Positions 1 to 64,000 of a DNA stretch of 64,000 bases are shown here, piece after piece. Origin of the DNA: Burkholderia metallica (GTDB lineage: Bacteria > Pseudomonadota > Gammaproteobacteria > Burkholderiales > Burkholderiaceae); assembly GCF_902832845.1 (NCBI RefSeq), contig NZ_CADFDB010000001.1, forward strand, positions 682,001 to 746,000, written 5' to 3'. The translations under genes and the position numbers were made by a program. A model generated the notes under the pieces. The model made no database searches. It was not told where the DNA came from and saw nothing but the letters and a program-made list of their open reading frames with translations. The stretch's first letter is position 1. Each line of letters begins with the position of its first letter.

Positions 1-326
1 TTGTGCTTGTCGTGCTGCTTCATCGCTCGGTGCCCTCGGAGGGAAGCTTTCTGTTTGATTGCACCGGATTCTAACCGACCGTCATGCGTGCGCATCGCGG
101 TGCACGGTGTGTCGTCGGGATGCGACACGGGCTTGCGTGCCGCAGATTTGTCGCGTCGACGACACAAAAATGACGAGAAAAATCGATTGTCACGGATGGC
201 GGAACATTTAATGAACTATAAAAAGATTGTTCGATCCGGTTTGTGCGCGTACATTTCAGTTCCGCGCCAATGTTTGAGAAATATCAAGCGTGGTTTTCCC
301 GAATCCGGTGTTCGAGAGAAGGAAAC
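1..326. other. Non-coding region upstream of the glucose dehydrogenase operon
   Basis: No convincing gene was found here. Open frames cross the stretch but lack a usual start signal and resemble no family I know. The part from about 160 to 260 is AT-richer than its surroundings and contains TATAAA at 217-222, which could be a -10 element, but I found no -35 at normal spacing. The promoter of the dehydrogenase operon presumably lies here. Confidence 0.5.
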
Positions 327-833
327 ATGCACAACGACAACACTCCCCACTCGCGTCGCACGAGCGACGCAGCCGCAACCGGCATCACGCGGCGTCAATG
401 GCTGCAGGGCGCACTGGCGCTGACGGCGGCGGGCCTCACGGGCTCGCTGGCGTTGCGGGCCCTGGCCGACGATCCCGGCACCGCGCCGCTCGATACGTTC
501 ATGACGCTCTCCGAAGCATTGACGGGCAAGAAGGGGCTGAGCCGCGTGCTCGGCCAGCGCTTCCTGCAGGCACTGCAGAAGGGCTCGTTCAAGACGGCCG
601 ACAGCCTGCCGCAACTCGCCGGCGCACTCGCGTCCGGTTCGCTGAATCCCGATCAGGAAACGCTCGCACTGGCGATTCTTGAAGCGTGGTATCTCGGCAT
701 CGTCGACAACGTCGTCATTACCTACGAAGAAGCATTAATGTTCAGCGTCGTATCCGATACGCTCGTGATCCCGTCGTATTGCCCCAACAAACCCGGCTTC
801 TGGGCCGAAAAACCGATCGAGAGGCAAGCCTGA
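327..833 (+). CDS. FAD-dependent glucose dehydrogenase, small (gamma) subunit with Tat signal
   Basis: 168 aa, the length of the gamma subunit of the B. cepacia FAD-glucose dehydrogenase. In that enzyme the small subunit acts as a chaperone that carries the folded flavoprotein through the Tat pathway to the periplasm. A twin-arginine motif (ITRRQWLQG, Arg22-Arg23) is followed by a hydrophobic stretch and a signal end near ALADDP. The ATG at 327 was chosen because AGAAGGAAA precedes it and because it gives the known length; an open frame continues further upstream. The stop codon overlaps the next start (TGATG), indicating translational coupling to the catalytic subunit. The gluconate 2-dehydrogenase subunit 3 family is the broader relative. 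Confidence 0.9.
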   Translation: MHNDNTPHSRRTSDAAATGITRRQWLQGALALTAAGLTGSLALRALADDPGTAPLDTFMTLSEALTGKKGLSRVLGQRFLQALQKGSFKTADSLPQLAGALASGSLNPDQETLALAILEAWYLGIVDNVVITYEEALMFSVVSDTLVIPSYCPNKPGFWAEKPIERQA

Positions 834-2452
834 TGGCCGATACCGATACGCAAAAGGCCGACGTCGTGGTCGTCGGGTCGGGTGTCGCGGGCGCGATCGT
901 TGCGCACCAGCTCGCGATGGCGGGCAAGTCCGTGATCCTGCTGGAAGCCGGCCCGCGCATGCCGCGCTGGGAAATCGTCGAGCGCTTTCGCAACCAGCCC
1001 GACAAGACCGATTTCATGGCGCCGTACCCGTCGAGCGCGTGGGCGCCGCATCCGGAATACGGCCCGCCGAACGACTACCTGATCCTGAAGGGCGAGCACA
1101 AGTTCAACTCGCAGTACATCCGCGCGGTGGGCGGCACGACGTGGCACTGGGCCGCGTCGGCGTGGCGCTTCATCCCGAACGACTTCAAGATGAAGACGGT
1201 GTACGGCGTCGGCCGCGACTGGCCGATCCAGTACGACGACCTCGAGCATTACTACCAGCGCGCCGAGGAGGAACTCGGCGTGTGGGGCCCGGGCCCCGAG
1301 GAAGACCTGTACTCGCCGCGCAAAGAGCCGTACCCGATGCCGCCGCTGCCGTTGTCGTTCAACGAGCAGACGATCAAGAGCGCGCTCAACGGCTACGATC
1401 CGAAGTTCCACGTGGTGACCGAGCCCGTTGCACGCAACAGCCGCCCGTACGACGGCCGGCCGACCTGTTGCGGGAACAACAACTGCATGCCGATCTGCCC
1501 GATCGGCGCGATGTACAACGGCATCGTCCACGTCGAGAAGGCCGAGCAGGCCGGCGCGAAACTGATCGACAGCGCGGTCGTCTACAAGCTCGAGACCGGG
1601 CCGGACAAGCGCATCACCGCCGCGATCTACAAGGACAAGACGGGCGCCGACCATCGCGTCGAGGGCAAGTATTTCGTGGTCGCCGCGAACGGCATCGAGA
1701 CGCCGAAGATCCTGCTGATGTCCGCGAACCGCGATTTCCCGAACGGCGTCGCGAACAGCTCCGACATGGTCGGCCGCAACCTGATGGATCATCCGGGCAC
1801 CGGCGTGTCGTTCTACGCGAACGAAAAACTGTGGCCGGGCCGCGGCCCGCAGGAGATGACGTCGCTGATCGGTTTCCGCGACGGCCCGTTCCGCGCGACC
1901 GAAGCGGCGAAGAAGATCCACCTGTCGAACATGTCGCGCATCAACCAGGAGACGCAGAAGATCTTCAAGGGCGGCAAGCTGATGAAGCCCGCGGAGCTCG
2001 ACGCGCAGATCCGCGACCGTTCCGCGCGCTACGTGCAGTTCGACTGCTTCCACGAGATCCTGCCGCAACCCGAGAACCGCATCGTGCCGAGCAAGACGGC
2101 CACCGACGCGATCGGCATCCCGCGCCCGGAGATCACGTATGCGATCGACGATTACGTGAAGCGCGGCGCCGTGCACACGCGCGAGGTCTACGCGACGGCC
2201 GCGAAGGTGCTGGGCGGCACGGAGGTCGTGTTCAACGACGAGTTCGCGCCGAACAACCACATCACGGGCGCGACGATCATGGGCGCGGATGCACGCGACT
2301 CGGTCGTCGACAAGGACTGCCGCACGTTCGACCATCCGAACCTGTTCATTTCGAGCAGCTCGACGATGCCGACCGTCGGTACGGTGAACGTGACGCTGAC
2401 GATCGCGGCGCTCGCGCTGCGGATGTCGGACACGCTGAAGAAGGAAGTCTGA
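833..2452 (+). CDS. FAD-dependent glucose dehydrogenase, catalytic (alpha) subunit, GMC family
   Basis: 539 aa GMC-family oxidoreductase, nearly identical to what I remember of the B. cepacia FAD-GDH alpha subunit used in glucose sensors. It oxidises the C1 hydroxyl of glucose to gluconolactone and passes electrons to the cytochrome subunit. An N-terminal dinucleotide fold (G15-x-G17-x-x-G20) binds FAD. A cysteine cluster (Cys212, Cys213, Cys218, Cys222) matches the 3Fe-4S site reported for this enzyme. His476 in NNHITG and Asn519 in VNVTL are the GMC catalytic pair. The start overlaps the gamma stop by one base. The natural substrate could be another sugar or polyol; sorbitol and gluconate dehydrogenases are close relatives. 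Confidence 0.95.
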   Translation: MADTDTQKADVVVVGSGVAGAIVAHQLAMAGKSVILLEAGPRMPRWEIVERFRNQPDKTDFMAPYPSSAWAPHPEYGPPNDYLILKGEHKFNSQYIRAVGGTTWHWAASAWRFIPNDFKMKTVYGVGRDWPIQYDDLEHYYQRAEEELGVWGPGPEEDLYSPRKEPYPMPPLPLSFNEQTIKSALNGYDPKFHVVTEPVARNSRPYDGRPTCCGNNNCMPICPIGAMYNGIVHVEKAEQAGAKLIDSAVVYKLETGPDKRITAAIYKDKTGADHRVEGKYFVVAANGIETPKILLMSANRDFPNGVANSSDMVGRNLMDHPGTGVSFYANEKLWPGRGPQEMTSLIGFRDGPFRATEAAKKIHLSNMSRINQETQKIFKGGKLMKPAELDAQIRDRSARYVQFDCFHEILPQPENRIVPSKTATDAIGIPRPEITYAIDDYVKRGAVHTREVYATAAKVLGGTEVVFNDEFAPNNHITGATIMGADARDSVVDKDCRTFDHPNLFISSSSTMPTVGTVNVTLTIAALALRMSDTLKKEV

Positions 2453-2454
2453 CC

Positions 2455-3732
2455 GTGCGGAAATCTACTCTCACCTTCCTCCTCGCCGGCTGCCTCGCGC
2501 TGCCGGGCCTCGTCCAAGCGGCCGACGCGGCCGATCCGGCGCTGGTCAAGCGCGGCGAATATCTCGCGGTCGCGGGCGACTGCATGGCGTGCCACACCGC
2601 GAAGGGCGGCAAGCCGTTCGCGGGCGGCCTCGGCATGCCCGTGCCGATGCTCGGCAAGATCTACACGAGCAACATCACACCCGATCCCGACACGGGCATC
2701 GGCACCTGGTCGGCCGAGGACTTCGAGCGCGCGGTGCGCCACGGGGTGTCGAAGAACGGCGACAACCTGTATCCGGCGATGCCGTACGTGTCGTACGCGA
2801 AGATCAACGACGACGACGTGCAGGCGCTGTACGCGTACTTCATGCACGGCGTCGAGCCGGTCAAGCAGGCGCCGCCGAAGAACGAGATCCCCGCGCTGCT
2901 GAGCATGCGCTGGCCGCTGAAGATCTGGAACTGGCTGTTCCTGAAGGATGGCGCGTACGAGCCGAAGCCGGCGCAGAGCGCCGAGTGGAACCGCGGCGCG
3001 TATCTGGTGCAGGGGCTTGCTCACTGCAGCACGTGCCACACGCCGCGCGGCATCGCGATGCAGGAGAAGTCGCTTGACGAAACCGGCGGCAGCTTCCTGT
3101 CGGGCTCGGTGCTCGCGGGCTGGGACGGCTACAACATCACGTCCGACCCGAACGCGGGGATCGGCGGCTGGACGCAGCAGCAGCTCGTGCAGTACCTGCG
3201 CACCGGCAGCGTGCCGGGGCTCGCGCAGGCGGCCGGCCCGATGGCCGAGGCGATCGAGCACAGCTTCTCGAAGATGACCGAAGCCGACATCGGCGCGATC
3301 TCGACGTACATCCGGACGGTGCCGGCCGTGGCCAGCGGCGATGCGAAGCAGTCGCGCTCGTCGTGGGGCAAGCCGGCCGAGGACGGGCTGAAGCTGCGCG
3401 GCGTCGCGCTCGCGTCGTCGGGCATCGATCCGGCGCGGCTGTATCTCGGCAACTGCGCGACCTGCCACCAGATGCAAGGCAAGGGCACGCCGGACGGCTA
3501 TTACCCGCCGCTGTTCCACAACTCGACGGTCGGCGCGTCGAATCCGACCAATCTCGTGCAGGTGATCCTGAACGGCGTGGAGCGCAAGGCCGGCGGCGAG
3601 GATGTCGGGATGCCCGCGTTCCGTCACGAGCTGTCGGATGCGCAGATCGCCGCGCTCGCGAACTACCTGACCGGGCAGTTCGGCAATCCGGCCGCGAAGG
3701 TGTCCGAGCAGGACGTCGCGAAGCTGCGGTGA
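2455..3732 (+). CDS. FAD-dependent glucose dehydrogenase, triheme cytochrome c (beta) subunit
   Basis: 425 aa, the length of the known B. cepacia beta subunit. Three CxxCH heme sites are visible: CMACH at residue 43, CSTCH at 191 and CATCH at 334. They would relay electrons from the flavoprotein to the quinone pool or an external acceptor. The N-terminus (FLLAGCLALPGLVQAADA) is a Sec signal peptide, so the subunit is periplasmic and membrane-anchored. GTG at 2455 is taken as the start because it lies two bases after the alpha stop and directly precedes the signal peptide. It completes a gamma-alpha-beta operon. Confidence 0.94.
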   Translation: MRKSTLTFLLAGCLALPGLVQAADAADPALVKRGEYLAVAGDCMACHTAKGGKPFAGGLGMPVPMLGKIYTSNITPDPDTGIGTWSAEDFERAVRHGVSKNGDNLYPAMPYVSYAKINDDDVQALYAYFMHGVEPVKQAPPKNEIPALLSMRWPLKIWNWLFLKDGAYEPKPAQSAEWNRGAYLVQGLAHCSTCHTPRGIAMQEKSLDETGGSFLSGSVLAGWDGYNITSDPNAGIGGWTQQQLVQYLRTGSVPGLAQAAGPMAEAIEHSFSKMTEADIGAISTYIRTVPAVASGDAKQSRSSWGKPAEDGLKLRGVALASSGIDPARLYLGNCATCHQMQGKGTPDGYYPPLFHNSTVGASNPTNLVQVILNGVERKAGGEDVGMPAFRHELSDAQIAALANYLTGQFGNPAAKVSEQDVAKLR

Positions 3733-3783
3733 CGCGGTGCGCGACGAAGCGGCGCGATAACTGACGAGAGGAGGAGCACAGCA

Positions 3784-3846
3784 CATCGGGTCGTTGCCCG
3801 ATGCCGGTTGTTGCAGAGCGGGGCGGGCGGCGCGGGTGGCCGCCCG
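3784..3846 (+). other. Two hairpins between the dehydrogenase operon and the DoxX gene
   Basis: Two inverted repeats lie in the gap: CATCGGG/CCCGATG (3784-3790 and 3797-3803) and CGGGCGGC/GCCGCCCG (3824-3831 and 3839-3846). Neither is followed by a T-run, so neither is a standard terminator. They may separate expression of the upstream operon from the DoxX gene or stabilise the mRNA end. Confidence 0.4.
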
Positions 3847-3917
3847 TCCCGGTTCATTCGCAATCCGGTGCGCCGCGCGTGTGCCCGCCGTGCGCATCGC
3901 TTTCGTTGATCGACACC

Positions 3918-4337
3918 ATGACACCGAATCAACCGTTTCTCGCGTCCCAGCGCGATGTGCTGCTGCTGCTTGCCCGGATCCTGCTCGTGATCCTGTTCAT
4001 CATGTTCGGCTGGAAGAAGATCGTCGACTTCCCCGGTACGATTGCGTTCATGGGTTCGGAAGGCGCGCCCGCGCCGATCATGTCCGCCGCGATTTCCGTC
4101 GTGATGGAGCTGTTCGCCGGGATCGCGATCCTGGTCGGCTTCCAGACGCGCGCGCTCGCGCTGCTGCTGGCGCTCTATACGGTCGGCACCGGCATCATCG
4201 GCCACCACTTCTGGAACATGACGGGCGGCGAGCAGATCAACAACATGATTCATTTCTACAAGAACATCGCGATCGCCGGCGGCCTGCTCGCGCTTTGCGC
4301 GGCGGGCCCCGGGCGTTTTTCGATCGATCGCGGATAA
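3918..4337 (+). CDS. DoxX family membrane protein
   Basis: 139 aa from the ATG at 3918, with four hydrophobic segments (about residues 15-35, 55-75, 78-97 and 115-130) and the pattern LLLARILLVILFIMFGWKK typical of DoxX/SURF4-like proteins. Members sit in the inner membrane and have been linked to quinone-dependent oxidation and thiol stress, but most have no proven function. An upstream ATG at 3801 would add 39 residues that do not look membrane-like, so the shorter form is preferred; no clear ribosome binding site decides it. It lies 185 bases after the glucose dehydrogenase operon on the same strand. Confidence 0.7.
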   Translation: MTPNQPFLASQRDVLLLLARILLVILFIMFGWKKIVDFPGTIAFMGSEGAPAPIMSAAISVVMELFAGIAILVGFQTRALALLLALYTVGTGIIGHHFWNMTGGEQINNMIHFYKNIAIAGGLLALCAAGPGRFSIDRG

Positions 4338-4400
4338 GCAGACCCGGGGCGCGCGCATGGGGCACGCGCTGGAAGGTCGAGACTCCGAGGGGGCATCATT

Positions 4401-5507
4401 TTGCGACTCAAACATTTCGCATGGCTGATCGCGGCCGCCACACCGGCGGCCGCTGTTGCACAGACGAGCGTGACGCTGTACGGCCGCGTCGACGGCGGCG
4501 TCGAGTACCTGAACCACATCGCGAAGCCGAACGGCGGCAGCGCGAGCCGCTGGAGCGCCGAAAGCGGCGACTGGGGCACCAGCATGTTCGGGCTGAAGGG
4601 GGTCGAGGATCTCGGCGGCGGGCTGTCGACGGTCTTCAACCTGGAAACCGCGTTCCAGGTGATGAATGGCCAGACGGGCGGCGGCCGCATGTGGTCGCGG
4701 CGCGCGTACGTCGGGCTGAAGAGCAACACGTGGGGCCAGTTGCAGGCCGGCCGCAACCTGTTCATCGACAGCGACGGCGTGTGGGAATTCGACCCGTTCG
4801 TGCAGCAGGCGTTTTCGTCGGCCTCGCTCGTGCGCGGCCGCAACTGGCAGCAGACCAGCAACAACATCGAGTATCACAGCCCGGTGATCGGCGGCTTCGA
4901 CGTGCAGGCGCAATACGCGTTCGGCAACCAGTCGCGCGGCTTCAACTACGGCGCGGCCGACGATTTCGGCCGCTCGGACGGGATCATGATCTCGTACCAT
5001 TCGCCGGTGCTCGACGTGCGCGGCATCTACGACGAACTGCGCGACAACAACGGCAAGTTCAGCAACATCTTCACCGCGTCGCGCGAGTATTTCGTCGGCG
5101 CGAACGTGAAGGTGTCGAAGTTCAAGATCCAGGGCGCGTATACGCATTACCAGGCGCCGGACAGTCCGGCCGGCGTGGCCGATCGCGCGGATCACTACTG
5201 GCTCGGCGCGACCTACACCGCGACGCCGCAGTGGGCGGTGACGGGCGGCGGGTATTACGTGAAGGTGGGCGACGGCGGCGGCGACGCGTCGCACGATCCG
5301 TCGGGGCACGCGATGATGTACGTGCTCGGCACGACGTACAACCTGTCGAAGCGCACGTTCCTGTATGGCACGGTCGCGTATGTGCGCAACGGCGGCAATT
5401 CGAACTTCTCGCTGCTCGCGACGCCGCGTGATGCGACGTCGGGCACGAGCCCGATGACGGGCGAGTCGCAGACGGGGGCGTATGTGGGGATGATGCATAC
5501 GTTCTGA
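4401..5507 (+). CDS. Outer-membrane porin, gram-negative porin_4 / OmpC type
   Basis: 368 aa. A short signal peptide ends AAAVAQ, and the mature part opens with TSVTLYGRVDGGVEY, the classic first strand of beta-proteobacterial trimeric porins. It ends in a C-terminal phenylalanine (MMHTF), the usual outer-membrane assembly signal. The internal motif WGTSMFGLKGVEDLGGG is the conserved second and third strand. The start appears to be TTG at 4401, preceded by CGAGGGGG; ATT just before it is an alternative rare start. Family members are non-specific diffusion channels. A strong hairpin with a T-run follows the stop. Confidence 0.9.
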   Translation: MRLKHFAWLIAAATPAAAVAQTSVTLYGRVDGGVEYLNHIAKPNGGSASRWSAESGDWGTSMFGLKGVEDLGGGLSTVFNLETAFQVMNGQTGGGRMWSRRAYVGLKSNTWGQLQAGRNLFIDSDGVWEFDPFVQQAFSSASLVRGRNWQQTSNNIEYHSPVIGGFDVQAQYAFGNQSRGFNYGAADDFGRSDGIMISYHSPVLDVRGIYDELRDNNGKFSNIFTASREYFVGANVKVSKFKIQGAYTHYQAPDSPAGVADRADHYWLGATYTATPQWAVTGGGYYVKVGDGGGDASHDPSGHAMMYVLGTTYNLSKRTFLYGTVAYVRNGGNSNFSLLATPRDATSGTSPMTGESQTGAYVGMMHTF

Positions 5508-5535
5508 GCCCCGAAGGGCGCCGGATGCGCAAAAG

Positions 5536-5563
5536 GCACGGGTGGTCGAACCCGTGCTTTTTT
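5536..5563. terminator. Intrinsic terminator, probably bidirectional
   Basis: A perfect 8-bp stem, GCACGGGT (5536-5543) with ACCCGTGC (5550-5557), is followed on the plus strand by TTTTTT. On the minus strand the same stem is followed by CTTTTG. It lies between the convergent porin and MHS transporter genes and probably ends both transcripts. Confidence 0.85.
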
Positions 5564-5596
5564 CGTTTGCGGCCCGCGGGCCGCATCGGCCACCCG

Positions 5597-6916
5597 TCAG
5601 TCGAGCGCCTTCCCGGCCTTCTCATCCATGCAGCGCACGGCGAGCAGCGTCATCGCACCGCACCCGATCGCATACCATGCAGGCGCATTCGGATTGCCCG
5701 TCGCCGCGATCAGCCACGTGACGAAGAACTGCGCGAAGCCGCCGAAGATCGCGACACCGATGCTGTACACGAGCGCGCCGCCGGTCGCGCGCACCGCACG
5801 CGGGAACAGTTCGCCGAGCATCGCGCCCGTCGCGCCGATGTTGATCGCGTGCACGATCGACAGCGCGGCGATGATCGACAGCAGCGACGCGGCGCCCGGC
5901 CAGCGGTTCAGCGCGATGAACGCCGGGTAGATCGCGGCCATCAGCACGATGCGCGTCCACCAGACGATCCGGTTGCGCCCGTACACGTCGGACAGGTGGC
6001 CGCCGATCGGCGTCACGAGCATCAGGATCGCGCCGGCGACGCAGCCGGCCGTCATCGACAGCCACGTCGGCAGGTGCAGCACCTGCACGCCGTAGATCGC
6101 CATGTAGAACACGATGATGTAATGGATCGACGTGCCGCCGATCGTCACGCCGAGGCCCGCGAACACGGCCTTGCCGTGATGGCGCAGCACGTCGGCGAGC
6201 GGCAGCGACGCGACCGGCTCGTCGTGCGCGGCGGCGGGCGCGGCGGACGGCACTTCCTCGACGGTGCGGCGCAGCCAGTAGCCGAGCGGCACGAACAGCG
6301 TGCCGATGATGAACGGCACGCGCCAGCCCCAGCTTTCGAGCTGCGCGGCATTCAGCGTCGACGTGAGCGCGACGCCGGTCAGTGCGCCCGCGAGCGCGGC
6401 GAGCCCCTGGCTCGAGAACTGGAACGACGCATAGAAGCCGCGCCGATGCTGCGGCGCCTGTTCGAGCAGCAACGTCGTCGATGCGCCGACTTCACCGCCG
6501 GACGCGAACCCTTGCAGCAGGCGCGCGAGCACGAGCAGCAGCGGTGCGGCGAGGCCGATCTGCGCGAAGGTCGGCGCGACCGCGATCATGGCGGTGCCGA
6601 GCGCCATCAGCAGCAGCGTGAGGATCATCGCCTTCTTGCGGCCGGCGCGGTCGGCGTACATGCCGATCACGAGCCCGCCGAGCGGGCGCGTGACGAAGCC
6701 GACGCCGAAGCTCGCGACCGCGAGCATCAATTGCCCGAACGGCGAATGCACGGGAAAGAACAGCTTGCCGATCAGGATCGCGAAGAAGCTGTAGACCGTG
6801 AAGTCGTAGAACTCGAGCGCGTTGCCGACGGCGGCGGCCGCGATCAGCTTGCGTTTCTTCGCGGCGGCGCGGGCATCGACCGGCGTGCCGGCATACGGAA
6901 GGGCGGACGTTTCCAT
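5597..6916 (-). CDS. MFS transporter, metabolite:H+ symporter (MHS) family
   Basis: 439 aa, about 12 transmembrane segments. The N-terminus AAAVGNALEFYDFTVYSFFA is the hallmark of the MHS family (citrate, shikimate, alpha-ketoglutarate and proline/betaine symporters). The loop 2-3 motif DRAGRKKAM is present. It starts at ATG 6916 after GGGGGAA. It is transcribed 43 bases after the M20 amidohydrolase gene, so the pair is likely one unit: the transporter may import the substrate or a product of that hydrolase. The substrate cannot be read from sequence. Confidence 0.85.
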   Translation of the reverse strand: METSALPYAGTPVDARAAAKKRKLIAAAAVGNALEFYDFTVYSFFAILIGKLFFPVHSPFGQLMLAVASFGVGFVTRPLGGLVIGMYADRAGRKKAMILTLLLMALGTAMIAVAPTFAQIGLAAPLLLVLARLLQGFASGGEVGASTTLLLEQAPQHRRGFYASFQFSSQGLAALAGALTGVALTSTLNAAQLESWGWRVPFIIGTLFVPLGYWLRRTVEEVPSAAPAAAHDEPVASLPLADVLRHHGKAVFAGLGVTIGGTSIHYIIVFYMAIYGVQVLHLPTWLSMTAGCVAGAILMLVTPIGGHLSDVYGRNRIVWWTRIVLMAAIYPAFIALNRWPGAASLLSIIAALSIVHAINIGATGAMLGELFPRAVRATGGALVYSIGVAIFGGFAQFFVTWLIAATGNPNAPAWYAIGCGAMTLLAVRCMDEKAGKALD

Positions 6917-6959
6917 GGGGTTCCCCCGGGTAAGCGCTGAACTGCGTGATGAAGGGCCG

Positions 6960-8144
6960 TCAGGCCGCGAGCCAGGCTTCGGCGACGCGGACCCAGTAGC
7001 TCGCGCCGATCGCGAGGATGTCGTCGTTGAAGTCGTAGCCGGGGTTGTGCACCATGCAGCCGCCCTTGCTGCCGATCCCGTTGCCGATGAACGCGTAGCA
7101 GCCGGGGCGCGCTTCGAGCATGAACGCGAAATCCTCGCTGCCCATCAGCGGCGCGGTGTCGGCCTCGACACGTTCCGCGCCGAGCATCTGGCGCGCGACG
7201 TCGATCGCGAACGCGGTGGGTTCCGCATGATTGACGAGCACCGGATAGCCGTAGTCGTAGTCGACTTCCGCCGTGACGCCGAAGCTTTCCGCCTGGCCCT
7301 TCACGAGCGCTTCGATGCGACGCGCGAGCAGCGCGCGCACGTCGGCGTTCAGCGCGCGCACCGACAGCTTCATCGTGACGGTTTCGGGAATGATGTTGAA
7401 CGTCTCGCCGGCCTGCACGCTGCCGACGGTGATCACCGCCGCGTGCTGCGCATCGACCTCGCGCGCGACGATCGTCTGCAGTGCGACCATGATGCTGCCC
7501 GCGGCCGACATCGGATCGCGCGCGAAGTGCGGCATCGCGCCGTGGCCGCCGACGCCGCGCAGCGTGATCGTCACGCGGTCGGCCGACGCCATCGCGGCGC
7601 CGGTGCGGAACGCCATGTCGCCGGCCGCGCGGCCGGGCATGTTGTGGATCGCGAAGATCGCGTCGCAGGGGAAGCGGTCGAACAGGCCGTCGTCCATCAT
7701 CGCCTTCGCGCCGCCGAAGTTTTCCTCGGCCGGCTGGAAGATCAGGTTCAGCGTGCCGGAAAACTGGCGCGTGGCCGCGAGGTGGCGCGCCGCGCACAGC
7801 AGCATCGCGGTATGACCGTCGTGGCCGCACGCGTGCATCTTGTTCGCATGGCGGCTCGCGTACGGCAGGCCGGTGGCCTCCGCGAGCGGCAGCGCATCCA
7901 TGTCGGCGCGCAGCCCGACCGTGCGCGTGCCTTGCCCTTCGCGCAGCACGCCGACCACGCCCGTCTTGCCGATGCCGCGATGCACTTCATAGCCCCAGCC
8001 GGCGAGCAGCTCGGCGACGAGATCGCTCGTGAGCGTTTCCTCGAATGCGAGTTCGGGATGAGCGTGGATGCGGCGGCGCACTTCGACCAGCTCGGGCGCG
8101 ATCGCGGCGATACCGGGGATGACGGGGTTCACGGCTTGCAGCAT
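6960..8144 (-). CDS. M20 family amidohydrolase (hippurate / N-acyl-amino-acid hydrolase type)
   Basis: 394 aa metallopeptidase-like amidohydrolase. The family cleaves the amide bond of N-acylated amino acids (hippurate, indoleacetyl- or acetyl-amino acids). Motifs in order: RRRIHAHPELAFEE near the N-terminus, GLRADMDALPL, HACGHDGHTAMLL (metal-binding His and Asp), FQPAEENFGGAKAM (general base Glu) and a C-terminal SEDFAFML. ATG 8144 was chosen because AGGAGAG precedes it; a start further upstream would add 18 residues unlike the family. It is first in an operon with the MHS transporter and divergent from a LysR gene with a matching operator-like box between them. Confidence 0.88.
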   Translation of the reverse strand: MLQAVNPVIPGIAAIAPELVEVRRRIHAHPELAFEETLTSDLVAELLAGWGYEVHRGIGKTGVVGVLREGQGTRTVGLRADMDALPLAEATGLPYASRHANKMHACGHDGHTAMLLCAARHLAATRQFSGTLNLIFQPAEENFGGAKAMMDDGLFDRFPCDAIFAIHNMPGRAAGDMAFRTGAAMASADRVTITLRGVGGHGAMPHFARDPMSAAGSIMVALQTIVAREVDAQHAAVITVGSVQAGETFNIIPETVTMKLSVRALNADVRALLARRIEALVKGQAESFGVTAEVDYDYGYPVLVNHAEPTAFAIDVARQMLGAERVEADTAPLMGSEDFAFMLEARPGCYAFIGNGIGSKGGCMVHNPGYDFNDDILAIGASYWVRVAEAWLAA

Positions 8145-8181
8145 GGTCTCTCCTGTGGGGCAGGTGGGGCGTTTGGCGCAC

Positions 8182-8200
8182 ATATGACGAGCAAGCATAT
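8182..8200. promoter_or_regulatory. Candidate LysR-type binding box in a divergent promoter
   Basis: ATATG-N9-CATAT forms an inverted repeat that fits the T-N11-A LysR box with extended AT arms. It lies 38 bases upstream of the M20 amidohydrolase start and in the spacer shared with the divergent LysR gene. The LysR protein encoded at 8327 would be the natural ligand. Confidence 0.5.
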
Positions 8201-8326
8201 AAATTTCTTTTGTGTACCAGAAGCTGATAAATTGCTTTGGTGCTCACCACCGGTTGCCGCTCGGGAATACCCTGAACCGGCGTGTGCCGTGCAGCACAGG
8301 GTTTCCACGGATCACGCATTGCCGCC

Positions 8327-9229
8327 ATGAAATACCATCAGTTGAAAGCGTTCGTCACCGTCGCGGAAGAGGGGAGCATTCGCGCGGCCGCGCGGCGCCT
8401 GAACGTGTCGCCAGCGGCGCTGACGAAGGCGGTCAAGGAGCTGGAGATCGCGCTCGGCGTCTCGCTCGTGGTGCGCACCGCGCGCGGCGTGCAGCTCACC
8501 GGGTTCGGCCAGCAGTTGCAGGTGCGCGCGCGGCTGATCGTCGCCGAAATGCAGCGCGCCCGCGACGACATCGAACAGGCGCAGGGCGCGATGACCGGCT
8601 CCGTCGCGGCGGCGATCACGCCGGCTGCCGCGGTGACGATCCTGCCCGATGCGTTTCGCGCGTTCCGGCGCCGCTTTCCGGTGGCACGCGTCAACCTGAT
8701 CGAAGGGTTTCCGGGCGTCGCGCTGCCGCGCCTGCATGACGGCTCGCTCGATTTCGCGGTGGCCGTCGTCGTGCCCGAACTGCTCGCGGCCGAATTCGAT
8801 CACGCGGAGCTTTATGCGAGCCGGTCGCTGATCGTCGCGCGCAAGGGGCATCCGCTCGCTTCGGCGACGTCGCTTGCCGATCTCGTCGACGCCGACTGGC
8901 TGATGAACCCGTCGCCGGAAAGCTCGACGCAGGTGCTGTTCAATTCGTTCGTCGCGTACGGGCTGCCGGTGCCGGCGCGCGTCGTCGAATGTCCGAGCTT
9001 CGGCCTCGCGCACAGCCTGATGACCGAATGCGACCTGATCGCATCGATGCCCGAGCAACTGTTGCAGGGCGAATGGGCGCGCGACCAGCTCGCGGTGCTG
9101 CCGATCCGCGAGCGCCTGCCGGGCGTGTCGGTGCAGGTCATCACGCGCCGCGACAGCCCGCTGACGCCGGCCGCGGCGATGCTGCTCGACTGCCTGCGCG
9201 ATTCCGCGCGGCGCAAGGGGCTGCGGTGA
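8327..9229 (+). CDS. LysR family transcriptional regulator
   Basis: 300 aa. The N-terminal winged helix is visible (MKYHQLKAFVTVAEEGSIRA, then AARRLNVSPAALTKAVKELE), followed by a substrate-binding domain of about 200 residues. ATG 8327 gives the canonical N-terminus; the longer frame upstream adds 15 residues without family resemblance. It is divergent from the M20 amidohydrolase and MHS transporter genes, so it probably controls them in response to the amide substrate or a product. Confidence 0.9.
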   Translation: MKYHQLKAFVTVAEEGSIRAAARRLNVSPAALTKAVKELEIALGVSLVVRTARGVQLTGFGQQLQVRARLIVAEMQRARDDIEQAQGAMTGSVAAAITPAAAVTILPDAFRAFRRRFPVARVNLIEGFPGVALPRLHDGSLDFAVAVVVPELLAAEFDHAELYASRSLIVARKGHPLASATSLADLVDADWLMNPSPESSTQVLFNSFVAYGLPVPARVVECPSFGLAHSLMTECDLIASMPEQLLQGEWARDQLAVLPIRERLPGVSVQVITRRDSPLTPAAAMLLDCLRDSARRKGLR

Positions 9230-9439
9230 GCCTTTGCGCGCGACCGCCAACGGTCATTGCATCGTTGTCCTGCGGATCGTGCGAACGGCGCTGACGTCAT
9301 CCCGGCGGGCATGCGGCTTGCTCGGCGGGCACGCCATCGCGGCGCCTGTCGTGCAAGCCGGTATCATAACGGCCGGCCCGCCGCTTCGGCCGGCCTCCAA
9401 CAACATCGCCATCCGGCATTCAGCAATCAGAGGCATTAC

Positions 9440-9760
9440 ATGACCAGTGCAACCCAATTCGACAACGTATCGGTCGTCAAGCGCGCGAACGTCTATTTCG
9501 ACGGCAAGTGCGTGTCGCATACCGTGCTCTTCCCGGACGGCACGCGCAAGACGCTCGGCGTGATCCTGCCGTGCGCGCTCAACTTCGGCACCGATGCGCC
9601 CGAATTGATGGAAGTGCAGGCCGGCAAGTGCCGCGTGAAGCTCGACGGCAGCAGCGAATGGCAGACCTACGGCGCGGGCGAATCGTTCTCGGTGCCGGGC
9701 AAGAGCCGCTTCGACATCGAAGTGCTCGAGACGCTCGATTACGTCTGCAGCTACCTGTAA
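9440..9760 (+). CDS. ppnP: Pyrimidine/purine nucleoside phosphorylase
   Basis: 106 aa single-cupin protein of the PpnP (YaiE) family, which phosphorolyses a broad range of nucleosides to base and ribose-1-phosphate. Family motifs are clear: [46 protein letters not shown] and a C-terminal [13 protein letters not shown] 9440 follows CAGAGG. It stands alone between divergent or unrelated neighbours and is followed by a stem-loop terminator. Confidence 0.92.
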
Positions 9761-9805
9761 CACGCGCCGCGAAGACACACGCTGCGCGGCAGCAGCAAAA
9801 AGAAA

Positions 9806-9823
9806 GCCCCGCCGAAGCGGGGC
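9806..9823. terminator. Stem-loop terminator between ppnP and a convergent gene
   Basis: GCCCCGC (9806-9812) and GCGGGGC (9817-9823) form a perfect 7-bp stem with a CGAA loop. Reading the minus strand, the stem is followed by TTTCTTTTTG, so it is a good terminator for the leftward gene at 9870. On the plus strand only TT follows. Confidence 0.7.
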
Positions 9824-9869
9824 TTGTCGCAAGCGGATGGCGCAAGGCCATCCGGAGCGCCTGTTCTCG

Positions 9870-10205
9870 TTACAGGCAGGCGTTGATGTCGCCGGCCGAC
9901 GATGCATCGCCGCCGCGGAAACCAACCCAGGTCTTCGCATTCGCGGCGTTGGCCGGGCGCACGACGGCCGCGGCGCCATTCGGCGGCTGCTGGCCCGGCG
10001 CATACACGGCCATCGCGAGGCCATTCGCGAGTTCGTACTGCGACGTCACTTGTTGCTGCGACTTGTCGGCCCAGGTCTTCGCGATGCACTGCGCGACCTG
10101 GTCGGCAGGCTTCTGGCTTTGTCCCACGTTTTGCAGGGCAGAATCGGCTGCATGAGCAGAAAATGCCACGGTCAATGCGATGAGCGGTAAGTATTTCGCG
10201 TTCAC
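9870..10205 (-). CDS. Small secreted protein of unknown function
   Basis: 111 aa. I do not recognise a named family. The N-terminus (VNAKYLPLIALTVAFSAHAAD) is a clear Sec signal peptide, giving a mature periplasmic or secreted protein of about 90 residues with two cysteines (in AQCIAKTW and the C-terminal NACL), which could form a disulphide. GTG 10205 was chosen because GAGGGAG precedes it and because it starts exactly at the signal peptide. It is a single-gene unit with its own terminator downstream. Confidence 0.75.
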   Translation of the reverse strand: MNAKYLPLIALTVAFSAHAADSALQNVGQSQKPADQVAQCIAKTWADKSQQQVTSQYELANGLAMAVYAPGQQPPNGAAAVVRPANAANAKTWVGFRGGDASSAGDINACL

Positions 10206-10693
10206 GTTATCTCCCTCGAGTCGTGATTGATTGAATGGGATCCGCAGCAGAACTGCGTGATAGTCAGATCGCGTTGAACAAGCACGGTTCCGATGATTCC
10301 GAAACAAGTTGTTAACGCGCTTGCCAAATCGCGGCGCCGATGCTGTGCACTTTGCTGCGGCACGGCATGCATCGTATGCAGCTCGACGTCATGTGTTGCA
10401 TGGCCGGTACGCTGCCCGGTCGTGCCGTGAGAGGTGGCCGCGGCGAGCGGCATGCGTTCCGCATGCCGTGCCGCAACTCTTTATTGGATTGCGAAAGTGG
10501 AATGGCTGATTGATGGCCCCGTCGCATGAGCACCATGATGACAAACTTTCGTCAGTCGAATTGTTAACCAACTTTAAACGCGGGAAGCGACGGCTTGCGA
10601 AGCGGCACGCGAGGGGCGTGTCGCTTCGTGCGGAAGAGGAAGCGGCCATGCGGGCGACGCGTGCGCGGCGAAACTGCCGCGCAGCGTGGTGGA
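10206..10693. other. Intergenic stretch with a 12-bp stem-loop
   Basis: No supported gene. The stretch is AT-richer than average near 10240-10330 and 10550-10580. A strong inverted repeat lies at 10599-10610 and 10616-10627 (12 bp, one G-T pair, GAGGG loop), downstream of the leftward CLC gene. It has no T-run and might be a repeat element or an mRNA end. Confidence 0.5.
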
Positions 10694-12481
10694 TCAGCCG
10701 GCCTGGCGCGAGCGGGAGACGCGCAGGTTGGCCGGGACGACCGGGCGGAAGCGTTCACGCTTCTGTTCGTCGTCGAAGTGCTGAAGCGCGGGCTTGATCA
10801 GATCGCTGCGCGACACGATGCCCGTGATGCGCATCGACTGCTCGTCGGCGACGACGGGCAGTCGCTCGAGCCCGAGCATCGCGAGTCGCGATGCGACGAC
10901 GCGGCAGGTTTCATGCGCGTGCGCGACGGCGGGGGGGCGGTTCTCGAACGCGCCCGAGATCGGCGAGTCCGCCGCGGCCTCGGCGCGCCGCGCGTCGAGC
11001 GTCGCGCGATCGACGAGACCGAGCAGGCGGCCGTCCTGCACGACCGGGTACGCGCGATGGGCCTGCTGCGCGCCGAAATACTGCGACTCGACAGTAGCCA
11101 GCGTCGCTGCGCCGTCGATCGCGACGACCCGCTCGGCCGGCGTCATCACTTCGCCGATGTCGTGCCGCTCGAGCGGATCGACGCCGTATTCGCGATAGAT
11201 GTGATAGCCGCGGCGTGCGATCTTTTCCGTCATGATCGAGCGCTTCATCACGACGGTCGCGAAACCGTGCGCGACGAGGGTCGCCGCGAGCAGCGGCAGC
11301 AGCGCGTTCGTGTCGTGCGTGAGGCCGAACGCGAACACGATCGCGGTCAGCGGCGCGCCGAGCGTTGCACCAAGCGTCGCGGCCATGCACACGAGCGGCC
11401 ACAGCGCCGGGTCGCCGCCCGGCAGCACCGGCGACAGCACGGTGCCGAGGCCGGCGCCGAGCATCAGCAGCGGGGCGAGCACGCCGCCCGAGGTGCCCGA
11501 GCCGAGTGCGATCACCCACATCACGGCCTTCACGATCAGCAGCGCGAGCGCGATCTTCAATGCGATGTGCTGATGCAGCAGGTCGCCGATCACGTCGTAG
11601 CCGACGCCCAACGCGCGCGGCTCCAGCCAGCCGCCGATGCCGATCACGATCGCGCCGAGCGCGGGCCACCACATCCAGTGCACCGGCAGTTTCGCGAAGG
11701 CGTCCTCGACGCGGTACAGCGCGGCTGACAGCCCGCACGCGAGCATGCCCGACAGCAGGCCGGCGACGCCGCACGACAGCAGCGCGACGGGCGTCGGCGC
11801 GGCCGTGGTCAGCGCAAACAGCGGATCGACGCCGAAGAACACGGCGCGCGCGAAACCGGCCACCGCGCACGCGAGCGCGACCGGCAGGAAACTGCGCGGA
11901 CGCCATTCGAACAGCAGCAGTTCGACCGCGAGCAGCACGGCGGCGACCGGCGTGCCGAACACGGCGGTCATGCCGGCGGCCGCACCGGCGACGAGCAGCG
12001 TCTTGCGCTCGGCGGCGGTGACGTGCACGCATTGCGCGATCAGCGAGCCGAGCGCGCCGCCCGTCATGATGATCGGGCCTTCGGCGCCGAACGGGCCGCC
12101 GCTGCCGATCACGACGCCGGACGACAGCGGCTTGAGGATCGCGACCTTCGGCGACATGCGGCTCTTGCCGAACAGGATCGCCTCGATCGCTTCGGGAATG
12201 CCGTGGCCGCGGATCTTGTCCGAACCGAAGCGCGCCATCAACCCGACGATCAGCCCGCCGATCACCGGCACGACGATCACCCACGCGCCGAGCGTATTGT
12301 GCGCGGGCGAGCGGTCGACGAACGAGAACTGCCGGAAGAAGAACAGGTTCGTGAACAGATGGATCAGGCTCAGCAGCACGAATGCGGCGAGCGTGCTGAG
12401 CAGCCCGATTCCGGCGGCAAGCAACGCGATCCTGGGCAGGCGTTCGTTGGTCGAGAAATCGCGTTTGTGCGGTGCGTTCAT
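10694..12481 (-). CDS. CLC family chloride/anion channel or antiporter with C-terminal CBS domains
   Basis: 595 aa: an N-terminal CLC membrane domain (about residues 15-430) and a C-terminal pair of CBS domains (about 450-575). CLC proteins move chloride or related anions, usually coupled to protons. The three selectivity-filter motifs are recognisable but divergent: GHGIPEAI (residues 92-99, where the E. coli exchanger has GSGIP), GSGGPFGAEGP (126-136, with the gating Glu at 134) and GTSGGVLAP. The start at ATG 12481 gives the canonical cytosolic N-terminus. It begins 20 bases after the marR stop, so the two genes are probably cotranscribed. CBS domains suggest nucleotide control. Confidence 0.9.
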   Translation of the reverse strand: MNAPHKRDFSTNERLPRIALLAAGIGLLSTLAAFVLLSLIHLFTNLFFFRQFSFVDRSPAHNTLGAWVIVVPVIGGLIVGLMARFGSDKIRGHGIPEAIEAILFGKSRMSPKVAILKPLSSGVVIGSGGPFGAEGPIIMTGGALGSLIAQCVHVTAAERKTLLVAGAAAGMTAVFGTPVAAVLLAVELLLFEWRPRSFLPVALACAVAGFARAVFFGVDPLFALTTAAPTPVALLSCGVAGLLSGMLACGLSAALYRVEDAFAKLPVHWMWWPALGAIVIGIGGWLEPRALGVGYDVIGDLLHQHIALKIALALLIVKAVMWVIALGSGTSGGVLAPLLMLGAGLGTVLSPVLPGGDPALWPLVCMAATLGATLGAPLTAIVFAFGLTHDTNALLPLLAATLVAHGFATVVMKRSIMTEKIARRGYHIYREYGVDPLERHDIGEVMTPAERVVAIDGAATLATVESQYFGAQQAHRAYPVVQDGRLLGLVDRATLDARRAEAAADSPISGAFENRPPAVAHAHETCRVVASRLAMLGLERLPVVADEQSMRITGIVSRSDLIKPALQHFDDEQKRERFRPVVPANLRVSRSRQAG

Positions 12482-12501
12482 CGGTGTGGAAAGGGCAAGG
12501 G

Positions 12502-12915
12502 TCAGTAATCGATCTGGGGAACCTGGAACGCGCCCTTGAGCGACTTCAGCTCGGCGCGATGCATGGCCGCGAGACGCGCGAGCAGCGTCTCGCCCGCGGG
12601 CTCGAGGTGGACTTCGACCTGGCGGCGGTCCGCTTCGCTCGTCTTGCGCTTCACGAGGCCGAGCGCTTCGCAGCGCGTGACCAGCGCGACGACGCCGTGA
12701 TGCTGCGCCTGCAGGCGTTCCGCGAGCTCGCCGATGGTTGCCCATTCGCGATGCGGGTAGCCCTTGATGTGGAGCAGCAGCAGGTATTGCAGCGGCGTCA
12801 CGCCTTCGCTTTGCGCGGCGCGTTCGGAGAAGCGCTCGAAGCGGCGCATCTGGTAGCGGAACTCGGACAGTTGCTGGAAATCGCTTTTCGCCAGTGCACG
12901 TCGCGTATCGTTCAT
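12502..12915 (-). CDS. MarR family transcriptional regulator
   Basis: 137 aa, normal MarR size. The winged-helix region reads TPLQYLLLLHIKGYP, then ATIGELAERLQAQHHGVVALVTRCEALGLV and a wing with SEADRRQVEVHL. ATG 12915 was chosen to give the compact MarR N-terminus; the frame upstream is not family-like. It is cotranscribed with the downstream CLC gene. A palindrome lies 37-55 bases upstream of its start and a near copy lies before the HPP-CBS gene, so it probably represses itself, CLC and HPP-CBS. The inducer is unknown. Confidence 0.88.
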   Translation of the reverse strand: MNDTRRALAKSDFQQLSEFRYQMRRFERFSERAAQSEGVTPLQYLLLLHIKGYPHREWATIGELAERLQAQHHGVVALVTRCEALGLVKRKTSEADRRQVEVHLEPAGETLLARLAAMHRAELKSLKGAFQVPQIDY

Positions 12916-12951
12916 CGGGGCGGTCGGACAGTCGGTTTCGATAGCGGTAAA

Positions 12952-12970
12952 TATATCACAACATGATATA
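12952..12970. promoter_or_regulatory. Predicted MarR operator (copy 1)
   Basis: TATATCA-CAACA-TGATATA is a perfect 7-bp inverted repeat with a 5-base spacer, upstream of the marR-CLC unit. A 16/19 match in reverse orientation occurs at 14275-14293. Confidence 0.7.
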
Positions 12971-13046
12971 AATGGCCGAATTTCCGCGAACGGAATACAT
13001 GCTGCGTTACGTCGGCCGTTACAGCGCGTGACGCGCGCTGCATGCG

Positions 13047-14219
13047 CTACGCCGCTTCGGGCATTTGCGTCTGCCGATACAGGCCCGTGACGAGATCCGT
13101 CTGGGTCATGATCCCGACGAGCCGGTGCGACGCATCGACGACAGGAATGTGGTGGTGGCCCGAATGCGTAAACAGCGGCACGAGCGCGGTAATCGGCATC
13201 GTTTCCGGCACGCATGCGACGTCGCGCGTCATCACGGACGCGACGCTCGCCGGCTGGCCGCCGAACGATTGCGGCAGCCGCGCGGACACGCGTTGCCACA
13301 GCGGGGTCGGGCGGCGCAGCGCGCGCGTGAGGTCGGCGCGCGTAATGATGCCGGTCAGGCGGCCTTCGCCGTCGACCACGGGCAGCGCCTTCACGCGGTG
13401 GCGGTCGAGCAGCGCGAGTGCGGCCGTCACCGACGTCGACGGCGCGACTTCGATGGCATGTCTAGTCATCAGGTCGGCGCACGAGAGCTGGCCGAACGTG
13501 CGCGTATAGGCCTGCATCTCCGTTTCGCGCAGCAGCGCTTCGAGATCGTCAGGATCGACGTCGAGCCATTCGCCGCGGCGCTTCAGCACCGCGTCGAGGT
13601 CGTCGCGCGTGAAGCCGCCGCGCGCCGCTGCGGCGGCGCCGGCCGGTTTCGCTTCGGTGCGCACGCCGCCGTGCGGGTAGCGGTGCCCGGTGAGCGCATG
13701 ATAGGCGAGCGCGGCCGACAGCAGGATGGCCGATTGCAGCGCGATCGGCTCCAGCACGAAGCTGAATCCGAGCGAGTGGATCGCCGGGCCGCCGACCACC
13801 GCGGTGAGCGCGACGGCGCCCGACGGCGGGTGCACGCAGCGCAGCGCGAACATGCCGCCGATCGCGCACGCGATCGCGACCGCGGCGGCCGTGACCGGAT
13901 CGGCGATCCATTGCGCGCAGGCGACCCCGACCGTCGCCGCGACGAGATTGCCGCCGACGATCGACCACGGTTGCGCGAGCGGGCTGGCCGGCACCGCGAA
14001 CAGCAGCACGGCCGATGCGCCCATCGGCGCGACGAGCAGCGGCACGAGGCCCGGCACGCCGGGGAGCAGCCGCATCGTCACGCCGACCGTCGCGATCCCG
14101 ACGAGCGCACCCATGCACGAGCGCAGGCGCTCGCGCCAGCCGAGCGACATCGGATGAGGAACGAAGCTGTGCAGCCATTGCCGCAACGTGCGGCGCGACG
14201 AAGAAGAGCCTGACGACAT
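13047..14219 (-). CDS. HPP family integral membrane protein with two CBS domains
   Basis: 390 aa. The N-terminal part (about residues 30-180) has four or more membrane segments and the HPP signature CVHPPSGAVALTAV with His130-Pro131-Pro132. The C-terminal part carries two CBS motifs (from SCADLMTRHAIEV and from VASVMTRDVACVP). Some HPP proteins of cyanobacteria and chloroplasts are reported nitrite transporters; bacterial HPP-CBS fusions are mostly uncharacterised. It stands in its own unit upstream of marR-CLC and has its own copy of the MarR-type palindrome 56 bases before its start. Shared CBS domains and shared operator suggest a joint role with the CLC protein in anion handling. Confidence 0.85.
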   Translation of the reverse strand: MSSGSSSSRRTLRQWLHSFVPHPMSLGWRERLRSCMGALVGIATVGVTMRLLPGVPGLVPLLVAPMGASAVLLFAVPASPLAQPWSIVGGNLVAATVGVACAQWIADPVTAAAVAIACAIGGMFALRCVHPPSGAVALTAVVGGPAIHSLGFSFVLEPIALQSAILLSAALAYHALTGHRYPHGGVRTEAKPAGAAAAARGGFTRDDLDAVLKRRGEWLDVDPDDLEALLRETEMQAYTRTFGQLSCADLMTRHAIEVAPSTSVTAALALLDRHRVKALPVVDGEGRLTGIITRADLTRALRRPTPLWQRVSARLPQSFGGQPASVASVMTRDVACVPETMPITALVPLFTHSGHHHIPVVDASHRLVGIMTQTDLVTGLYRQTQMPEAA

Positions 14220-14577
14220 GGACGGTAAGCGGTAGATACGACGGCGCGGATGCGCGCGGTGGCAAGCGGCGAATTATATCGTGTTGTGATACAAATTGCT
14301 GCGCTGCTTCCGCGTTGCAGATGAGCGATGCGCATGTCTTGCAAAAACCTTTCATCCCATGAAGGCGGGTGCGTCGATTGCGCAAATTCGTCGGCAGCGG
14401 CGTACAATTCGGGCCACCGAATCCCCCCGTCATGCCCGAACTCCGTACGCGATGCCCGCTCTCCCGCCTTTTCCCCCGGCACGGCGATCGATGCGACGTG
14501 GTTCGCGGCTGCGTTCCGTTTCCCCCTGACGCGAGCGCTGCCGACGCCTCCCCACTGACTCTCCCCCAGCCAATTCA
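14220..14577. other. Divergent intergenic region between HPP-CBS and LysR genes
   Basis: No gene seen. The left part, up to about 14300, is AT-rich and holds the second MarR-type palindrome. The right part is GC-rich and carries the presumed promoter of the LysR gene, but I cannot point to definite elements. Confidence 0.5.
14275..14293. promoter_or_regulatory. Predicted MarR operator (copy 2)
   Basis: TATATCG-TGTTG-TGATACA; its reverse complement, TGTATCACAACACGATATA, matches the operator before marR at 16 of 19 positions, including the CAACA centre. It lies 56 bases upstream of the HPP-CBS start codon. Confidence 0.65.
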
Positions 14578-15546
14578 ATGGACATGCTCGAAAACATGCG
14601 CCTGTTCGTGCGCGTCGTCGAAGCCGGCAGTTTTACTGCGGTTGCGAAGGAAATCGACGCGACCACCGCGCAGGTGTCGCGCGCGGTATCGAACCTCGAA
14701 GCGCACGTACAGACGCGCCTGCTGCATCGCACGACGCGCCACCTCGGTCTCACCGAAAGCGGCCAACGCTATTTCGAGCGCGCGAAATCGATCCTCGCGG
14801 AAATCGACTACGCGAATGCGGAGGCACGCAACGCGCTGCTGCGGCCGACCGGCAAGATGCGCATCCATGCGATGACGGGGCTCGGGCAGAGCCATGTCGT
14901 GTCGTCGATCGTCCGCTACCAGGAGGACAACCCCGACGTGTCGGTCGAACTCACGCTGGCGCAGCGGATGCCGAATCTCGTCGAGGAGGGCTACGACGTG
15001 TCGATCGTGACGGCGTCGCAGCTGCCCGATTCGGGCTATGTCGCGCAGACCTGCGGCACGAGCTGCAGCGTGCTCGTCGCGTCGCGCGAATACCTGGCGC
15101 GCCACGGCACGCCGCAAACGCCCGACGAACTGCCGAACCACGTGTGCCTGCGTCTCGACACGCCCGCGTCGCCGGCCGGCGAATGGCGGCTCGAGCGCAG
15201 CGACGGCGAGGAGACCGTCTACGAGCTGCAGCCCGCGCCGTTCCAGGTGAACGTGCCGGACGCGTTGTGCGTCGCCGTGCGCGCCGGGCGCGGGATCGCG
15301 TGCGTCGCGCTGTATACGGTGCTCGACGACATCCGCGAAGGGCGGCTGATCCGCGTGCTGCCCGAGTACCGGCTGCAGACGGTGAGCGTGTATGCGGTCT
15401 ACGCGACGCGCCGCTATCTCGACGCGAAGATCCGCACATTCCTCGACCACCTGCGCACGACGCTCACGCCCGCGCTGGAGAACGATCTGCGCGAACTCGA
15501 CCGGCTGACCACCGAACAGACGCCCGGCGGCCGCAAGCGCGCCTGA
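14578..15546 (+). CDS. LysR family transcriptional regulator
   Basis: 322 aa. The helix-turn-helix reads MRLFVRVVEAGSFTAVAKEI, then TAQVSRAVSNLEAHVQTRLLHRTTR, in the CrgA-like branch of LysR proteins; the effector domain follows. ATG 14578 or the ATG two codons later are both possible. It faces the MFS transporter gene downstream (convergent) and the HPP-CBS gene upstream (divergent). Its target is not evident, since the palindrome in the divergent spacer belongs to the MarR set. Confidence 0.85.
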   Translation: MDMLENMRLFVRVVEAGSFTAVAKEIDATTAQVSRAVSNLEAHVQTRLLHRTTRHLGLTESGQRYFERAKSILAEIDYANAEARNALLRPTGKMRIHAMTGLGQSHVVSSIVRYQEDNPDVSVELTLAQRMPNLVEEGYDVSIVTASQLPDSGYVAQTCGTSCSVLVASREYLARHGTPQTPDELPNHVCLRLDTPASPAGEWRLERSDGEETVYELQPAPFQVNVPDALCVAVRAGRGIACVALYTVLDDIREGRLIRVLPEYRLQTVSVYAVYATRRYLDAKIRTFLDHLRTTLTPALENDLRELDRLTTEQTPGGRKRA

Positions 15547-15555
15547 CGGCCCGCG

Positions 15556-15572
15556 CGGGCGGGCACCGCCCG
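15556..15572. terminator. GC-rich stem-loop between convergent genes
   Basis: CGGGCGG (15556-15562) pairs with CCGCCCG (15566-15572) over a 3-base loop, in the 49-base gap between the LysR and MFS stop codons. There is no T-run, so the termination role is inferred from position only. Confidence 0.35.
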
Positions 15573-15595
15573 AACCGTACGTGCGGCGGCGACGG

Positions 15596-16960
15596 TCACG
15601 CGCGCGGCGCGATGCGAATCCGCTCGAAGCGTCCCGCCAGCCATGCGTAGGCGGCAATGCCGATCAGCCCGTGCGCGGCGACGAACCACAACGCACCGGC
15701 GAACGAGCCCGTGCTCGCGACGAAATAGCCGATCACGAGCGGCGTGACGATGCCGGCGATGTTGCCGAGGCCGTTGAACACGCCGCCGCTCAGCCCGACC
15801 ATGCCTTCCGGCGCCGTATCGGCGAGCACGGCCCAGCCGACCGCCGCGAGCCCCTTGCCGAAGAACGCGATCGTCATCAGCGCGATCACGACCGCGTTCG
15901 ACGACGCGCCGTTCGCGAGCACGAGCAGCGTCGCCATCGCCATCCCCGCGACGAACGGCGTCTTGCGCGCCTTCGACGGATGCATGCCGCGGCGGATCAG
16001 CCAGTCCGACAGCACGCCGCCGAGCACGCCGCCCGTGAAGCCGCAGATCGCCGGCAGCGCGGCGACCCAGCCGGCTTCCATGATCGTCATCCCGCGCCCC
16101 TTGATCAGATAGATCGGGAACCACGTGATGAAGAAGTAGGTGAGCGCGGTGATGCAGTACTGGCCGATGTAGATCGCCCACAGGTTCCGGTGGCGAAACA
16201 GTTGCGACACGTCGTGCCACGACACGCGCGGCCGCGCGCGCACGCGGTTCGCTTCGAGGTCGACGAGCGCGCCGTGCGCGCGCAGGTAGTCGCGCTCCGC
16301 GTCGCTCACGCGCGGGTGGCCGTGCGGCTCGCGATACCACGCGAACCACAGCGCGGCGAGCGCGATGCCGAGCAGCCCCATCCACAGAAACACGTGCTCC
16401 CAGCCGAGCGCATGCGTGAGCCACGCCATCGCGGGCGTGAACAGCACGACGGCCATGTATTGCGCGGAATTGAACAGCGCCGACGCGGTGCCGCGTTCGG
16501 CGGTCGGGAACCAGCACGCGACGATTCTCGAGTTCGCCGGGAACGCCGGAGATTCGACGAGGCCGAGCATGAAGCGCATCACGAACAGCGCGAGCGTGGC
16601 GGCCGCGCCCTGCACGGCGAGCCAGCCGACCGTCCCTTGCAGCATCGTGAAGACCGACCACAGCAGCAGGCTCAGGCCGTACACGCGCCGTGCGCCGAAG
16701 CGGTCGAGCAGCCAGCCGCCCGGGATCTGGCCGATCGCATAGGCCCACGCGAACGCGGAAAAGACGATGCCGAGCTGCACCGGCGTGAGTCCGAGGTCGT
16801 GTGCGACGCCGGTGCCGGCGATCGACATCGTCGCGCGATCCGCATAGTTGATGACGGTGACCGCGAAAATCAGCGCGAGGACTGTATAGCGGACGCGGCC
16901 GATCGTGCGCGACGCGGCGGGCGACGCGGCGAGGGCGGCGCCGCTGGATCGATGGGGCAT
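15596..16960 (-). CDS. MFS transporter, anion:cation symporter type (glucarate/galactonate-like)
   Basis: 454 aa, about 12 membrane segments. The start RYTVLALIFAVTVINYADRATMS and loop GGWLLDRFGARRVYG are typical of the ACS family that includes GudP, DgoT and related sugar-acid/proton symporters. The RIVACWFPTAERGTASALFNS motif of that family is present. ATG 16960 follows CAGGAGAC. Downstream genes in the same neighbourhood encode 2-hydroxyacid dehydrogenases and a second (TRAP) uptake system, supporting an aldonate, aldarate or other hydroxy-acid substrate, though it cannot be named. Confidence 0.85.
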   Translation of the reverse strand: MPHRSSGAALAASPAASRTIGRVRYTVLALIFAVTVINYADRATMSIAGTGVAHDLGLTPVQLGIVFSAFAWAYAIGQIPGGWLLDRFGARRVYGLSLLLWSVFTMLQGTVGWLAVQGAAATLALFVMRFMLGLVESPAFPANSRIVACWFPTAERGTASALFNSAQYMAVVLFTPAMAWLTHALGWEHVFLWMGLLGIALAALWFAWYREPHGHPRVSDAERDYLRAHGALVDLEANRVRARPRVSWHDVSQLFRHRNLWAIYIGQYCITALTYFFITWFPIYLIKGRGMTIMEAGWVAALPAICGFTGGVLGGVLSDWLIRRGMHPSKARKTPFVAGMAMATLLVLANGASSNAVVIALMTIAFFGKGLAAVGWAVLADTAPEGMVGLSGGVFNGLGNIAGIVTPLVIGYFVASTGSFAGALWFVAAHGLIGIAAYAWLAGRFERIRIAPRA

Positions 16961-17030
16961 GCGTGTCTCCTGGCCTTCGTCGTGCGAAGGCATCCGGTGT
17001 TGTAAGGGGCCGTCGTACGGCTTGCGGCGG

Positions 17031-17969
17031 TCAGCGCGTGACGCTGGTCGGCGGGCGCTGGCCCGCGAAGCACGCGGCGAGATTGGCGAGCACGATCCGG
17101 CCCATCTCCTCGCGCGTTTCGCGGGTCGCGCTCGCGCGGTGCGGCTGCACGACCACGCGGTCGAGTTCGAGCAGCGCGGCCGGCACGTGCGGTTCGTTCG
17201 CGAACACGTCGAGGCCGGCACCGGCGATCGTGCCGTCGGCGAGCGCGCGAATCAACGCGGCTTCGTCGACCAGCTTGCCGCGCGCGACATTGATCAGGAA
17301 TCCTTTTGGACCGAGCGCGGCGAGCACGTCGGCCGTCACGAGCACGTTGCCGTGGTCGGCCGATGCCGCGATCACGAGCACGTCGCTGTCGCGTGCGAGC
17401 GCGGCGAGGTCGGGCACGAAGCGATAGCCGCTGTCGCGATGCTCGCGCGGGCCGAAATAGCTGACGGGCATCCGGAACGCCTGCGCGCGCGCGGCGATCG
17501 CGCGCCCGACACGGCCGAGCCCGACGATGCCGAGCCGCTTGCCGGTCACCTGCGTCGCGAGCGGCTGGGCCGCCTTGCCCCAGCGGCCGGCGCGCACGAT
17601 GCGCTCGCCGGCGCCGAGGTCGCGCAGCGTCATCAGGATCAGCCCCAGCGCCATGTCGGCGACGTCGTCGGTCAGCACGTCGGGCGTCGTCGTCACGTGG
17701 ATGCCGCGGGCCCGCGCGCGATCGAGATCGACGGCGTCGGTGCCGATGCCGCTGATCGCAACGATCTCGAGCGCGGGCAGCCGGTCCATCAGCGCGGCGG
17801 ACAGGCCGTTCGCGCCGCCGGTCACGACACCGCGAATGCGCGCGGCGACGCGCTCGAGCAGCGCGTCCGGGTGTGCGGCCGCATACAGCCGGTGCACCGC
17901 GTAACGGGCGGACAGCTCGGCGTCGATGGGGTCGGGAAGCGGCTGGGTGAGCAGGATGTCGATGGTCAT
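17031..17969 (-). CDS. D-2-hydroxyacid dehydrogenase, NAD(P)-dependent
   Basis: 312 aa. It has the two-domain fold of the D-isomer 2-hydroxyacid dehydrogenases, which interconvert 2-oxo acids and D-2-hydroxy acids (glyoxylate/hydroxypyruvate reductase type). The cofactor motif is GLGRVGRAIAARAQAF. The catalytic triad is intact: Arg in NVARGKLVDE, Glu in DVFANEPHVP and His in VVQPHRASATR. ATG 17969 gives the normal N-terminus. It is transcribed just before the MFS gene (70 bases) and divergently from a LysR gene, so regulator, dehydrogenase and transporter form one module. Confidence 0.88.
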   Translation of the reverse strand: MTIDILLTQPLPDPIDAELSARYAVHRLYAAAHPDALLERVAARIRGVVTGGANGLSAALMDRLPALEIVAISGIGTDAVDLDRARARGIHVTTTPDVLTDDVADMALGLILMTLRDLGAGERIVRAGRWGKAAQPLATQVTGKRLGIVGLGRVGRAIAARAQAFRMPVSYFGPREHRDSGYRFVPDLAALARDSDVLVIAASADHGNVLVTADVLAALGPKGFLINVARGKLVDEAALIRALADGTIAGAGLDVFANEPHVPAALLELDRVVVQPHRASATRETREEMGRIVLANLAACFAGQRPPTSVTR

Positions 17970-18030
17970 GAAGGTCTCGGTCGGCGGGCGCGGTGCAGGC
18001 CGCGCATCAGGTGAAACCGAGTATAGAAAT

Positions 18031-18044
18031 CGCATCGATATGCG
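18031..18044. promoter_or_regulatory. Short inverted repeat in the divergent LysR/dehydrogenase promoter
   Basis: CGCAT-CGAT-ATGCG lies midway between the dehydrogenase start (17969) and the LysR start (18083). Inverted repeats in such spacers often bind the divergent LysR protein, but this one is short and lacks the T-N11-A spacing. Confidence 0.3.
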
Positions 18045-18082
18045 TCTAACATCAAAAACCTATCGATTGATTCAAGAATTGG

Positions 18083-19036
18083 ATGATTGAACTGCACCAG
18101 CTTCGCTGCTTCGTCGCGGTCGCCGAGGAACTGCACTTCGGCCGCGCGGCCAAACGGCTCTTCATGACTCAGCCGCCGCTCAGCCGGCAGATCCAGCTGC
18201 TCGAACACGCGCTCGGCATCGCGCTGCTGGAGCGCAGCAGCCGGCAGGTCAGCCTGACCGCGGCCGGCGAGCGGTTCCTGCGCGACGCGCGGCACATCCT
18301 CGAATTCTCCGCGCGGGCCGAGCAGGCCGCCCAGCGCGTCGCGCATGGCGGCGCCGGGCGCATTACGCTCGGCTTCACCGCGGTCAGCGCGTACCGGATG
18401 ATTCCGATGCTGCTCGCGCATGCCGCGCACGCGCTGCCGGACGTCGACGTCGAATTGCGCGAGATGGTGTCGACCGTGCAGATCGATGCGCTGGCGTCGC
18501 GGATGCTCGATGCGGGCTTCGTGCGCCAGCGGGCCGCACGCCAGCCGCTCGAATACCGGCTCGTGCAGCGCGAGCCGATGCTGGTCGCGGTCGCGCAAGG
18601 CGCGCCGCTCGCCGCGTGCGAGCGCATCGGCCCCGACGATCTCGACCGGCAGCCGTTCATCGCGTATTCGCCGAACGAGGGGAAGTACTTCCACGACCTG
18701 ATCTCGGGGCTGTTCGCGAACGCGGGGCGGCTGCCGAACTACCTGCATTACGTCGGGCAGACGCATACGATCCTCGGCCTCGTGCGCGCGGGGCTGGGCG
18801 CCGCGCTCGTGCCGGCGTCGGCGCGCGAGCTGCATGTCGACGGCGTGGTGTTCCGGCCGCTGGCGGGCGCCGACGTGGCGGCCGAGCTGTATCTCGCATG
18901 GCGCGCGGACAACGACAATCCGGCGCTGCCGGTATTCAACGCGATGGTCGAGCGGTTTCTGACCGAGAGCGCCGACGAAGCGGGCGGCCACGGCGGCGCG
19001 CGGCAAGGCGGCGGCTCGCGTCAGCGGACGCTGTAA
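18083..19036 (+). CDS. LysR family transcriptional regulator
   Basis: 317 aa. The N-terminus MIELHQLRCFVAVAEELHFG and the helix FMTQPPLSRQIQLLEHALG match the BenM/CatM-like branch. The effector domain follows from about residue 90. ATG 18083 follows GAATTGG. It is divergent from the D-2-hydroxyacid dehydrogenase and sugar-acid transporter genes, which it probably regulates. The TRAP operon starts 240 bases downstream on the same strand behind a separate operator. Confidence 0.9.
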   Translation: MIELHQLRCFVAVAEELHFGRAAKRLFMTQPPLSRQIQLLEHALGIALLERSSRQVSLTAAGERFLRDARHILEFSARAEQAAQRVAHGGAGRITLGFTAVSAYRMIPMLLAHAAHALPDVDVELREMVSTVQIDALASRMLDAGFVRQRAARQPLEYRLVQREPMLVAVAQGAPLAACERIGPDDLDRQPFIAYSPNEGKYFHDLISGLFANAGRLPNYLHYVGQTHTILGLVRAGLGAALVPASARELHVDGVVFRPLAGADVAAELYLAWRADNDNPALPVFNAMVERFLTESADEAGGHGGARQGGGSRQRTL

Positions 19037-19212
19037 TAAGTCTGTCGTCTGACAATTCGCATAGCGATCCGAATCCTTTCCGAATCGTTCGTGATTCGGT
19101 GAAATGCCATCGATTCATAGCATATTGCGCAGGAATCGGGCGGGCACCTCCGCCCGTTTTCATCTGGGTCACGGGAAAACCCTCTCTTTTCAGCTTGTCG
19201 GTCGTCGTATTA

Positions 19213-19239
19213 CTGTATCGATACACTAAATCGATACAG
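19213..19239. promoter_or_regulatory. Palindromic operator upstream of the TRAP transporter operon
   Basis: A perfect 10-bp inverted repeat, CTGTATCGAT (19213-19222) and ATCGATACAG (19230-19239), separated by ACACTAA. The left arm also sits in a perfect 12-bp palindrome TGTATCGATACA (19214-19225) with a central CG, the usual form of a LacI-family site. A LacI-type regulator is encoded in the operon that starts 37 bases downstream. Confidence 0.6.
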
Positions 19240-19275
19240 TTGCGTCGCGAGACGCAAACGCACAGGAGACGGCCC

Positions 19276-20304
19276 ATGAATACCTACACCCGGCGGCGCT
19301 TTCTGCAGACGGCGTCCGTCGCCACGCTCGCGGCCGCGGGCGGCTTGCCCGGCGTGGCGCGCGCGCAGCCTGCGGTGACGTTGCGCTGCTCGTCGTCGAT
19401 GCCGGCCGACCAGAACGCCGCGCACTACGCGTGGTACGAGCGGCTGGCCGCGAACCTGAAGGCGAGCGTGGGCGATGCGATTCGCGTCGACTACTTCCCG
19501 AACAGCCAGCTCGGCAAGGAGAGCGACGTCGCGCAGCAGGTCAAGATCGGCGCGATCGACATGATGATCGCGGGTTCGTCGATCTGGGCGACGGTGGCGC
19601 CGGAACTCGGGATGCTCGATCTCGGCTATCTGTTCGACGACTATGCGCATCTCGCGAAAGTGCTCGACGGCCCGGTCGGCAAAACCCTGAACGCGCTGCT
19701 GCAAAAACGCGCGGGCTGCACGGTGCTGACCTGGGGCTCGCACTTCGGCGGGCGTTGCGTGTTCACGAAACAGCCCGTGGTCGCGCTGCAGGGGATCAAG
19801 GGCACGAAGCTGCGCGTGCTGCCGACGCCGGCCTTCATGGACACGTTCAAGGCGATGGGCGCGGTGCCGACGCCGATTCCGTTCGGCGAGCTGTACATGG
19901 CCGTGCAGACGGGTGTCGTCGACGGGCTCGAGCACGATCCGGCCACGGTGCTCGCGAGCAAATTCGAGGAAGTGGTGAAATCGTGCTGGCAATCGCATCA
20001 CGTGTTTGCCGCGATGACCGTCGTGATGGGGCGGCGCGCGCTCGACCGGATTCCGGCGAACCTGCGCCCCGCGTTCGATCGCGCGGTGGCCGACGCAACC
20101 GCGCAGCAGCGCGCGATCGCCGCGCAGAAGGCCGACCAGGCCGAGCAGGCGCTGAAGCAGCGCGGCATGCGCTTTCATCCGATGGCGGAGGCCGAACGCG
20201 CGGCGTTGCGGCAGACGATGCACGACCGGCTCTATACGGCGTTCGCCGCGCAGTATCCGGCGACCGCGCCGCTGTTTCCGGCGATTGCCGCCGCACGGGG
20301 CTGA
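19276..20304 (+). CDS. TRAP transporter substrate-binding protein, DctP family
   Basis: 342 aa. The N-terminus NTYTRRRFLQTASVATLAAAGG looks like a Tat signal, with cleavage near VARAQP. The mature part has the DctP pattern with LRCSSSMPADQNAAHYAWYERLA, FPNSQLGKESDVAQQVKIGAIDM and GIKGTKLRVLPTPAFMDTFKAMGA, which holds the conserved Arg that binds the substrate carboxylate. ATG 19276 follows AGGAG. It delivers a small carboxylate, probably a hydroxy or sugar acid, to the fused membrane component encoded four bases after its stop. Confidence 0.92.
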   Translation: MNTYTRRRFLQTASVATLAAAGGLPGVARAQPAVTLRCSSSMPADQNAAHYAWYERLAANLKASVGDAIRVDYFPNSQLGKESDVAQQVKIGAIDMMIAGSSIWATVAPELGMLDLGYLFDDYAHLAKVLDGPVGKTLNALLQKRAGCTVLTWGSHFGGRCVFTKQPVVALQGIKGTKLRVLPTPAFMDTFKAMGAVPTPIPFGELYMAVQTGVVDGLEHDPATVLASKFEEVVKSCWQSHHVFAAMTVVMGRRALDRIPANLRPAFDRAVADATAQQRAIAAQKADQAEQALKQRGMRFHPMAEAERAALRQTMHDRLYTAFAAQYPATAPLFPAIAAARG

Positions 20305-20307
20305 ACG

Positions 20308-22194
20308 ATGGAGACCTGTTCCGTTTCGGGCGCCGCGGCGGCGCCGGGCGCCGGCCGTCCGGCGCGCCGCGCCGCCCGCATGCTGGACGCGATGCTGCGC
20401 ACGATCGAAATCGTGTCCGCGGCGGTGCTGGCCGTCGACGTGCTCGTCGTGTTCGTGTCGGTCGTGTGCCGTTATTTCCTGCACGACCCGCTCGACTGGA
20501 CCGAGGAGGTCGCGAGCGCGCTGATGATCGTGCTGGTGTTCTTCGGCGCGGCGACGGTGCTGGGGCGCAGCCAGCACGTCGGCATCGACCTGTTTCGCGG
20601 CTGGTTCCCAGCGCGCTGGCAGGGGGCGCTCGTGCAGATCGGCCACTGGATCGTCGCGGCCGTCTCGCTGAACCTGCTGGTGTCGTCGTGCCAGTTGCTC
20701 GCCGATTCGTACGACCAGCTGACGCCGGGCGGGCTGCCGGGGTGGATCAACGTGTATCCGATGATGTTCGGCGCGCTGTTCATGACCGTGTTCGCGCTGG
20801 CGAACGCGCTCGACGCGCCGCGCCGCCGCGTGGTCGGCACGCTCGCGTGCTGCGCCGGATGCGCGGCCGCGCTGTACGGATGGAATGTGCTGGTGCCGGC
20901 GCACGCGATCGCGCCCGGCATGCTGCTGGCGGCCGGGTTCATCGGCGGGCTCGTGCTGGGCGTGCCGATCGGTTTCGTGCTCGCGTTCTCGGCGCTGCTG
21001 TATTTCCTGGCCGACCCGACGCTGCCGCTGCTCGTCTACTCGCAGCAGGTCATGGCCGGCGCCGATCACTTCGTGCTGCTCGCCGTGCCGTTCTTCGTGC
21101 TGGCGGGGCTGCTGATGGAATCGAACGGCATGTCCGCACGGCTCGTCGAACTGCTGCTGCGAATCTTCGGGCGCGTGCGCGGCGGGCTCGGACTGATCGT
21201 GATTCTCGCGACGGCCTGCTTTTCCGGCGTGTCGGGCTCCAAGCTCGCGGACATCGCCGCGGTCGGCGGCGTCGTGATGCCGGCCGTGCGCCGCGCGCGC
21301 CAGGATCCTGACGAAACGGCCGCGCTGCTCGCGTGCAGCGCGGTGATGGCCGAGACCATCCCGCCCTGCGTGAACATGATCATCATGGGCTTCGTCGCGA
21401 ACATCTCGATCGCCGGGCTGTTCGTCGCGGGCATCGTGCCGGCCGCGGTGCTGGCCGCGTCGCTCGCCGTGGTCACGGTGATCACCGGGCGCCGCATCGA
21501 CGTCTCGGCGGTGTTCACGGAGCGCCGCGCATGGCTGCCGCTCGCGGGCGGCGCGCTGGTCGCGCTGGCGATGGTCGCGATGATCGGCAAGGGCGTGACG
21601 TCGGGGATCGCGACGTCGACCGAGGTGTCCGCGTTTGCGGTGGTCTATGCGCTCGTGGCGGGCTGGCTCGCGTTTCGCGAGCTGACCTGGCGTTCGGTCG
21701 GGCGCGTGTTCGTGCGCGCCGCGTCGATGGCGGGTGGCATCCTGTTCATCGTCGCCGCGGCGTCGAGCGTGTCGTTCGCGCTGTCGATCGAGCAAATTCC
21801 CGCGCTGGTCTCGGGCACAATGACGGCGTTCGCCCACCAGTACGGCGCGACGATGTTCCTGCTGCTCGCGGCGCTGGTGATGGTCGTGTTCGGCGCGGTG
21901 CTCGAGGGCGCGCCGGCGCTGATCATCTTCGGGCCGCTGCTTGCGCCGATCGCGCTGCAGCTCGGCATCAACCCGCTGCATTTCGGCACGGTCGTGGTGG
22001 TGGCGATGGGGCTGGGGCTGTTCGCACCGCCGGTCGGGCTCGGGCTGTTCACGACCTGCGCGATCACGGGCACCGAAGTCCGGCACGTCGCCCGCCCGAT
22101 GGTGAAATATCTGCTGGTGCTGGTGGCCGCCCTCGTGGCGCTGATTCTCGCACCGGCGTTTTCGTTGTGGCTGCCGGCCCGCTTCGGCCTGTAG
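20308..22194 (+). CDS. TRAP transporter, fused small (DctQ) and large (DctM) membrane subunits
   Basis: 628 aa. The first part (about residues 25-165) has four membrane helices with the DctQ pattern VFVSVVCRYFLHDPLDWTEE. The rest (about 195-628) is a DctM domain with LGVPIGFVLAFSALLYFL, CFSGVSGSKLADIAAVG and a C-terminal PPVGLGLFTTCAITG. Fusions of the two subunits occur in other TRAP systems. It forms a sodium-driven importer with the DctP protein just upstream. ATG 20308 starts four bases after the dctP stop. Confidence 0.92.
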   Translation: METCSVSGAAAAPGAGRPARRAARMLDAMLRTIEIVSAAVLAVDVLVVFVSVVCRYFLHDPLDWTEEVASALMIVLVFFGAATVLGRSQHVGIDLFRGWFPARWQGALVQIGHWIVAAVSLNLLVSSCQLLADSYDQLTPGGLPGWINVYPMMFGALFMTVFALANALDAPRRRVVGTLACCAGCAAALYGWNVLVPAHAIAPGMLLAAGFIGGLVLGVPIGFVLAFSALLYFLADPTLPLLVYSQQVMAGADHFVLLAVPFFVLAGLLMESNGMSARLVELLLRIFGRVRGGLGLIVILATACFSGVSGSKLADIAAVGGVVMPAVRRARQDPDETAALLACSAVMAETIPPCVNMIIMGFVANISIAGLFVAGIVPAAVLAASLAVVTVITGRRIDVSAVFTERRAWLPLAGGALVALAMVAMIGKGVTSGIATSTEVSAFAVVYALVAGWLAFRELTWRSVGRVFVRAASMAGGILFIVAAASSVSFALSIEQIPALVSGTMTAFAHQYGATMFLLLAALVMVVFGAVLEGAPALIIFGPLLAPIALQLGINPLHFGTVVVVAMGLGLFAPPVGLGLFTTCAITGTEVRHVARPMVKYLLVLVAALVALILAPAFSLWLPARFGL

Positions 22195-22216
22195 CCGCCC
22201 TTTACCGCAAGACGAC

Positions 22217-23287
22217 ATGAGTACGATTCAGGACGTGGCCCGTCATGCGGCCGTTTCGGTCAGCACGGTTTCGAACGTGCTCAACGGCCGCACCGACCAG
22301 ATGAAGCAGGAAACGCTCGAACGCGTGCAGGCCGCGATGCAGGCGCTGCAGTACCGGCCCAGTACGCTCGCGCGCCAGCTCAAGACGGGGCAGACGCCGC
22401 TCGTCGGGCTGCTGGTGCCGTCGATGGCGAACCCGATGTACGGCTACATCGCGCGCGAGGTCGAGGCCTGTGCGCAGGAACGCTACGGTCATCGCGTGCT
22501 GATCGGCAATACGTATCGCGATGCGATGAAAGAGGCGTCGTTCTTCGACGACCTGTTCGCGCATGGCGTGCGGCGCGTGATCGTGATCTCGTCGCTGGCC
22601 GACGAAAGCCATCTCGAGCGCGCGGCCGCGCGCGGGATGACGGTCGTGAGCTACGACCGGCGCGCGACGCCCGGCGAGCCGTCGAAGGTCGATCACGTCA
22701 CGGCCGACAACGAGGCCGCCGCGCGGCTCGCGACGCGTTGCCTCGTCGACGCGGGACACCGGCGGCTCGCGTTCGCGACGGTCGCCGGCATGACGGTGAG
22801 CCGCAGCGACAAGATCCGCGGCTTTCTCGCGACGGCGCGCGACGCGGGCCTCGACGCGAATGCGCAGGTGCTCGACGGCGGTCCCGCGAACGAGTACGGC
22901 GATGCGGTGATCGTCGACGTGGGGCGTGCGCTCGGCGTCGCGCTTGCCGCCGATCCGGCGCGGCCGACCGGCATCGTCGCGGTCAACGACCTGTTCGCGC
23001 TCGGCCTGATGGCCGGGCTGCGCGACGGCGGCCTGCGCGTGCCGGACGACGTGTCGGTCGTCGGGATGGACGGGCATTTCCTGTCGGCGATTTCCAATCC
23101 GGCGCTGACCACGGTGCAATTGCCCGTCACCGAGATGGCCGAGGAAATGGTGCGGCGCGTGATGCGGCCGGACGGCGAGTCGCCGCCTGCGCCCGAGCCG
23201 CACGTGTTTTCCGGCGTGACGCTCGTCGAGCGCGCGTCGGTCGCGTCGCCGCCGCAGGTCGACGATTCGCACGGAGGCGCCGCATGA
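22217..23287 (+). CDS. LacI family transcriptional regulator
   Basis: 356 aa. The N-terminal helix-turn-helix and hinge read IQDVARHAAVSVSTVSNVLNG, followed by the two-lobe periplasmic-binding-protein-like effector domain (GLLVPSMANPMYGYIAREVE and onward). The gene lies inside the TRAP operon, 22 bases after the DctQM stop, and overlaps the next gene by four bases (ATGA). It most likely represses this operon through the palindrome at 19213-19239 and responds to the imported substrate or a catabolite of it. Confidence 0.9.
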   Translation: MSTIQDVARHAAVSVSTVSNVLNGRTDQMKQETLERVQAAMQALQYRPSTLARQLKTGQTPLVGLLVPSMANPMYGYIAREVEACAQERYGHRVLIGNTYRDAMKEASFFDDLFAHGVRRVIVISSLADESHLERAAARGMTVVSYDRRATPGEPSKVDHVTADNEAAARLATRCLVDAGHRRLAFATVAGMTVSRSDKIRGFLATARDAGLDANAQVLDGGPANEYGDAVIVDVGRALGVALAADPARPTGIVAVNDLFALGLMAGLRDGGLRVPDDVSVVGMDGHFLSAISNPALTTVQLPVTEMAEEMVRRVMRPDGESPPAPEPHVFSGVTLVERASVASPPQVDDSHGGAA

Positions 23288-24306
23288 CGCGCGTCTTCAT
23301 CACGCATCCGTCCGGGCGGCTCGACCAGTATTTCGGCGCGAAGGCGATGCGCGCGCTGCAGGCGATCGCGGACGTCACGTGCAACCCGCTCGATCGCGAG
23401 CTGCGCACGGACGAACTGGTGGCGGCCGCGCAGGGTTGCGATGCGATGATCGCGTACCGGCAGACGCCCGCGCCGCATGCGCTGTTCGCGGGGCTGCCCG
23501 CGCTGGCGGCGTTTCTGCGGTGCGCGGTCGATATCCGCACCGTCGATGTCGACGCGGCGAGCGCATTCGGCGTGCTGGTCACGCAGGCGAGCCCCGGCTT
23601 CGCGCCGGCGGTCGCCGAGTGGACGATCGGCGCGATGATCGATCTGGCGCGCGGTATCGGCCGCTATGCGTCGGCGTACCACCAGGGAACGCCGCCGGCG
23701 CCGCGGATGGGCCGCGAATTGCGCGGCAGCACGCTCGGCCTGATCGGTTACGGACAGATCGCGCGCCACCTCGCGCCGATCGCGACGGCGCTCGGGATGC
23801 GCGTGCTCGTCAGCGATCCGTACGTGCGCGTCGACGAGCCGACGCTCGAACAGGTCGAATTCCCCACGCTGCTGCAGGCTGCCGATTTCGTCGTGTGCCT
23901 CGCGCCGGCAACGCCGGAAACCGCGCACCTGATCGATGCGGGTGCGTTCGCGGCGATGAAGCCGGGCGCGTACTTCATCAACGCGTCGCGCGGCGAGCTG
24001 GTCGACGAGCGGGCGCTGTCCGACGCGCTCGACACCGGCCGGCTCGCAGGCTGCGCCCTCGACGTCGGGCGCGCGGCGGACCAGATGCCTACGCCCGCAC
24101 TCGCCGCGCATCCGCGCGTGATCGCGACGCCGCACGTCGGCGGCCTGACGCTGCCCGCGGTCGAGCACCAGGCACTGGAGACGGTCGATCAGCTCGCCGC
24201 GCTGCTCGCCGGCAGCGTGCCGCGCGGCGCGGTCAACGCGGAGCGTGCGACGCGGCTCGCGCGCTGGCGGACGGCACGCCCGGATACGGGGAGGGGCACG
24301 CGATGA
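23284..24306 (+). CDS. 2-hydroxyacid dehydrogenase family protein with altered catalytic site
   Basis: 340 aa. The Rossmann motif is GLIGYGQIARHLAPIATALG. The catalytic Arg (NASRGELVDE) and His (VIATPHVGG) are visible, but the region that normally carries the catalytic Glu in a DxxxxEP motif reads LDVGRAADQMPTP, with no Glu at that place; the Asp may substitute. It overlaps both neighbours by ATGA, so it is translationally coupled to lacI and the amidohydrolase. It probably oxidises or reduces a hydroxy acid brought in by the TRAP system; a changed mechanism or substrate is possible. Confidence 0.82.
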   Translation: MTRVFITHPSGRLDQYFGAKAMRALQAIADVTCNPLDRELRTDELVAAAQGCDAMIAYRQTPAPHALFAGLPALAAFLRCAVDIRTVDVDAASAFGVLVTQASPGFAPAVAEWTIGAMIDLARGIGRYASAYHQGTPPAPRMGRELRGSTLGLIGYGQIARHLAPIATALGMRVLVSDPYVRVDEPTLEQVEFPTLLQAADFVVCLAPATPETAHLIDAGAFAAMKPGAYFINASRGELVDERALSDALDTGRLAGCALDVGRAADQMPTPALAAHPRVIATPHVGGLTLPAVEHQALETVDQLAALLAGSVPRGAVNAERATRLARWRTARPDTGRGTR

Positions 24307-25127
24307 CACGCGACGAGCGCGCCGGGCGGATGGCCGACGCCTGCGATTGCCACATCCATATCTACGACGACGCCTATCCGCTCGCACCGACGGCGACGTT
24401 CCGTCCGCCGCACGCGCCGGTCGATGCGTATCGCCGCGTGCAGCAGGCGCTCGGCCTTGCTCGCGTCGTGATCGTGCAGCCGACCGGCTATGGCGTCGAC
24501 AACCGCTGCCTGCTCGACGCGCTGGCCGCATTCGGCGAGCGGGCGCGCGGCGTCGCGACGCTGCCGGTCGACGTGCCGGACGCAGAACTGGCGCGATTGC
24601 ATGCGGCGGGCGTGCGCGGTGTGCGGTTCATGATGCTGTCGGGCGGCCTGGCGCGGTGGGACGACCTGGAGCGGGTGGCCGCGCGGATCGGGCCGCTTGG
24701 CTGGCACATCGACGTGCAGCTCGACGGCCTGACGCTGCCGGACGTGCTGCCGGCGTTGTCGTCGCTACAGGCGCGTGTCGTGATCGATCACACGGGCAAG
24801 TTCCTGACGCCCGTCGCGCCGGACGCGCCGGCGTTTGTCGCGCTGCGCCGCCTGCTCGACCGCGGCCACGCATGGGTGAAGCTGTCGGCGCCGTACGAGA
24901 CGTCGCGCTCGGGCGCGCCCGGCTACGACGATGTCGCGCGTCTGGCCGCCGTGCTGGCGCGTAACCATTCGACGCGTTGCGTGTGGGGCAGCAACTGGCC
25001 GCACCCGAACACGTCGCCGGTTCCGGACGACACGAGCTTGCTCCGCTGGCTGGATGACTGCACCGCGGACGACGCGCTCACCCGGGCGATTCTGGCCGAC
25101 AACCCGGCGGTGCTGTACGGATTCTGA
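24303..25127 (+). CDS. Amidohydrolase 2 family lactonase/hydrolase
   Basis: 274 aa TIM-barrel hydrolase of the amidohydrolase-2 group that includes 2-pyrone-4,6-dicarboxylate lactonase and D-galactarolactone isomerase. Key motifs are CDCHIHIYDD (HxH near the N-terminus), VVIVQPTGYG, VVIDHTGKF and a C-terminal VWGSNWPHPN, where many relatives have Asp in place of the Asn. ATG 24303 overlaps the previous stop. As the last gene of the TRAP operon it could open or isomerise a lactone formed by the neighbouring dehydrogenase. The exact reaction is not readable. Confidence 0.8.
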   Translation: MTRDERAGRMADACDCHIHIYDDAYPLAPTATFRPPHAPVDAYRRVQQALGLARVVIVQPTGYGVDNRCLLDALAAFGERARGVATLPVDVPDAELARLHAAGVRGVRFMMLSGGLARWDDLERVAARIGPLGWHIDVQLDGLTLPDVLPALSSLQARVVIDHTGKFLTPVAPDAPAFVALRRLLDRGHAWVKLSAPYETSRSGAPGYDDVARLAAVLARNHSTRCVWGSNWPHPNTSPVPDDTSLLRWLDDCTADDALTRAILADNPAVLYGF

Positions 25128-25496
25128 GTTGGCCGCCTGCACGATGCCGGCGCGTGACAATTTTGCAATCCTGAGCGGCGCCCGCATCGGCGCCTCGTGA
25201 CGCTCGTCGCGCCCCGCCTTGCATTGCGCCGTCGGCTTGCGTGACCGGCCGGCGGCTGCCGGCGTCCGACGCATTTCGATCGAGCTTGAAAAACGAACGC
25301 GAGCAGGCTCGGCCGTGGGGAGCGCTATCAAGAGGTTCGACGTCGCAACACCCTCGCGAACCCGAACCCGAACGTGATCCTGGCGGGCCAGCATCGGGTG
25401 ATTCCGGTGCGACAGCGGCGGCGTGGGTGACTGAAGGGGGGGATGGATTGCAACGGCCCGGCGGAGAAGCTCCGCCGGGCCGTGTGCGTTCTGGCG
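25128..25496. other. Intergenic region between the TRAP operon and chaA
   Basis: No gene supported. The only structured part is the long stem-loop at 25454-25482 near the chaA stop codon; the remainder shows no repeat or start signal I would trust. Confidence 0.5.
25454..25482. terminator. Long GC-rich stem-loop, likely terminator between convergent genes
   Basis: A perfect 13-bp stem, CGGCCCGGCGGAG (25454-25466) with CTCCGCCGGGCCG (25470-25482), loop AAG. It lies 15 bases beyond the stop of the leftward chaA gene and downstream of the rightward TRAP operon. Neither side has a clean T-run, so termination is inferred from strength and position. Confidence 0.6.
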
Positions 25497-26585
25497 TCAG
25501 TGCGTGATCGACAGGAACAGGTACGCGGCGAACAGCGACAGGTGCACGACGCCGTGCAGCACCGTCGTGCGACCCTGGCTGAGCGTCAGCGTGCTGACCA
25601 GCAGCGTCAGCGCCAGCAGCACGGTTTCCATCGGGCCGATGCCGAGCGTGAGCGGCTGGCCGACCCAGATGAACACGGCCGCGACGGTCGGGATCGTGAG
25701 CCCGATGCTCGCGAGCGCCGAGCCGAGCGCGAGGTTCATGCTGGTCTGCAGGCGATTCGCGCGCGCGGCGGTGACGGCCGCGAGGCCTTCAGGCAGCAGC
25801 ACGAGCGCGGCGATCACGATGCCGACCGCGGCTTCGGGCGCACCAAGCTGCAGCACCGCATGCTCGACGGCCGGCGACAGCAGCTTCGCGAGCAGCACCA
25901 CGGCGACGAGGCTGGCGAACAGCAGCACCATGCTGATCACGGCGGTGCGGTTGCTCGGGGCCGCCGCGTGAACCGCCTCGTTCGCGCTGTCGTGCGCGGC
26001 GAGGAAGTAGTCGCGGTGGCGCACGGTCTGCACGAACACGAACGCGCCGTACAGCACGAGCGACGACACGCCGGCGAACGCGAGCTGCGATTTCGAAAAG
26101 AACGGGCCCGGTGCGGCGTTCAGGTAGTTCGGCATCACGAGCGACAGCACCGACAGCGACGCGAGTACCGCGAGCGCCTTGCTCGCGCCGCGCCCCTGGA
26201 AGTCCTGCTCGCCGTGCTTCCACGCGCCGACCAGCAGGCAGATGCCGACGATGCCGTTGCAGATGATCATCACGGCGGCGAACACGGTGTCGCGGGCGAG
26301 GCCCGATTTCTCGGGGCCCGCGCCGAGCATCACGGAGACGATCAGCGCGACCTCGATGACGGTCACGGCGACCGCGAGCACGAGCGTGCCGAACGGCTCG
26401 CCGACGCGATGCGCGACGACTTCGGCGTGGTGGACGGCGGCGAACACGGCGCCGGCGAGCGCGGCGGCCAACACCGCGATGACGAGGCCTTCGGCCGGCA
26501 CGACGCGCGACAGCGCGAGGACCAGCCATGCGGCAAGCGGGGCGACGAGGGTCCAGCGCGGGAGCTGGTTGGACGAGAGCGGCAT
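25497..26585 (-). CDS. chaA: Calcium/sodium:proton antiporter, ChaA/Cax family
   Basis: 362 aa, about 11 membrane segments in two related halves, close to E. coli ChaA in length. The two alpha-repeat motifs with acidic centres are visible: GTLVLAVAVTVIEVALIVSVM and the later LLPEGLAAVTAARANRLQTSMN. Such proteins expel calcium, sodium or potassium in exchange for protons. ATG 26585 follows AAGGAAA. It stands alone on the minus strand. Confidence 0.88.
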   Translation of the reverse strand: MPLSSNQLPRWTLVAPLAAWLVLALSRVVPAEGLVIAVLAAALAGAVFAAVHHAEVVAHRVGEPFGTLVLAVAVTVIEVALIVSVMLGAGPEKSGLARDTVFAAVMIICNGIVGICLLVGAWKHGEQDFQGRGASKALAVLASLSVLSLVMPNYLNAAPGPFFSKSQLAFAGVSSLVLYGAFVFVQTVRHRDYFLAAHDSANEAVHAAAPSNRTAVISMVLLFASLVAVVLLAKLLSPAVEHAVLQLGAPEAAVGIVIAALVLLPEGLAAVTAARANRLQTSMNLALGSALASIGLTIPTVAAVFIWVGQPLTLGIGPMETVLLALTLLVSTLTLSQGRTTVLHGVVHLSLFAAYLFLSITH

Positions 26586-27135
26586 GGAGGGTTTCCTTAT
26601 GCGGGTGGCGGCGCGCGACGCGCCGTCACGGATTGACGAAGCCCGGCCGTACTATCCGCCGAACGAGGACGATGAAACCGAAGGGTGGCAGCACGCAACG
26701 GCGCTGCCCTGGATTCGCCGCCGTGAAGCGGCGAGGGGCGCGGGCGGGACGGAGCCCGTCGCTGGATGAAACGATTCGATGCGGCCGGCCGCAGAAGGCG
26801 GCACGAGCCCGTGTGAGACGCGCGAGCCGGAGGCCCGGTTCCGACCCCGGAAGGGCGGCCGGCGATGGACGGCGGTGGCGACGTGGCACGCGGTTTCCCC
26901 CTGAAATCCGGCGATTTGTCGAATTTTATCAGGCGTTTGGGGGTCACCATCTCATATTCGAATGCTTTCATTGACCTTTCTGTTCGCAAAAAGTGCCCGG
27001 GACTTTCAAATTTTTTGTCTTTGCAGTTTCCGTAACGGTCTCTTGCACGACACATTCGGGCACGCCCTGACATAAATCTACCGACCGGTCGGTTTATAAT
27101 TGCCCGCACTTTCACTTCATGACGGATCGCAAGCG
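26586..27135. other. Divergent region between chaA and paaH
   Basis: No gene seen. The left half is GC-rich and open in several frames but shows no start signal. The right half from about 26930 is AT-rich. It holds a weak stem AAAGT/ACTTT (26990-26994, 27002-27006) followed by TTTTTT at 27011-27016 on the plus strand, possibly a minor terminator. After that comes the TetR-type operator and -10 of paaH. I looked for a cation-sensing riboswitch before chaA and could not recognise one. Confidence 0.5.
27080..27100 (+). promoter_or_regulatory. TetR-type operator with adjacent -10 element for the paa genes
   Basis: ACCGACCGGTCGGT (27080-27093) is a perfect 14-bp palindrome of the kind bound by TetR-family regulators. 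In beta-proteobacteria the phenylacetate regulator PaaR is such a protein. A perfect TATAAT follows at 27095-27100, so a bound repressor would cover the promoter spacer. The paaH start codon is 36 bases further on. Confidence 0.7.
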
Positions 27136-28692
27136 ATGGCTGTTTCTTCTGCACATTCGGTGAACTCGGGCGCGCTGGCGCCGTCGGCCGTCGTCGGCGT
27201 GATCGGTGCCGGCGCGATGGGCGCGGGCATCGCGCAGGTTGCGGCGGCGGCCGGCCATACGGTGCTGCTGTACGACCTGAACGAAGCCGCGTGCGAGCGC
27301 GCGCTGACGGGCATCCGCGCGCAGTTCGCGCGACTCGCGGAGAAAGGCCGGCTCGAACCGGCCGAAGCCGACGCGGCCGGCAACCGGATTCGCGCGGTGC
27401 GTGAACTGGCCGATTTCGCGGGCGCCGCGCTGATCGTCGAGGCGGCGGCCGAGCGGCTCGACGTGAAGCGCGAGATCTTCGCGACGCTCGAGCGTCATGT
27501 CGACGACGCGTGCGTGCTGGCAACCAACACGTCGTCGATCTCGATCACGTCGATCGCGGCGGGGCTGCGCGTGCCGCAGCGCGTCGCCGGCCTGCATTTC
27601 TTCAACCCGGCGCCGCTGATGGCGCTCGTCGAAGTGGTCAGCGGGCTCGCGACCGCGCCCGACGTCGCGCAACGGCTGTACGCGAGCGCCGCCGCATGGG
27701 GGAAGCAGCCCGTGATGGCGAAATCGACGCCCGGCTTCATCGTGAACCGCGTCGCGCGGCCGTACTACGCGGAAGCGCTGCGGGTGCTGAACGAGCAGGG
27801 CGGCACGCCGGCCTCGATCGACGCGGTGATGCGCGAGGCCGGCGGCTTCCGGATGGGGCCGTTCGAGCTGATGGACCTGATCGGGCACGACGTGAACTTC
27901 GCGGTGACCGAATCGGTGTTTCGCGCGTACTTCAACGATCCGCGCTACACGCCGTCGCTGATCCAGCAGGAACTCGTGAACGCGGGCTTTCTCGGGCGCA
28001 AGTCGGGGCGCGGCTTCTATTCGTATGCGGACGGGGCGACGCCGCCCGCGCCCGATGTCGAAACGCCGCGCGACGCGCCGGCCGACGTCGCGCTGTTTGC
28101 GCAGGACGGCCCGGCCGCCGCGCTGCATGCGCGTTTCGCGCAACGCGTCGCGCTCGCCCGGCAGGCCGGCGCGCATGCCGACGACCTGCTCGCGACGGCC
28201 GGCCGCGCGTCGATCGCGCTGACCGACGGCCGCACGGCTACCGCCCGCGCCGCGCAGACGGGCGTGGCCGATCTGGTGCTGGTCGACCTGGCGCGCGATT
28301 ACGCGCAGGCCGGGCTCGTTGCGCTGACGCGCGCGCTCCAGTGCAGCGATGCCGCGTATGCGGACGCGGTCGGCCTGTTCCAGCAGGCGGGTTTTCGTGT
28401 GGTCGGCATCGCGGACGTGCCGGGTATGGTCGCGATGCGCACCGTCGCGATGCTCGCGAACGAGGCGGCCGACACGGTAAACCAGGGCGTGTGCTCGCCC
28501 GCCGATCTCGATCTCGCGATGGAGAAGGGCGTGAACTACCCGTGCGGCCCGCTCGCGTGGGCCGATGCGATCGGCATCGGCCGCGTGCATCGCGTGCTGT
28601 CGAACCTCGCGGCGAGCTACGGCGAGGACCGCTACCGCGTGTCGCCGCGCATCGCCGCACTGCATGCGGCCGGCCGCACGTTCCGCTCGTGA
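27136..28692 (+). CDS. paaH: 3-hydroxyacyl-CoA dehydrogenase of phenylacetate degradation
   Basis: 518 aa, the two-part form typical of PaaH. The NAD-binding motif is VIGAGAMGAGIAQVAAAAGH and the catalytic His is in GLHFFNPAPLMALVE. A second C-terminal 3HCDH-like domain follows from about residue 330. In the pathway it oxidises 3-hydroxyadipyl-CoA to 3-oxoadipyl-CoA in the cytosol. ATG 27136 was chosen as the first start after the TATAAT; the ribosome binding site is weak. It is followed after 58 bases by paaK in the same direction, supporting the assignment over a fatty-acid enzyme. Confidence 0.88.
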   Translation: MAVSSAHSVNSGALAPSAVVGVIGAGAMGAGIAQVAAAAGHTVLLYDLNEAACERALTGIRAQFARLAEKGRLEPAEADAAGNRIRAVRELADFAGAALIVEAAAERLDVKREIFATLERHVDDACVLATNTSSISITSIAAGLRVPQRVAGLHFFNPAPLMALVEVVSGLATAPDVAQRLYASAAAWGKQPVMAKSTPGFIVNRVARPYYAEALRVLNEQGGTPASIDAVMREAGGFRMGPFELMDLIGHDVNFAVTESVFRAYFNDPRYTPSLIQQELVNAGFLGRKSGRGFYSYADGATPPAPDVETPRDAPADVALFAQDGPAAALHARFAQRVALARQAGAHADDLLATAGRASIALTDGRTATARAAQTGVADLVLVDLARDYAQAGLVALTRALQCSDAAYADAVGLFQQAGFRVVGIADVPGMVAMRTVAMLANEAADTVNQGVCSPADLDLAMEKGVNYPCGPLAWADAIGIGRVHRVLSNLAASYGEDRYRVSPRIAALHAAGRTFRS

Positions 28693-28750
28693 CGCCGGCC
28701 CCGTTACCTCGAACACGACAACGACATCACTCCACTGGAGGAGCACCCCG

Positions 28751-30073
28751 ATGACTCACCCGACGCATCCCGCCGCCGCCCTCGAACCGATCGAGACAGC
28801 CAGCCGCGACGAACTGCAGGCGCTGCAGCTCGCGCGCCTCAAGTGGTCGCTGCGCCATGCGTACGACAACGTCCCGCACTATCGCCGCACGTTCGACGCG
28901 GCGGGCGTGCATCCGGACGACCTGAAGTCGCTCGCCGATCTCGCGAAATTCCCGTTCTCGACCAAGAACGACCTGCGCGACAACTATCCGTTCGGGCTCT
29001 TCGCGGTGCCGCGCGAGCAGGTCGTGCGCGTGCATGCGTCGAGCGGCACGACCGGCAAGCCGACCGTGGTCGGCTACACCGCGCGCGACATCGACACGTG
29101 GGCGAACGTCACCGCGCGTTCGATCCGCGCAGCGGGCGGCCGCCCGGGCGACACGCTGCACAACGCGTTCGGCTACGGGCTCTTCACGGGCGGGCTCGGG
29201 ATTCACTACGGCGCGGAACGGCTCGGTTGCATGGTCGTGCCGATGTCGGGCGGGCAGACCGAGAAGCAGGTGCAGCTGATCCGCGATTTCGAACCGAAGA
29301 TCATTCTCGTCACGCCGTCGTACATGCTGAACCTGATCGACGAAATGGTGCGGCAGGGGATGGACCCGGCCGAGTCGTCGCTGAAGATCGGCATCTTCGG
29401 CGCCGAGCCGTGGACGCAGGCGCTGCGCGAGGAAGTGGAGACGCGCGTGGGCATCGACGCGCTGGACATCTACGGGCTGTCGGAAGTGATGGGCCCGGGC
29501 GTCGCGTGCGAATGCGTCGAGACGAAGGACGGCCCGGTGATCTGGGAAGACCATTTCTACCCGGAGATCATCGATCCGGTCACGGGCGAAGTGCTGCCGG
29601 ACGGCAGCCCGGGCGAGCTGGTGTTCACGTCGCTGACGAAGGAGGCGATGCCGGTGATCCGCTACCGCACGCGCGACCTCACCGCGCTGCTGCCGCCGAC
29701 GTCACGCGCGATGCGCCGTCTCGCGAAGATCACCGGCCGCTCCGACGACATGCTGATCGTGCGCGGCGTGAACGTGTTCCCGAGCCAGATCGAGGAGATC
29801 GTCGTCGCGCTGCCGCAGTTGTCGGGCCAGTTCCAGATCACGCTGTCGCGCGACGGTCACATGGACCGGCTCGACGTCGCGGTCGAACTGCGCTCCGAGG
29901 CGGCCGCGTCCGTCGGCGAAAGCGATCGTGCGGCGCTCGCGCGCGAGCTGCAGCACCGGATCAAGACGCTGGTCGGCGTGTCGTCCGGCGTGACGGTACT
30001 GCCGGCGGGCGGCATTCCCGCGACCGCGACCGGCAAGGCGCGACGCGTGATCGACCGCCGCGTGGCTGCCTGA
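28751..30073 (+). CDS. paaK: Phenylacetate-CoA ligase
   Basis: 440 aa, the usual PaaK length. The phosphate-binding loop VHASSGTTGKPTVVGYT is diagnostic, followed by GYGLFTGGLGIHYGAERLG, IYGLSEVMGPGVACEC and the C-terminal GRSDDMLIVRGVNVFPSQIEE. It activates phenylacetate to phenylacetyl-CoA with ATP, the first step of the aerobic hybrid pathway. ATG 28751 follows CTGGAGGAG. The ring-oxygenase genes (paaABCDE) are not in this window. Confidence 0.95.
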   Translation: MTHPTHPAAALEPIETASRDELQALQLARLKWSLRHAYDNVPHYRRTFDAAGVHPDDLKSLADLAKFPFSTKNDLRDNYPFGLFAVPREQVVRVHASSGTTGKPTVVGYTARDIDTWANVTARSIRAAGGRPGDTLHNAFGYGLFTGGLGIHYGAERLGCMVVPMSGGQTEKQVQLIRDFEPKIILVTPSYMLNLIDEMVRQGMDPAESSLKIGIFGAEPWTQALREEVETRVGIDALDIYGLSEVMGPGVACECVETKDGPVIWEDHFYPEIIDPVTGEVLPDGSPGELVFTSLTKEAMPVIRYRTRDLTALLPPTSRAMRRLAKITGRSDDMLIVRGVNVFPSQIEEIVVALPQLSGQFQITLSRDGHMDRLDVAVELRSEAAASVGESDRAALARELQHRIKTLVGVSSGVTVLPAGGIPATATGKARRVIDRRVAA

Positions 30074-30110
30074 TCCCCCGTTTGCCGTACTCCCCGAGGA
30101 AACCTGTGCG

Positions 30111-30911
30111 ATGGATGAATTGAAGACCCTGGCCGTCACGGTCGATGCGCGCGGTATCGCCACCGTCGCGCTGCAGCGCGGCGACGTGCTCAACGCGTTC
30201 GACGAGACGATGATCGCCGAGCTGACCGATGCGTTCACGTCGCTCGGCCGGCGCGACGACGTGCGCGCGATCGTGCTGCGTTCGGACGGCCGCGCGTTCT
30301 GCGCGGGCGCCGACCTGCAGTGGATGCAGCGCGCGAGCGCGAATGACGCGGCGGCGAACCTGCGCGATGCGCAGCGGTTCGCCGCGATGATGCGCGCGAT
30401 CCGGCAATGCCCGAAGCCGACGGTGGCGCGCGTGCAGGGCCATGCGTTCGGCGGCGGCGTGGGCCTGTGCGCGGCGTGCGACATCGTGATCGCGAGCGAT
30501 CACGCGCGCTTCTCGGTCAGCGAGGCGCGCTTCGGAATCCTGCCGGCGGTGATCGGCCCGTATCTGGTCGAGGCGGTCGGCCAGCGCCAGGCGCGCCGGC
30601 TCGCGTTGACGGCGACCCAGCTCGCCGCCGGCGACGCGGTCGCGATCGGTCTGATCCACCAGGCCGTGCCGCTCGATTCGCTCGACGAAACGCTCGAGCG
30701 GACACTCGCCGAACTCGGCCGCAACGGCCCGAACGCGCTGATGGAGATCAAGCGCTTCTTCGACGCGATCGGCGAGTATCCGCCGTCGGACGAGCGCGCG
30801 GCGTTCACCGCGCAGACGATCTCCCGCGTGCGGGCGACACCGGAAGCGAAGGAAGGCTTCGCCGCGTTCTTCGCGAAGCGGCCGCCGGCATGGGAGACGG
30901 GCGCCGGCTAA
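30111..30911 (+). CDS. Enoyl-CoA hydratase/isomerase, methylglutaconyl-CoA-hydratase-like
   Basis: 266 aa crotonase-fold protein. Oxyanion-hole and catalytic regions are FCAGADLQWMQRAS and AFGGGVGLCAACDIVIAS, then FSVSEARFGILPAVIGPYLVEAVG. The SDGRAFCAGADLQWM and ILPAVIGPYL segments resemble methylglutaconyl-CoA hydratases of leucine degradation more than PaaF or PaaG. It lies 37 bases after paaK, so it is probably in the same operon and could serve the phenylacetate pathway. Which enoyl-CoA it uses is open. Confidence 0.8.
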   Translation: MDELKTLAVTVDARGIATVALQRGDVLNAFDETMIAELTDAFTSLGRRDDVRAIVLRSDGRAFCAGADLQWMQRASANDAAANLRDAQRFAAMMRAIRQCPKPTVARVQGHAFGGGVGLCAACDIVIASDHARFSVSEARFGILPAVIGPYLVEAVGQRQARRLALTATQLAAGDAVAIGLIHQAVPLDSLDETLERTLAELGRNGPNALMEIKRFFDAIGEYPPSDERAAFTAQTISRVRATPEAKEGFAAFFAKRPPAWETGAG

Positions 30912-31038
30912 CGGGACACGGCGGCGCGCGCCCGCGCGGCGGGCCCGGCCCAATTTTGCGGTGCGGGCGCGGGCGCTTGCTCTACAATGCGTGACCTCCG
31001 GCGCGCTGCCGGCCCAGCCCCGACCGATTCTTCATCCG

Positions 31039-31710
31039 ATGATCGTCAACCGCCTTATCTCCGAGATCCTGTTCGGCTTCACCGGCCTGATCGGCATCAT
31101 CAACCCGATCGGCATCGCGTTCCTGTTTCTCGAACGGACCGAGGCGCTCACCGAGCAAGAACGCGATCTGCTCGCGAGGAAGGTGGCGTTCAATGCGTTC
31201 ATCGTGCTGATGGTCGCGTTCTTCGCCGGCACGCCGGTGCTGCATTTCTTCGGGATTTCGATGGAAGCGTTGCGGATCGGCGGCGGCTTCGCGGTGGCGG
31301 TGGCCGGCTGGCAGATGCTGAACGAGCCCGACGGGCCGGGCGGCGGCGATACGCCGGTCAAGCCGATCGACGCGAACGCGATCATGACGCGCGCGTTCTT
31401 CCCGTTGACCATGCCGCTGACGGTCGGCCCCGGCTCGATCGCGACCGCGATCGCGCTGAACGCGAACCGCACACACAAGCTGTCGGAGTTCATGCTGTCG
31501 AGCATCGTGTCGATCGCCGTGTCCGTGCTGGTCGCGATCGTGATCTGGCAGGTCTACAGCCGTTCCGCGCTGCTGTCGCGCTACCTCGGCAGCGAGGGCA
31601 CCAAGGTCGCGAAGCGCGTGTCGGCGTTCCTGCTGCTGTGCATCGGCGTGCAGATCATGCTGACCGGCTTTTCCGCGTTCCTGCAGCCGCTCGCCGACCA
31701 GGTCAAGTAA
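31039..31710 (+). CDS. MarC family integral membrane protein
   Basis: 223 aa with six membrane segments. The family motif INPIGIAFLFLERTEAL and the later FFPLTMPLTVGPGSIATAIAL identify MarC/YhgN/YchE proteins. The family was once linked to multiple antibiotic resistance, which was later withdrawn; its role is unknown. ATG 31039 gives the membrane-proximal N-terminus; an upstream start would add 26 non-membrane residues. It stands alone between the paa genes and the aldo/keto reductase. Confidence 0.85.
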   Translation: MIVNRLISEILFGFTGLIGIINPIGIAFLFLERTEALTEQERDLLARKVAFNAFIVLMVAFFAGTPVLHFFGISMEALRIGGGFAVAVAGWQMLNEPDGPGGGDTPVKPIDANAIMTRAFFPLTMPLTVGPGSIATAIALNANRTHKLSEFMLSSIVSIAVSVLVAIVIWQVYSRSALLSRYLGSEGTKVAKRVSAFLLLCIGVQIMLTGFSAFLQPLADQVK

Positions 31711-31903
31711 GCCGGCGGCGCCGCGGCGCACGTGCCGCGCAGCCGGTGCCGTACGCGCGTTCGCACCGACGCGCTCCCTGCATACCCTTCGTACCCTGCG
31801 GCGACGCCGCACGTCTTTTTGCCGCCCGCGATACCATGCGACGGTCCGGCGGATGCGCGGCGCGCATCCGGCCGTCAGCTCAACTTCAATGGCGAGGCGT
31901 GCA

Positions 31904-32884
31904 ATGGAATACGTGAAATTCGGATCGACAGGGCTGGAAGTGTCCAGGCTGGTGCTGGGTTGCATGACGTTCGGCGAGCCGTCGCGCGGCACGCATCCGT
32001 GGACGCTGCCGGAGGCGGAGAGCCGCCCGATCATCCAGCGGGCGGTCGAAGCCGGCATCAACTTCTTCGATACCGCGAACATGTATTCGGACGGCACGTC
32101 GGAGGAGATCGTCGGCCGCGCGCTGCGCGATTTCGCGAAGCGCGACGAGATCGTGATCGCCACCAAGGTGTTCTACCGGATGCGGCCGGGGCCGAACGGC
32201 GCGGGGCTGTCGCGCAAGGCGATCATGACCGACATCGACCAGAGCCTGAAACGGCTCGGCACCGACTACGTCGATCTGTACCAGATCCACCGCTGGGACT
32301 ACGGCACGCCGCTCGAGGAGACGCTCGAGGCGCTGCACGACGTCGTGAAGGCCGGCAAGGCGCGCCATATCGGCGCGTCGTCGATGTACGCGTGGCAGTT
32401 CGCGAAGGCGCTGCACACGTCGAAGCAGCACGGCTGGACCCGCTTCGTCAGCATGCAGAACCACCTGAACCTGCTGTATCGGGAAGAGGAGCGGGAAATG
32501 CTGCCGCTGTGCGAAGACGAAGGGATCGCGGTGATTCCGTGGAGCCCGCTCGCCCGGGGCCGCCTCACGCGCAACTGGGACGAATCGACCGGGCGGCAGC
32601 AGAGCGACGCGGTCGGCCAGCGGCTTTACGACGCGACCGCGGAATCGGACAAGGCGATCATCGATGCCGTCGCGACGATCGCGGCCGCACGCAACGTCCC
32701 GCGCGCACAGGTCGCGCTCGCGTGGGTTGCCCAGAAGCGCGGCGTCACCGCGCCGATCGTCGGCATTTCGAAGACGCCGCAACTGGACGACGCGCTGGCC
32801 GCGCTCGAACTGAAACTCACCGACGACGAAATCGCGACGCTCGAACGCCCGTACGTGCCGCACGCGGTCGCCGGGCTCGACTGA
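31904..32884 (+). CDS. Aldo/keto reductase
   Basis: 326 aa (alpha/beta)8 NADPH-dependent oxidoreductase. The catalytic tetrad regions are visible: FFDTANMYSDG (Asp and Tyr), IATKVFYRMRPG (Lys) and QIHRWDY (His). The strand-eight cofactor region reads AIVGISKTPQLDDALAAL in slightly altered form (PIVGISK). It reduces aldehydes or ketones; the substrate is unknown. ATG 31904 is the start nearest to the conserved VKFGSTGLEVSRL motif. It converges on a CPBP protease gene. Confidence 0.9.
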   Translation: MEYVKFGSTGLEVSRLVLGCMTFGEPSRGTHPWTLPEAESRPIIQRAVEAGINFFDTANMYSDGTSEEIVGRALRDFAKRDEIVIATKVFYRMRPGPNGAGLSRKAIMTDIDQSLKRLGTDYVDLYQIHRWDYGTPLEETLEALHDVVKAGKARHIGASSMYAWQFAKALHTSKQHGWTRFVSMQNHLNLLYREEEREMLPLCEDEGIAVIPWSPLARGRLTRNWDESTGRQQSDAVGQRLYDATAESDKAIIDAVATIAAARNVPRAQVALAWVAQKRGVTAPIVGISKTPQLDDALAALELKLTDDEIATLERPYVPHAVAGLD

Positions 32885-32891
32885 GCGGGCG

Positions 32892-32917
32892 CGCCGCGCG
32901 GCCGTCAGCGCGCGGCG
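32892..32917. terminator. GC stem-loop between convergent genes
   Basis: CGCCGCGCG (32892-32900) pairs with CGCGCGGCG (32909-32917). It spans the 20-base gap between the aldo/keto reductase and CPBP stop codons, including the latter. No T-run; low-confidence terminator. Confidence 0.35.
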
Positions 32918-33771
32918 GCGAGCATCGGGTAGGTGAACAGCCCGAAGTGAACGACGTTCAGCCCCGCGTGCGCAAGCGCGGATGCGAGCAGGCCGCCGCG
33001 CCGCCACGCGAGGCCGTAGCCGACACCGGCCACCGTGCCGAGCACGATCCATTGCCAGCCGGCGGCCGCATGCGCGGCGCCGAACAGCAGCGCGCCGATC
33101 GCGAGCGCGACCCACGGCCCCCACGCGAACGCGCGCAGCATGCGCGTCAGCCCGCCCTGCACATAGCCGCGGAACAGCGCTTCCTCGGCGAACGTCACGA
33201 GCAGCAGGTTGTTCACGAGCCACAGCCAGCCCGACGGCGGCCACTTGGGCGCCCAGCCGACCATCCCGAACGCGAGCGCGCCGGCCAGGCACGCGGCCGC
33301 CGTGGCGACCGCGGCCACGGCGCCGGTGCGCAGCGCGCGTGACAGCGGGACGTCGGGGGCGACCCACGGCAGCACCCACACCAGCCACAGGCCGACGAGC
33401 GGCTTGTCCAGATTCAGGTACATCGTGAACGGCACGGCATCCGGCGTGAAGCGCGTCGGCCCGATCACGCGCGGATTGTGGAAGCCGGGAATCAGATGCA
33501 GGCTGAGCGCGATCGCGAGCGCGGCAAAGACGACGTGCGCGGCGATGCGCACCGCGCGCGCTCGCTCGGGCATCACGCCCCACGCAGCCGCGGCCAGCAA
33601 CCCGAGCGGCGCCAGCGCGAACGGCGCGAGCTTGCCGAACGCCAGTGCGCACGCATAGCCGAGTGCGGCGAGGCCGACGCTCAGGCCGTGCTGCGGGCGA
33701 TGCCACGCGAACGCGGCGGCCGCGAACAGCGCGAGCCAGATCGTGGCGGATGGGAGGAGCGAAAGGGACAT
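32905..33771 (-). CDS. CPBP family intramembrane metalloprotease (CAAX/Abi)
   Basis: 288 aa, about eight membrane segments. The three CPBP motifs are complete: EEALFRGYVQGGL, FGAAHAAAGWQWI and SALAHAGLNVVHF, providing the two Glu, the His and the final His/Asn of the glutamate metalloprotease site. Bacterial members process peptides or act in immunity, but most have no known substrate. It is a single gene on the minus strand, 74 bases from the next. Confidence 0.85.
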   Translation of the reverse strand: MSLSLLPSATIWLALFAAAAFAWHRPQHGLSVGLAALGYACALAFGKLAPFALAPLGLLAAAAWGVMPERARAVRIAAHVVFAALAIALSLHLIPGFHNPRVIGPTRFTPDAVPFTMYLNLDKPLVGLWLVWVLPWVAPDVPLSRALRTGAVAAVATAAACLAGALAFGMVGWAPKWPPSGWLWLVNNLLLVTFAEEALFRGYVQGGLTRMLRAFAWGPWVALAIGALLFGAAHAAAGWQWIVLGTVAGVGYGLAWRRGGLLASALAHAGLNVVHFGLFTYPMLAAAR

Positions 33772-33844
33772 GACAGGGGCGGCATTCGTCGGACGAGACG
33801 CCGCGCATCATACAGGAGCGTCCTGCGATACCGGCCCGATGCGG

Positions 33845-34516
33845 TCAGCGGCCGGCCGTTTCGGTGACGCCGTCGCGCCCCGGAATGTGGACGCTGTTGC
33901 GCTCGCGCATCCGCCGCCGGTACCAGAACGTCCACAGCAGCAGGCAGCCGAACACGGTATAGCCCATGACCGGCGACACGACCAGCACGCGTTCGACCGG
34001 CCAGGTCACGACCATCCAGCAGCGCACCAGCATTTCCAGCGTCATGAACGCGCCCCAGACGAAGGTCATCCGCCGCAGCATCCGCCGCAGCCCCGGCTGC
34101 GCGTTCCAGACCGCTTCGAAGTGCGCGGCGCCGCCGTCCATCTCGCGGGCCACGGTAGCGCGGGCGAGGTAGAAGATCAGCGGGCGTTCGCGGAACAGCG
34201 ACAGCAGGAACACGACGCCGATCGTGCCCGACGCGAGCGATTCGCGCATCAGCAGCGTGCGCGGGCTGCCGCCGAGCGCCATCCCGACGATCGACAGCGC
34301 GATGCCGAGCAGCACGATGGCCGCCACCGCATCGACGCGGCGCGAGCGGATGAATTCGACGATCGACCAGATGATCGGCGGGACCGCCGACGCGTACAGC
34401 GCGCCGGTTTCGCCGAAATGGGGCTGTACGGCCCGGTAGGCGACCCAGGGCAGCACCAGGTTGACGAAGAGTTCGAGTATCAGTCCGGCTCGCGGTTTCA
34501 CGGTACGCAATTCCAC
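33845..34516 (-). CDS. VC0807-type integral membrane protein of unknown function
   Basis: 223 aa with six predicted membrane segments. The pattern AVPPIIWSIVEFIRSRRVDAVAAIVLL followed by RESLASGTIGVVFLLSLFRERPLIFYLAR is that of the VC0807 family, which has no assigned function. GTG 34516 is proposed as the start because the membrane-rich part begins soon after; there is no clear ribosome binding site and GTG or TTG codons a few positions later are alternatives. It lies 155 bases downstream of the histidine kinase gene on the same strand and could be cotranscribed with it. Confidence 0.65.
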   Translation of the reverse strand: MELRTVKPRAGLILELFVNLVLPWVAYRAVQPHFGETGALYASAVPPIIWSIVEFIRSRRVDAVAAIVLLGIALSIVGMALGGSPRTLLMRESLASGTIGVVFLLSLFRERPLIFYLARATVAREMDGGAAHFEAVWNAQPGLRRMLRRMTFVWGAFMTLEMLVRCWMVVTWPVERVLVVSPVMGYTVFGCLLLWTFWYRRRMRERNSVHIPGRDGVTETAGR

Positions 34517-34671
34517 GCAGGTGGGGGCGAACGGGCAAGGGGCGCGGTTGGCCCCCGGTTGCCCCGAAAAGGGTTCGGTCCAGTATATCGAAGAATCGGG
34601 CGGGCGCTGCTGCGGCACCGCATCGGCCGTCGGGTATTGGCCGCTTATGGCAGGCAGCGTCGTTGCCGTCG

Positions 34672-36609
34672 TCACGGGGCCGCGGCAGCTGGCAGCGTGA
34701 TCGTAACCGTGGTGCCCTGCAGCACGACGCTGTGCACGTGAATCTGGCCTTCGTGCCGCTCGACGACGGTCTTGACGAACGCCATGCCGAGCCCGACGCC
34801 GCTGGTTTCCGGCTGGCCGACGGTGCGAAAGCGCCGGTAGCGCTCGAACAGTCGCGTCTGGTCCGCGCTGTCGATTCCGCACCCGCTGTCGCGGATCGTG
34901 CAGCGCACGGTCTTGCCGCCGGCGTCCGGCTCGACCCGGCATTCGACGCTCGTCAGCGGTGCGCTGTACTTGATCGCGTTGTCCAGCAGGTTGATCAGCG
35001 CCCTCGACAGCAACGCCGGATCGCCCAGCACGATCGTGTCGTCGCGCCGCGGCACGTCGTCGATCGACATGGATTTCCGGTGCGCGAGCGGCCACACCGC
35101 ATCGCGCGCCTCGTTCATCCGGTCGGCGAGGTTCACCGGCACGCGCTCGTATTCGCCGGCCTCGGCCCGCGAGAGCTGCGCGAAGCCGTCGGCCATCGCC
35201 AGCGTGTGCCGTGCGAGCTTGCCGATTCTCGCGAACTGCTGCTTCACCGGTGCATCGGCCGCCCGCCGCGCCTGCGTGTCGATCAGGATGATCAGCGAGG
35301 TCAGCGGGGCGCGCATGTCGTGCGAAAACAGCGTCAGCATGTCGTTGCGCTGGCGCTCGAGCATGTCGCGGCGCACGGTCGCGTGGCGCAACGTTTCCAG
35401 CGCGTCGTGGATTCGCGTGATCTCGGGGCCGATGCCGCGCGGCATCGCGACGTGCGACGTATCGCCGTCGCTGAGCGCGACGATCCGGCGGCCCAGCATG
35501 TCGAGCGGCTTCGACAGCAGCCGCTGCAGGCCGCGCGCGAGCGAAACCAGGATCGCGATGCACAGTGCCGTCGCGAACGCCGACACGCCGACCATGATCC
35601 GGGCGGCATCGCGCTCGGCGGTCGCCCGGTGCCGGGCAACGGCGATCACGCGGTCGCGCAGCCGCTCGCTCGGCCGGAAATACGGCACGATCGCGCGGGA
35701 CAGCCCGGCCGCGCTCATCGCATAGGTGCCGTTGCGGCCGTCGGCGACGGTCGCGTCGACGAGCGGCAGGATGTGCGCGTCGAATGCGGTATTCAACTGC
35801 GCATAGTCGCGCGCCACGTCGGGATCGTCGAGCCGCGTGCCGATCGCGCCGTCGATCAGCGCGCGCAATTGCTCGATGCGCCCGCGCATGCGCATGATGT
35901 CCGCGAACTGCGTGCGCTCGAGCGGCTGGCGCGCGAACATCGGCGCGATGAGCAGCGAACCCGTGCGGCCCGCGTATTCGCGCAGATCGCCGAGGAGCCG
36001 CGCGAGCAGGATCGCACCCGACGTGCGTGGGTCGTCCGTCGCGGTATCGGAGATGGCGCCGTCGATCAACGGCGACAGCGTGTCGACGATCCGGAACAGG
36101 CGCGCCTGCGCGTGCTGGATATCGTGCACGGTGCGTGATGCGAGCGGCCGCGCATCGAGCGCATCGACTTCCGCGCGCGCAGCGGCGAGCGCGATCCGGA
36201 TCGCGTCGAGTGCATGCAGCAGGTTGCTGCGTTCGCGATCGTCGAGCACGCTCGTCTGCGCGATGCCGGCGCGAAACCGTGCGAGCGCCCGGTCGGAACG
36301 CGCGCGCGCGGCGGACAGCGTGCGGGCCTCGGTCGCGCCGTCGTCCTGCGACCGGACCAGCAGGTCGTTCGTCGGGCCGCGTTCGGCCGAGATCACGTTG
36401 GCGGCGCTGATCGCGCAGCGGACGAAGTCGAAGCGCTGCAGGTCGGCGTCCTCGTGCCGGTATTGCCGGACGCTCCCCCAGATGATCGTGCCGCACAGCA
36501 ACGCCAGCAGCGTCGTGACGAGTGCGAAGCCGATATGCGTCTTCTGCTGGATCGTCAGCGATCGAACGTTGCAGGCGGGGTCCAGGCGAAACGAGAATGA
36601 ACGATTCAT
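34672..36609 (-). CDS. Sensor histidine kinase, orphan
   Basis: 645 aa. Two membrane helices (about residues 27-47 and 338-358) flank a large periplasmic domain of about 290 residues, mostly helical. A HAMP-like stretch follows (SKPLDMLGRRIVALSDGDTSH). The H-box TLFSHDMRAPLTSL has the phospho-accepting His430. N-, G1- and G2-boxes are LLDNAIKYS, DSGCGID and SGVGLGMAFV. The start at ATG 36609 is preferred over a TTG six codons upstream. No response regulator gene lies beside it, so its partner must be elsewhere. The ligand is not inferable. Confidence 0.9.
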   Translation of the reverse strand: MNRSFSFRLDPACNVRSLTIQQKTHIGFALVTTLLALLCGTIIWGSVRQYRHEDADLQRFDFVRCAISAANVISAERGPTNDLLVRSQDDGATEARTLSAARARSDRALARFRAGIAQTSVLDDRERSNLLHALDAIRIALAAARAEVDALDARPLASRTVHDIQHAQARLFRIVDTLSPLIDGAISDTATDDPRTSGAILLARLLGDLREYAGRTGSLLIAPMFARQPLERTQFADIMRMRGRIEQLRALIDGAIGTRLDDPDVARDYAQLNTAFDAHILPLVDATVADGRNGTYAMSAAGLSRAIVPYFRPSERLRDRVIAVARHRATAERDAARIMVGVSAFATALCIAILVSLARGLQRLLSKPLDMLGRRIVALSDGDTSHVAMPRGIGPEITRIHDALETLRHATVRRDMLERQRNDMLTLFSHDMRAPLTSLIILIDTQARRAADAPVKQQFARIGKLARHTLAMADGFAQLSRAEAGEYERVPVNLADRMNEARDAVWPLAHRKSMSIDDVPRRDDTIVLGDPALLSRALINLLDNAIKYSAPLTSVECRVEPDAGGKTVRCTIRDSGCGIDSADQTRLFERYRRFRTVGQPETSGVGLGMAFVKTVVERHEGQIHVHSVVLQGTTVTITLPAAAAP

Positions 36610-37060
36610 GACATACCATGTTTGCAAGCTATCCCGGTGGGCCCGTATTCTCGGCCTGTCGGCGTCGTGACGTTGTCAGATTCCGTGAGGCCATGGCGGG
36701 GCGCCTTGGCGGGGCGGCGATCACGGCCGGAGGTGGGCGCGCGTTGCACAGGATCACCTTGCATCGGAGCAATGTCGACAGTGCACGCATCGCGATCGAT
36801 CCGGAGAAACCCTGATCGCGGATAGGACGGATCTGCGATGCGTTACGAAGGATGATTCGGATTGCGAATGTTTTCGGTCGTCGTGTCCGAATCGCGTCCG
36901 CGACGTCGCGCGGCATCGAACTTGCATCGAACGACGGCAGCGGGGAGGGTGCTGGAGGGTAAGGGCAGGCAGGCGCGCCGCCCGTATACAGGCGGCGCTT
37001 TGGGTCGACTCGGCGGCCGGCGTGCCGCGGCGTTAATTGCTGCCGCGGCCGCGCGCGCGG
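36610..37060. other. Intergenic region between the histidine kinase and the alcohol dehydrogenase gene
   Basis: No gene seen in 450 bases. There is an inverted repeat GATTCGGA (36854-36861) and TCCGAATC (36886-36893) enclosing 24 bases; its role is unclear. The promoter of the kinase gene should lie in the left part. Confidence 0.5.
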
Positions 37061-38158
37061 TCAGGCGGTGGCAGGCTGAACGATGATCTTCACGTTCCGG
37101 TCCTTGTGGTTGACCAGTTCCTCGAAGCCGTGCGAGACGATGTCGCCGAGTGCGATGCGCCCGGTGATGAGCGGCTGCACGTCGATGCGGCCGTCGGCGA
37201 TGAAGCGGATCACGTCCGCGAATTCGCCGTTGTACGCGAGCGAGCCGATCACTTCCTTTTCGGTCGACACGATGTCGAAGAAGTTGAACGGCGCGGGCTC
37301 CTCGAAGATGCCGACCATCACCGACTTGCCGGCCTTGCGGATCACGTCGATCGCGAGCTTCGCGGTGGCCGTGTGCCCGATGCACTCGAACGACACGTCG
37401 GCGCCGTAGCCGCCGGTCAGTGCCCTGACTTCCGCGATCGCGTCGCAGGTCTTCGGATCGATGACGACGCTCGCGCCGACTTCCAGCGCCTTCTGCTTGC
37501 GCGCGGCCGACATTTCCAGCGCGATCACGCGGCCGGCGCCCGCGGCCTTCGCGCACATGATCGTGCACAGGCCGATCGTGCCCGCGCCGACCACGACGAC
37601 GGTCTGCCCGACGATGTTGCCGGCCTTCTTGACCGCATGCAGCCCGACCGCGAGCGGCTCGATCAGCGCGCCGGCCTCGGTCGGGAAATCGTCGGGCAGC
37701 TTGTACAGCAGCTCGGCCGGCACGTTCACGTATTCGGCGAATGCGCCGTTGTTCATCAGTCCGGTGAACGCGAGGTTCTCGCAGATGTTGTACAGCCCGT
37801 GCCTGCAATACCAGCACGTGCCGCAATGCTGGCATGCGTCGGCGGTCACGCGCTCGCCGACCGCGAAGCCCGTCACGCCGGCACCGAGTTCGGCAATTTC
37901 GCCGCTGAATTCGTGGCCGAGGATGCATTGACCTTTCAGGCCCGTCAGCGGATGCGGCGCGTCGACCGGGATGAAGACGGGGCCCGCGACGTATTCGTGC
38001 AGGTCGGAGCCGCAGATCCCGCACCAGTGCACGCGAATCGTGACCCAGCCTGCCGGCGGGCGCTCGGGAACGGGAACCTGTTCGACGCGGATGTCGTGGC
38101 GGCCGTGCCAGACGGCGGCTTTCATGCTGGGGGCGGGGGTCGATGCCGGTGTACTCAC
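37061..38158 (-). CDS. Zinc-dependent alcohol dehydrogenase, 2,3-butanediol dehydrogenase type
   Basis: 365 aa medium-chain dehydrogenase. Catalytic zinc ligands appear as HWCGICGSDLHEY and GHEFSGEI; the structural-zinc lobe is CQHCGTCWYCRHGLYNIC; the cofactor motif is VVVVGAGTIGLCTIMCAKA. The arrangement FIPVDAPHPLTG is typical of (R,R)-butanediol dehydrogenases, which interconvert acetoin and 2,3-butanediol. GTG 38158 was chosen because CGGAGA precedes it. A predicted sigma-54 promoter and TGAGACG repeats upstream suggest activation by an enhancer-binding protein of the AcoR kind, which fits acetoin metabolism. Confidence 0.85.
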   Translation of the reverse strand: MSTPASTPAPSMKAAVWHGRHDIRVEQVPVPERPPAGWVTIRVHWCGICGSDLHEYVAGPVFIPVDAPHPLTGLKGQCILGHEFSGEIAELGAGVTGFAVGERVTADACQHCGTCWYCRHGLYNICENLAFTGLMNNGAFAEYVNVPAELLYKLPDDFPTEAGALIEPLAVGLHAVKKAGNIVGQTVVVVGAGTIGLCTIMCAKAAGAGRVIALEMSAARKQKALEVGASVVIDPKTCDAIAEVRALTGGYGADVSFECIGHTATAKLAIDVIRKAGKSVMVGIFEEPAPFNFFDIVSTEKEVIGSLAYNGEFADVIRFIADGRIDVQPLITGRIALGDIVSHGFEELVNHKDRNVKIIVQPATA

Positions 38159-38240
38159 GTTGCTGTCTCCGTCAGGTTGTCGTCGGGCGCGAGGCATCGC
38201 TGCCGGTGCGCCCGTCGCGCGATTGCGCGATCGACCCATA

Positions 38241-38256
38241 TGCACGAACGGGGCCA
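38241..38256 (-). promoter_or_regulatory. Predicted sigma-54 (-24/-12) promoter for the alcohol dehydrogenase
   Basis: Read on the minus strand, TGGCCCCGTTCGTGCA has GG and GC at exactly the -24/-12 spacing and matches the TGGCACG-N4-TTGCA consensus at most positions. Transcription would start near 38230, about 70 bases before the GTG start codon. Confidence 0.5.
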
Positions 38257-38392
38257 GCTCCCCGGCGTGGGCCGGGCGGCAGTCCGGCGAGCGGTGAATG
38301 ATGCGACGCATCACTTCGCTGTTCGTTGACGGGAAACGTGCGGACGGGAGCGGGGTGCGAAGTTTGCTGCGGCAGCCGGGCGGCGCGCCGGG

Positions 38393-38441
38393 TGAGACGC
38401 CGGGACGTTCGTCTCAGCGCAATGAGACGAATCGTGAGACG
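38393..38441. repeat. Four TGAGACG repeats, candidate upstream activator sites
   Basis: TGAGACG occurs at 38393-38399, 38423-38429 and 38435-38441, and inverted (CGTCTCA) at 38410-38416. The second and third form an inverted repeat with a 6-base spacer. They lie 160-210 bases upstream of the predicted start site, the usual place for enhancer-binding proteins. Confidence 0.55.
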
Positions 38442-38475
38442 CGCGGCTTTGGCCGGTACGGTTCGCCGCGCGTGT

Positions 38476-39216
38476 TCACGCGACGACTTCGTCGACCGCG
38501 ACCGGTGCGAGCAGCGTGAATCCGGCGGCACGGTACAGCGGCAGGCCGGCCTCGGTCGACACGAGCCACACCCGCTGCGCGCCGCGTTGCCGGGCGTGCG
38601 CGACGATCGCGGCGAGCAGTTGCCGTGCAAGGCCGCTGCGGCGGTACGCGTCCGACGTTCCGACCCGGTCGACGACGATATCGCGCGCCGACGCAAAGCC
38701 GTAACGCGCGGCGGCGGCGATCTGCCCGTTCAGCCGGTGCGCGAACAGGAACGCGGCAGGATTCGGCCGGAACGGCGGGAACGACGCATCCGCATTGAAC
38801 GTATCGACGTCGGCGGGCGTGTGGCAGGCGAGCGCGCGGGCGAGGGCATCGTCGCCGGACAGCATGCCGATATCGGCGGCCATGAAATGCTCGTCCGACA
38901 AGCGGCGGGTCCTGCCGTGCAGCGCAGGCGGCAGCGGTGCGGCGCCGTAGCGCGTGATCCACGCGCCGACGGCGAACGGGCCGTCGCCATGCGCGGGCGC
39001 GCCCTCGATCACGAAGTGCTCGAAAGGCCGCCCCATGCCGGCGTCGAATTGCACGACGTGGCCATCCGGGCTGTCGTGCAGCGGTGCATCGCGCCGGTCG
39101 CGGGCGGCGCAGTATCCGGCGACGAAGGTGCGCACGGCGGCCTTGCGGCGTGGGAAGGTCGACCAGGCCGCGTCGAGCGGCGGCAGGGCGTCGGGGGCGG
39201 GGGAGGCGGTCGGCAT
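38476..39216 (-). CDS. GNAT family N-acetyltransferase
   Basis: 246 aa. The C-terminal half carries the GNAT core: IVVDRVGTSDAYRRSGLARQLLAAIVAHARQRGAQRVWLVSTEAGLPLYRAAGF, whose RRSGLARQLL segment is the acetyl-CoA pyrophosphate-binding motif A. The N-terminal half is less conserved. ATG 39216 is a reasonable start; an upstream ATG at 39324 would extend into the divergent promoter. The substrate is unknown. It is divergent from an MFS transporter with a palindromic promoter between them. Confidence 0.78.
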   Translation of the reverse strand: MPTASPAPDALPPLDAAWSTFPRRKAAVRTFVAGYCAARDRRDAPLHDSPDGHVVQFDAGMGRPFEHFVIEGAPAHGDGPFAVGAWITRYGAAPLPPALHGRTRRLSDEHFMAADIGMLSGDDALARALACHTPADVDTFNADASFPPFRPNPAAFLFAHRLNGQIAAAARYGFASARDIVVDRVGTSDAYRRSGLARQLLAAIVAHARQRGAQRVWLVSTEAGLPLYRAAGFTLLAPVAVDEVVA

Positions 39217-39330
39217 GCGGGCGGATGCAACGTCGTCGGGGCGAAGCCGACAGCTTAGATCAGGACGCCGCACGCTGCATGGCGGCCCATTGCCGCGATC
39301 GACGGAACGGATCGTTGCGCACATTACCCC

Positions 39331-39361
39331 TTTACTTGAAGTGAACTTCAATTTGTATCAT
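39331..39361 (+). promoter_or_regulatory. MerR-type promoter with palindromic operator
   Basis: TTGAAGT-GA-ACTTCAA (39336-39351) is a near-perfect 16-bp palindrome. It lies between a -35-like TTTACT (39331-39336) and a -10-like TATCAT (39356-39361) with a 19-base spacer. An over-long spacer filled by a dyad is the hallmark of MerR-family activated promoters. It would drive the MFS gene at 39429. Confidence 0.45.
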
Positions 39362-39428
39362 GTGCGCCAGTCCGATCGCGGCCGCGTGACGCATCCCGTT
39401 GCGCGCGGCCGGTTCAACGGAGGGGGAG

Positions 39429-40640
39429 ATGACCGAATCGCCTGTCGCGGCCGAGGCCGCCACGCTGCCGTCGCGCAGCGACCGGGCCGCCGTCGCGAAC
39501 GTCGTGTTGGCAAGCATCACGGCGGCGTTGCACGTCGGCAAGGCGACGATCGCGTTGCCGTCGCTCAGGCACGAGTTCGGCGGCTCGCTCGCATCGCTGA
39601 GCGCGATCATGTCGGTGTTTCCGTTCGTCGGCGTGTTCGGCGGCATCGCGGCCGGGCTGCTCGTGCGGCGCTGGGGCGACCGGCGGCTGCTGATCGCGGG
39701 CCTCGTCATCCTCGGGCTGTCGAGCGTCGCCGGCGCGTGGACCGGCAGCTTCGCCCTGCTGCTGGCCACGCGCTTCGCCGAGGGGCTCGGTTTCGTGATC
39801 GTGGTGGTTGCCGCGCCGGCCGTGCTGAATCGCGTGACGCCGCCCGAGCGGCGCAGCGTCGCGTTCGGACTGTGGAGCACGTTCATGCCGGCCGGCATGG
39901 CGCTGTCGATGCTGGTCGGGCCGCTGCTCGGCGGCTGGCGCAACGGCTGGCTCGCCGCCGCGGCGCTGACGCTCGTCGCTGCGGCAGCGGTGCCCGTGAC
40001 GACGTCCGCCGATGCGCCGTCGCGGCAGGCAGCCGCGCCGCGCATCGGGCCCGCGCTGCGCGACGTGCTCGCATCGCGCGCGACCACGCTGCTCGCGCTG
40101 GGTTTCGCGACCTACAACGTGCAGTTCTTCGCGGTGATGACGTTCCTGCCGGTGTTCCTGATGCAGCGCCTCGGCGTCGCGGTCGGCGCGGCGGGGCTGA
40201 TCAGCGCGGCGATCGTGGCCGCGTGCGTGATCGGCAACCTGACGGCCGGCTGGCTGCTGTCGCGCGGCGCGCGGCCGGGGCGCGTGATGGCCGCGACGTC
40301 GGTCGCGATCGGCGCGGCCGGCGCAGGGCTCTTCAGCGCGGCCACGCCGGCGCCGCTCGCGGTGGCGCTCGGCTTTGCGTTCTCGACGGTCGCCGGGATG
40401 CTGCCGGCGACGATCCTGGCGTGCGCGCCGGGCTCGGCGCCGACGCCGTCGCTGGCGCCGCTCAGCATCGGCTGGGTCGTGCAGGGCAACTATCTCGGGC
40501 AGGTGATCGGGCCGCTGGCGATCGGCGCGATCGTCGGCGCGTTCGGCTGGTCGGGCGGCATCGGGCTGATGCTCGCCGCGGCCGTCACCGGCGCGGCGAT
40601 CGGTCTGTCGCTGCTGCGCGAACCGATGGGCCGGCGCTGA
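39429..40640 (+). CDS. MFS transporter
   Basis: 403 aa, about 12 membrane segments, with the loop motif GLLVRRWGDRRLLIAG. General architecture is that of the drug-efflux or CynX-like MFS proteins; the substrate cannot be deduced. ATG 39429 follows GGAGGGGGAG. It is divergent from the GNAT gene, and the two share the promoter region with the MerR-like palindrome, so transporter and acetyltransferase may respond to the same toxic compound. Confidence 0.82.
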   Translation: MTESPVAAEAATLPSRSDRAAVANVVLASITAALHVGKATIALPSLRHEFGGSLASLSAIMSVFPFVGVFGGIAAGLLVRRWGDRRLLIAGLVILGLSSVAGAWTGSFALLLATRFAEGLGFVIVVVAAPAVLNRVTPPERRSVAFGLWSTFMPAGMALSMLVGPLLGGWRNGWLAAAALTLVAAAAVPVTTSADAPSRQAAAPRIGPALRDVLASRATTLLALGFATYNVQFFAVMTFLPVFLMQRLGVAVGAAGLISAAIVAACVIGNLTAGWLLSRGARPGRVMAATSVAIGAAGAGLFSAATPAPLAVALGFAFSTVAGMLPATILACAPGSAPTPSLAPLSIGWVVQGNYLGQVIGPLAIGAIVGAFGWSGGIGLMLAAAVTGAAIGLSLLREPMGRR

Positions 40641-40678
40641 GCGCGGCGCCGTTCAACCTGCACGGAAATCCGTCAAGC

Positions 40679-41155
40679 ATGCTCAACACCCTGGAAAGCC
40701 TGATTTGCGACGACGAACCGTCGTGCGATGCGCCGGCATGGCGCGAACCCGACGTGAAGCCGCCGCATGGCGGCGTCGCGCATCCGCGCATGACGATCGG
40801 CCGGAGGCCGGTTGCCGGGCACGCGATAGCGGCCGTCTCGCCGTTGCGCCCGCAACTGTTCGTCACGGTGCTGGAAGCCGGCGACGATGCGTTGCTGGTG
40901 CGTTGGGTCGAGAGCGGACGTTGCCATTACGGCGAACAGCGCTGGCGCTTGCGCGTCGCGCTGCAGCCGGGCCGCTGCGCGATCTCGGGGCAGCCGATCG
41001 AGCCGGGCGAGCCGGTGTTCCGGCCGGTGCGGCGGCCCGTGCCGGCCAACGGCGACGAGATGATCCGCCCGGCGTCGGTGCCGGGTGCGACCGGCGCGGT
41101 GGGCGACGTCGTGCCGGAAGACGACGCGCGCACGCCGGCCGACGTTCCCGGCTGA
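40679..41155 (+). CDS. DUF3331 family protein
   Basis: 158 aa. The central region LFVTVLEAGDDALLVRWVESGRCHYGEQRWRLRVALQPGRCAISGQPIEPGEPVFRP matches DUF3331, a family I know almost only from Burkholderia and relatives; no function is assigned. The paired cysteines in GRCHY and RCAISG could bind metal. ATG 40679 is the plausible start, with only CGGAAA upstream. It follows the MFS gene by 38 bases. Confidence 0.72.
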   Translation: MLNTLESLICDDEPSCDAPAWREPDVKPPHGGVAHPRMTIGRRPVAGHAIAAVSPLRPQLFVTVLEAGDDALLVRWVESGRCHYGEQRWRLRVALQPGRCAISGQPIEPGEPVFRPVRRPVPANGDEMIRPASVPGATGAVGDVVPEDDARTPADVPG

Positions 41156-41179
41156 ACGCGGGCCGGCAGCTGCGCCGCG

Positions 41180-42382
41180 TCAGGGCTTCACGTCGTGCCG
41201 GTACTGGATGAACCCGGCGTTGGTCGCGAGCTTGTCGTACAGCGCGCGCGCGGCCGTGTTGGTTTCGTGCGTGAGCCAGTACACGCGGCTCGCGCCGGCT
41301 TCGCGCGCATGGTCGTACACGGCCTCGATCAGCGCGCGGCCCGCGCCTTGTCCGCGTGCGTCGGGTGCCGTGTAGAGGTCCTGCAGGTAGCAGTACGGCC
41401 CTTCGGTCCAGCACGAGCGGTGGTAGATCGAATGCACGATCCCGACCAGCGCGCCCGATGCGTCGAATGCGCCGAGCACGAACATCGGCTCGGCCGGGTC
41501 CATCAGGCGCGCCCACGTCGTTGCGAACACCGCGTCGCTCAGCGCGGTGTCGTAGAACTTCTGATAACCCTGCCACAGCGGGCGCCACGCGGCTTCGTCG
41601 GCGGCGACGAGCGGGCGCACCGTGACGCGCGTCGCGTCGTTCGCACGGCTGCCCGCGTCGCGTGCGCTTGCCTGTGCGTGGCGGATCGCGGTGAGCGACC
41701 GGCGCTGCGCCCCTTGCGCGTCGAAGTTCTCCGGTGCGAGCCACGCGTCGAACGCGGCGCGGACATCCGGCCATTCGCCGTCGATGATCGAGAACCATGC
41801 GGTATCGCGATTGCGGCCGCGATAGATGATCGCCTGCCGGAACGTGCCTTCGTAGCGGAAGCCGAGCCGCGCGGCGGCCTTGCGCGACGGGAGGTTCAGG
41901 TCGTCGCACTTCCATTCGTAGCGGCGGTAGCCGAGCGTGTCGAACGCATACTTCATCAGCAGGAACTGCGCTTCGGACGAAACGGGCGTGCGCTTGAGCA
42001 GCGGCGAGAACGTGACGGAGCCGACCTCGATCACGCCGTTGGCCGGATCGATGCGCATCAGCGCGAGCGTGCCGACCGCGCGGCCCGTGGCGCGGTCGAT
42101 CACCGTGTAGTGCAGCGGATCGGCGCTCGCCTGCGCGGTGCGCGCGTAGTCGCGGTAGCTCGCTTCGTCGCTGTACGGGCCGTGCGCGAGATAGGTCCAG
42201 TCGCTGCCGTCCGGCGCCTGGGCGTAGGCGGCGTACAGGTCGGCCGCGTGGCGCTCGGCGTCGAGCGGCTCGAGCCGGCAGTAGCGGCCTTCGAGCACGA
42301 TGCGCTCCGGGCGCGGGCGCGCGGACCAGTCGGGAACGGGATGGCCGATGGGTTGCTGGAATTCGTTGGTGAGCGTGGACAA
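41180..42382 (-). CDS. Protein with two fused GNAT acetyltransferase domains
   Basis: 400 aa. The N-terminal domain (about residues 20-225) is RimJ/RimL-like, with VIEVGSVTFSPLLKRTPVSSEAQFLLMKYAFDTLGYRRYEWKCDDLN. The C-terminal domain (about 255-400) is an ordinary GNAT with LQDLYTAPDARGQGAGRALIEAVYDHAREAGASRVYWLTHETN. Both acetyl-CoA loops look intact, though the first lacks the usual RGxGxG run. The start is uncertain: TTG 42382 gives STLTNEFQQPIG, while ATG 42424 would add 14 residues. It is divergent from a MocR-type regulator, a frequent pairing. Substrates are unknown. Confidence 0.8.
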   Translation of the reverse strand: MSTLTNEFQQPIGHPVPDWSARPRPERIVLEGRYCRLEPLDAERHAADLYAAYAQAPDGSDWTYLAHGPYSDEASYRDYARTAQASADPLHYTVIDRATGRAVGTLALMRIDPANGVIEVGSVTFSPLLKRTPVSSEAQFLLMKYAFDTLGYRRYEWKCDDLNLPSRKAAARLGFRYEGTFRQAIIYRGRNRDTAWFSIIDGEWPDVRAAFDAWLAPENFDAQGAQRRSLTAIRHAQASARDAGSRANDATRVTVRPLVAADEAAWRPLWQGYQKFYDTALSDAVFATTWARLMDPAEPMFVLGAFDASGALVGIVHSIYHRSCWTEGPYCYLQDLYTAPDARGQGAGRALIEAVYDHAREAGASRVYWLTHETNTAARALYDKLATNAGFIQYRHDVKP

Positions 42383-42512
42383 GGTCGATCTCGCTTCGGT
42401 TGGCGGCCGGCGACATGCCGGCATGCAGACGATCGTAGTCTCGGCGAGGTACCATGAGAAGCGCCAGAGAACGGCAAATTTATGGTGCCACGGGCGGTGC
42501 GTGATCGGCTGG

Positions 42513-42568
42513 CCGAAACCAGCCGTGCGCGACTGGCCGTGTGCAACTAGCCGTCCGCGACTGGCCGT
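42513..42568. repeat. Four tandem 14-bp repeats in the GNAT/MocR divergent promoter
   Basis: Units end in (A/T)GCCGT or GGCCGT: CCGAAACCAGCCGT (42513-42526), GCGCGACTGGCCGT (42527-42540), GTGCAACTAGCCGT (42541-42554) and CCGCGACTGGCCGT (42555-42568). MocR-family regulators commonly bind direct repeats, so this is a candidate operator array for the protein encoded at 42606. Confidence 0.7.
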
Positions 42569-42605
42569 CCGCCACCTTCCGACACTTTCAAGCTGCGATG
42601 TTCCG

Positions 42606-44078
42606 ATGACGACTGCCTTTCCTCCCGGCGACGCGCCGTTGCTGCCGCTCGATGCGCCGCTGGCGCGCACGCCGGGCGCGCCTTCGCTGCAGCGCCAGCT
42701 GCTGCGCCGCGTGCGCGATGCAATTCTCGGCGGCGCGATGCCGGCCGGCACGCGGCTGCCCGGCACGCGCGCACTGGCCGAGACGCTCGGCGTGTCGCGC
42801 AACACGACGGCCGCCGTCTACGAGCAGCTCGTCGCCGAAGGCTTCCTGCAGTCCGACCGGCGCGGCACGCGGGTCGTCGGGTTGTCGCGCCCGGCGCCGC
42901 CGCGCCGGCGTGTCGCCCCGCCGGCCGTCGCGCAGCGGCTCGGCCGGATTCGTCCGAGCCGCATCGGCACCGGCGAATCGGAGGGCTTCCGGCCGGGCGT
43001 GCCCGCGCTGACGCATTTCCCGGCGGACGCGTGGCGCCACGCGATCGACCGCGCGCTGCGCCGCGCCGGCCGCGACCTGCTCGGCTATGGCGATCCGCTC
43101 GGCGAGCCCGGATTGCGCGAATCGATTGCACGCCACCTGGCCGTGACGCGCGGCGTGCGCTGCGATCCCGAGCAGATCGTGATCACGGAAGGCGCGCAGG
43201 GCGCGATTGCGCTGTGCGCGCAGTTGCTGACGAACCCGGGCGATACGGTGTGGGTGGAGGAGCCCGGCTATCGGGGCGCGCGCACCGCGATGCAGGCGGC
43301 CGACCTCGACGTCGTGCCGATGCCGGTCGACGCGGAAGGGCTGCGTGCGGAAGAGGACGACTGGCGCGAGCGCACGCCGCGGCTCGTCTATACGACCCCG
43401 TCGAACCAGTTTCCGACAGGCGCCGTGCTGTCGATCTCGCGCCGGCTCGCGCTGATCGATGCCGCGCGCCGGCATCGCGCGTGGATCATCGAGGACGACT
43501 ACGACAGCGAATTCCGTCACACCGGTGAACCGATCGGCGCGATGCACGGGCTCGCGCCCGATTCGCCGGTCGTCTACCTCGGCTCGTTCAGCAAGACGAT
43601 GTTTCCTGCGCTGCGGATCGGCTTTCTCGTGCTGCCCGACGCGCTGCTGGCCGCGGTGCGGCCGGTGCTGCCGGAGATGCTGCGCGGCGGCACTCGCCAC
43701 GTGCAGCTCGCGCTGGCCGATTTCATCGAGACGGGCGAATACGGCCGCCATCTCGGGCGAATGCGCCGGCTGTATCGCGACCGGCGGCGCTTGCTGCTCG
43801 CCGCGCTCGACGGCAACCTGAGCGTGCCGCACCGGATCGAGGGCGGGCCGTGCGGGCTGCATCTCGCGCTGCGGTTGCCGGCGCGCTACCGCGATCGCGC
43901 GATCGTCGACGCGGCGCGTGCGCACGGCATCGGTCCGTTCCCGCTGTCGGGGTTTTCGATCGATGCGGCTTCGGCGGGCAACGGGCTCGTGCTCGGTTTC
44001 GGCAATACGTCGGCCGACGCGTTCGAACCGATGCTGCGGATGCTGTCGACGATCGCGCAGCAGGTGGGCGGGCATTGA
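42606..44078 (+). CDS. MocR/PdxR-type GntR regulator with aminotransferase domain
   Basis: 490 aa. An N-terminal GntR winged helix (LQRQLLRRVRDAILGGAMPAGTRLPGTRALAETLGVSRNT) is fused to a fold-type-I aminotransferase-like domain. The PLP-binding segment is LGSFSKTMFPALRIGF with the Schiff-base Lys, and the cofactor Asp is in IIEDDYDSEFR. Such regulators sense PLP alone or with a ligand. It is divergent from the double GNAT gene, with tandem repeats between them. ATG 42606 gives a normal N-terminus. Confidence 0.9.
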   Translation: MTTAFPPGDAPLLPLDAPLARTPGAPSLQRQLLRRVRDAILGGAMPAGTRLPGTRALAETLGVSRNTTAAVYEQLVAEGFLQSDRRGTRVVGLSRPAPPRRRVAPPAVAQRLGRIRPSRIGTGESEGFRPGVPALTHFPADAWRHAIDRALRRAGRDLLGYGDPLGEPGLRESIARHLAVTRGVRCDPEQIVITEGAQGAIALCAQLLTNPGDTVWVEEPGYRGARTAMQAADLDVVPMPVDAEGLRAEEDDWRERTPRLVYTTPSNQFPTGAVLSISRRLALIDAARRHRAWIIEDDYDSEFRHTGEPIGAMHGLAPDSPVVYLGSFSKTMFPALRIGFLVLPDALLAAVRPVLPEMLRGGTRHVQLALADFIETGEYGRHLGRMRRLYRDRRRLLLAALDGNLSVPHRIEGGPCGLHLALRLPARYRDRAIVDAARAHGIGPFPLSGFSIDAASAGNGLVLGFGNTSADAFEPMLRMLSTIAQQVGGH

Positions 44079-44500
44079 CGCGCGACGCGCCGCTTAGTCT
44101 CGGCAATATATCGAGATAATCGTTTGAATATTCAATTTTTAACAATCGGAATGATATTCGTCGGTTTCCGTCTTCGCTCCTGGTGCTGAATCGTGTAACG
44201 ATTTGATCGTCAAGAATCGTCAATGGTGCTTGCCAGTACCAACGGGATGAGCGACGATCAATTCGCTGTAACAAACGGTTACTGATTGAAGAGTATTGAG
44301 CCGTCGTTCGCGACGGCCCGGTTTTATATTCCGTGATCGACGGTTTCCGTACTGGATGGATGCCGGAGAGCGGTAGGGGACGGGGCCAGGCGGGCAATGT
44401 GCGCGGAGAAATCATAAAAACCGGTCGTCACGACGATCGATGGCGGACAACCGAGACCGTGATCATCACGGAAGCCGTTCGCAAAACCATCACAATCCCG
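44079..44500. other. AT-rich intergenic region with terminator-like hairpin
   Basis: Base composition drops clearly below that of the neighbours. A hairpin GCCGTCG-TTCG-CGACGGC (44300-44317) is followed by CCGGTTTTAT and may terminate the MocR transcript. A 12-codon ORF, MSDDQFAVTNGY (44247-44285), precedes the hairpin but has a poor ribosome binding site. Nothing else is supported. Confidence 0.5.
44300..44325 (+). terminator. Stem-loop with UUCG tetraloop and short T-run
   Basis: GCCGTCG and CGACGGC form a 7-bp stem closed by TTCG; TTTT follows at 44322-44325. It lies 220 bases after the MocR stop and 175 bases before the CPBP protease start. Confidence 0.5.
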
Positions 44501-45346
44501 ATGAAATCCGATTCAAATCGCTATTGCTTCCCGAATTTGCTGGAAGCATTTTTTATCGTCGTCGTGCTGATCATGGTCGAGTATCTGATGAACTCGATCA
44601 TCTGGTCGGTCGGCCGAAGCGCCGGGCTTCAACCGATGGCGATTGCCAGCATCGGCCGCGTTCTCGCGAACGGGCTCGTATTTACCGTGCTGCTTCACCA
44701 CGGCAAATTGACCTACCGCAGCCTGCTGCACGACAGCGTCGATTCCTGGCGCTCGACACTCGCGCGATTTTTCTTCCCCGTCCTGCTGATGACGCCGGGT
44801 CTGATGGTGGCGATCAGCGTGATTGAAGTCGGCGTCGGGCAATTGTTTCCATGGGGCGGAAGCGGATATGACGCCCGCGATGCTTATACGAACGGCGGCC
44901 TCGGTCTGATCGTATTGATCTGCGTGATTGCACCGGTAGTCGAAGAAATGCTGTTTCGCGGCGTGATGCTGCGCAGCTTCTTGCGACAGTATCCGGAGGG
45001 CACGGCCATCGCGCATTCGGCCGCGGTGTTCGGTCTCGCCCACCTGAACGTGTATCAGTTCGTTCTGGCATTCGGGCTCGGATTGTTGATCGGGAAACTG
45101 TATGCGGCCACGCGCTCGCTGCTGCCGGGCATCCTGATCCACGCCTGCTACAACACCGCTGTCGTGATCGTCGCGCTGAACACGCCGTTCGATTTTTCCA
45201 GGGAAAGCCTTTTGACCATCTGGCCGACCGCGTGGTGGTTCGGCGCGCTCGCGGCCGGCGTGATCGGTGCGTGTCTTCTGGTCAAGGCGCTCGATGCGCT
45301 AAGGATGGCGCAAGCAGATACGTCGGGCAGCAACGCGTTGCGTTGA
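44501..45346 (+). CDS. CPBP family intramembrane metalloprotease
   Basis: 281 aa with about seven membrane segments. The CPBP motifs are EEMLFRGVMLRSFL, FGLAHLNVYQFVLAF and PGILIHACYNTAVV, so the metal site looks complete. ATG 44501 begins MKSDSNRYCFPNLLEAFF; upstream in-frame codons belong to the AT-rich spacer and do not resemble the family. It is unrelated in sequence detail to the CPBP protein at 32905. Its substrate is unknown. It is followed by a lipoprotein gene 86 bases downstream. Confidence 0.85.
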   Translation: MKSDSNRYCFPNLLEAFFIVVVLIMVEYLMNSIIWSVGRSAGLQPMAIASIGRVLANGLVFTVLLHHGKLTYRSLLHDSVDSWRSTLARFFFPVLLMTPGLMVAISVIEVGVGQLFPWGGSGYDARDAYTNGGLGLIVLICVIAPVVEEMLFRGVMLRSFLRQYPEGTAIAHSAAVFGLAHLNVYQFVLAFGLGLLIGKLYAATRSLLPGILIHACYNTAVVIVALNTPFDFSRESLLTIWPTAWWFGALAAGVIGACLLVKALDALRMAQADTSGSNALR

Positions 45347-45432
45347 ATGTTGCGGCGGCAAGCGCTCGCGTGCATTCACCGAATGCCGTCGTCGCGCAGT
45401 CATTTTTCAAAACGAGAGAACAGGAGCAAGTC

Positions 45433-46335
45433 ATGCGGGGAATGCAGGTCTGGTTGGCGAGTGTGGCAAGCACGGCGTTGCTGTTGACGGCGTGCGGCGG
45501 CGGCGATGACGGCGCGGCCAAGACGGGAAGCAATGCATCGAACACCGATACGGCCGGGACGCCGACGGCCACGTCGCCTGCCGCGCCGCCGCCCGGGTCG
45601 TCGACACAGCCGTCGGTCCAGACGGCCTGTCGCCCGAACGGCAGCTTCAGCTATTCGGGCTCGGCGCCGCCCGTCGCCGCGAACAACGGCCAGCTGGCGG
45701 TGCTCGTGGTGCCGAATCTGCCGAGCGAATACGCGAAGAACCGCAACATGACGGCCGCCAATGTGCCCGCGGCGAGCCTGGTTCAGCAGCCGAGCGGGGC
45801 GTTTACGACGCTTGCATCGTCGGCGGCGGCCACCGACTGTCTTGGGCTCGACCACGGTGCCGTCACCGACATCCAGAGCGTCGGCACCGACGTCGCGATC
45901 GGCCGCTGGAATCGTGCGATGGATACCGACGGCAATACCTATACCGATACGCAAGGCGTTCACTACGCGGTCGGTACGCCGCTGTCGTTGCCCGCCACCG
46001 GCGGTGTGCTTGCGTGTACCCAGGTGATTGCCGACACGGTGGCGAGCAACATTGGCGATACGGACGGCACGCTCGTTTCGGGTTCGGCCACGCTGGACCC
46101 GGCCACGCGCATGCTCACCGCACTGAACCTGTCGATCAAGCTGAACTCCGCCCAATACCCGCTGACGTACACGCAAGTGCCGTTGAACGGCGTGCTGAAC
46201 ACCTCCGGACCCGCGACGATTCAGTCGATCGTCGTCGGGCATGACGCGGCCCAGCCGCTGGTGGCCGTCGGTTACTCGGTTGCGTTGCCGACTACGCGAG
46301 GGGTGGGTGGGGTGGCGATCCTCTCGTGCCACTGA
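45433..46335 (+). CDS. Lipoprotein of unknown function
   Basis: 300 aa. A signal peptide ends in the lipobox LLTAC, followed by GGGDDGAAK and a low-complexity linker rich in Thr, Pro and Ser. The remaining 230 residues show no family I recognise; three Cys remain (TACRP, TDCLG, LACTQ) plus a C-terminal SCH, which could form disulphides in the periplasm. ATG 45433 follows CAGGAG. It is in the same direction as the CPBP protease but may have its own promoter. Confidence 0.75.
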   Translation: MRGMQVWLASVASTALLLTACGGGDDGAAKTGSNASNTDTAGTPTATSPAAPPPGSSTQPSVQTACRPNGSFSYSGSAPPVAANNGQLAVLVVPNLPSEYAKNRNMTAANVPAASLVQQPSGAFTTLASSAAATDCLGLDHGAVTDIQSVGTDVAIGRWNRAMDTDGNTYTDTQGVHYAVGTPLSLPATGGVLACTQVIADTVASNIGDTDGTLVSGSATLDPATRMLTALNLSIKLNSAQYPLTYTQVPLNGVLNTSGPATIQSIVVGHDAAQPLVAVGYSVALPTTRGVGGVAILSCH

Positions 46336-46697
46336 CCGGGGCCGGCTCGGTCGTGCGCACGCACGCCGGCCGATAAAGGACGAGCGGGCGCGTGCATGCG
46401 GCCTGTCGACGACGCACGGCAGGCTGACGCGCGGTGACCGGCCGCAACGACGGCGCCAACGATGCGCCGCCTGCGTGCGTGTCGCTGCGTGGTGGATGTG
46501 CGGATTGACGAACCGCTCACTTTGTTCGAAACGAACGCCGTCGCGGCTCCGCGTCTGCCGTGCCGCCCGGCATTCGGGTTTCGATTCGTATGTTCGAACA
46601 GGCCGCGTGGACTATAAATGGATGCGTGTACCGGTGCTTGTCGGGCGCCTGCGCGTCTCGCGCATGTCGGCGTTGCGACTCCCGGGGGAGGTGCACC
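46336..46697. other. Intergenic region upstream of the DegP-like protease
   Basis: No gene seen. Two short dyads occur: GTTCG-AAA-CGAAC (46524-46536) and TGTTCGAACA (46591-46600). A -10-like TATAAA lies at 46613-46618 and the second dyad falls where a -35 would be expected, so this may be the regulated promoter of the protease gene. Confidence 0.45.
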
Positions 46698-48275
46698 GTG
46701 GTTCGCCAGACGCTTGCTCGCGCCGTGCTTCGCACCGCGTTGATCGGGGGCGTGTTTGCCGGCAGTTTGCTGCCCGCGCCGGCCGCCCTTGCCGGAAACC
46801 TCTCGCCGCCCGTCGCGCCGCATGCGATCAAGCAGCGGACGGCTGCCGCGCCGTATGCGGTGCCGGTCGACTTTCCGGCGATCGTCGACCGCTACGGCCC
46901 GGCGGTCGTGACCATCATGACCGCCGCACCCGAGCAGCAGGCCGGCGGCCCGTCCTTCGCGATTCTCGATCCCGACGATCCGCTCGCCGCGTTCTTCCGG
47001 CGCGACGCACCGCCGCCCGCGCAGGGCCAGCAGGCGCAGCCGCAGGCACCGGCGCCCGACACGTCGCCGCGCGCGGTATCGGGCAGCGGCTCGGGTTTCA
47101 TCGTCAGCGCCGACGGGCTGATCCTCACCTCCGCGCACGTGGTCGCCGATGCGAGCGACGTGACCGTGCGGCTCACCGACCGCCGCGAATTCAAGGCGAC
47201 CGTGCTGGCCGTCGATTCGCAAAGCGACGTGGCCGTGTTGCGGGTCAATGCGACGAAGCTGCCGTTCGTGCGCGTCGGCGATTCGTCGAAAGTCCGCGCG
47301 GGCGAACCGGTGATGACGATCGGCGCGCCGGACGGTTCGGGCAACACGGTCACGGCCGGCATCGTCAGCGCGACGTCGCACCGGCTGCCGGACGGCAGCG
47401 CGTTCCCGTTCTTCGAAACCGACATCGCGCCGAACCCCGACAACTCGGGCGGCCCCGTATTCAATCGAGCGGGCGACGTGATCGGCATCGCGGTGCAGGT
47501 CTATACGGGTACCGACCGCTACGCGAGCATGACGTTCGCGATCCCGATCGCGTTTGCCGCAAAGGTGCGTGCGCAACTGCAGAAGCAGATGCAGGCGCAG
47601 CAGGAACCGCAGGCGCCGGACGCTTCGTCGTCGGGCAATGCGATCGGCGTCGACGTGCAGGACGTCGGCATCGGGCTGGCCGCGGCGTTCGGATTGCCGC
47701 GTCCGGCGGGCGCGCTCGTCAACGGTGTCGCCCCCGGCTCGCCGGCCGCCGCGGCCGGCGTGAGGCCCGGCGACGTGATCGTGAAGCTCGGCGACAGGAC
47801 GATCGGCCGCTCGGCCGAGCTGAACGATGCGGCCGCCGCGCTGCCGTCCGGCCAGAAGACGCCGCTGCGGCTGATCCGCAACCGCGCGCCGGTGATGCTG
47901 ACCGTCACGGGCGCCGACGAAGCCGCCGGCAACGCGGGCCCGGCCGCCGGCACGGCCGCGCCGAAGGCGGCCGCGCGACCCCGGCCGGGCGGCGCGGCGA
48001 GCGATGGCGGCGACCGCCTCGGGCTGACGATGCACGCGTTGAGCGACGACGAACGCCGTTCGACGGGGCTTGCGGTCGGGATGATGGTGGACGCGGTACA
48101 CGGCCCGGCGGCCAACGCGGGCATCCTGCCGGGCGACGTCGTACTGGAACTGAACGACACGCTGCTCGAAACGCCGGACGACGTACCGTCGCTCGAAGCG
48201 AACGGCGGCAGCGTGATCGCCGTGCTGATCCAGCGCAACAACGCGCGCAAGTTCGTGTCGGTGCGGGCGCGCTAG
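46698..48275 (+). CDS. DegP/HtrA-type periplasmic serine protease
   Basis: 525 aa. A signal peptide (LRTALIGGVFAGSLLPAPAALAG) is followed by a trypsin-like domain with the triad His147 (LTSAHVV), Asp177 (QSDVAVL) and Ser250. The serine motif reads NPDNSGGP where the family usually has NPGNSGGP. Two PDZ domains follow (about residues 315-400 and 435-520), separated by an Ala/Pro-rich linker. A Gln/Pro/Ala-rich insert (about 105-125) is probably the LA loop. HtrA proteins degrade or refold damaged envelope proteins. GTG 46698 was chosen because GGGGGAGG precedes it at good spacing. Confidence 0.88.
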   Translation: MVRQTLARAVLRTALIGGVFAGSLLPAPAALAGNLSPPVAPHAIKQRTAAAPYAVPVDFPAIVDRYGPAVVTIMTAAPEQQAGGPSFAILDPDDPLAAFFRRDAPPPAQGQQAQPQAPAPDTSPRAVSGSGSGFIVSADGLILTSAHVVADASDVTVRLTDRREFKATVLAVDSQSDVAVLRVNATKLPFVRVGDSSKVRAGEPVMTIGAPDGSGNTVTAGIVSATSHRLPDGSAFPFFETDIAPNPDNSGGPVFNRAGDVIGIAVQVYTGTDRYASMTFAIPIAFAAKVRAQLQKQMQAQQEPQAPDASSSGNAIGVDVQDVGIGLAAAFGLPRPAGALVNGVAPGSPAAAAGVRPGDVIVKLGDRTIGRSAELNDAAAALPSGQKTPLRLIRNRAPVMLTVTGADEAAGNAGPAAGTAAPKAAARPRPGGAASDGGDRLGLTMHALSDDERRSTGLAVGMMVDAVHGPAANAGILPGDVVLELNDTLLETPDDVPSLEANGGSVIAVLIQRNNARKFVSVRAR

Positions 48276-48451
48276 GGTCTGCTCACGCTAACGTGCGTTG
48301 CGGGCCGCATTACTGCGTCGCGCGTCGCTTGTTTGGCTCGGCCGAACGGCGCTCCTTGCTTCTTGCTCGCGCCCGAAGGAAGTCCCCTTGTGGGACAGCC
48401 GGCAACGCTCGTTCGCATGCCCGCAATTGGCGTGAACGGCCCCCCAGGGCG

Positions 48452-48481
48452 TTGACGCGGCCGGTATCGTCCGCCTACCAT
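48452..48481 (+). promoter_or_regulatory. Predicted sigma-70 promoter of the efflux leader
   Basis: TTGACG (48452-48457) and TACCAT (48476-48481) are separated by 18 bases. Transcription would begin near 48488, about 50 bases before the 16-codon leader ORF. Confidence 0.5.
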
Positions 48482-48538
48482 CGTCCGGTATCGTTCAGCA
48501 CGGCACGCAGTCAACCCGGCAATCAGGAGCCATCCGGC

Positions 48539-48589
48539 ATGCACGCAGCTCACTTCATCGTAGTATTCCCGAGGCGCAGGGTCCGGTAG
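48539..48589 (+). CDS. Putative 16-residue leader peptide of an efflux gene
   Basis: The ORF encodes MHAAHFIVVFPRRRVR. AGGAG at 48525-48529 lies nine bases before the ATG, so it should be translated. It is not part of any larger gene. Its last codons (12-16 plus the stop) form the left arm of a long hairpin that shares bases with a following terminator. The sequence ends in a run of arginines; RRR and RVR fit the Arg/Lys-x-Arg/Lys pattern at which macrolides are known to stall ribosomes, and FPRRR could also stall without a drug. Similarity to any named leader peptide is not known to me. If real, translation of it would control read-through into the MFS gene at 48685. Confidence 0.5.
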   Translation: MHAAHFIVVFPRRRVR

Positions 48590-48615
48590 CGACACTACGC
48601 CGGCACCCATGCGCC
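48573..48615 (+). promoter_or_regulatory. Putative antiterminator hairpin in the efflux leader
   Basis: Left arm 48573-48589 pairs with 48595-48615 in four blocks: GGCGCA/TGCGCC, GGGT/ACCC, CCGG/CCGG and TAG/CTA, 17 bp in all, with one- and two-base bulges on the right side and a CGACA loop. The right arm covers 48613-48615, the first three bases of the terminator stem, so the two structures compete. Confidence 0.5.
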
Positions 48616-48641
48616 CCCGACTCGATCGGGGGCTTTTTTTT
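48613..48641 (+). terminator. Intrinsic terminator ahead of the Bcr/CflA gene
   Basis: GCCCCCGA (48613-48620) pairs perfectly with TCGGGGGC (48626-48633) and is followed by eight T. It lies between the leader ORF and the MFS start. It could act as attenuator of the MFS gene, as plain terminator of the degP-like gene 340 bases upstream, or as both. Confidence 0.85.
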
Positions 48642-48684
48642 GCATTGCGCACGGCCGCGCGGCACGTGCGCGGAGGCCATCCGC

Positions 48685-49896
48685 TTGCCATCGAACCTGC
48701 CGATCGTGTCCGAACGGGCGTCGCCGCGATTCGCGACGCTGATCCTGCTGTGCGCGTGCTCGGTGCTGCCGCTGAGCCTGTTCCTGCCGTCGCTGCCGGC
48801 GATCGCGCGCGACCTGCGCGCCGACTATGCGCTCGTCGCGCTGTCGCTCGGCGGCTATGCGGCGATGGCCGCGTCGCTCGAATTCGTGACGGGGCCGCTG
48901 TCGGACCGGTTCGGGCGGCGGCCGGTCGTGCTGGCGAGCGTCGGCGTGTTCGCGCTCGGCTCGCTCGGCTGCGCGATGGCGACCGACGTTCGCGTGTTTC
49001 TCGCCTGCCGGCTGATGCAGGCGGCGATCACGTCGGTCTATCCGGTGTCGATGGCGACGATCCGGGATACCGGCGGCGGTGCGCGCGCGGCGAGCCGGAT
49101 CGGCTATGCGGCGACCGCCGCCGCATTCGCGCCGATGCTCGGTCCGACGCTCGGCGGCGCGCTCGACCAGACGACGGGCTGGCGGGCGATCTTCTGGCTG
49201 CTCGGCATGACGGGCATCGCGCTGTTCGTCTGGTGTGCGTTCGATCTCGTCGAAACCCATGCGAACCGGTCGTCGAGCGTCGGGCAGCAGCTTCGCGCGT
49301 ATCCGGCGCTGCTGCGTGCGCGCCGCTTCTGGGCCTATGCTCTCTGCATGGCGTTTTCCACCGGCTCGTTCTATGCGTTCCTGGCCGGCGCGCCGCTCGC
49401 CGCGCAAACGGTGTTCGGCATCGCGCCGGCGGAAATCGGTTTCTACATGGGCACCATCACAGCCGGCTTCGTGTGCGGCAGCTTCCTGAGCGCGCGTTAC
49501 GCGCGCCGCTACGCGCCGGCGACGACGATCCTGTGCGGGCGTGTCGTCGCGTGCGCGGGTCCGTCGACCGGCCTCGCGCTGTTGTTCGGCGGCGCGACGC
49601 ACGCGATCGCGTGGTTCGGGCCGTGCGTGCTGGTCGGCATCGGCAACGGGCTGAGCAATCCCGCCGCGCATGCCGGCGCGGTGTCGGTGCGCCCGGAACT
49701 GGCCGGCAGCGCGTCGGGGCTGGCCGGCGCGATGACGATCGCCGGGGGCGCCGCGCTTTCGTCGCTGACCGGCGCGGTGCTGACGGCCGGCAACGCGGGC
49801 TATGCGCCGCTGGCGATGATGCTGGGATCGGCCGCGATTGCGTTGGCGGCGGCCGTCTGCGTGCGGACGTTAGACGCGCGGGACGCCGGGCGGTGA
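48685..49896 (+). CDS. Bcr/CflA-type MFS drug efflux transporter
   Basis: 403 aa, about 12 membrane segments. It has the motif-A loop TGPLSDRFGRRPVVLASV and the Bcr/CflA pattern LFLPSLPAIARDL in the first helix and SVYPVSMATIRD later. Relatives export chloramphenicol, bicyclomycin, sulfonamides and peptides. TTG 48685 is taken as start because CGGAGG lies eight bases upstream; an earlier TTG at 48640 falls in the terminator T-run. Expression probably depends on read-through of the leader terminator. Confidence 0.85.
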   Translation: MPSNLPIVSERASPRFATLILLCACSVLPLSLFLPSLPAIARDLRADYALVALSLGGYAAMAASLEFVTGPLSDRFGRRPVVLASVGVFALGSLGCAMATDVRVFLACRLMQAAITSVYPVSMATIRDTGGGARAASRIGYAATAAAFAPMLGPTLGGALDQTTGWRAIFWLLGMTGIALFVWCAFDLVETHANRSSSVGQQLRAYPALLRARRFWAYALCMAFSTGSFYAFLAGAPLAAQTVFGIAPAEIGFYMGTITAGFVCGSFLSARYARRYAPATTILCGRVVACAGPSTGLALLFGGATHAIAWFGPCVLVGIGNGLSNPAAHAGAVSVRPELAGSASGLAGAMTIAGGAALSSLTGAVLTAGNAGYAPLAMMLGSAAIALAAAVCVRTLDARDAGR

Positions 49897-50042
49897 GCGC
49901 GGGCGCGTGGCGGCGGGTACGGGTACGGGCCCGCTACCGTGGCGGGGACGATTGGCGGACAATCGATTGAATACCGGCAGACGACGATCCCTGCGTGCGC
50001 AAGGCATTCCCGGCGCGCGAAGGGCGATTGGACGAGGATGTG

Positions 50043-50588
50043 ATGAGCGACTTTTCTGATTTCCAGCGGGAGATTGCCGACGCCGCGAGAGCGACATTCA
50101 GGGCGCTGCGGGCGTTGCATCCGGACGAGCATTTCTACGCGTTCGCGCTTTACACCGACAGCGGTGCGATGACGGTGGTGCCGGCGGCCAATTCGGTCGA
50201 AGGGCTGCGCCGGATGCGCACGCAACAGGCGATCGCGGACGACGATCCGGCGCCGTGGTGCACGTGGGGTTTTGCCGAATGGGCGTACGCGGCGGCGGAG
50301 GCTTCACCGTTCAATGCGCTCTGCGGAAAGCTGGCCGACGAGGTACTGAGCCCGCAGTTCGTGCAGTCGAGATTCGCGGAATTTTCGCGGCAATTGCACG
50401 CCGACATGATCGAGGCATTGCGGCTGCTCGATCGCGACGGCCTGTTCGGCACGGGCGAAGCCCGGGCGGCAATCACGCTGTTCGTGTCGATCAGCGACGA
50501 CGACGCGGCCGACGCGCTGGAAAACGAATCGGCGAAAGCGCTGAATCCGCCGGCCGTCGCCGACGCATTCCTGCGCCGCTACGACTGA
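50043..50588 (+). CDS. DUF4303 family protein
   Basis: 181 aa soluble protein. The segment HFYAFALYTDSGAMTVVPAANSVEGL and the following WCTWGFAEWAYAA identify DUF4303, whose members are often found near contact-dependent toxin or immunity genes but have no proven function. No toxin gene is visible here. ATG 50043 follows GAGGATGTG. It is a single gene, convergent with the FAH-family gene. Confidence 0.75.
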   Translation: MSDFSDFQREIADAARATFRALRALHPDEHFYAFALYTDSGAMTVVPAANSVEGLRRMRTQQAIADDDPAPWCTWGFAEWAYAAAEASPFNALCGKLADEVLSPQFVQSRFAEFSRQLHADMIEALRLLDRDGLFGTGEARAAITLFVSISDDDAADALENESAKALNPPAVADAFLRRYD

Positions 50589-50644
50589 CCGGCATCGCGA
50601 CGGCGCACGGCGCCCCGGAACGGGGGGCCGCCGTGCAGGCCGCG

Positions 50645-51343
50645 TTACGGCGTCGCGCCCACGACGAATTCGAACGTTGCGACACCGTCGACGCCGCCCG
50701 TCACGCGGTCGCCCGGTTGCAGCGCGCCGACACCCGCCGGCGTGCCGGTGAAGATCAGGTCGCCGGCCTTCAGCTCGACCGAGCGCGACACGGACGCGAT
50801 CACGTCGGGCACGGCCCAGATCATGTCGGCCAGGTCGCCTTGCTGGCGCGGCTCGCCGTTGACCGCGAGCCAGATGCGGCCCGTTGCCGGGTGACCGGTG
50901 GCCGCGGCCGGGCGCAGCGCGGTCACGGGGCCCGATGCGTCGAAGCCTTTCGCCCAGTCCCACGGCCGGCTCAGTTTCTTCGCTTCGGCCTGCAGGTCGC
51001 GGCGCGTGAGGTCGACGCCGACGCCGTAGCCCCACACGTGCGACAGCGCGTCGGCCGGATCGATCGACCGGCCGTCCTTGCCGATCGCGACGACCAGCTC
51101 GATTTCATGGTGGAGATCGTTCGTCAGCGGCGGATAGGGGACGGTCCCGCGGGCCGGGACGATCGCGTCGGCCGGCTTCATGAAGAAGAACGGCGGTTCG
51201 CGGTCGGGATCGGCGCCCATTTCGCGCGCGTGGTCGGCGTAGTTGCGGCCGACGCAGAAGACGCGGTGCAGCGGAAAGCGCGCGGACGACTGGTCGACTT
51301 CGACGGAAGGACGCTCGGCAGCGTCGATGACATAAGCGGACAT
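50645..51343 (-). CDS. Fumarylacetoacetate hydrolase family protein (fumarylpyruvate-hydrolase-like)
   Basis: 232 aa, the short form of the FAH fold. FCVGRNYADHAREMG, FFFMKPADAIV, LHHEIELVVAIG (metal-binding Glu pair) and the C-terminal KAGDLIFTGTPAGVG are all present. Short members cleave fumarylpyruvate, acylpyruvates or decarboxylate oxaloacetate. ATG 51343 follows CGAGGCC. It lies downstream of an AraC-type regulator and a short-chain dehydrogenase on the same strand, which suggests a small catabolic unit for an aromatic or ring compound. Confidence 0.88.
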   Translation of the reverse strand: MSAYVIDAAERPSVEVDQSSARFPLHRVFCVGRNYADHAREMGADPDREPPFFFMKPADAIVPARGTVPYPPLTNDLHHEIELVVAIGKDGRSIDPADALSHVWGYGVGVDLTRRDLQAEAKKLSRPWDWAKGFDASGPVTALRPAAATGHPATGRIWLAVNGEPRQQGDLADMIWAVPDVIASVSRSVELKAGDLIFTGTPAGVGALQPGDRVTGGVDGVATFEFVVGATP

Positions 51344-51468
51344 CGGATGGCCTCGTTCGGTGAAAGGACGATTGCCGCGCCCATGCAGCGCACGGGCCGG
51401 CATGCGTGCAACGATACCCGACGCCCGCGCGGCCGGATGCGACGCAACTGCGTTTTACCGGGACAAAA

Positions 51469-52410
51469 CTACGCGTCGGCGGTAGCGGCCGTGTCGTCGC
51501 CGTCCGGCAGCGCCGCGTTCGCGTCGCGATACGCCTTCGGCGACATGCCGACCCGCGCGCGGAAGCGCCGCGCGAAATACCCTTCGTCGCGGAAGCCGAC
51601 CGAGCGTGCGATGTCCGCGATGCGCCGGCTCGTGTGGGCCAGCAGCGACTGCGCGAGCGCGATCCGGCGTTCGGTCACGAGATCGGTGAACGTGCTGCCG
51701 GTTTCCTTGCGGACCAGGTGCGCGAGGTAGTTGGGCGACAGGAACGCGGCCTCGGCGGTCGCGGCGAGCGTCAGGTCCTCGCGGGTCAGGTTGGCGCGCA
51801 CGTGGCGCAGCACGCGCGCGAGCGCGTCGCGCCGGCCCGCGCGCTGGGCGCCGCGCTGCGCGAGCTTGTCGAGCGCGCCCGCGTACTGCGTGCAGACGAG
51901 CCCGATCAGTTGCAGCAGGTAGCCGCGCAGCAGCGTGGTCGAGCCGAACGTGCGCACGCGATCGGTGTCGAGCATGCACAGCGCGAGGCGGCGCGCTTCG
52001 TCGTAGGCGTCGCCGGTCAGGATGAAGTCGAGGTGTTCCTGGAAGCGGAACGGCGTCAGCTCGGGAAAGCGGTGCGCGGGCACGTCCTCGAGGTCGAGCG
52101 GATCGACGTCGAGATCGGCGCGCAGGAACGCCTGGCTGAAGTTGATCACGATGAAGTGCGCGCCTTCCGGATGCGGGATCAGGTGCTCGCGGTGCGGCAG
52201 CACGAACGCGAGCGCGCCGCGCGGAAACGGCCGTGTGACGCCGCCGATCCGTTGCTCGGTGTCGCCGCCGAGATTGAACTGGATCTGGAAATACGCGTGC
52301 CGGTGCGGCTCGGTGATCGCCTGGCGCGACGCCTGGTCGCGGATGTAGAAGTCGAGCCGGTCGCTGCGTTCGGGCATCCCGTACAGGCGCGGCGGGGCGG
52401 TGGAGGGCAT
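51469..52410 (-). CDS. AraC family transcriptional regulator
   Basis: 313 aa. An N-terminal cupin-like sensing domain (HRHAYFQIQFNLGG) is followed by two helix-turn-helix units at the C-terminus (LAATAEAAFLSPNYLAHLVRKETG and IADIARSVGFRDEGYFARRFRARVGMSPKAYR). ATG 52410 gives the usual N-terminal length. It is between the SDR and FAH genes on the same strand and is likely the activator of one or both. Confidence 0.9.
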   Translation of the reverse strand: MPSTAPPRLYGMPERSDRLDFYIRDQASRQAITEPHRHAYFQIQFNLGGDTEQRIGGVTRPFPRGALAFVLPHREHLIPHPEGAHFIVINFSQAFLRADLDVDPLDLEDVPAHRFPELTPFRFQEHLDFILTGDAYDEARRLALCMLDTDRVRTFGSTTLLRGYLLQLIGLVCTQYAGALDKLAQRGAQRAGRRDALARVLRHVRANLTREDLTLAATAEAAFLSPNYLAHLVRKETGSTFTDLVTERRIALAQSLLAHTSRRIADIARSVGFRDEGYFARRFRARVGMSPKAYRDANAALPDGDDTAATADA

Positions 52411-52606
52411 GAAGGATTCTGCTGGTCGTGACGCGGTTGAGCCGCGATGGTACAGCGAAACCGGCCTGCGCCGGGCAGCACGGAGAATCCGCGGCCGCGG
52501 CGGCGGCGGGATCGTGCCCCTTGGCCGGCAATGGCCCCAGCGTCGAATGGCGGGGCCACGCGCCGAACGGCGGCGTCGACAGGTGCGACGCCGGCCGGCG
52601 GAGCGT

Positions 52607-52654
52607 GAAGCGGTGACGGAGCCGGTGACTGAGCCCGGTACCGGGCCCGTTACT
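52607..52654. repeat. Imperfect 12-bp tandem repeats
   Basis: Four units: GAAGCGGTGACG (52607-52618), GAGCCGGTGACT (52619-52630), GAGCCCGGTACC (52631-52642) and GGGCCCGTTACT (52643-52654). They run into the last codons of the SDR gene, whose stop is at 52650-52652. Units three and four also create the palindrome GCCCGGTACCGGGC (52633-52646), which may serve as a terminator stem. Confidence 0.65.
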
Positions 52655-53393
52655 GAGCCGTATAGCCGCCGTCGACCATCAACGACGATCCATTGACGAA
52701 CGACGCGTCGTCGCTGGCGAGAAACAGCACGGCGCTCGCCACTTCGTCCGCTTTGCCGAGACGCCCCATCGGATGCAACGCGATCAGCGCCTGTTTTTGC
52801 GCGGCCGGCGCGTCTTTCAGCAGCGGCGTGTCGATATACCCGGGACACACGGCATTCACGCGAATGTCGTGCTGACCATAGTCGATCGCGAGCGTCTGCG
52901 TGAGGAGCTTCACGCCGCCTTTCGCGGCGGCATAGGCGGTCACGCCCGATTTCCCGACGTGACTGTGGATCGAGCCGCAATTGACGACGACACCGCCGCC
53001 TTGCTTGCGCATTTGCTGAATCGCATATTTATCGCAAAGATAAACGCCGGTCAGGTTGATATCGATCGTCTTTTTCCATGCGGATTCGTCGAGATGTTCG
53101 ATGCAATCGTCGACTGCGATGCCGGCATTGGCGAACATGATGTCGACGCGCCCGTAAATTCGGACGGTTTCAGCTATCAGTTTCTGAACGGCTTCGCTAT
53201 CCGTTACGTCCGTACGAATATACGTCGCCTTTCCGCCATTTTCGACGATCTCGCCGGCGAGCCGCTCGCCCCGGTCCGTCAGGTCGGCAATCACGACACT
53301 GGCGCCTTCGCGCGCAAACACGCGCACCGTCGCTTCACCAATACCGCTTGCACCACCGGTGACGATCGCAACCTTGTTATCGAAACGCATCAT
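52650..53393 (-). CDS. Short-chain dehydrogenase/reductase (classical SDR)
   Basis: 247 aa. The cofactor motif is TGGASGIGEATVRVFA, with NAG in FANAGIAVDD. Catalytic Ser is in NCGSIHSHVG, and Tyr/Lys are in TAYAAAKGG; the C-terminus SLMVDGGYTAQ is typical. Asp in VVIADLTD suggests NAD preference. GAGGAG precedes two consecutive ATG codons (53393 and 53390); either may be used. An AT-rich region with a short palindrome lies upstream. The oxidised alcohol is unknown. Confidence 0.9.
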   Translation of the reverse strand: MMRFDNKVAIVTGGASGIGEATVRVFAREGASVVIADLTDRGERLAGEIVENGGKATYIRTDVTDSEAVQKLIAETVRIYGRVDIMFANAGIAVDDCIEHLDESAWKKTIDINLTGVYLCDKYAIQQMRKQGGGVVVNCGSIHSHVGKSGVTAYAAAKGGVKLLTQTLAIDYGQHDIRVNAVCPGYIDTPLLKDAPAAQKQALIALHPMGRLGKADEVASAVLFLASDDASFVNGSSLMVDGGYTAQ

Positions 53394-53702
53394 TGCACTC
53401 CTCGAGCTCATGCTCTTTATTCAATGAGAGTAATGAGGCTAGCACAATGAATGAGAATGAATATTGAGGTGAGATTATCTCGATTTAAATGCCGGGTTTA
53501 TTTCGATAACGTCGAGATTTGATGGATTTTCTATTGAGCGATGATGGCGGAAATGGGAAAAATCGTAGAAACCGATTGCGCCGGACGCGATGCGGCGGGA
53601 TGACATCGTGATGTTCCGGGATGCGACGCAGACTCGGGGCCGTGCCGCGCGGAAACGGCCCCACGCGGAAACGGCCCCATGACACTGCCGTCGCCGCTGC
53701 GA
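53394..53702. other. AT-rich intergenic region upstream of the SDR gene
   Basis: No gene seen. GAGAT-T-ATCTC (53471-53481) is a perfect short dyad about 80 bases before the SDR start and could be an operator. The right part (53580-53700) is GC-rich with a repeated GGAAACGGCCCCA (two copies near 53650-53680). Confidence 0.5.
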
Positions 53703-54488
53703 TTACCCGCCGGGATGAAAGCCGAGGTAGTGGGTGCGCGGACCGGGTTCGCTTGCCGCAAGCCGGCTGGACGCACCGACGGATGCGAGCGCTTCGGCCG
53801 TCGCAGTACGGTTCGTCAGTAGCGTCCAGGTTGCCGGTGCGACGGTGTCGTTGGCTTTCGCCGCCGCGTGCAGATCGGTCAACGCGGCGAGCAGCTCGCC
53901 GGCAGGCGGGGCATGGATCACGAACCCTTCGTTGGCCACGGCCGCCGTGTCGATCCCCAGCACCGTACACAACCGCGCCCGCAGCGGCGTTTCGGCTTCG
54001 CTCGCCGCCCGCGAACGCGCGATGTCGTCGCGCGTGGCCGCGTCGACGATCGTGCCGCCTCGCACGAACGGCGTCTGCTGCCACGCGTCGGGCGTGCATT
54101 GCTTGCCGTCCGGCACCAGCGGCACGAACGGATTCACTTCGGCCGGATAGATCCGGCACACGAGCGGGCGCTCGTCGTAGATCGCGCACCGCAGGTCGTC
54201 GCGCAGGTTCGGGCACGGCCCGGCATGGGTCGCGGTGAGCATGACCGTGATGCGCACGGGCAGCGAGCCGCTGAGCGCGGCGCTCGAGCGCACGCGCTTG
54301 TACGCGGCGAATGCGTCGTGGGGCTCGGGCTCGACGAGCCACGGCATCGCGTCGCACAGCAGCTCCACGTGGCCGCCGCGCCGCAGCCATGCGGCGGCCT
54401 CGTCGATCGTCAGCGGAATGCGCAGGTCGCGGCAGCATCCGCCGCAGCCGTTGCAGGCAAAGTCGAGATCGGTAGGGGTGTCGTTCAT
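53703..54488 (-). CDS. YkgJ family cysteine-cluster protein
   Basis: 261 aa. An N-terminal cluster CNGCGGCCRDLRIPL and a later CPNLRDDLRCAIYDERPLVCRIYP define the YkgJ/UPF0153 metal- or Fe-S-binding family, of unknown biochemical role. The C-terminal 130 residues are less conserved and Ala-rich. ATG 54488 sits directly before the first cluster. It follows the uracil-DNA-glycosylase-like gene by 62 bases in the same direction. Confidence 0.8.
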   Translation of the reverse strand: MNDTPTDLDFACNGCGGCCRDLRIPLTIDEAAAWLRRGGHVELLCDAMPWLVEPEPHDAFAAYKRVRSSAALSGSLPVRITVMLTATHAGPCPNLRDDLRCAIYDERPLVCRIYPAEVNPFVPLVPDGKQCTPDAWQQTPFVRGGTIVDAATRDDIARSRAASEAETPLRARLCTVLGIDTAAVANEGFVIHAPPAGELLAALTDLHAAAKANDTVAPATWTLLTNRTATAEALASVGASSRLAASEPGPRTHYLGFHPGG

Positions 54489-54550
54489 GCTGGATTCGAT
54501 ATGGATAACGTGGGGTGTCGCAACGCGGCGCGACGCGGCGGCGATTGCGT

Positions 54551-55150
54551 TTACCGCGCGACCAGCGGCGCGACCCTGCGCCGCAGTTCCGGCACGACCT
54601 CGGCGTCGAACCACGGGTGGTGCTTGAACCACGCCTGGTTGCGCGGAGACGGATGCGGCAGCGGCAGCACGTCGGGGCCGTGGTCGCGCCACGCGCGCAC
54701 GGTGTCGGTCAGCGTGGCCTGGCGCGCGTCGCGCAGGAAATGCCGCTGCGCGTACTGGCCGATCAGCAGCGTGAGCCGGATCGACGGCAACTCGGCGAGC
54801 AACCGGTCGATCCACAGCGGCGCGCACTCGGGGCGCGGCGGGTTGTCGCCGCCGGCGCCTCGGCCCGGGTAGCAGAAGCCCGTCGGCACGATCGCGAAGC
54901 GCGTCTCGTCGTAGAAGGTGTCGGCGTCGACGTCGAGCCAGCCGCGCAGGCGCTTGCCGCTCGCGTCGTCCCACGGGATGCCGCTCGCATGGACGCGTGC
55001 GCCCGGCGCCTGCCCGACGATCAGGATGCGCGCGTCGCGATGGGCACGCACGACAGGGCGCGGGCCGAGCGGCAGGTCGGCTTCGCAGGCACGGCACGCG
55101 CGGATTTCGGTGAGCAGCACGTCGAGCGGCGCGCGCGCGGGTTTCGGCAT
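54551..55150 (-). CDS. Uracil-DNA glycosylase family protein
   Basis: 199 aa. The motifs ILIVGQAPGARVHASGIPWDD (motif 1) and LPLPHPSPRNQAW (motif 2, with the catalytic-site His) belong to the UDG superfamily. It also has an N-terminal CRACEADLP segment like the cysteine region of family 4 enzymes, though only two Cys remain, so an Fe-S cluster is unlikely. It would remove uracil or damaged bases from DNA, but the exact lesion is unclear. ATG 55150. Confidence 0.82.
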   Translation of the reverse strand: MPKPARAPLDVLLTEIRACRACEADLPLGPRPVVRAHRDARILIVGQAPGARVHASGIPWDDASGKRLRGWLDVDADTFYDETRFAIVPTGFCYPGRGAGGDNPPRPECAPLWIDRLLAELPSIRLTLLIGQYAQRHFLRDARQATLTDTVRAWRDHGPDVLPLPHPSPRNQAWFKHHPWFDAEVVPELRRRVAPLVAR

Positions 55151-55276
55151 CGAATCGGATCGGGGACGGAGTGGTCATGCGGCGTCGGCCGGCGAGCCTG
55201 CCGGGCACGGGCGCCGGCAGGCGGCCCGGACAGGCGTGGCGCGGGAGCGCGCGTCGCCTGCATCACGCGGCGCGTG

Positions 55277-56338
55277 TCACGCCCGCGACGGGCCCGGTGC
55301 GCCGCTTTCGGCGACGGCAGCATCATACAACGCGGTTTGCGCGATCGCGCCGGCGATTTCCGCGTCGTCGTGCGAGCCGTCAAGCATGCCCCAGCGCCGG
55401 TACTGGGACAGGAACCACTGGCATTCGCACGGATTGGGGCGGTTCACCGCGCCGCCGTCGTGGAAGCGGATCGGCAGCGGCGGCACGGCGAACGGCCCCG
55501 ATCCGTAGTCGCCGAGCAGGCGCGGCGCGATCAGCCGGGCCGGCACGCCGAGCGCGTCGGGCGACGCGAGCCAGTCGGCCGCGTCGCGCCGGTGCGCGGC
55601 GCTGTCGAGCCATGCGCACGCATCGACGAGCGTGCGGATCAGCGCGCGCGCGGTGGCCGGATACAGCGCGACGAAATCGCGCCGCGTCGCGAGCACTTTT
55701 TCCGGATGATCGGGCCAGATCTCGCTCGTGACGGCGACGGTCCGCCCCGCGCCGCACGCTTCGGCCACCGCATGCCACGGCTCGCCGGCGCAGAAGCCGT
55801 CGAGTTCGCCGCCGGCGAGCGCGGCCACCATCTCGGGCGGCGGGATCACGACGCTGCGCACGTCGCGCAGCGGATCGACGCCGTGTGACTCGAGCCAATG
55901 GTTCAGCCACATCGCATGCGTGCCGGTGGGGAACGTCTGCGCGAGCAGCGGCTTGCGGCGAAGTGTCGCGAACGCATCGCGCACGCTGCCGCTGCCGCGA
56001 TAGGCGTCGGCGAGGCCGCGCGACAGCGAGATCGCCTGGCCGTTGCGGTTCAGCACCATCAGCGCGGCCATGTCGGCCTGCGGGCCGCCGATTCCGAGCT
56101 GCAGCCCGCACACGAGCCCGTACAGCGCATGCGCGGCGTCGAGCTCGCCGCTCAGCAGCTTGTCGCGCACGGCGGCCCACGACGGCTGGCGGCTGAGCTC
56201 GAGCGTGAGGCCGTGCCGCGCGCCGAGATTCAGGCGCTGCGCGACGATCAGCGGCGCCGCGTCGCTCAGCGCGACGAACCCGAGGCGAAGATGTGCGCGT
56301 TCCGGCGCGGCGGGAGAGGAGGTATCCATGGCGTTCAT
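55277..56338 (-). CDS. nasS: Nitrate/nitrite sensor protein NasS
   Basis: 353 aa, related to the NrtA/CmpA nitrate-binding proteins but without a signal peptide, so cytosolic. The N-terminal LRLGFVALSDAAPLIVAQRLNLGARHGL and the C-terminal NPCECQWFLSQYRRWGML are typical. NasS binds NasT and releases it when nitrate or nitrite binds. The start overlaps the nasT stop by four bases (ATGA), implying equimolar translation. The position beside the nitrate operon supports the call. Confidence 0.9.
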   Translation of the reverse strand: MNAMDTSSPAAPERAHLRLGFVALSDAAPLIVAQRLNLGARHGLTLELSRQPSWAAVRDKLLSGELDAAHALYGLVCGLQLGIGGPQADMAALMVLNRNGQAISLSRGLADAYRGSGSVRDAFATLRRKPLLAQTFPTGTHAMWLNHWLESHGVDPLRDVRSVVIPPPEMVAALAGGELDGFCAGEPWHAVAEACGAGRTVAVTSEIWPDHPEKVLATRRDFVALYPATARALIRTLVDACAWLDSAAHRRDAADWLASPDALGVPARLIAPRLLGDYGSGPFAVPPLPIRFHDGGAVNRPNPCECQWFLSQYRRWGMLDGSHDDAEIAGAIAQTALYDAAVAESGAPGPSRA

Positions 56339-56931
56339 GATTGGGGTGGCGCGTCGAGCAGTTTCCGCGCGACGTCGACGATGCGCAGGCCTTGATCCAT
56401 CGCACGCTTGCGCAGCGCCGCATACGCGTCGTGTTCGGACAGCCTGCGCTGGTCCATCAGCATCCGCTTCGCGCGGTCGATCAGCTTGCGCTCCTCGAGT
56501 TCGCGCTCGACGTCGGCCAGCCGGCGGCGCAGCGCGTCGTCGTGCGAGAAGCGGGCGAGCGCGACTTCGAGAATCGGCGCGAGGCGCTCGGCCGACAAGC
56601 CTTCGACGAGATACGCGCTGACGCCCGCGCCGACCGCCGCGCGGATCAGTGACTGGTCCGCATCGTGGCTGAACATCAGCACGGGGCGCGGCGCGGTCGC
56701 GTGCATCACCGCGAGCTGCTCAAGCGTGTCGCGCGACGGCGAATCGGTATCGATGATCACGACGTCGGGGCGTTGCTCCTCGACGGCGGCCGGCAGGCGC
56801 GCGGGCGTCGCGACGTCGTTCAGCATCTCGTAGCCGAGGTGCGCGAGCGCGTCGCCGAGTTCGCCGATCGGCTTGTCGGTGTCGGTGACGAGCAGCACGC
56901 GCAGGCGGGTGGAAGAAGCAGACGTGCTCAT
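56335..56931 (-). CDS. nasT: ANTAR-domain antitermination regulator NasT
   Basis: 198 aa. An N-terminal receiver-like domain (residues 10-125; VLLVTDTDKPIGELGDALA, VVIIDTDSPSRDTLEQL) is followed by a short coiled coil and a C-terminal ANTAR domain (about 130-190) with RAKRMLMDQRRLSEHDAYAALRKRAMDQGLRI. NasT binds a two-hairpin leader RNA and stops termination. It is encoded upstream of and overlaps nasS. The matching leader structure lies at 58382-58506 before the narK-nirBD-nasA operon. Confidence 0.93.
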   Translation of the reverse strand: MSTSASSTRLRVLLVTDTDKPIGELGDALAHLGYEMLNDVATPARLPAAVEEQRPDVVIIDTDSPSRDTLEQLAVMHATAPRPVLMFSHDADQSLIRAAVGAGVSAYLVEGLSAERLAPILEVALARFSHDDALRRRLADVERELEERKLIDRAKRMLMDQRRLSEHDAYAALRKRAMDQGLRIVDVARKLLDAPPQS

Positions 56932-57087
56932 GATGCGAACGGCGGCGGCGAAATCGTGGCGGGATGCGCGGGTGCCGCGCGACGGCCCCGCGCGGGCGTC
57001 GTCGCGGCGCCGGGCGCGGCGGCCCGACGGCCGGTGCCGCTGCGTCGATGATCGGTGGGCGGCCGGTGCCGCGTGGTGTCGCGCATG

Positions 57088-57858
57088 CTACGCGGCCTGC
57101 GACATCGCCGGTTCGATCGCCGCGCCCGCTTCCGGCACGGGTTGCACGGCCGCTTCGCCGATCGCGCCGCCGACGAGGATCACGGCCGGGCTGCCGAGCC
57201 GTGCCGCGTCGATGCCGCGTGCGAGATCGCCGAGCGTGCCGGTCCAGCGGCGTTCGTCGGGTGTGCCGGCCCATTGCACGGCCGCGGCCGGCGTCGTCGG
57301 CGGCAGCGCGGCGAGCAGGCCCGCCGCGATACTGTCGACGCGGCTCATCCCCATGTAGATCGCGAGCGTGGTGCCGGTCGCCGCGAGACGCGCCCAGTCG
57401 GGTTCGCCGTGGTCCTGACGGTGCGCGGTGACGAACGTGACGCCGTGGCAATGCGCGCGGTGCGTGAGCGAGATGCCGAGGCTCGCGGCGGCCGCAAATC
57501 CCGACGAGATGCCGTTGACGATCTCCACCGGAACCGCGGCGGCGCGCAGCGTCGCGAGTTCTTCGCCCGCGCGACCGAACAGCAGTGCGTCGCCGCCTTT
57601 CACGCGCACCACGTGCGCGCCGCGCAGCGCGTAGCGGCGCATCAGCTTCTCGATGAATGCCTGCGGCGTGGAGCGGCAGCCGCCGCGCTTGCCGACGCGG
57701 ATCACGCGCGCCTGCGGCGCGAGTTCGACGATGCCGGGCGCGACGAGGTCGTCGAGCAGCAGCACGTCGGCGGTAGCCAGCGCCTTCACGGCCTTCAATG
57801 TGAGGAGATCGGGATCGCCGGGGCCGGCGCCCAGCAGCGTGACTTTGCCTGTCGTCAT
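57088..57858 (-). CDS. cobA: Uroporphyrinogen-III C-methyltransferase
   Basis: 256 aa SAM-dependent methyltransferase (SUMT). Motifs are TLLGAGPGDPDLLTLKAVKAL, VIRVGKRGG, VVRVKGGDALLFGRAGEE and THRAHCHGVTFVTAH. It makes precorrin-2, the precursor of siroheme, which the NirB nitrite reductase encoded to the right requires. ATG 57858 follows ACAGGAAC. It lies 156 bases before nasT on the same strand and may be cotranscribed with nasTS. Confidence 0.92.
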   Translation of the reverse strand: MTTGKVTLLGAGPGDPDLLTLKAVKALATADVLLLDDLVAPGIVELAPQARVIRVGKRGGCRSTPQAFIEKLMRRYALRGAHVVRVKGGDALLFGRAGEELATLRAAAVPVEIVNGISSGFAAAASLGISLTHRAHCHGVTFVTAHRQDHGEPDWARLAATGTTLAIYMGMSRVDSIAAGLLAALPPTTPAAAVQWAGTPDERRWTGTLGDLARGIDAARLGSPAVILVGGAIGEAAVQPVPEAGAAIEPAMSQAA

Positions 57859-58238
57859 GTCGTGTTCCTGTGCCGCCTGCACTCGGCGGTCGCATGGGTG
57901 TCGTTGCGGGCGGCGGCGGGCGGTCGAAACGCACCGGTATCCGGCCGTGCCGCGCACGGGTGGGGACACCGTTGTCCTGATCGGCCCGTCTGAACGACGG
58001 ACATGGTTTGCGGGGACTGCCCACCGGCGCCGTTGCCGGTGTCATGCATCGGATTCAGCAATATCCGGGCCAACCGGAATGGCGCGTCGTGCTCGCACCG
58101 CGGAAACGGCAGGCATCGCGCCGCAAGGGGCGCATGCGCTTATGCGGCCGCCGTGCGCGGGCGGCCGCAAGCCCGCATCGGCATGCGTCGTGCCCCGCTC
58201 ATGCGCACCGCGATGTCGCACGGCGATAGTGCTGCGGC

Positions 58239-58253
58239 GCACCACCTCTGTGC
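58239..58253. promoter_or_regulatory. Candidate NtrC binding site
   Basis: GCACCACCTCTGTGC has the GCAC-N7-GTGC form of enterobacterial NtrC sites. It is centred about 136 bases upstream of the predicted sigma-54 transcription start of the nitrate operon, a normal enhancer distance. Confidence 0.45.
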
Positions 58254-58355
58254 CTCGCTGCATCGCGACGCATCGTGCGCGGCCCTGGCGCCGCGCGCTG
58301 CGCGTCGCGCCGCAAGCCTTGCATGGTGGGGCTGCGAGCCCGATTCGCGACGACA

Positions 58356-58370
58356 TGGCACGGCGTTTGC
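58356..58370 (+). promoter_or_regulatory. Sigma-54 promoter of the nitrate assimilation operon
   Basis: TGGCACGGCGTTTGC matches the -24/-12 consensus TGGCACG-N4-TTGC with exact GG/GC spacing. The +1 would be near 58382, the first base of leader hairpin 1. Confidence 0.78.
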
Positions 58371-58381
58371 GTAACGTGCTT

Positions 58382-58460
58382 CGGGCGAATCAATGGCGAT
58401 TCGTCCGCAGTACCGATTACTAGACGCGCCCGGCAACGGGCTTCATGGGCAACGGCGTCC
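58382..58460 (+). ncRNA. ANTAR-responsive two-hairpin leader RNA (NasT target)
   Basis: Hairpin 1: CGGGCGAATC (58382-58391) with GATTCGTCCG (58398-58407), 10 bp, hexaloop AATGGC. Hairpin 2: GGGC (58447-58450) with GTCC (58457-58460), hexaloop AACGGC. Both loops have A at position 1 and G at position 4, as in known ANTAR RNA targets. The right half of hairpin 2 is part of the terminator arm, so forming it prevents termination. The 39-base linker, with its own GCCCG/CGGGC stem, is longer than in the examples I remember. Confidence 0.7.
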
Positions 58461-58506
58461 TACGCATCGGGTCTCGACGAGACCGGGTGCGCAGGACGCC
58501 GTTTTT
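58451..58506 (+). terminator. Leader terminator of the nitrate operon
   Basis: AACGGCGTCCT (58451-58461) pairs with AGGACGCCGTT (58493-58503). The stem continues inward through CGCA/TGCG and GGTCTC/GAGACC, and TTTTT follows at 58502-58506. It lies 15 bases before the transporter start codon and would block the operon unless NasT acts. Confidence 0.88.
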
Positions 58507-58521
58507 CGTTTGGCGGATGAC

Positions 58522-59847
58522 ATGACCGACAAAGCTACCCGTATCGATCTCTTCAGCCTCCGCACCGCGCCGATGCGCGCGTTCCACCTGACGTGGATGG
58601 CGTTCTTCGTGTGCTTCTTCGCGTGGTTCGCGTGCGCGCCGCTGATGCCGCTGATCGCACGCGAATTCCATCTCACCGCGGCGCAGGTCGCGAACATCAA
58701 CATCGCCGCGGTGGCCGCGACGATCGCCGTGCGGCTGCTGGTCGGCCCGCTGTGCGACCGCTTCGGCCCGCGCCGCGTGTACGTCGGCCTGCTGCTGCTC
58801 GGCGCGATTCCCGTGTTCGCGGTGTCGTTCACGCACGACTACCTGTCGTTCCTGATCTGCCGGCTCGGCATCGGCGCGATCGGCGCGGGCTTCGTGATCA
58901 CGCAGTACCACACGTCGGTGATGTTCGCGCCGAACGTGGTCGGCACCGCGAACGCGACGACGGCCGGCTGGGGCAACGCGGGGGCCGGCGCGACGCAGGC
59001 GCTGATGCCGCTGCTCGTCGCCGCCGGCCTGATGCTCGGCTTCGGCGAGGACTCGTCGTGGCGCGTCGCGCTGGTCGTGCCGGGCGCCGCGATGCTCGTG
59101 ATGGCATGGGCGTACTGGCGCTTCACGCAGGATTGCCCGCAAGGCGACTTCGTCACGCTGCGCAAGGCAGGCGTGACGGTCGACAGCGGCAAGAAGGGCG
59201 GCTGGGCGAGCTTCTTCGCCGCGTGCGGCAACTATCGCGTGTGGATGCTGTTCGTCACGTACGGCGCGTGCTTCGGCGTCGAGGTGTTCATCCACAACAT
59301 CGCCGCGCTGTACTACGTCGATCACTTCAGCCTGTCGCTGAAGGACGCCGGGTTCGCGGTCGGCCTGTTCGGGCTGCTCGCGCTGTTCGCCCGCGCGCTC
59401 GGCGGCTGGCTGTCCGACAGGATCGCCGCGCGTCGCAGCCTCGACGCGCGGGCGGCGCTGCTGTGTGCGCTGATCGTCGGCGAAGGGCTCGGGCTGATCT
59501 GGTTCTCGCATGCGCAAAGCGTCGGCATCGCGCTCGTCGCGATGCTCGCGTTCGGGCTGTTCACGCACATGGCCTGCGGCGCGACCTACGCGCTGGTGCC
59601 GTTCATCGACCGCAAGGCGCTCGGCGGCGTCGCGGGGATCGTCGGCGCGGGCGGCAACGTCGGCGCGGTGGCGGCGAGCTTCCTGCTGAAAGGCGTCGGC
59701 GACGTGCAGCACACGCTGAGCCTGCTCGGCCTGGCCGTCACCACGACCGCGCTGTGCGCGATGGCCGTGCGCTTCAGCGAAGCACACAAGGCGCGCGAAG
59801 CCGAACTGCGCGAGCGCGCGCTGGCTGCCGGCAGCGCCGCGAACTGA
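58522..59847 (+). CDS. narK: Nitrate/nitrite MFS transporter, NarK/NasA (NNP) family
   Basis: 441 aa, about 12 membrane segments. Both nitrate-signature motifs are visible: AGWGNAGAGATQAL in helix 5 and GAGGNVGAVAASF in helix 11, plus the Arg in RLLVGPLCDRFGPRR. It brings nitrate into the cell for assimilation. ATG 58522 follows GGCGGA and lies directly after the leader terminator. It is first in the narK-nirB-nirD-nasA operon. The symbol reflects the family; naming of assimilatory forms varies. Confidence 0.9.
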   Translation: MTDKATRIDLFSLRTAPMRAFHLTWMAFFVCFFAWFACAPLMPLIAREFHLTAAQVANINIAAVAATIAVRLLVGPLCDRFGPRRVYVGLLLLGAIPVFAVSFTHDYLSFLICRLGIGAIGAGFVITQYHTSVMFAPNVVGTANATTAGWGNAGAGATQALMPLLVAAGLMLGFGEDSSWRVALVVPGAAMLVMAWAYWRFTQDCPQGDFVTLRKAGVTVDSGKKGGWASFFAACGNYRVWMLFVTYGACFGVEVFIHNIAALYYVDHFSLSLKDAGFAVGLFGLLALFARALGGWLSDRIAARRSLDARAALLCALIVGEGLGLIWFSHAQSVGIALVAMLAFGLFTHMACGATYALVPFIDRKALGGVAGIVGAGGNVGAVAASFLLKGVGDVQHTLSLLGLAVTTTALCAMAVRFSEAHKAREAELRERALAAGSAAN

Positions 59848-59868
59848 CCGACCGAAGGAAACGTCATC

Positions 59869-62460
59869 ATGAAACTCATCGTCATCGGCCACGGGATGGT
59901 CGGGCACAAGCTCCTCGAATGCGTCGCGGCCGAGGCCGGCACCGCCGGCGCGCTGCAGGTCACCGTGCTCGGCGAGGAGCCGCGCCCGGCCTACGATCGC
60001 GTGCATCTGTCCGAATTCTTCGCGGGCAAGTCGGCGGACGACCTGTCGCTCGTGGAACCCGGCTTCTTCGAGCGCCATCCGCAGTTCGATCTGCGCCTGA
60101 ACGCGCGGGTCGCGTCGATCGACCGCGCCGCGCATACGGTCACGCTCGCGTCGGGCGAAACGCTCGCGTACGACAAGCTGGTGCTCGCGACGGGCTCGCG
60201 CCCGTTCGTGCCGCCGATGCCGGGCCACGATCGCGCCGGCTGCTTCGTGTACCGGACGATCGAGGATCTCGAAGCGATGCAGGCGTGCGGCGCGCACGCG
60301 AAGCGCGGCGTGGTGGTCGGCGGCGGGCTGCTCGGCCTCGAATGCGCGAAGGCGCTGCGCGACATGGGGCTCGACGCGCACGTCGTCGAATTCGCGCCGC
60401 GGCTGATGGCCGTGCAGGTCGACGACGGCGGCGGCCGCATGCTGCGCGCGAAGATCGAGGCGCTCGGCGTGACCGTGCATACGGGCAGGAACACGCTGGA
60501 GATCGTCGACGGCGACGCAGGCACGCACCGGATGAGGTTCGCCGACGGCACGCACCTCGACGCCGACATGATCGTCTTCTCGGCCGGCATCCGCGCCCGC
60601 GACGAACTGGCGCGCGCGTGCGGGCTCGACATCGGCCCGCGCGGTGGCGTCGCGATCGACGACGCGTGTCGCACGAGCGATGCCGACATCTACGCGATCG
60701 GCGAGTGCGCGGCCTGGAACGGGATGGTGTACGGGCTGGTGGCGCCGGGCTACGACATGGCGCGCGTGGTCGCGAAGCAACTGCGCGGCGAGACCGGCGA
60801 CGCGGCCGTATTCGCCGGCGCCGACCTGAGCACGAAGCTGAAACTGATGGGCGTGGACGTCGCGAGCATCGGCGACGCGCACGGCACGACGGCCGGCAGC
60901 CGGGTCTACCAGTACGCGGACGAGCGCCGCCAGGTCTACAAGAAGCTCGTGGTGTCCGACTGCGGCAAGTTCCTGCACGGCGCGGTGATGGTCGGCGACG
61001 CAGCCGAGTACGGCACGCTGCTGCAGATGATGCTGAACCGCATCGAGCTGCCCGAGTCGCCGGAATTCCTGATCCTGCCGTCGTCGGACGGCGCGGCGAA
61101 GCCGGCGATCGGCGTCGACGCGCTGCCTGCGGCCGCGCAGATCTGCTCGTGCAACAACGTGTCGAAGTCGCAGATCTGCACGGCGGTCGCGGAAGGCGCG
61201 ACGAGCGTCGGCGCGCTGAAGGCGTGCACGGGCGCGGGTACGTCGTGCGGCGGCTGCGTGCCGCTCGTCACGCAGATCATGAAGGCCGAGATGAAGAAGC
61301 AGGGCCTCGCGGTGAACAACCATATCTGCGAGCACTTTCCGCATTCGCGCCAGGAGCTGTTCCACCTGATCCGCGTCGAGCGCATCACGACGTTCGACGA
61401 ACTGCTCGCGAAGCATGGCCGCGGCCTCGGCTGCGACGTCTGCAAGCCGGCGGTGGCGGGCATCCTCGCGTCGTGCTTCAACGAATTCGTGCTGAAGAAG
61501 GAGCACGCGGGGTTGCAGGACTCGAACGACTACTACCTCGCGAACATCCAGCGCGACGGCACGTATTCGGTCGTGCCGCGCATGCCGGGCGGCGAAGTCA
61601 CGCCGGAAGGGCTGATCGCGGTGGGCCAGGTCGCGAAGAAATACGGGCTTTATACGAAGATCACCGGCGGCCAGCGCGTCGACCTGTTCGGCGCGCGCGT
61701 CGAGCAGCTTCCGTCGATCTGGGAAGAACTGATCGCGGCCGGCTTCGAATCGGGACACGCGTACGGCAAGGCGCTGCGCACGGTGAAGTCGTGCGTCGGG
61801 TCGACGTGGTGCCGCTACGGCGTCGGCGATTCGGTCGGCCTCGCGATCGACCTCGAGAACCGCTACAAGGGCCTGCGCGCGCCGCACAAGATCAAGTTCG
61901 GCGTGTCCGGCTGCACGCGCGAGTGCGCGGAAGCGCAGGGCAAGGACGTCGGCATCATCGCGACCGAGAACGGCTGGAACCTCTACGTGTGCGGCAACGG
62001 CGGGATGAAGCCGCGCCACGCGGAACTGCTCGCGTCCGATCTCGACCTCGCCACGCTGGTGCGCTACATCGACCGTTTCCTGATGTTCTACGTGCGCACC
62101 GCCGACCGGCTGCAACGCACCAGCGTGTGGCGTGACAACCTCGAAGGCGGCCTCGATTACCTGATCGACGTCGTCGTGCACGACAGGCTCGGGATCGGCG
62201 CCGAACTCGAAGCCGACATGCAGCACGTGGTCGACACCTACGAGTGCGAATGGAAGCGCGCCGTGACCGATCCCGACACGCGCAAGCGCTTCCGCCACTT
62301 CGTGAACAGCGACGCGCCGGACACGACCATCGAATTCGTCGAGACGCGCGGCCAGATCCGGCCCGCGACACCCGGCGAGCGCGCGGGCGGCAAGCCCGTG
62401 CCGATTCCGGTCGTCGCTGCCGGCGCGACGCACACAGCAACCGAACCCGCAACCGTTTGA
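59869..62460 (+). CDS. nirB: Assimilatory nitrite reductase [NAD(P)H], large subunit
   Basis: 863 aa. The N-terminal half is an FAD/NAD(P)H reductase (IGHGMVGHKLLE, ATGSRPFVPPMPG, VVVGGGLLGLECAKAL, IYAIGECAAW). A BFD-like [2Fe-2S] module starts at Cys426 and Cys428 (ICSCNNVSKSQIC, then CTGAGTSCGGC). The C-terminal half is the siroheme/[4Fe-4S] domain with Cys642, Cys648, Cys682 and Cys686. It reduces nitrite to ammonium with six electrons. ATG 59869 follows GAAGGAAAC; the gene starts 21 bases after the transporter stop. Confidence 0.96.
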   Translation: MKLIVIGHGMVGHKLLECVAAEAGTAGALQVTVLGEEPRPAYDRVHLSEFFAGKSADDLSLVEPGFFERHPQFDLRLNARVASIDRAAHTVTLASGETLAYDKLVLATGSRPFVPPMPGHDRAGCFVYRTIEDLEAMQACGAHAKRGVVVGGGLLGLECAKALRDMGLDAHVVEFAPRLMAVQVDDGGGRMLRAKIEALGVTVHTGRNTLEIVDGDAGTHRMRFADGTHLDADMIVFSAGIRARDELARACGLDIGPRGGVAIDDACRTSDADIYAIGECAAWNGMVYGLVAPGYDMARVVAKQLRGETGDAAVFAGADLSTKLKLMGVDVASIGDAHGTTAGSRVYQYADERRQVYKKLVVSDCGKFLHGAVMVGDAAEYGTLLQMMLNRIELPESPEFLILPSSDGAAKPAIGVDALPAAAQICSCNNVSKSQICTAVAEGATSVGALKACTGAGTSCGGCVPLVTQIMKAEMKKQGLAVNNHICEHFPHSRQELFHLIRVERITTFDELLAKHGRGLGCDVCKPAVAGILASCFNEFVLKKEHAGLQDSNDYYLANIQRDGTYSVVPRMPGGEVTPEGLIAVGQVAKKYGLYTKITGGQRVDLFGARVEQLPSIWEELIAAGFESGHAYGKALRTVKSCVGSTWCRYGVGDSVGLAIDLENRYKGLRAPHKIKFGVSGCTRECAEAQGKDVGIIATENGWNLYVCGNGGMKPRHAELLASDLDLATLVRYIDRFLMFYVRTADRLQRTSVWRDNLEGGLDYLIDVVVHDRLGIGAELEADMQHVVDTYECEWKRAVTDPDTRKRFRHFVNSDAPDTTIEFVETRGQIRPATPGERAGGKPVPIPVVAAGATHTATEPATV

Positions 62461-62498
62461 CCCTGACCGATACCCGCGTCTTTTTCAAGGAGCCCGTC

Positions 62499-62846
62499 AT
62501 GAACGATCGTCTTCCGCTGTCCTGGACCCGCGTGTGCGCGCTCGACGACATCGTGCCGAACACCGGCGTGTGTGCACTCGTCAACGGCGAGCAGGTCGCG
62601 GTGTTTCACGTCGCCCATCCCGAGGAAGGCGGCGTGTTCGCGATCGACAACGTCGATCCTGTGTCGCGGGCGGCCGTAATGTCGCGCGGGCTGATCGGCA
62701 GCCTCGGCGAGCGCGTCGTGGTCGCGTCGCCGCTGTACAAGCAGCACTTCGACCTGCGCACCGGCGAATGCCTGGAAGCGCCCGAGCAGTCGGTGAGTGC
62801 GTATCCGTCGCGGGTCGAGGACGGCTTCGTGTGGGTCGCGGCCTGA
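62499..62846 (+). CDS. nirD: Assimilatory nitrite reductase, small subunit
   Basis: 115 aa Rieske-fold protein without the Fe-S ligands: the usual CxH pairs are absent, as in E. coli NirD. WTRVCALDDIVPNTGVCALV, VFAIDNVDPVSRAAVMSRGL and VVVASPLYKQHFDLRTGECL are typical. It partners NirB. ATG 62499 follows AAGGAG, 38 bases after nirB. Confidence 0.94.
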   Translation: MNDRLPLSWTRVCALDDIVPNTGVCALVNGEQVAVFHVAHPEEGGVFAIDNVDPVSRAAVMSRGLIGSLGERVVVASPLYKQHFDLRTGECLEAPEQSVSAYPSRVEDGFVWVAA

Positions 62847-62862
62847 TCGTCACGGAGCACGC

Positions 62863-64000
62863 ATGAGCGCCACTCCCGTGAAGAGCGTGTGCCCGTACTG
62901 CGGCGTCGGCTGCGGGGTGGTGCTGCACGTCGAGGATGGCGAGGTCGTCAAGGTATCCGGCGACGCCGAGCATCCGGCCAACTTCGGGCGGCTGTGCACG
63001 AAGGGCGCGTCGGCGCACGTCGCGCTGCGCCGCTCCGGGCGGCTCGACCGTGCATTCGTGCGCCGCGCGCGCGAGGACGACCTCGTGCCGCTGCCGGCGC
63101 GCGACGCGATCGCCGAGACCGCGCGCCGGCTGCGCGCGGTGCTCGACGCGCACGGCCCCGACGCGTTGTCGTTCTACGTGTCGGGGCAGATGTCGATCGA
63201 GGCGCAATACCTCGTCAACAAGCTCGCGAAGGGCTTCGTCGGCACCAACAACATCGAGTCGAACTCGCGTCTGTGCATGGCGAGCGCGAGCACCGGCTAC
63301 AAGCAGTCGCTCGGCGCGGACGGCCCGCCCGGGTCGTACCAGGATTTCGATCGCGCGAACCTGTTCTTCGTGATCGGCGCGAACATGGCCGACTGCCACC
63401 CGATCCTGTTCCTGCGGATGATGGATCGCGTGAAGGCGGGCGCGAAACTGATCGTCGTCGATCCGCGCCGCACCGGCACGGCCGACAAGGCCGACCTGTT
63501 CCTGCAGATCCGGCCGGGCACCGATCTCGCGCTGACCAACGGACTGCTGCACCTGCTGCACGCGAACGGCCGCACCGATCCCGCGTTCATCGACGCGTAC
63601 ACCGAAGGCTGGGACGCGATGCCCGCGTTCCTCGCCGATTACACGCCCGAGCGCGTCGCGGCGATCACGGGGCTCGCGGAAGACGACCTGCGCACGGCCG
63701 CGCAGTGGATCGGCGACGCGCAGGCGTGGACGAGCTGCTGGACGATGGGGCTCAACCAGAGCACGCACGGCGTGTGGAACACCAACGCGATCTGCAACCT
63801 GCACCTTGCGACCGGCAAGATCTGCCGCCCGGGCAGCGGGCCGTTCTCGCTGACCGGCCAGCCGAACGCGATGGGCGGGCGCGAGATGGGCTACATGGGC
63901 GCCGGGCTGCCGGGCCAGCGCTCGGTGGCCTCCGACGACGACCGCCGGTTCGTCGAGACCCTGTGGCGCGTGCCGGCCGGCACGCTGCGCCACGAGACCG
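62863..64000 (+). CDS. nasA: Assimilatory nitrate reductase catalytic subunit (cut by the window edge)
   Basis: The first 379 residues are in the window; the gene continues to the right. The N-terminal [4Fe-4S] motif has Cys10, Cys13, Cys17 (VCPYCGVGCGVVL) and Cys45 (RLCTKGA). NSRLCMASA holds Cys138, the likely molybdenum ligand. YVSGQMSIEAQYLVNKLAKG, GANMADCHPILFLRM and LTGQPNAMGGREMG fit bis-MGD nitrate reductases of the NasA type, which reduce nitrate to nitrite. ATG 62863 follows CGGAG, 16 bases after nirD, so it belongs to the same operon and feeds nitrite to NirBD. Confidence 0.93.
   Translation, partial: MSATPVKSVCPYCGVGCGVVLHVEDGEVVKVSGDAEHPANFGRLCTKGASAHVALRRSGRLDRAFVRRAREDDLVPLPARDAIAETARRLRAVLDAHGPDALSFYVSGQMSIEAQYLVNKLAKGFVGTNNIESNSRLCMASASTGYKQSLGADGPPGSYQDFDRANLFFVIGANMADCHPILFLRMMDRVKAGAKLIVVDPRRTGTADKADLFLQIRPGTDLALTNGLLHLLHANGRTDPAFIDAYTEGWDAMPAFLADYTPERVAAITGLAEDDLRTAAQWIGDAQAWTSCWTMGLNQSTHGVWNTNAICNLHLATGKICRPGSGPFSLTGQPNAMGGREMGYMGAGLPGQRSVASDDDRRFVETLWRVPAGTLRHET

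Follow-up and report, generated by a model that had tools for sequence, protein, structure and literature searches.

The 64,000-nt window of Burkholderia metallica analysed here (the whole stretch of DNA under study) holds, between a degP-like gene and a gene for a Bcr/CflA-like MFS transporter, a compact unit of promoter, short open reading frame (ORF), hairpin and terminator, which raises the question of whether this unit is a leader-peptide attenuator, which of the two genes it serves, and to which signal it responds. A sequence-only reading had proposed an attenuator of the transporter gene, switched either by a translation-inhibiting drug or by shortage of a charged tRNA. Judged from the comparisons presented below, the unit appears to be a genuine leader-peptide attenuator, conserved, most likely responsive to valine, and located 5' of the Bcr/CflA-like gene. 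Its parts, their conservation, the bias toward Val and GTA codons, covariation in a wider family, kinship to leaders of ilvI, and linkage to MFS genes in two bacterial classes were directly observed.

The promoter-like element, the Shine-Dalgarno (SD) sequence, and the 16-codon ORF of the sequence-only reading are all present at their positions in the window (Table 1), as are the terminator with its eight T residues, the three bases that it has in common with the preceding hairpin, and a second ribosome binding site followed by the start codon of the MFS gene. The hairpin, originally described as 17 bp, is likewise present and stable, but folds with 15 pairs and two bulges (-25.5 kcal/mol, z -4.4; none of 200 shuffled sequences equally stable); its left arm is encoded by the final leader codons. 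The terminator stem (48613-48633) forms 8 pairs and is followed by the T run up to 48641 (-17.0 kcal/mol, z -4.1; again 0/200), with 0.5 such sites (sd 1.0) expected by chance alone in the terminator scan. The stability of the entire 213-nt leader is unremarkable (z -1.3, 21 of 200 shuffles as good). Between positions 48300 and 48900, the promoter, located 177 nt beyond the stop codon of the degP-like gene (48275), is the sole promoter-like site (shuffles: mean 0.0, sd 0.2). In a search of the source genome for second copies, the only further match with E <0.01 (25.8 bits) turned out to be a tRNA gene pair with a terminator, and 18 further matches were weaker; viral contigs gave zero matches to the leader pattern and plasmid records two, both on large Burkholderia replicons. 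A hairpin similar to the one that directly precedes the MFS ribosome binding site, with one pair changed, was seen by eye at a locus devoid of the leader (L046).

Table 1. Elements of the leader unit and its downstream gene in the Burkholderia metallica window
Feature	Position	Strand	Remarks
Sigma-70-like promoter, TTGACG-N18-TACCAT	48452..48481	+	six-base block with TTGAC invariant in 39 aligned rows
SD sequence of the leader ORF, AGGAG	48525..48529	+	
Leader ORF, 16 codons plus TAG	48539..48589	+	predicted peptide MHAAHFIVVFPRRRVR
Proposed stall site, regulatory codons ATC GTA GTA (Ile-Val-Val)	48557..48565	+	Val at -9/-8 conserved
Bulged hairpin, proposed antiterminator	48573..48615	+	left arm 48573-48586, right arm 48600-48615
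Intrinsic terminator, 8 bp plus T8	48613..48641	+	48613-48615 common to the hairpin
7-bp hairpin, GCGCACG/CGTGCGC	48647..48671	+	directly 5' of the MFS ribosome binding site; found by eye
Bcr/CflA-like MFS transporter gene	48685..49896	+	TTG start; SD sequence GGAGG at 48672-48676

The case for a leader unit rests mainly on its conservation: the genus alignment comprises 39 rows from 37 genomes, and each of the 37 leaders can be read, at the level of predicted translation, as an open frame, with one end position common to all. The underlying sample consisted of 65 Burkholderia genomes, 44 of which were matched by a 331-nt query, some merely via short pieces of the MFS gene; the 37 genomes with the unit include two in which it looks decayed (G051, G033). 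The six-base block holding TTGAC, the stop codon, and much of the hairpin barely vary among the 39 rows, and the first half of the ORF is variable in sequence and changes its length in whole codons, giving rise to peptides such as MKAACFIVVVHRRRVR, MRAALVIVVGSRRMVR, and MKTNPNRIARPVARRRKVR. Across the genus, the unit thus displays what is expected of an attenuator, namely a predicted short ORF with start codon, SD sequence, stop codon, and in-frame conservation, and an intrinsic terminator that precedes the structural gene.

The encoded transporter scored 198 bits against the Bcr/CflA model TIGR00710 (cut-off 200.9), its top-scoring family, and 133.2 bits against the CmlA/FloR model (cut-off 450); the named proteins closest to it are drug exporters. 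Its TTG start is kept in most aligned genus rows and is not recognisable in L040-L043. An orthologue with at least 69% identity was found in 39 of the 65 genomes (truncated in G032; a 58% match in G017 was excluded), and 35 of these 39 also carry the leader unit. The four exceptions are G012 and G060, where the unit is gone, G023, which retains the promoter but has lost the ORF, and G032, with a deletion running from the promoter into the MFS gene. Conversely, the unit occurs without an MFS match in G051, where it is decayed, and in G054, where the MFS gene has suffered an internal deletion; in G047 the two reside on separate contigs. Inserts behind the leader T run separate unit and gene by ~1.3 kb in G061 (L044), where the unit is intact, and by ~9 kb in G033 (L039), where hairpin and terminator are altered. 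Three genomes (L040-L042) contain unit plus MFS gene and no degP match within the 6.5-7 kb fetched. Outside the genus, a covariance model built from Burkholderia leaders only (R1; E <= 0.01) matched 91 of 398 genomes of the family, of which 36 belong to the genus and 54 are weak (<=31 bits), and the sole strong extra-genus match (81 bits, Paraburkholderia fungorum) again sits before an MFS orthologue. On the basis of this linkage, the leader unit is assigned to the MFS gene and not to degP.

Relatives of the unit occur in Alphaproteobacteria. A pattern scan of species genomes gave, among the matches listed, 80 loci, mostly from Rhodobacteraceae and other Alphaproteobacteria, in which the letters of the pattern itself are conserved because the scan selected for them, whereas SD sequence, start codon, Val/Ile/Leu run, terminator, and T run lay outside the pattern. 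Among these listed loci, the unit is found 22-124 nt upstream of ilvI (acetolactate synthase) in 71 of 80, and before an MFS gene in five (L132, L166, L170, L175, and L183), the remaining four being too near a contig end; at L113, an ilvH-sized frame follows ilvI. Model R1 scored the pattern-selected alphaproteobacterial leaders at 35-61 bits, and none of the four ilvI leaders searched against Rfam reached a gathering score. The ilvI leaders of Rhodobacteraceae resemble the Burkholderia unit in the end of the ORF, the hairpin, the terminator, the usual 3-nt overlap, and the codon positions of the Val/Ile run; they differ in being Leu-rich (16% versus 2%), in their mostly WRMGR ending, and in having ilvI downstream. 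By homology in sequence and structure, the Burkholderia leader is therefore kin of the alphaproteobacterial ilvI leader family, although in Burkholderia the place of ilvI is taken by the MFS gene.

To become independent of the pattern, a second model (R2), comprising 59 Burkholderia and alphaproteobacterial leaders, was run on 385 alphaproteobacterial genomes (E <= 1e-4). Matches were obtained in 18 genomes, 4 of them before ilvI and 12 before MFS genes whose products are 45-56% identical to that of the window; the other two (L263 and L264; L301 and L302; G561 and G478) were weaker, with 32.7 and 29 bits. Seen from the transporter side, 18 alphaproteobacterial genomes encode an MFS protein of at least 45% identity, and 12 of these have an R2 match upstream, plus one with a leader recognised by eye (L266); in the other five, neither model nor eye detected a leader, and none was seen by eye at seven less similar MFS matches. 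The variant at L266 encodes MRMMQVSVVVGRRMGKAA, and by eye its hairpin and terminator do not overlap; the terminator there contains CCTTCC, complementary to GGAAGG in the ORF. Besides the MFS gene, no gene family is shared by more than two of the 11 alphaproteobacterial loci compared, and so leader and MFS gene appear to travel together; a Pfam scan of ten genes adjoining the MFS gene revealed no ilv or leu gene. The gene upstream at L132 is no protease, and its counterpart at L295 encodes DAHP synthase. Genes of the FAA hydrolase family are convergent to the MFS gene both in the window (50645-51403) and at alphaproteobacterial locus L298 (9424-10263), with 37% identity. The link to the MFS gene proposed in the sequence-only reading is borne out insofar as the unit stays with the MFS gene in three genomes lacking a degP match and precedes MFS homologues in Alphaproteobacteria.

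Codon content points to a candidate signal. Counted from the stop codon, Val occupies position -9 in 35 and position -8 in 36 of the 37 genus leaders. Valine-rich leaders of the family include MAELVVIVGKWRMGR, MRAALVIVVGSRRMVR, and MKAACFIVVVHRRRVR, each followed by a stop. In ilvI leaders, Val is found at -10 in 65 and at -8 in 61 of 78 (two rows seemingly misparsed), and among the 12 alphaproteobacterial and Paraburkholderia MFS leaders, each of the positions -9 and -8 holds Val in nine. Residues before the hairpin amount to 28% Val, 11% Ile, and 2% Leu in the genus and to 28%, 11%, and 16%, respectively, in the 75 of 78 ilvI leaders that could be parsed. This holds for the ORF frame: Val falls to 0-2% in the other frames of both groups (1% each in the genus), and in genus leaders Val, Ile, and Leu together make up 41% in frame and 9 and 14% out of frame, the figures for ilvI leaders being 55% in frame and 15 and 2% out of frame. 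Of the 105 Val codons that precede the hairpin in the 37 genus leaders, 70 are GTA, whereas the 26 Val codons of the window MFS gene include none. In the single Paraburkholderia leader, Ile exceeds Val. A Val-rich run just 5' of the hairpin is retained in the whole leader family, providing the run of regulatory codons for one amino acid that characterises attenuators. The in-frame Val/Ile bias, the use of GTA, and the drop of Leu from 16 to 2% together are what would be expected of a leader that senses valine and, in part, isoleucine. The earlier idea of charged-tRNA shortage as the trigger gains from the family-wide persistence of this run and from the position of the relatives before ilvI, as far as a predicted response is concerned.

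Attenuation presupposes that hairpin and terminator compete. Among 36 parsed genus leaders, the two overlap by 3 nt in 29, by 4 nt in one, by 2 nt in three, by 1 nt in one, and by 0 nt in two; three bases are also common to both in 61 of 71 parsed ilvI leaders, and L249, L252, and L254 have lost the first basal pair. At equilibrium, the base of the terminator forms with a median probability of 0.86 when the left hairpin arm is free and of 1.00 when it is masked (36 of 37 genus leaders). This effect is modest, and the switch, if real, would therefore have to be kinetic, depending on the order of folding during transcription, or involve a further component. The genus alignment confirmed a conserved ORF, but the compensatory changes that were to be looked for in both hairpins were not seen within Burkholderia alone. 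They emerged in the wider family: across 52 sequences, 8 pairs of the two hairpins, with 45 cells, are changed on both sides, versus 3.5 pairs and 11.1 cells in shuffles (0/500 as high) and at most 3 pairs and 7 cells in slid controls. The alignment behind these counts had been fitted to the structural model; a single pair contributes 28 of the 45 cells, and 38 of the 52 rows fail to form one of the modelled pairs. Three of the eight terminator pairs are among those changed on both sides.

Taken together, we consider it likely that the unit, placed before a Bcr/CflA-like gene, is an attenuator of the classical type, with charged tRNA-Val (and in part tRNA-Ile) as its signal and read-through under valine shortage. 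Transcription would begin at the unit's own promoter, and Val-tRNA would be read at the GTA codons, with a contribution of Ile in most Burkholderia. With ample Val-tRNA, the ribosome is predicted to reach the stop codon inside the hairpin and to cover the left arm, such that the terminator folds and transcription ends at ~150 nt. Under scarcity of charged tRNA-Val, it would instead pause on the Val codons just 5' of the hairpin, which could then form and take three basal bases from the 5' arm of the terminator, allowing polymerase to continue into the MFS gene. Based on the footprint sizes of ribosomes, the front edge would be near position 48572, immediately before the hairpin, with the first GTA codon in the A site. 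From these sequence features we infer that the ribosome stalls, that antitermination follows, and that valine shortage induces the gene, in line with the logic originally predicted, according to which a ribosome at the stop codon covers the left arm and frees the terminator while an earlier hold-up leaves the hairpin free. On this reading, the MFS protein would serve as a transporter under valine shortage, importing a valine-related compound or exporting an inhibitor of valine synthesis or charging, and not as a pump induced by drugs in general. By analogy, the attenuator would work like the ilvBN system of the alphaproteobacterium Caulobacter crescentus, but before a transporter gene. According to the available text of a paper citing Tarleton et al. 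1994, the Caulobacter ilvBN/ilvIH leader combines tandem Ile and Val codons with a Rho-independent terminator and is read through when charging of Ile-tRNA and Val-tRNA is low (PMC4117421). Set beside it by this description, our unit has the same adjacent Ile/Val codons in a leader ORF and a terminator of the same type; unlike in the window, the gene controlled in Caulobacter encodes acetolactate synthase.

An unlikely alternative is that a drug such as a macrolide or chloramphenicol stalls the leader ribosome and thereby switches on efflux, as at erm, cmlA, or PA5471.1/armZ. The downstream gene does resemble drug exporters, and the cmlA leader encodes a peptide before a chloramphenicol-inducible MFS exporter, there with drug-triggered translation attenuation. 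We also counted for drug sensing the FIVV stretch of the leader, which we take to resemble the arrest sequences of ErmCL and ErmAL1, and the fact that a general slowdown of translation could likewise free the hairpin. The RRR and RVR endings noted earlier as possible stall motifs conform to a +x+ ending. The window and a total of 33 of the 37 genus leaders have this ending; it is missing in the other four, in 10 of the 12 other MFS leaders, and in nearly all ilvI leaders, and it falls inside the hairpin arm. Among the 37 genus leaders, residue -3 is R (30), K (three), M (three), or G (one); ilvI leaders nearly always have M there (76 of 78), and R occurs in just 2 of the 12 other MFS leaders. 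An antibiotic-stall sensor is not supported by this pattern. What all groups have in common is instead the presence of Val codons, frequently GTA, as is typical of leaders that sense tRNA charging, and 71 of the 80 family loci among the matches listed precede ilvI. For PA5471.1-armZ-mexXY of Pseudomonas aeruginosa, ribosome-targeting drugs have been proposed to control efflux through a leader; this system, as described in the text available, shares with our unit a leader peptide, proposed transcription attenuation, and a link to efflux, but differs in having antibiotics as the signal and in acting via an anti-repressor (PMC12057347). The balance suggests that the pump would respond to valine shortage and not directly to antibiotics.

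We assign a very low probability to the unit being a stand-alone small RNA (or an sRNA plus peptide) that acts in trans and merely happens to lie upstream of the MFS gene. Its own promoter, its strong terminator, a length of ~150 nt, and its high sequence conservation would suit an sRNA, as would the inserts that part it from the MFS gene in G033 and G061; yet it accompanies MFS genes in two classes amid different neighbours, is decayed in G051 where the MFS gene is gone, and shows changes in hairpin and terminator in G033, though G061 is intact. The 153-nt B. cenocepacia sRNA ncS37, as listed in the accessible part of PMC5688073, is close in length, but its folding energy of -79.0 compares with -50.8 to -64.2 in nine leaders, and it was rejected as a candidate. 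Also rejected was anti-hemB (Rfam RF02837), with 21.7 bits versus a gathering threshold of 49.5 and a match mainly on the terminator. That we are looking at nothing but the terminator of the degP-like gene and a chance ORF, the reading that the sequence-only interpretation had held in reserve, is hardly conceivable: the short distance to the degP-like stop speaks for it, but the unit has a conserved promoter of its own, and the three genomes without a degP match as well as L132, along with the other alphaproteobacterial MFS loci, refute it.

In the literature, covered mainly by title and thinly for subscription papers, no title was found that announces this leader or a Bcr/CflA gene controlled by valine attenuation, and a survey of premature terminators mentions Burkholderia, in its available text, once, for a mobile element (PMC2965389). 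Where the pair came from was approached with a maximum-likelihood tree built from 44 MFS proteins, of which 19 are from the genus, one is from Paraburkholderia, and 24 are alphaproteobacterial; the tree is midpoint-rooted, with 11 inner branches open and two long branches flagged. The 20 Burkholderia and Paraburkholderia rows form a group (100/99) that joins one alphaproteobacterial row (99/97) and is nested inside further alphaproteobacterial rows, and leader-bearing rows cluster (7 label changes versus 13.4 in shuffles, 0/500). This topology suggests that the leader-MFS pair probably came from Alphaproteobacteria, and it would fit a single joining of leader and MFS gene, followed by transfer and several losses.

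A broader scenario, which we favour by a small measure, is that an attenuator of the kind found before ilvI joined an MFS gene in Alphaproteobacteria, that the module passed to Burkholderia, and that it shed its Leu codons to become a valine switch. The MFS protein might then be a dedicated transporter for valine starvation, taking up valine or its precursors, or pumping out natural inhibitors of valine synthesis or charging. These results point to an RNA leader family without a match at gathering score in Rfam (4 loci searched), and to a leader-peptide attenuator that travels with a transporter gene between bacterial classes. Bcr/CflA-like genes are usually annotated as drug efflux genes on the basis of homology. 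If the proposed sensing is true, a conserved valine-charge switch in two classes would be a direct and testable hint to the natural role of one Bcr/CflA-like subfamily.
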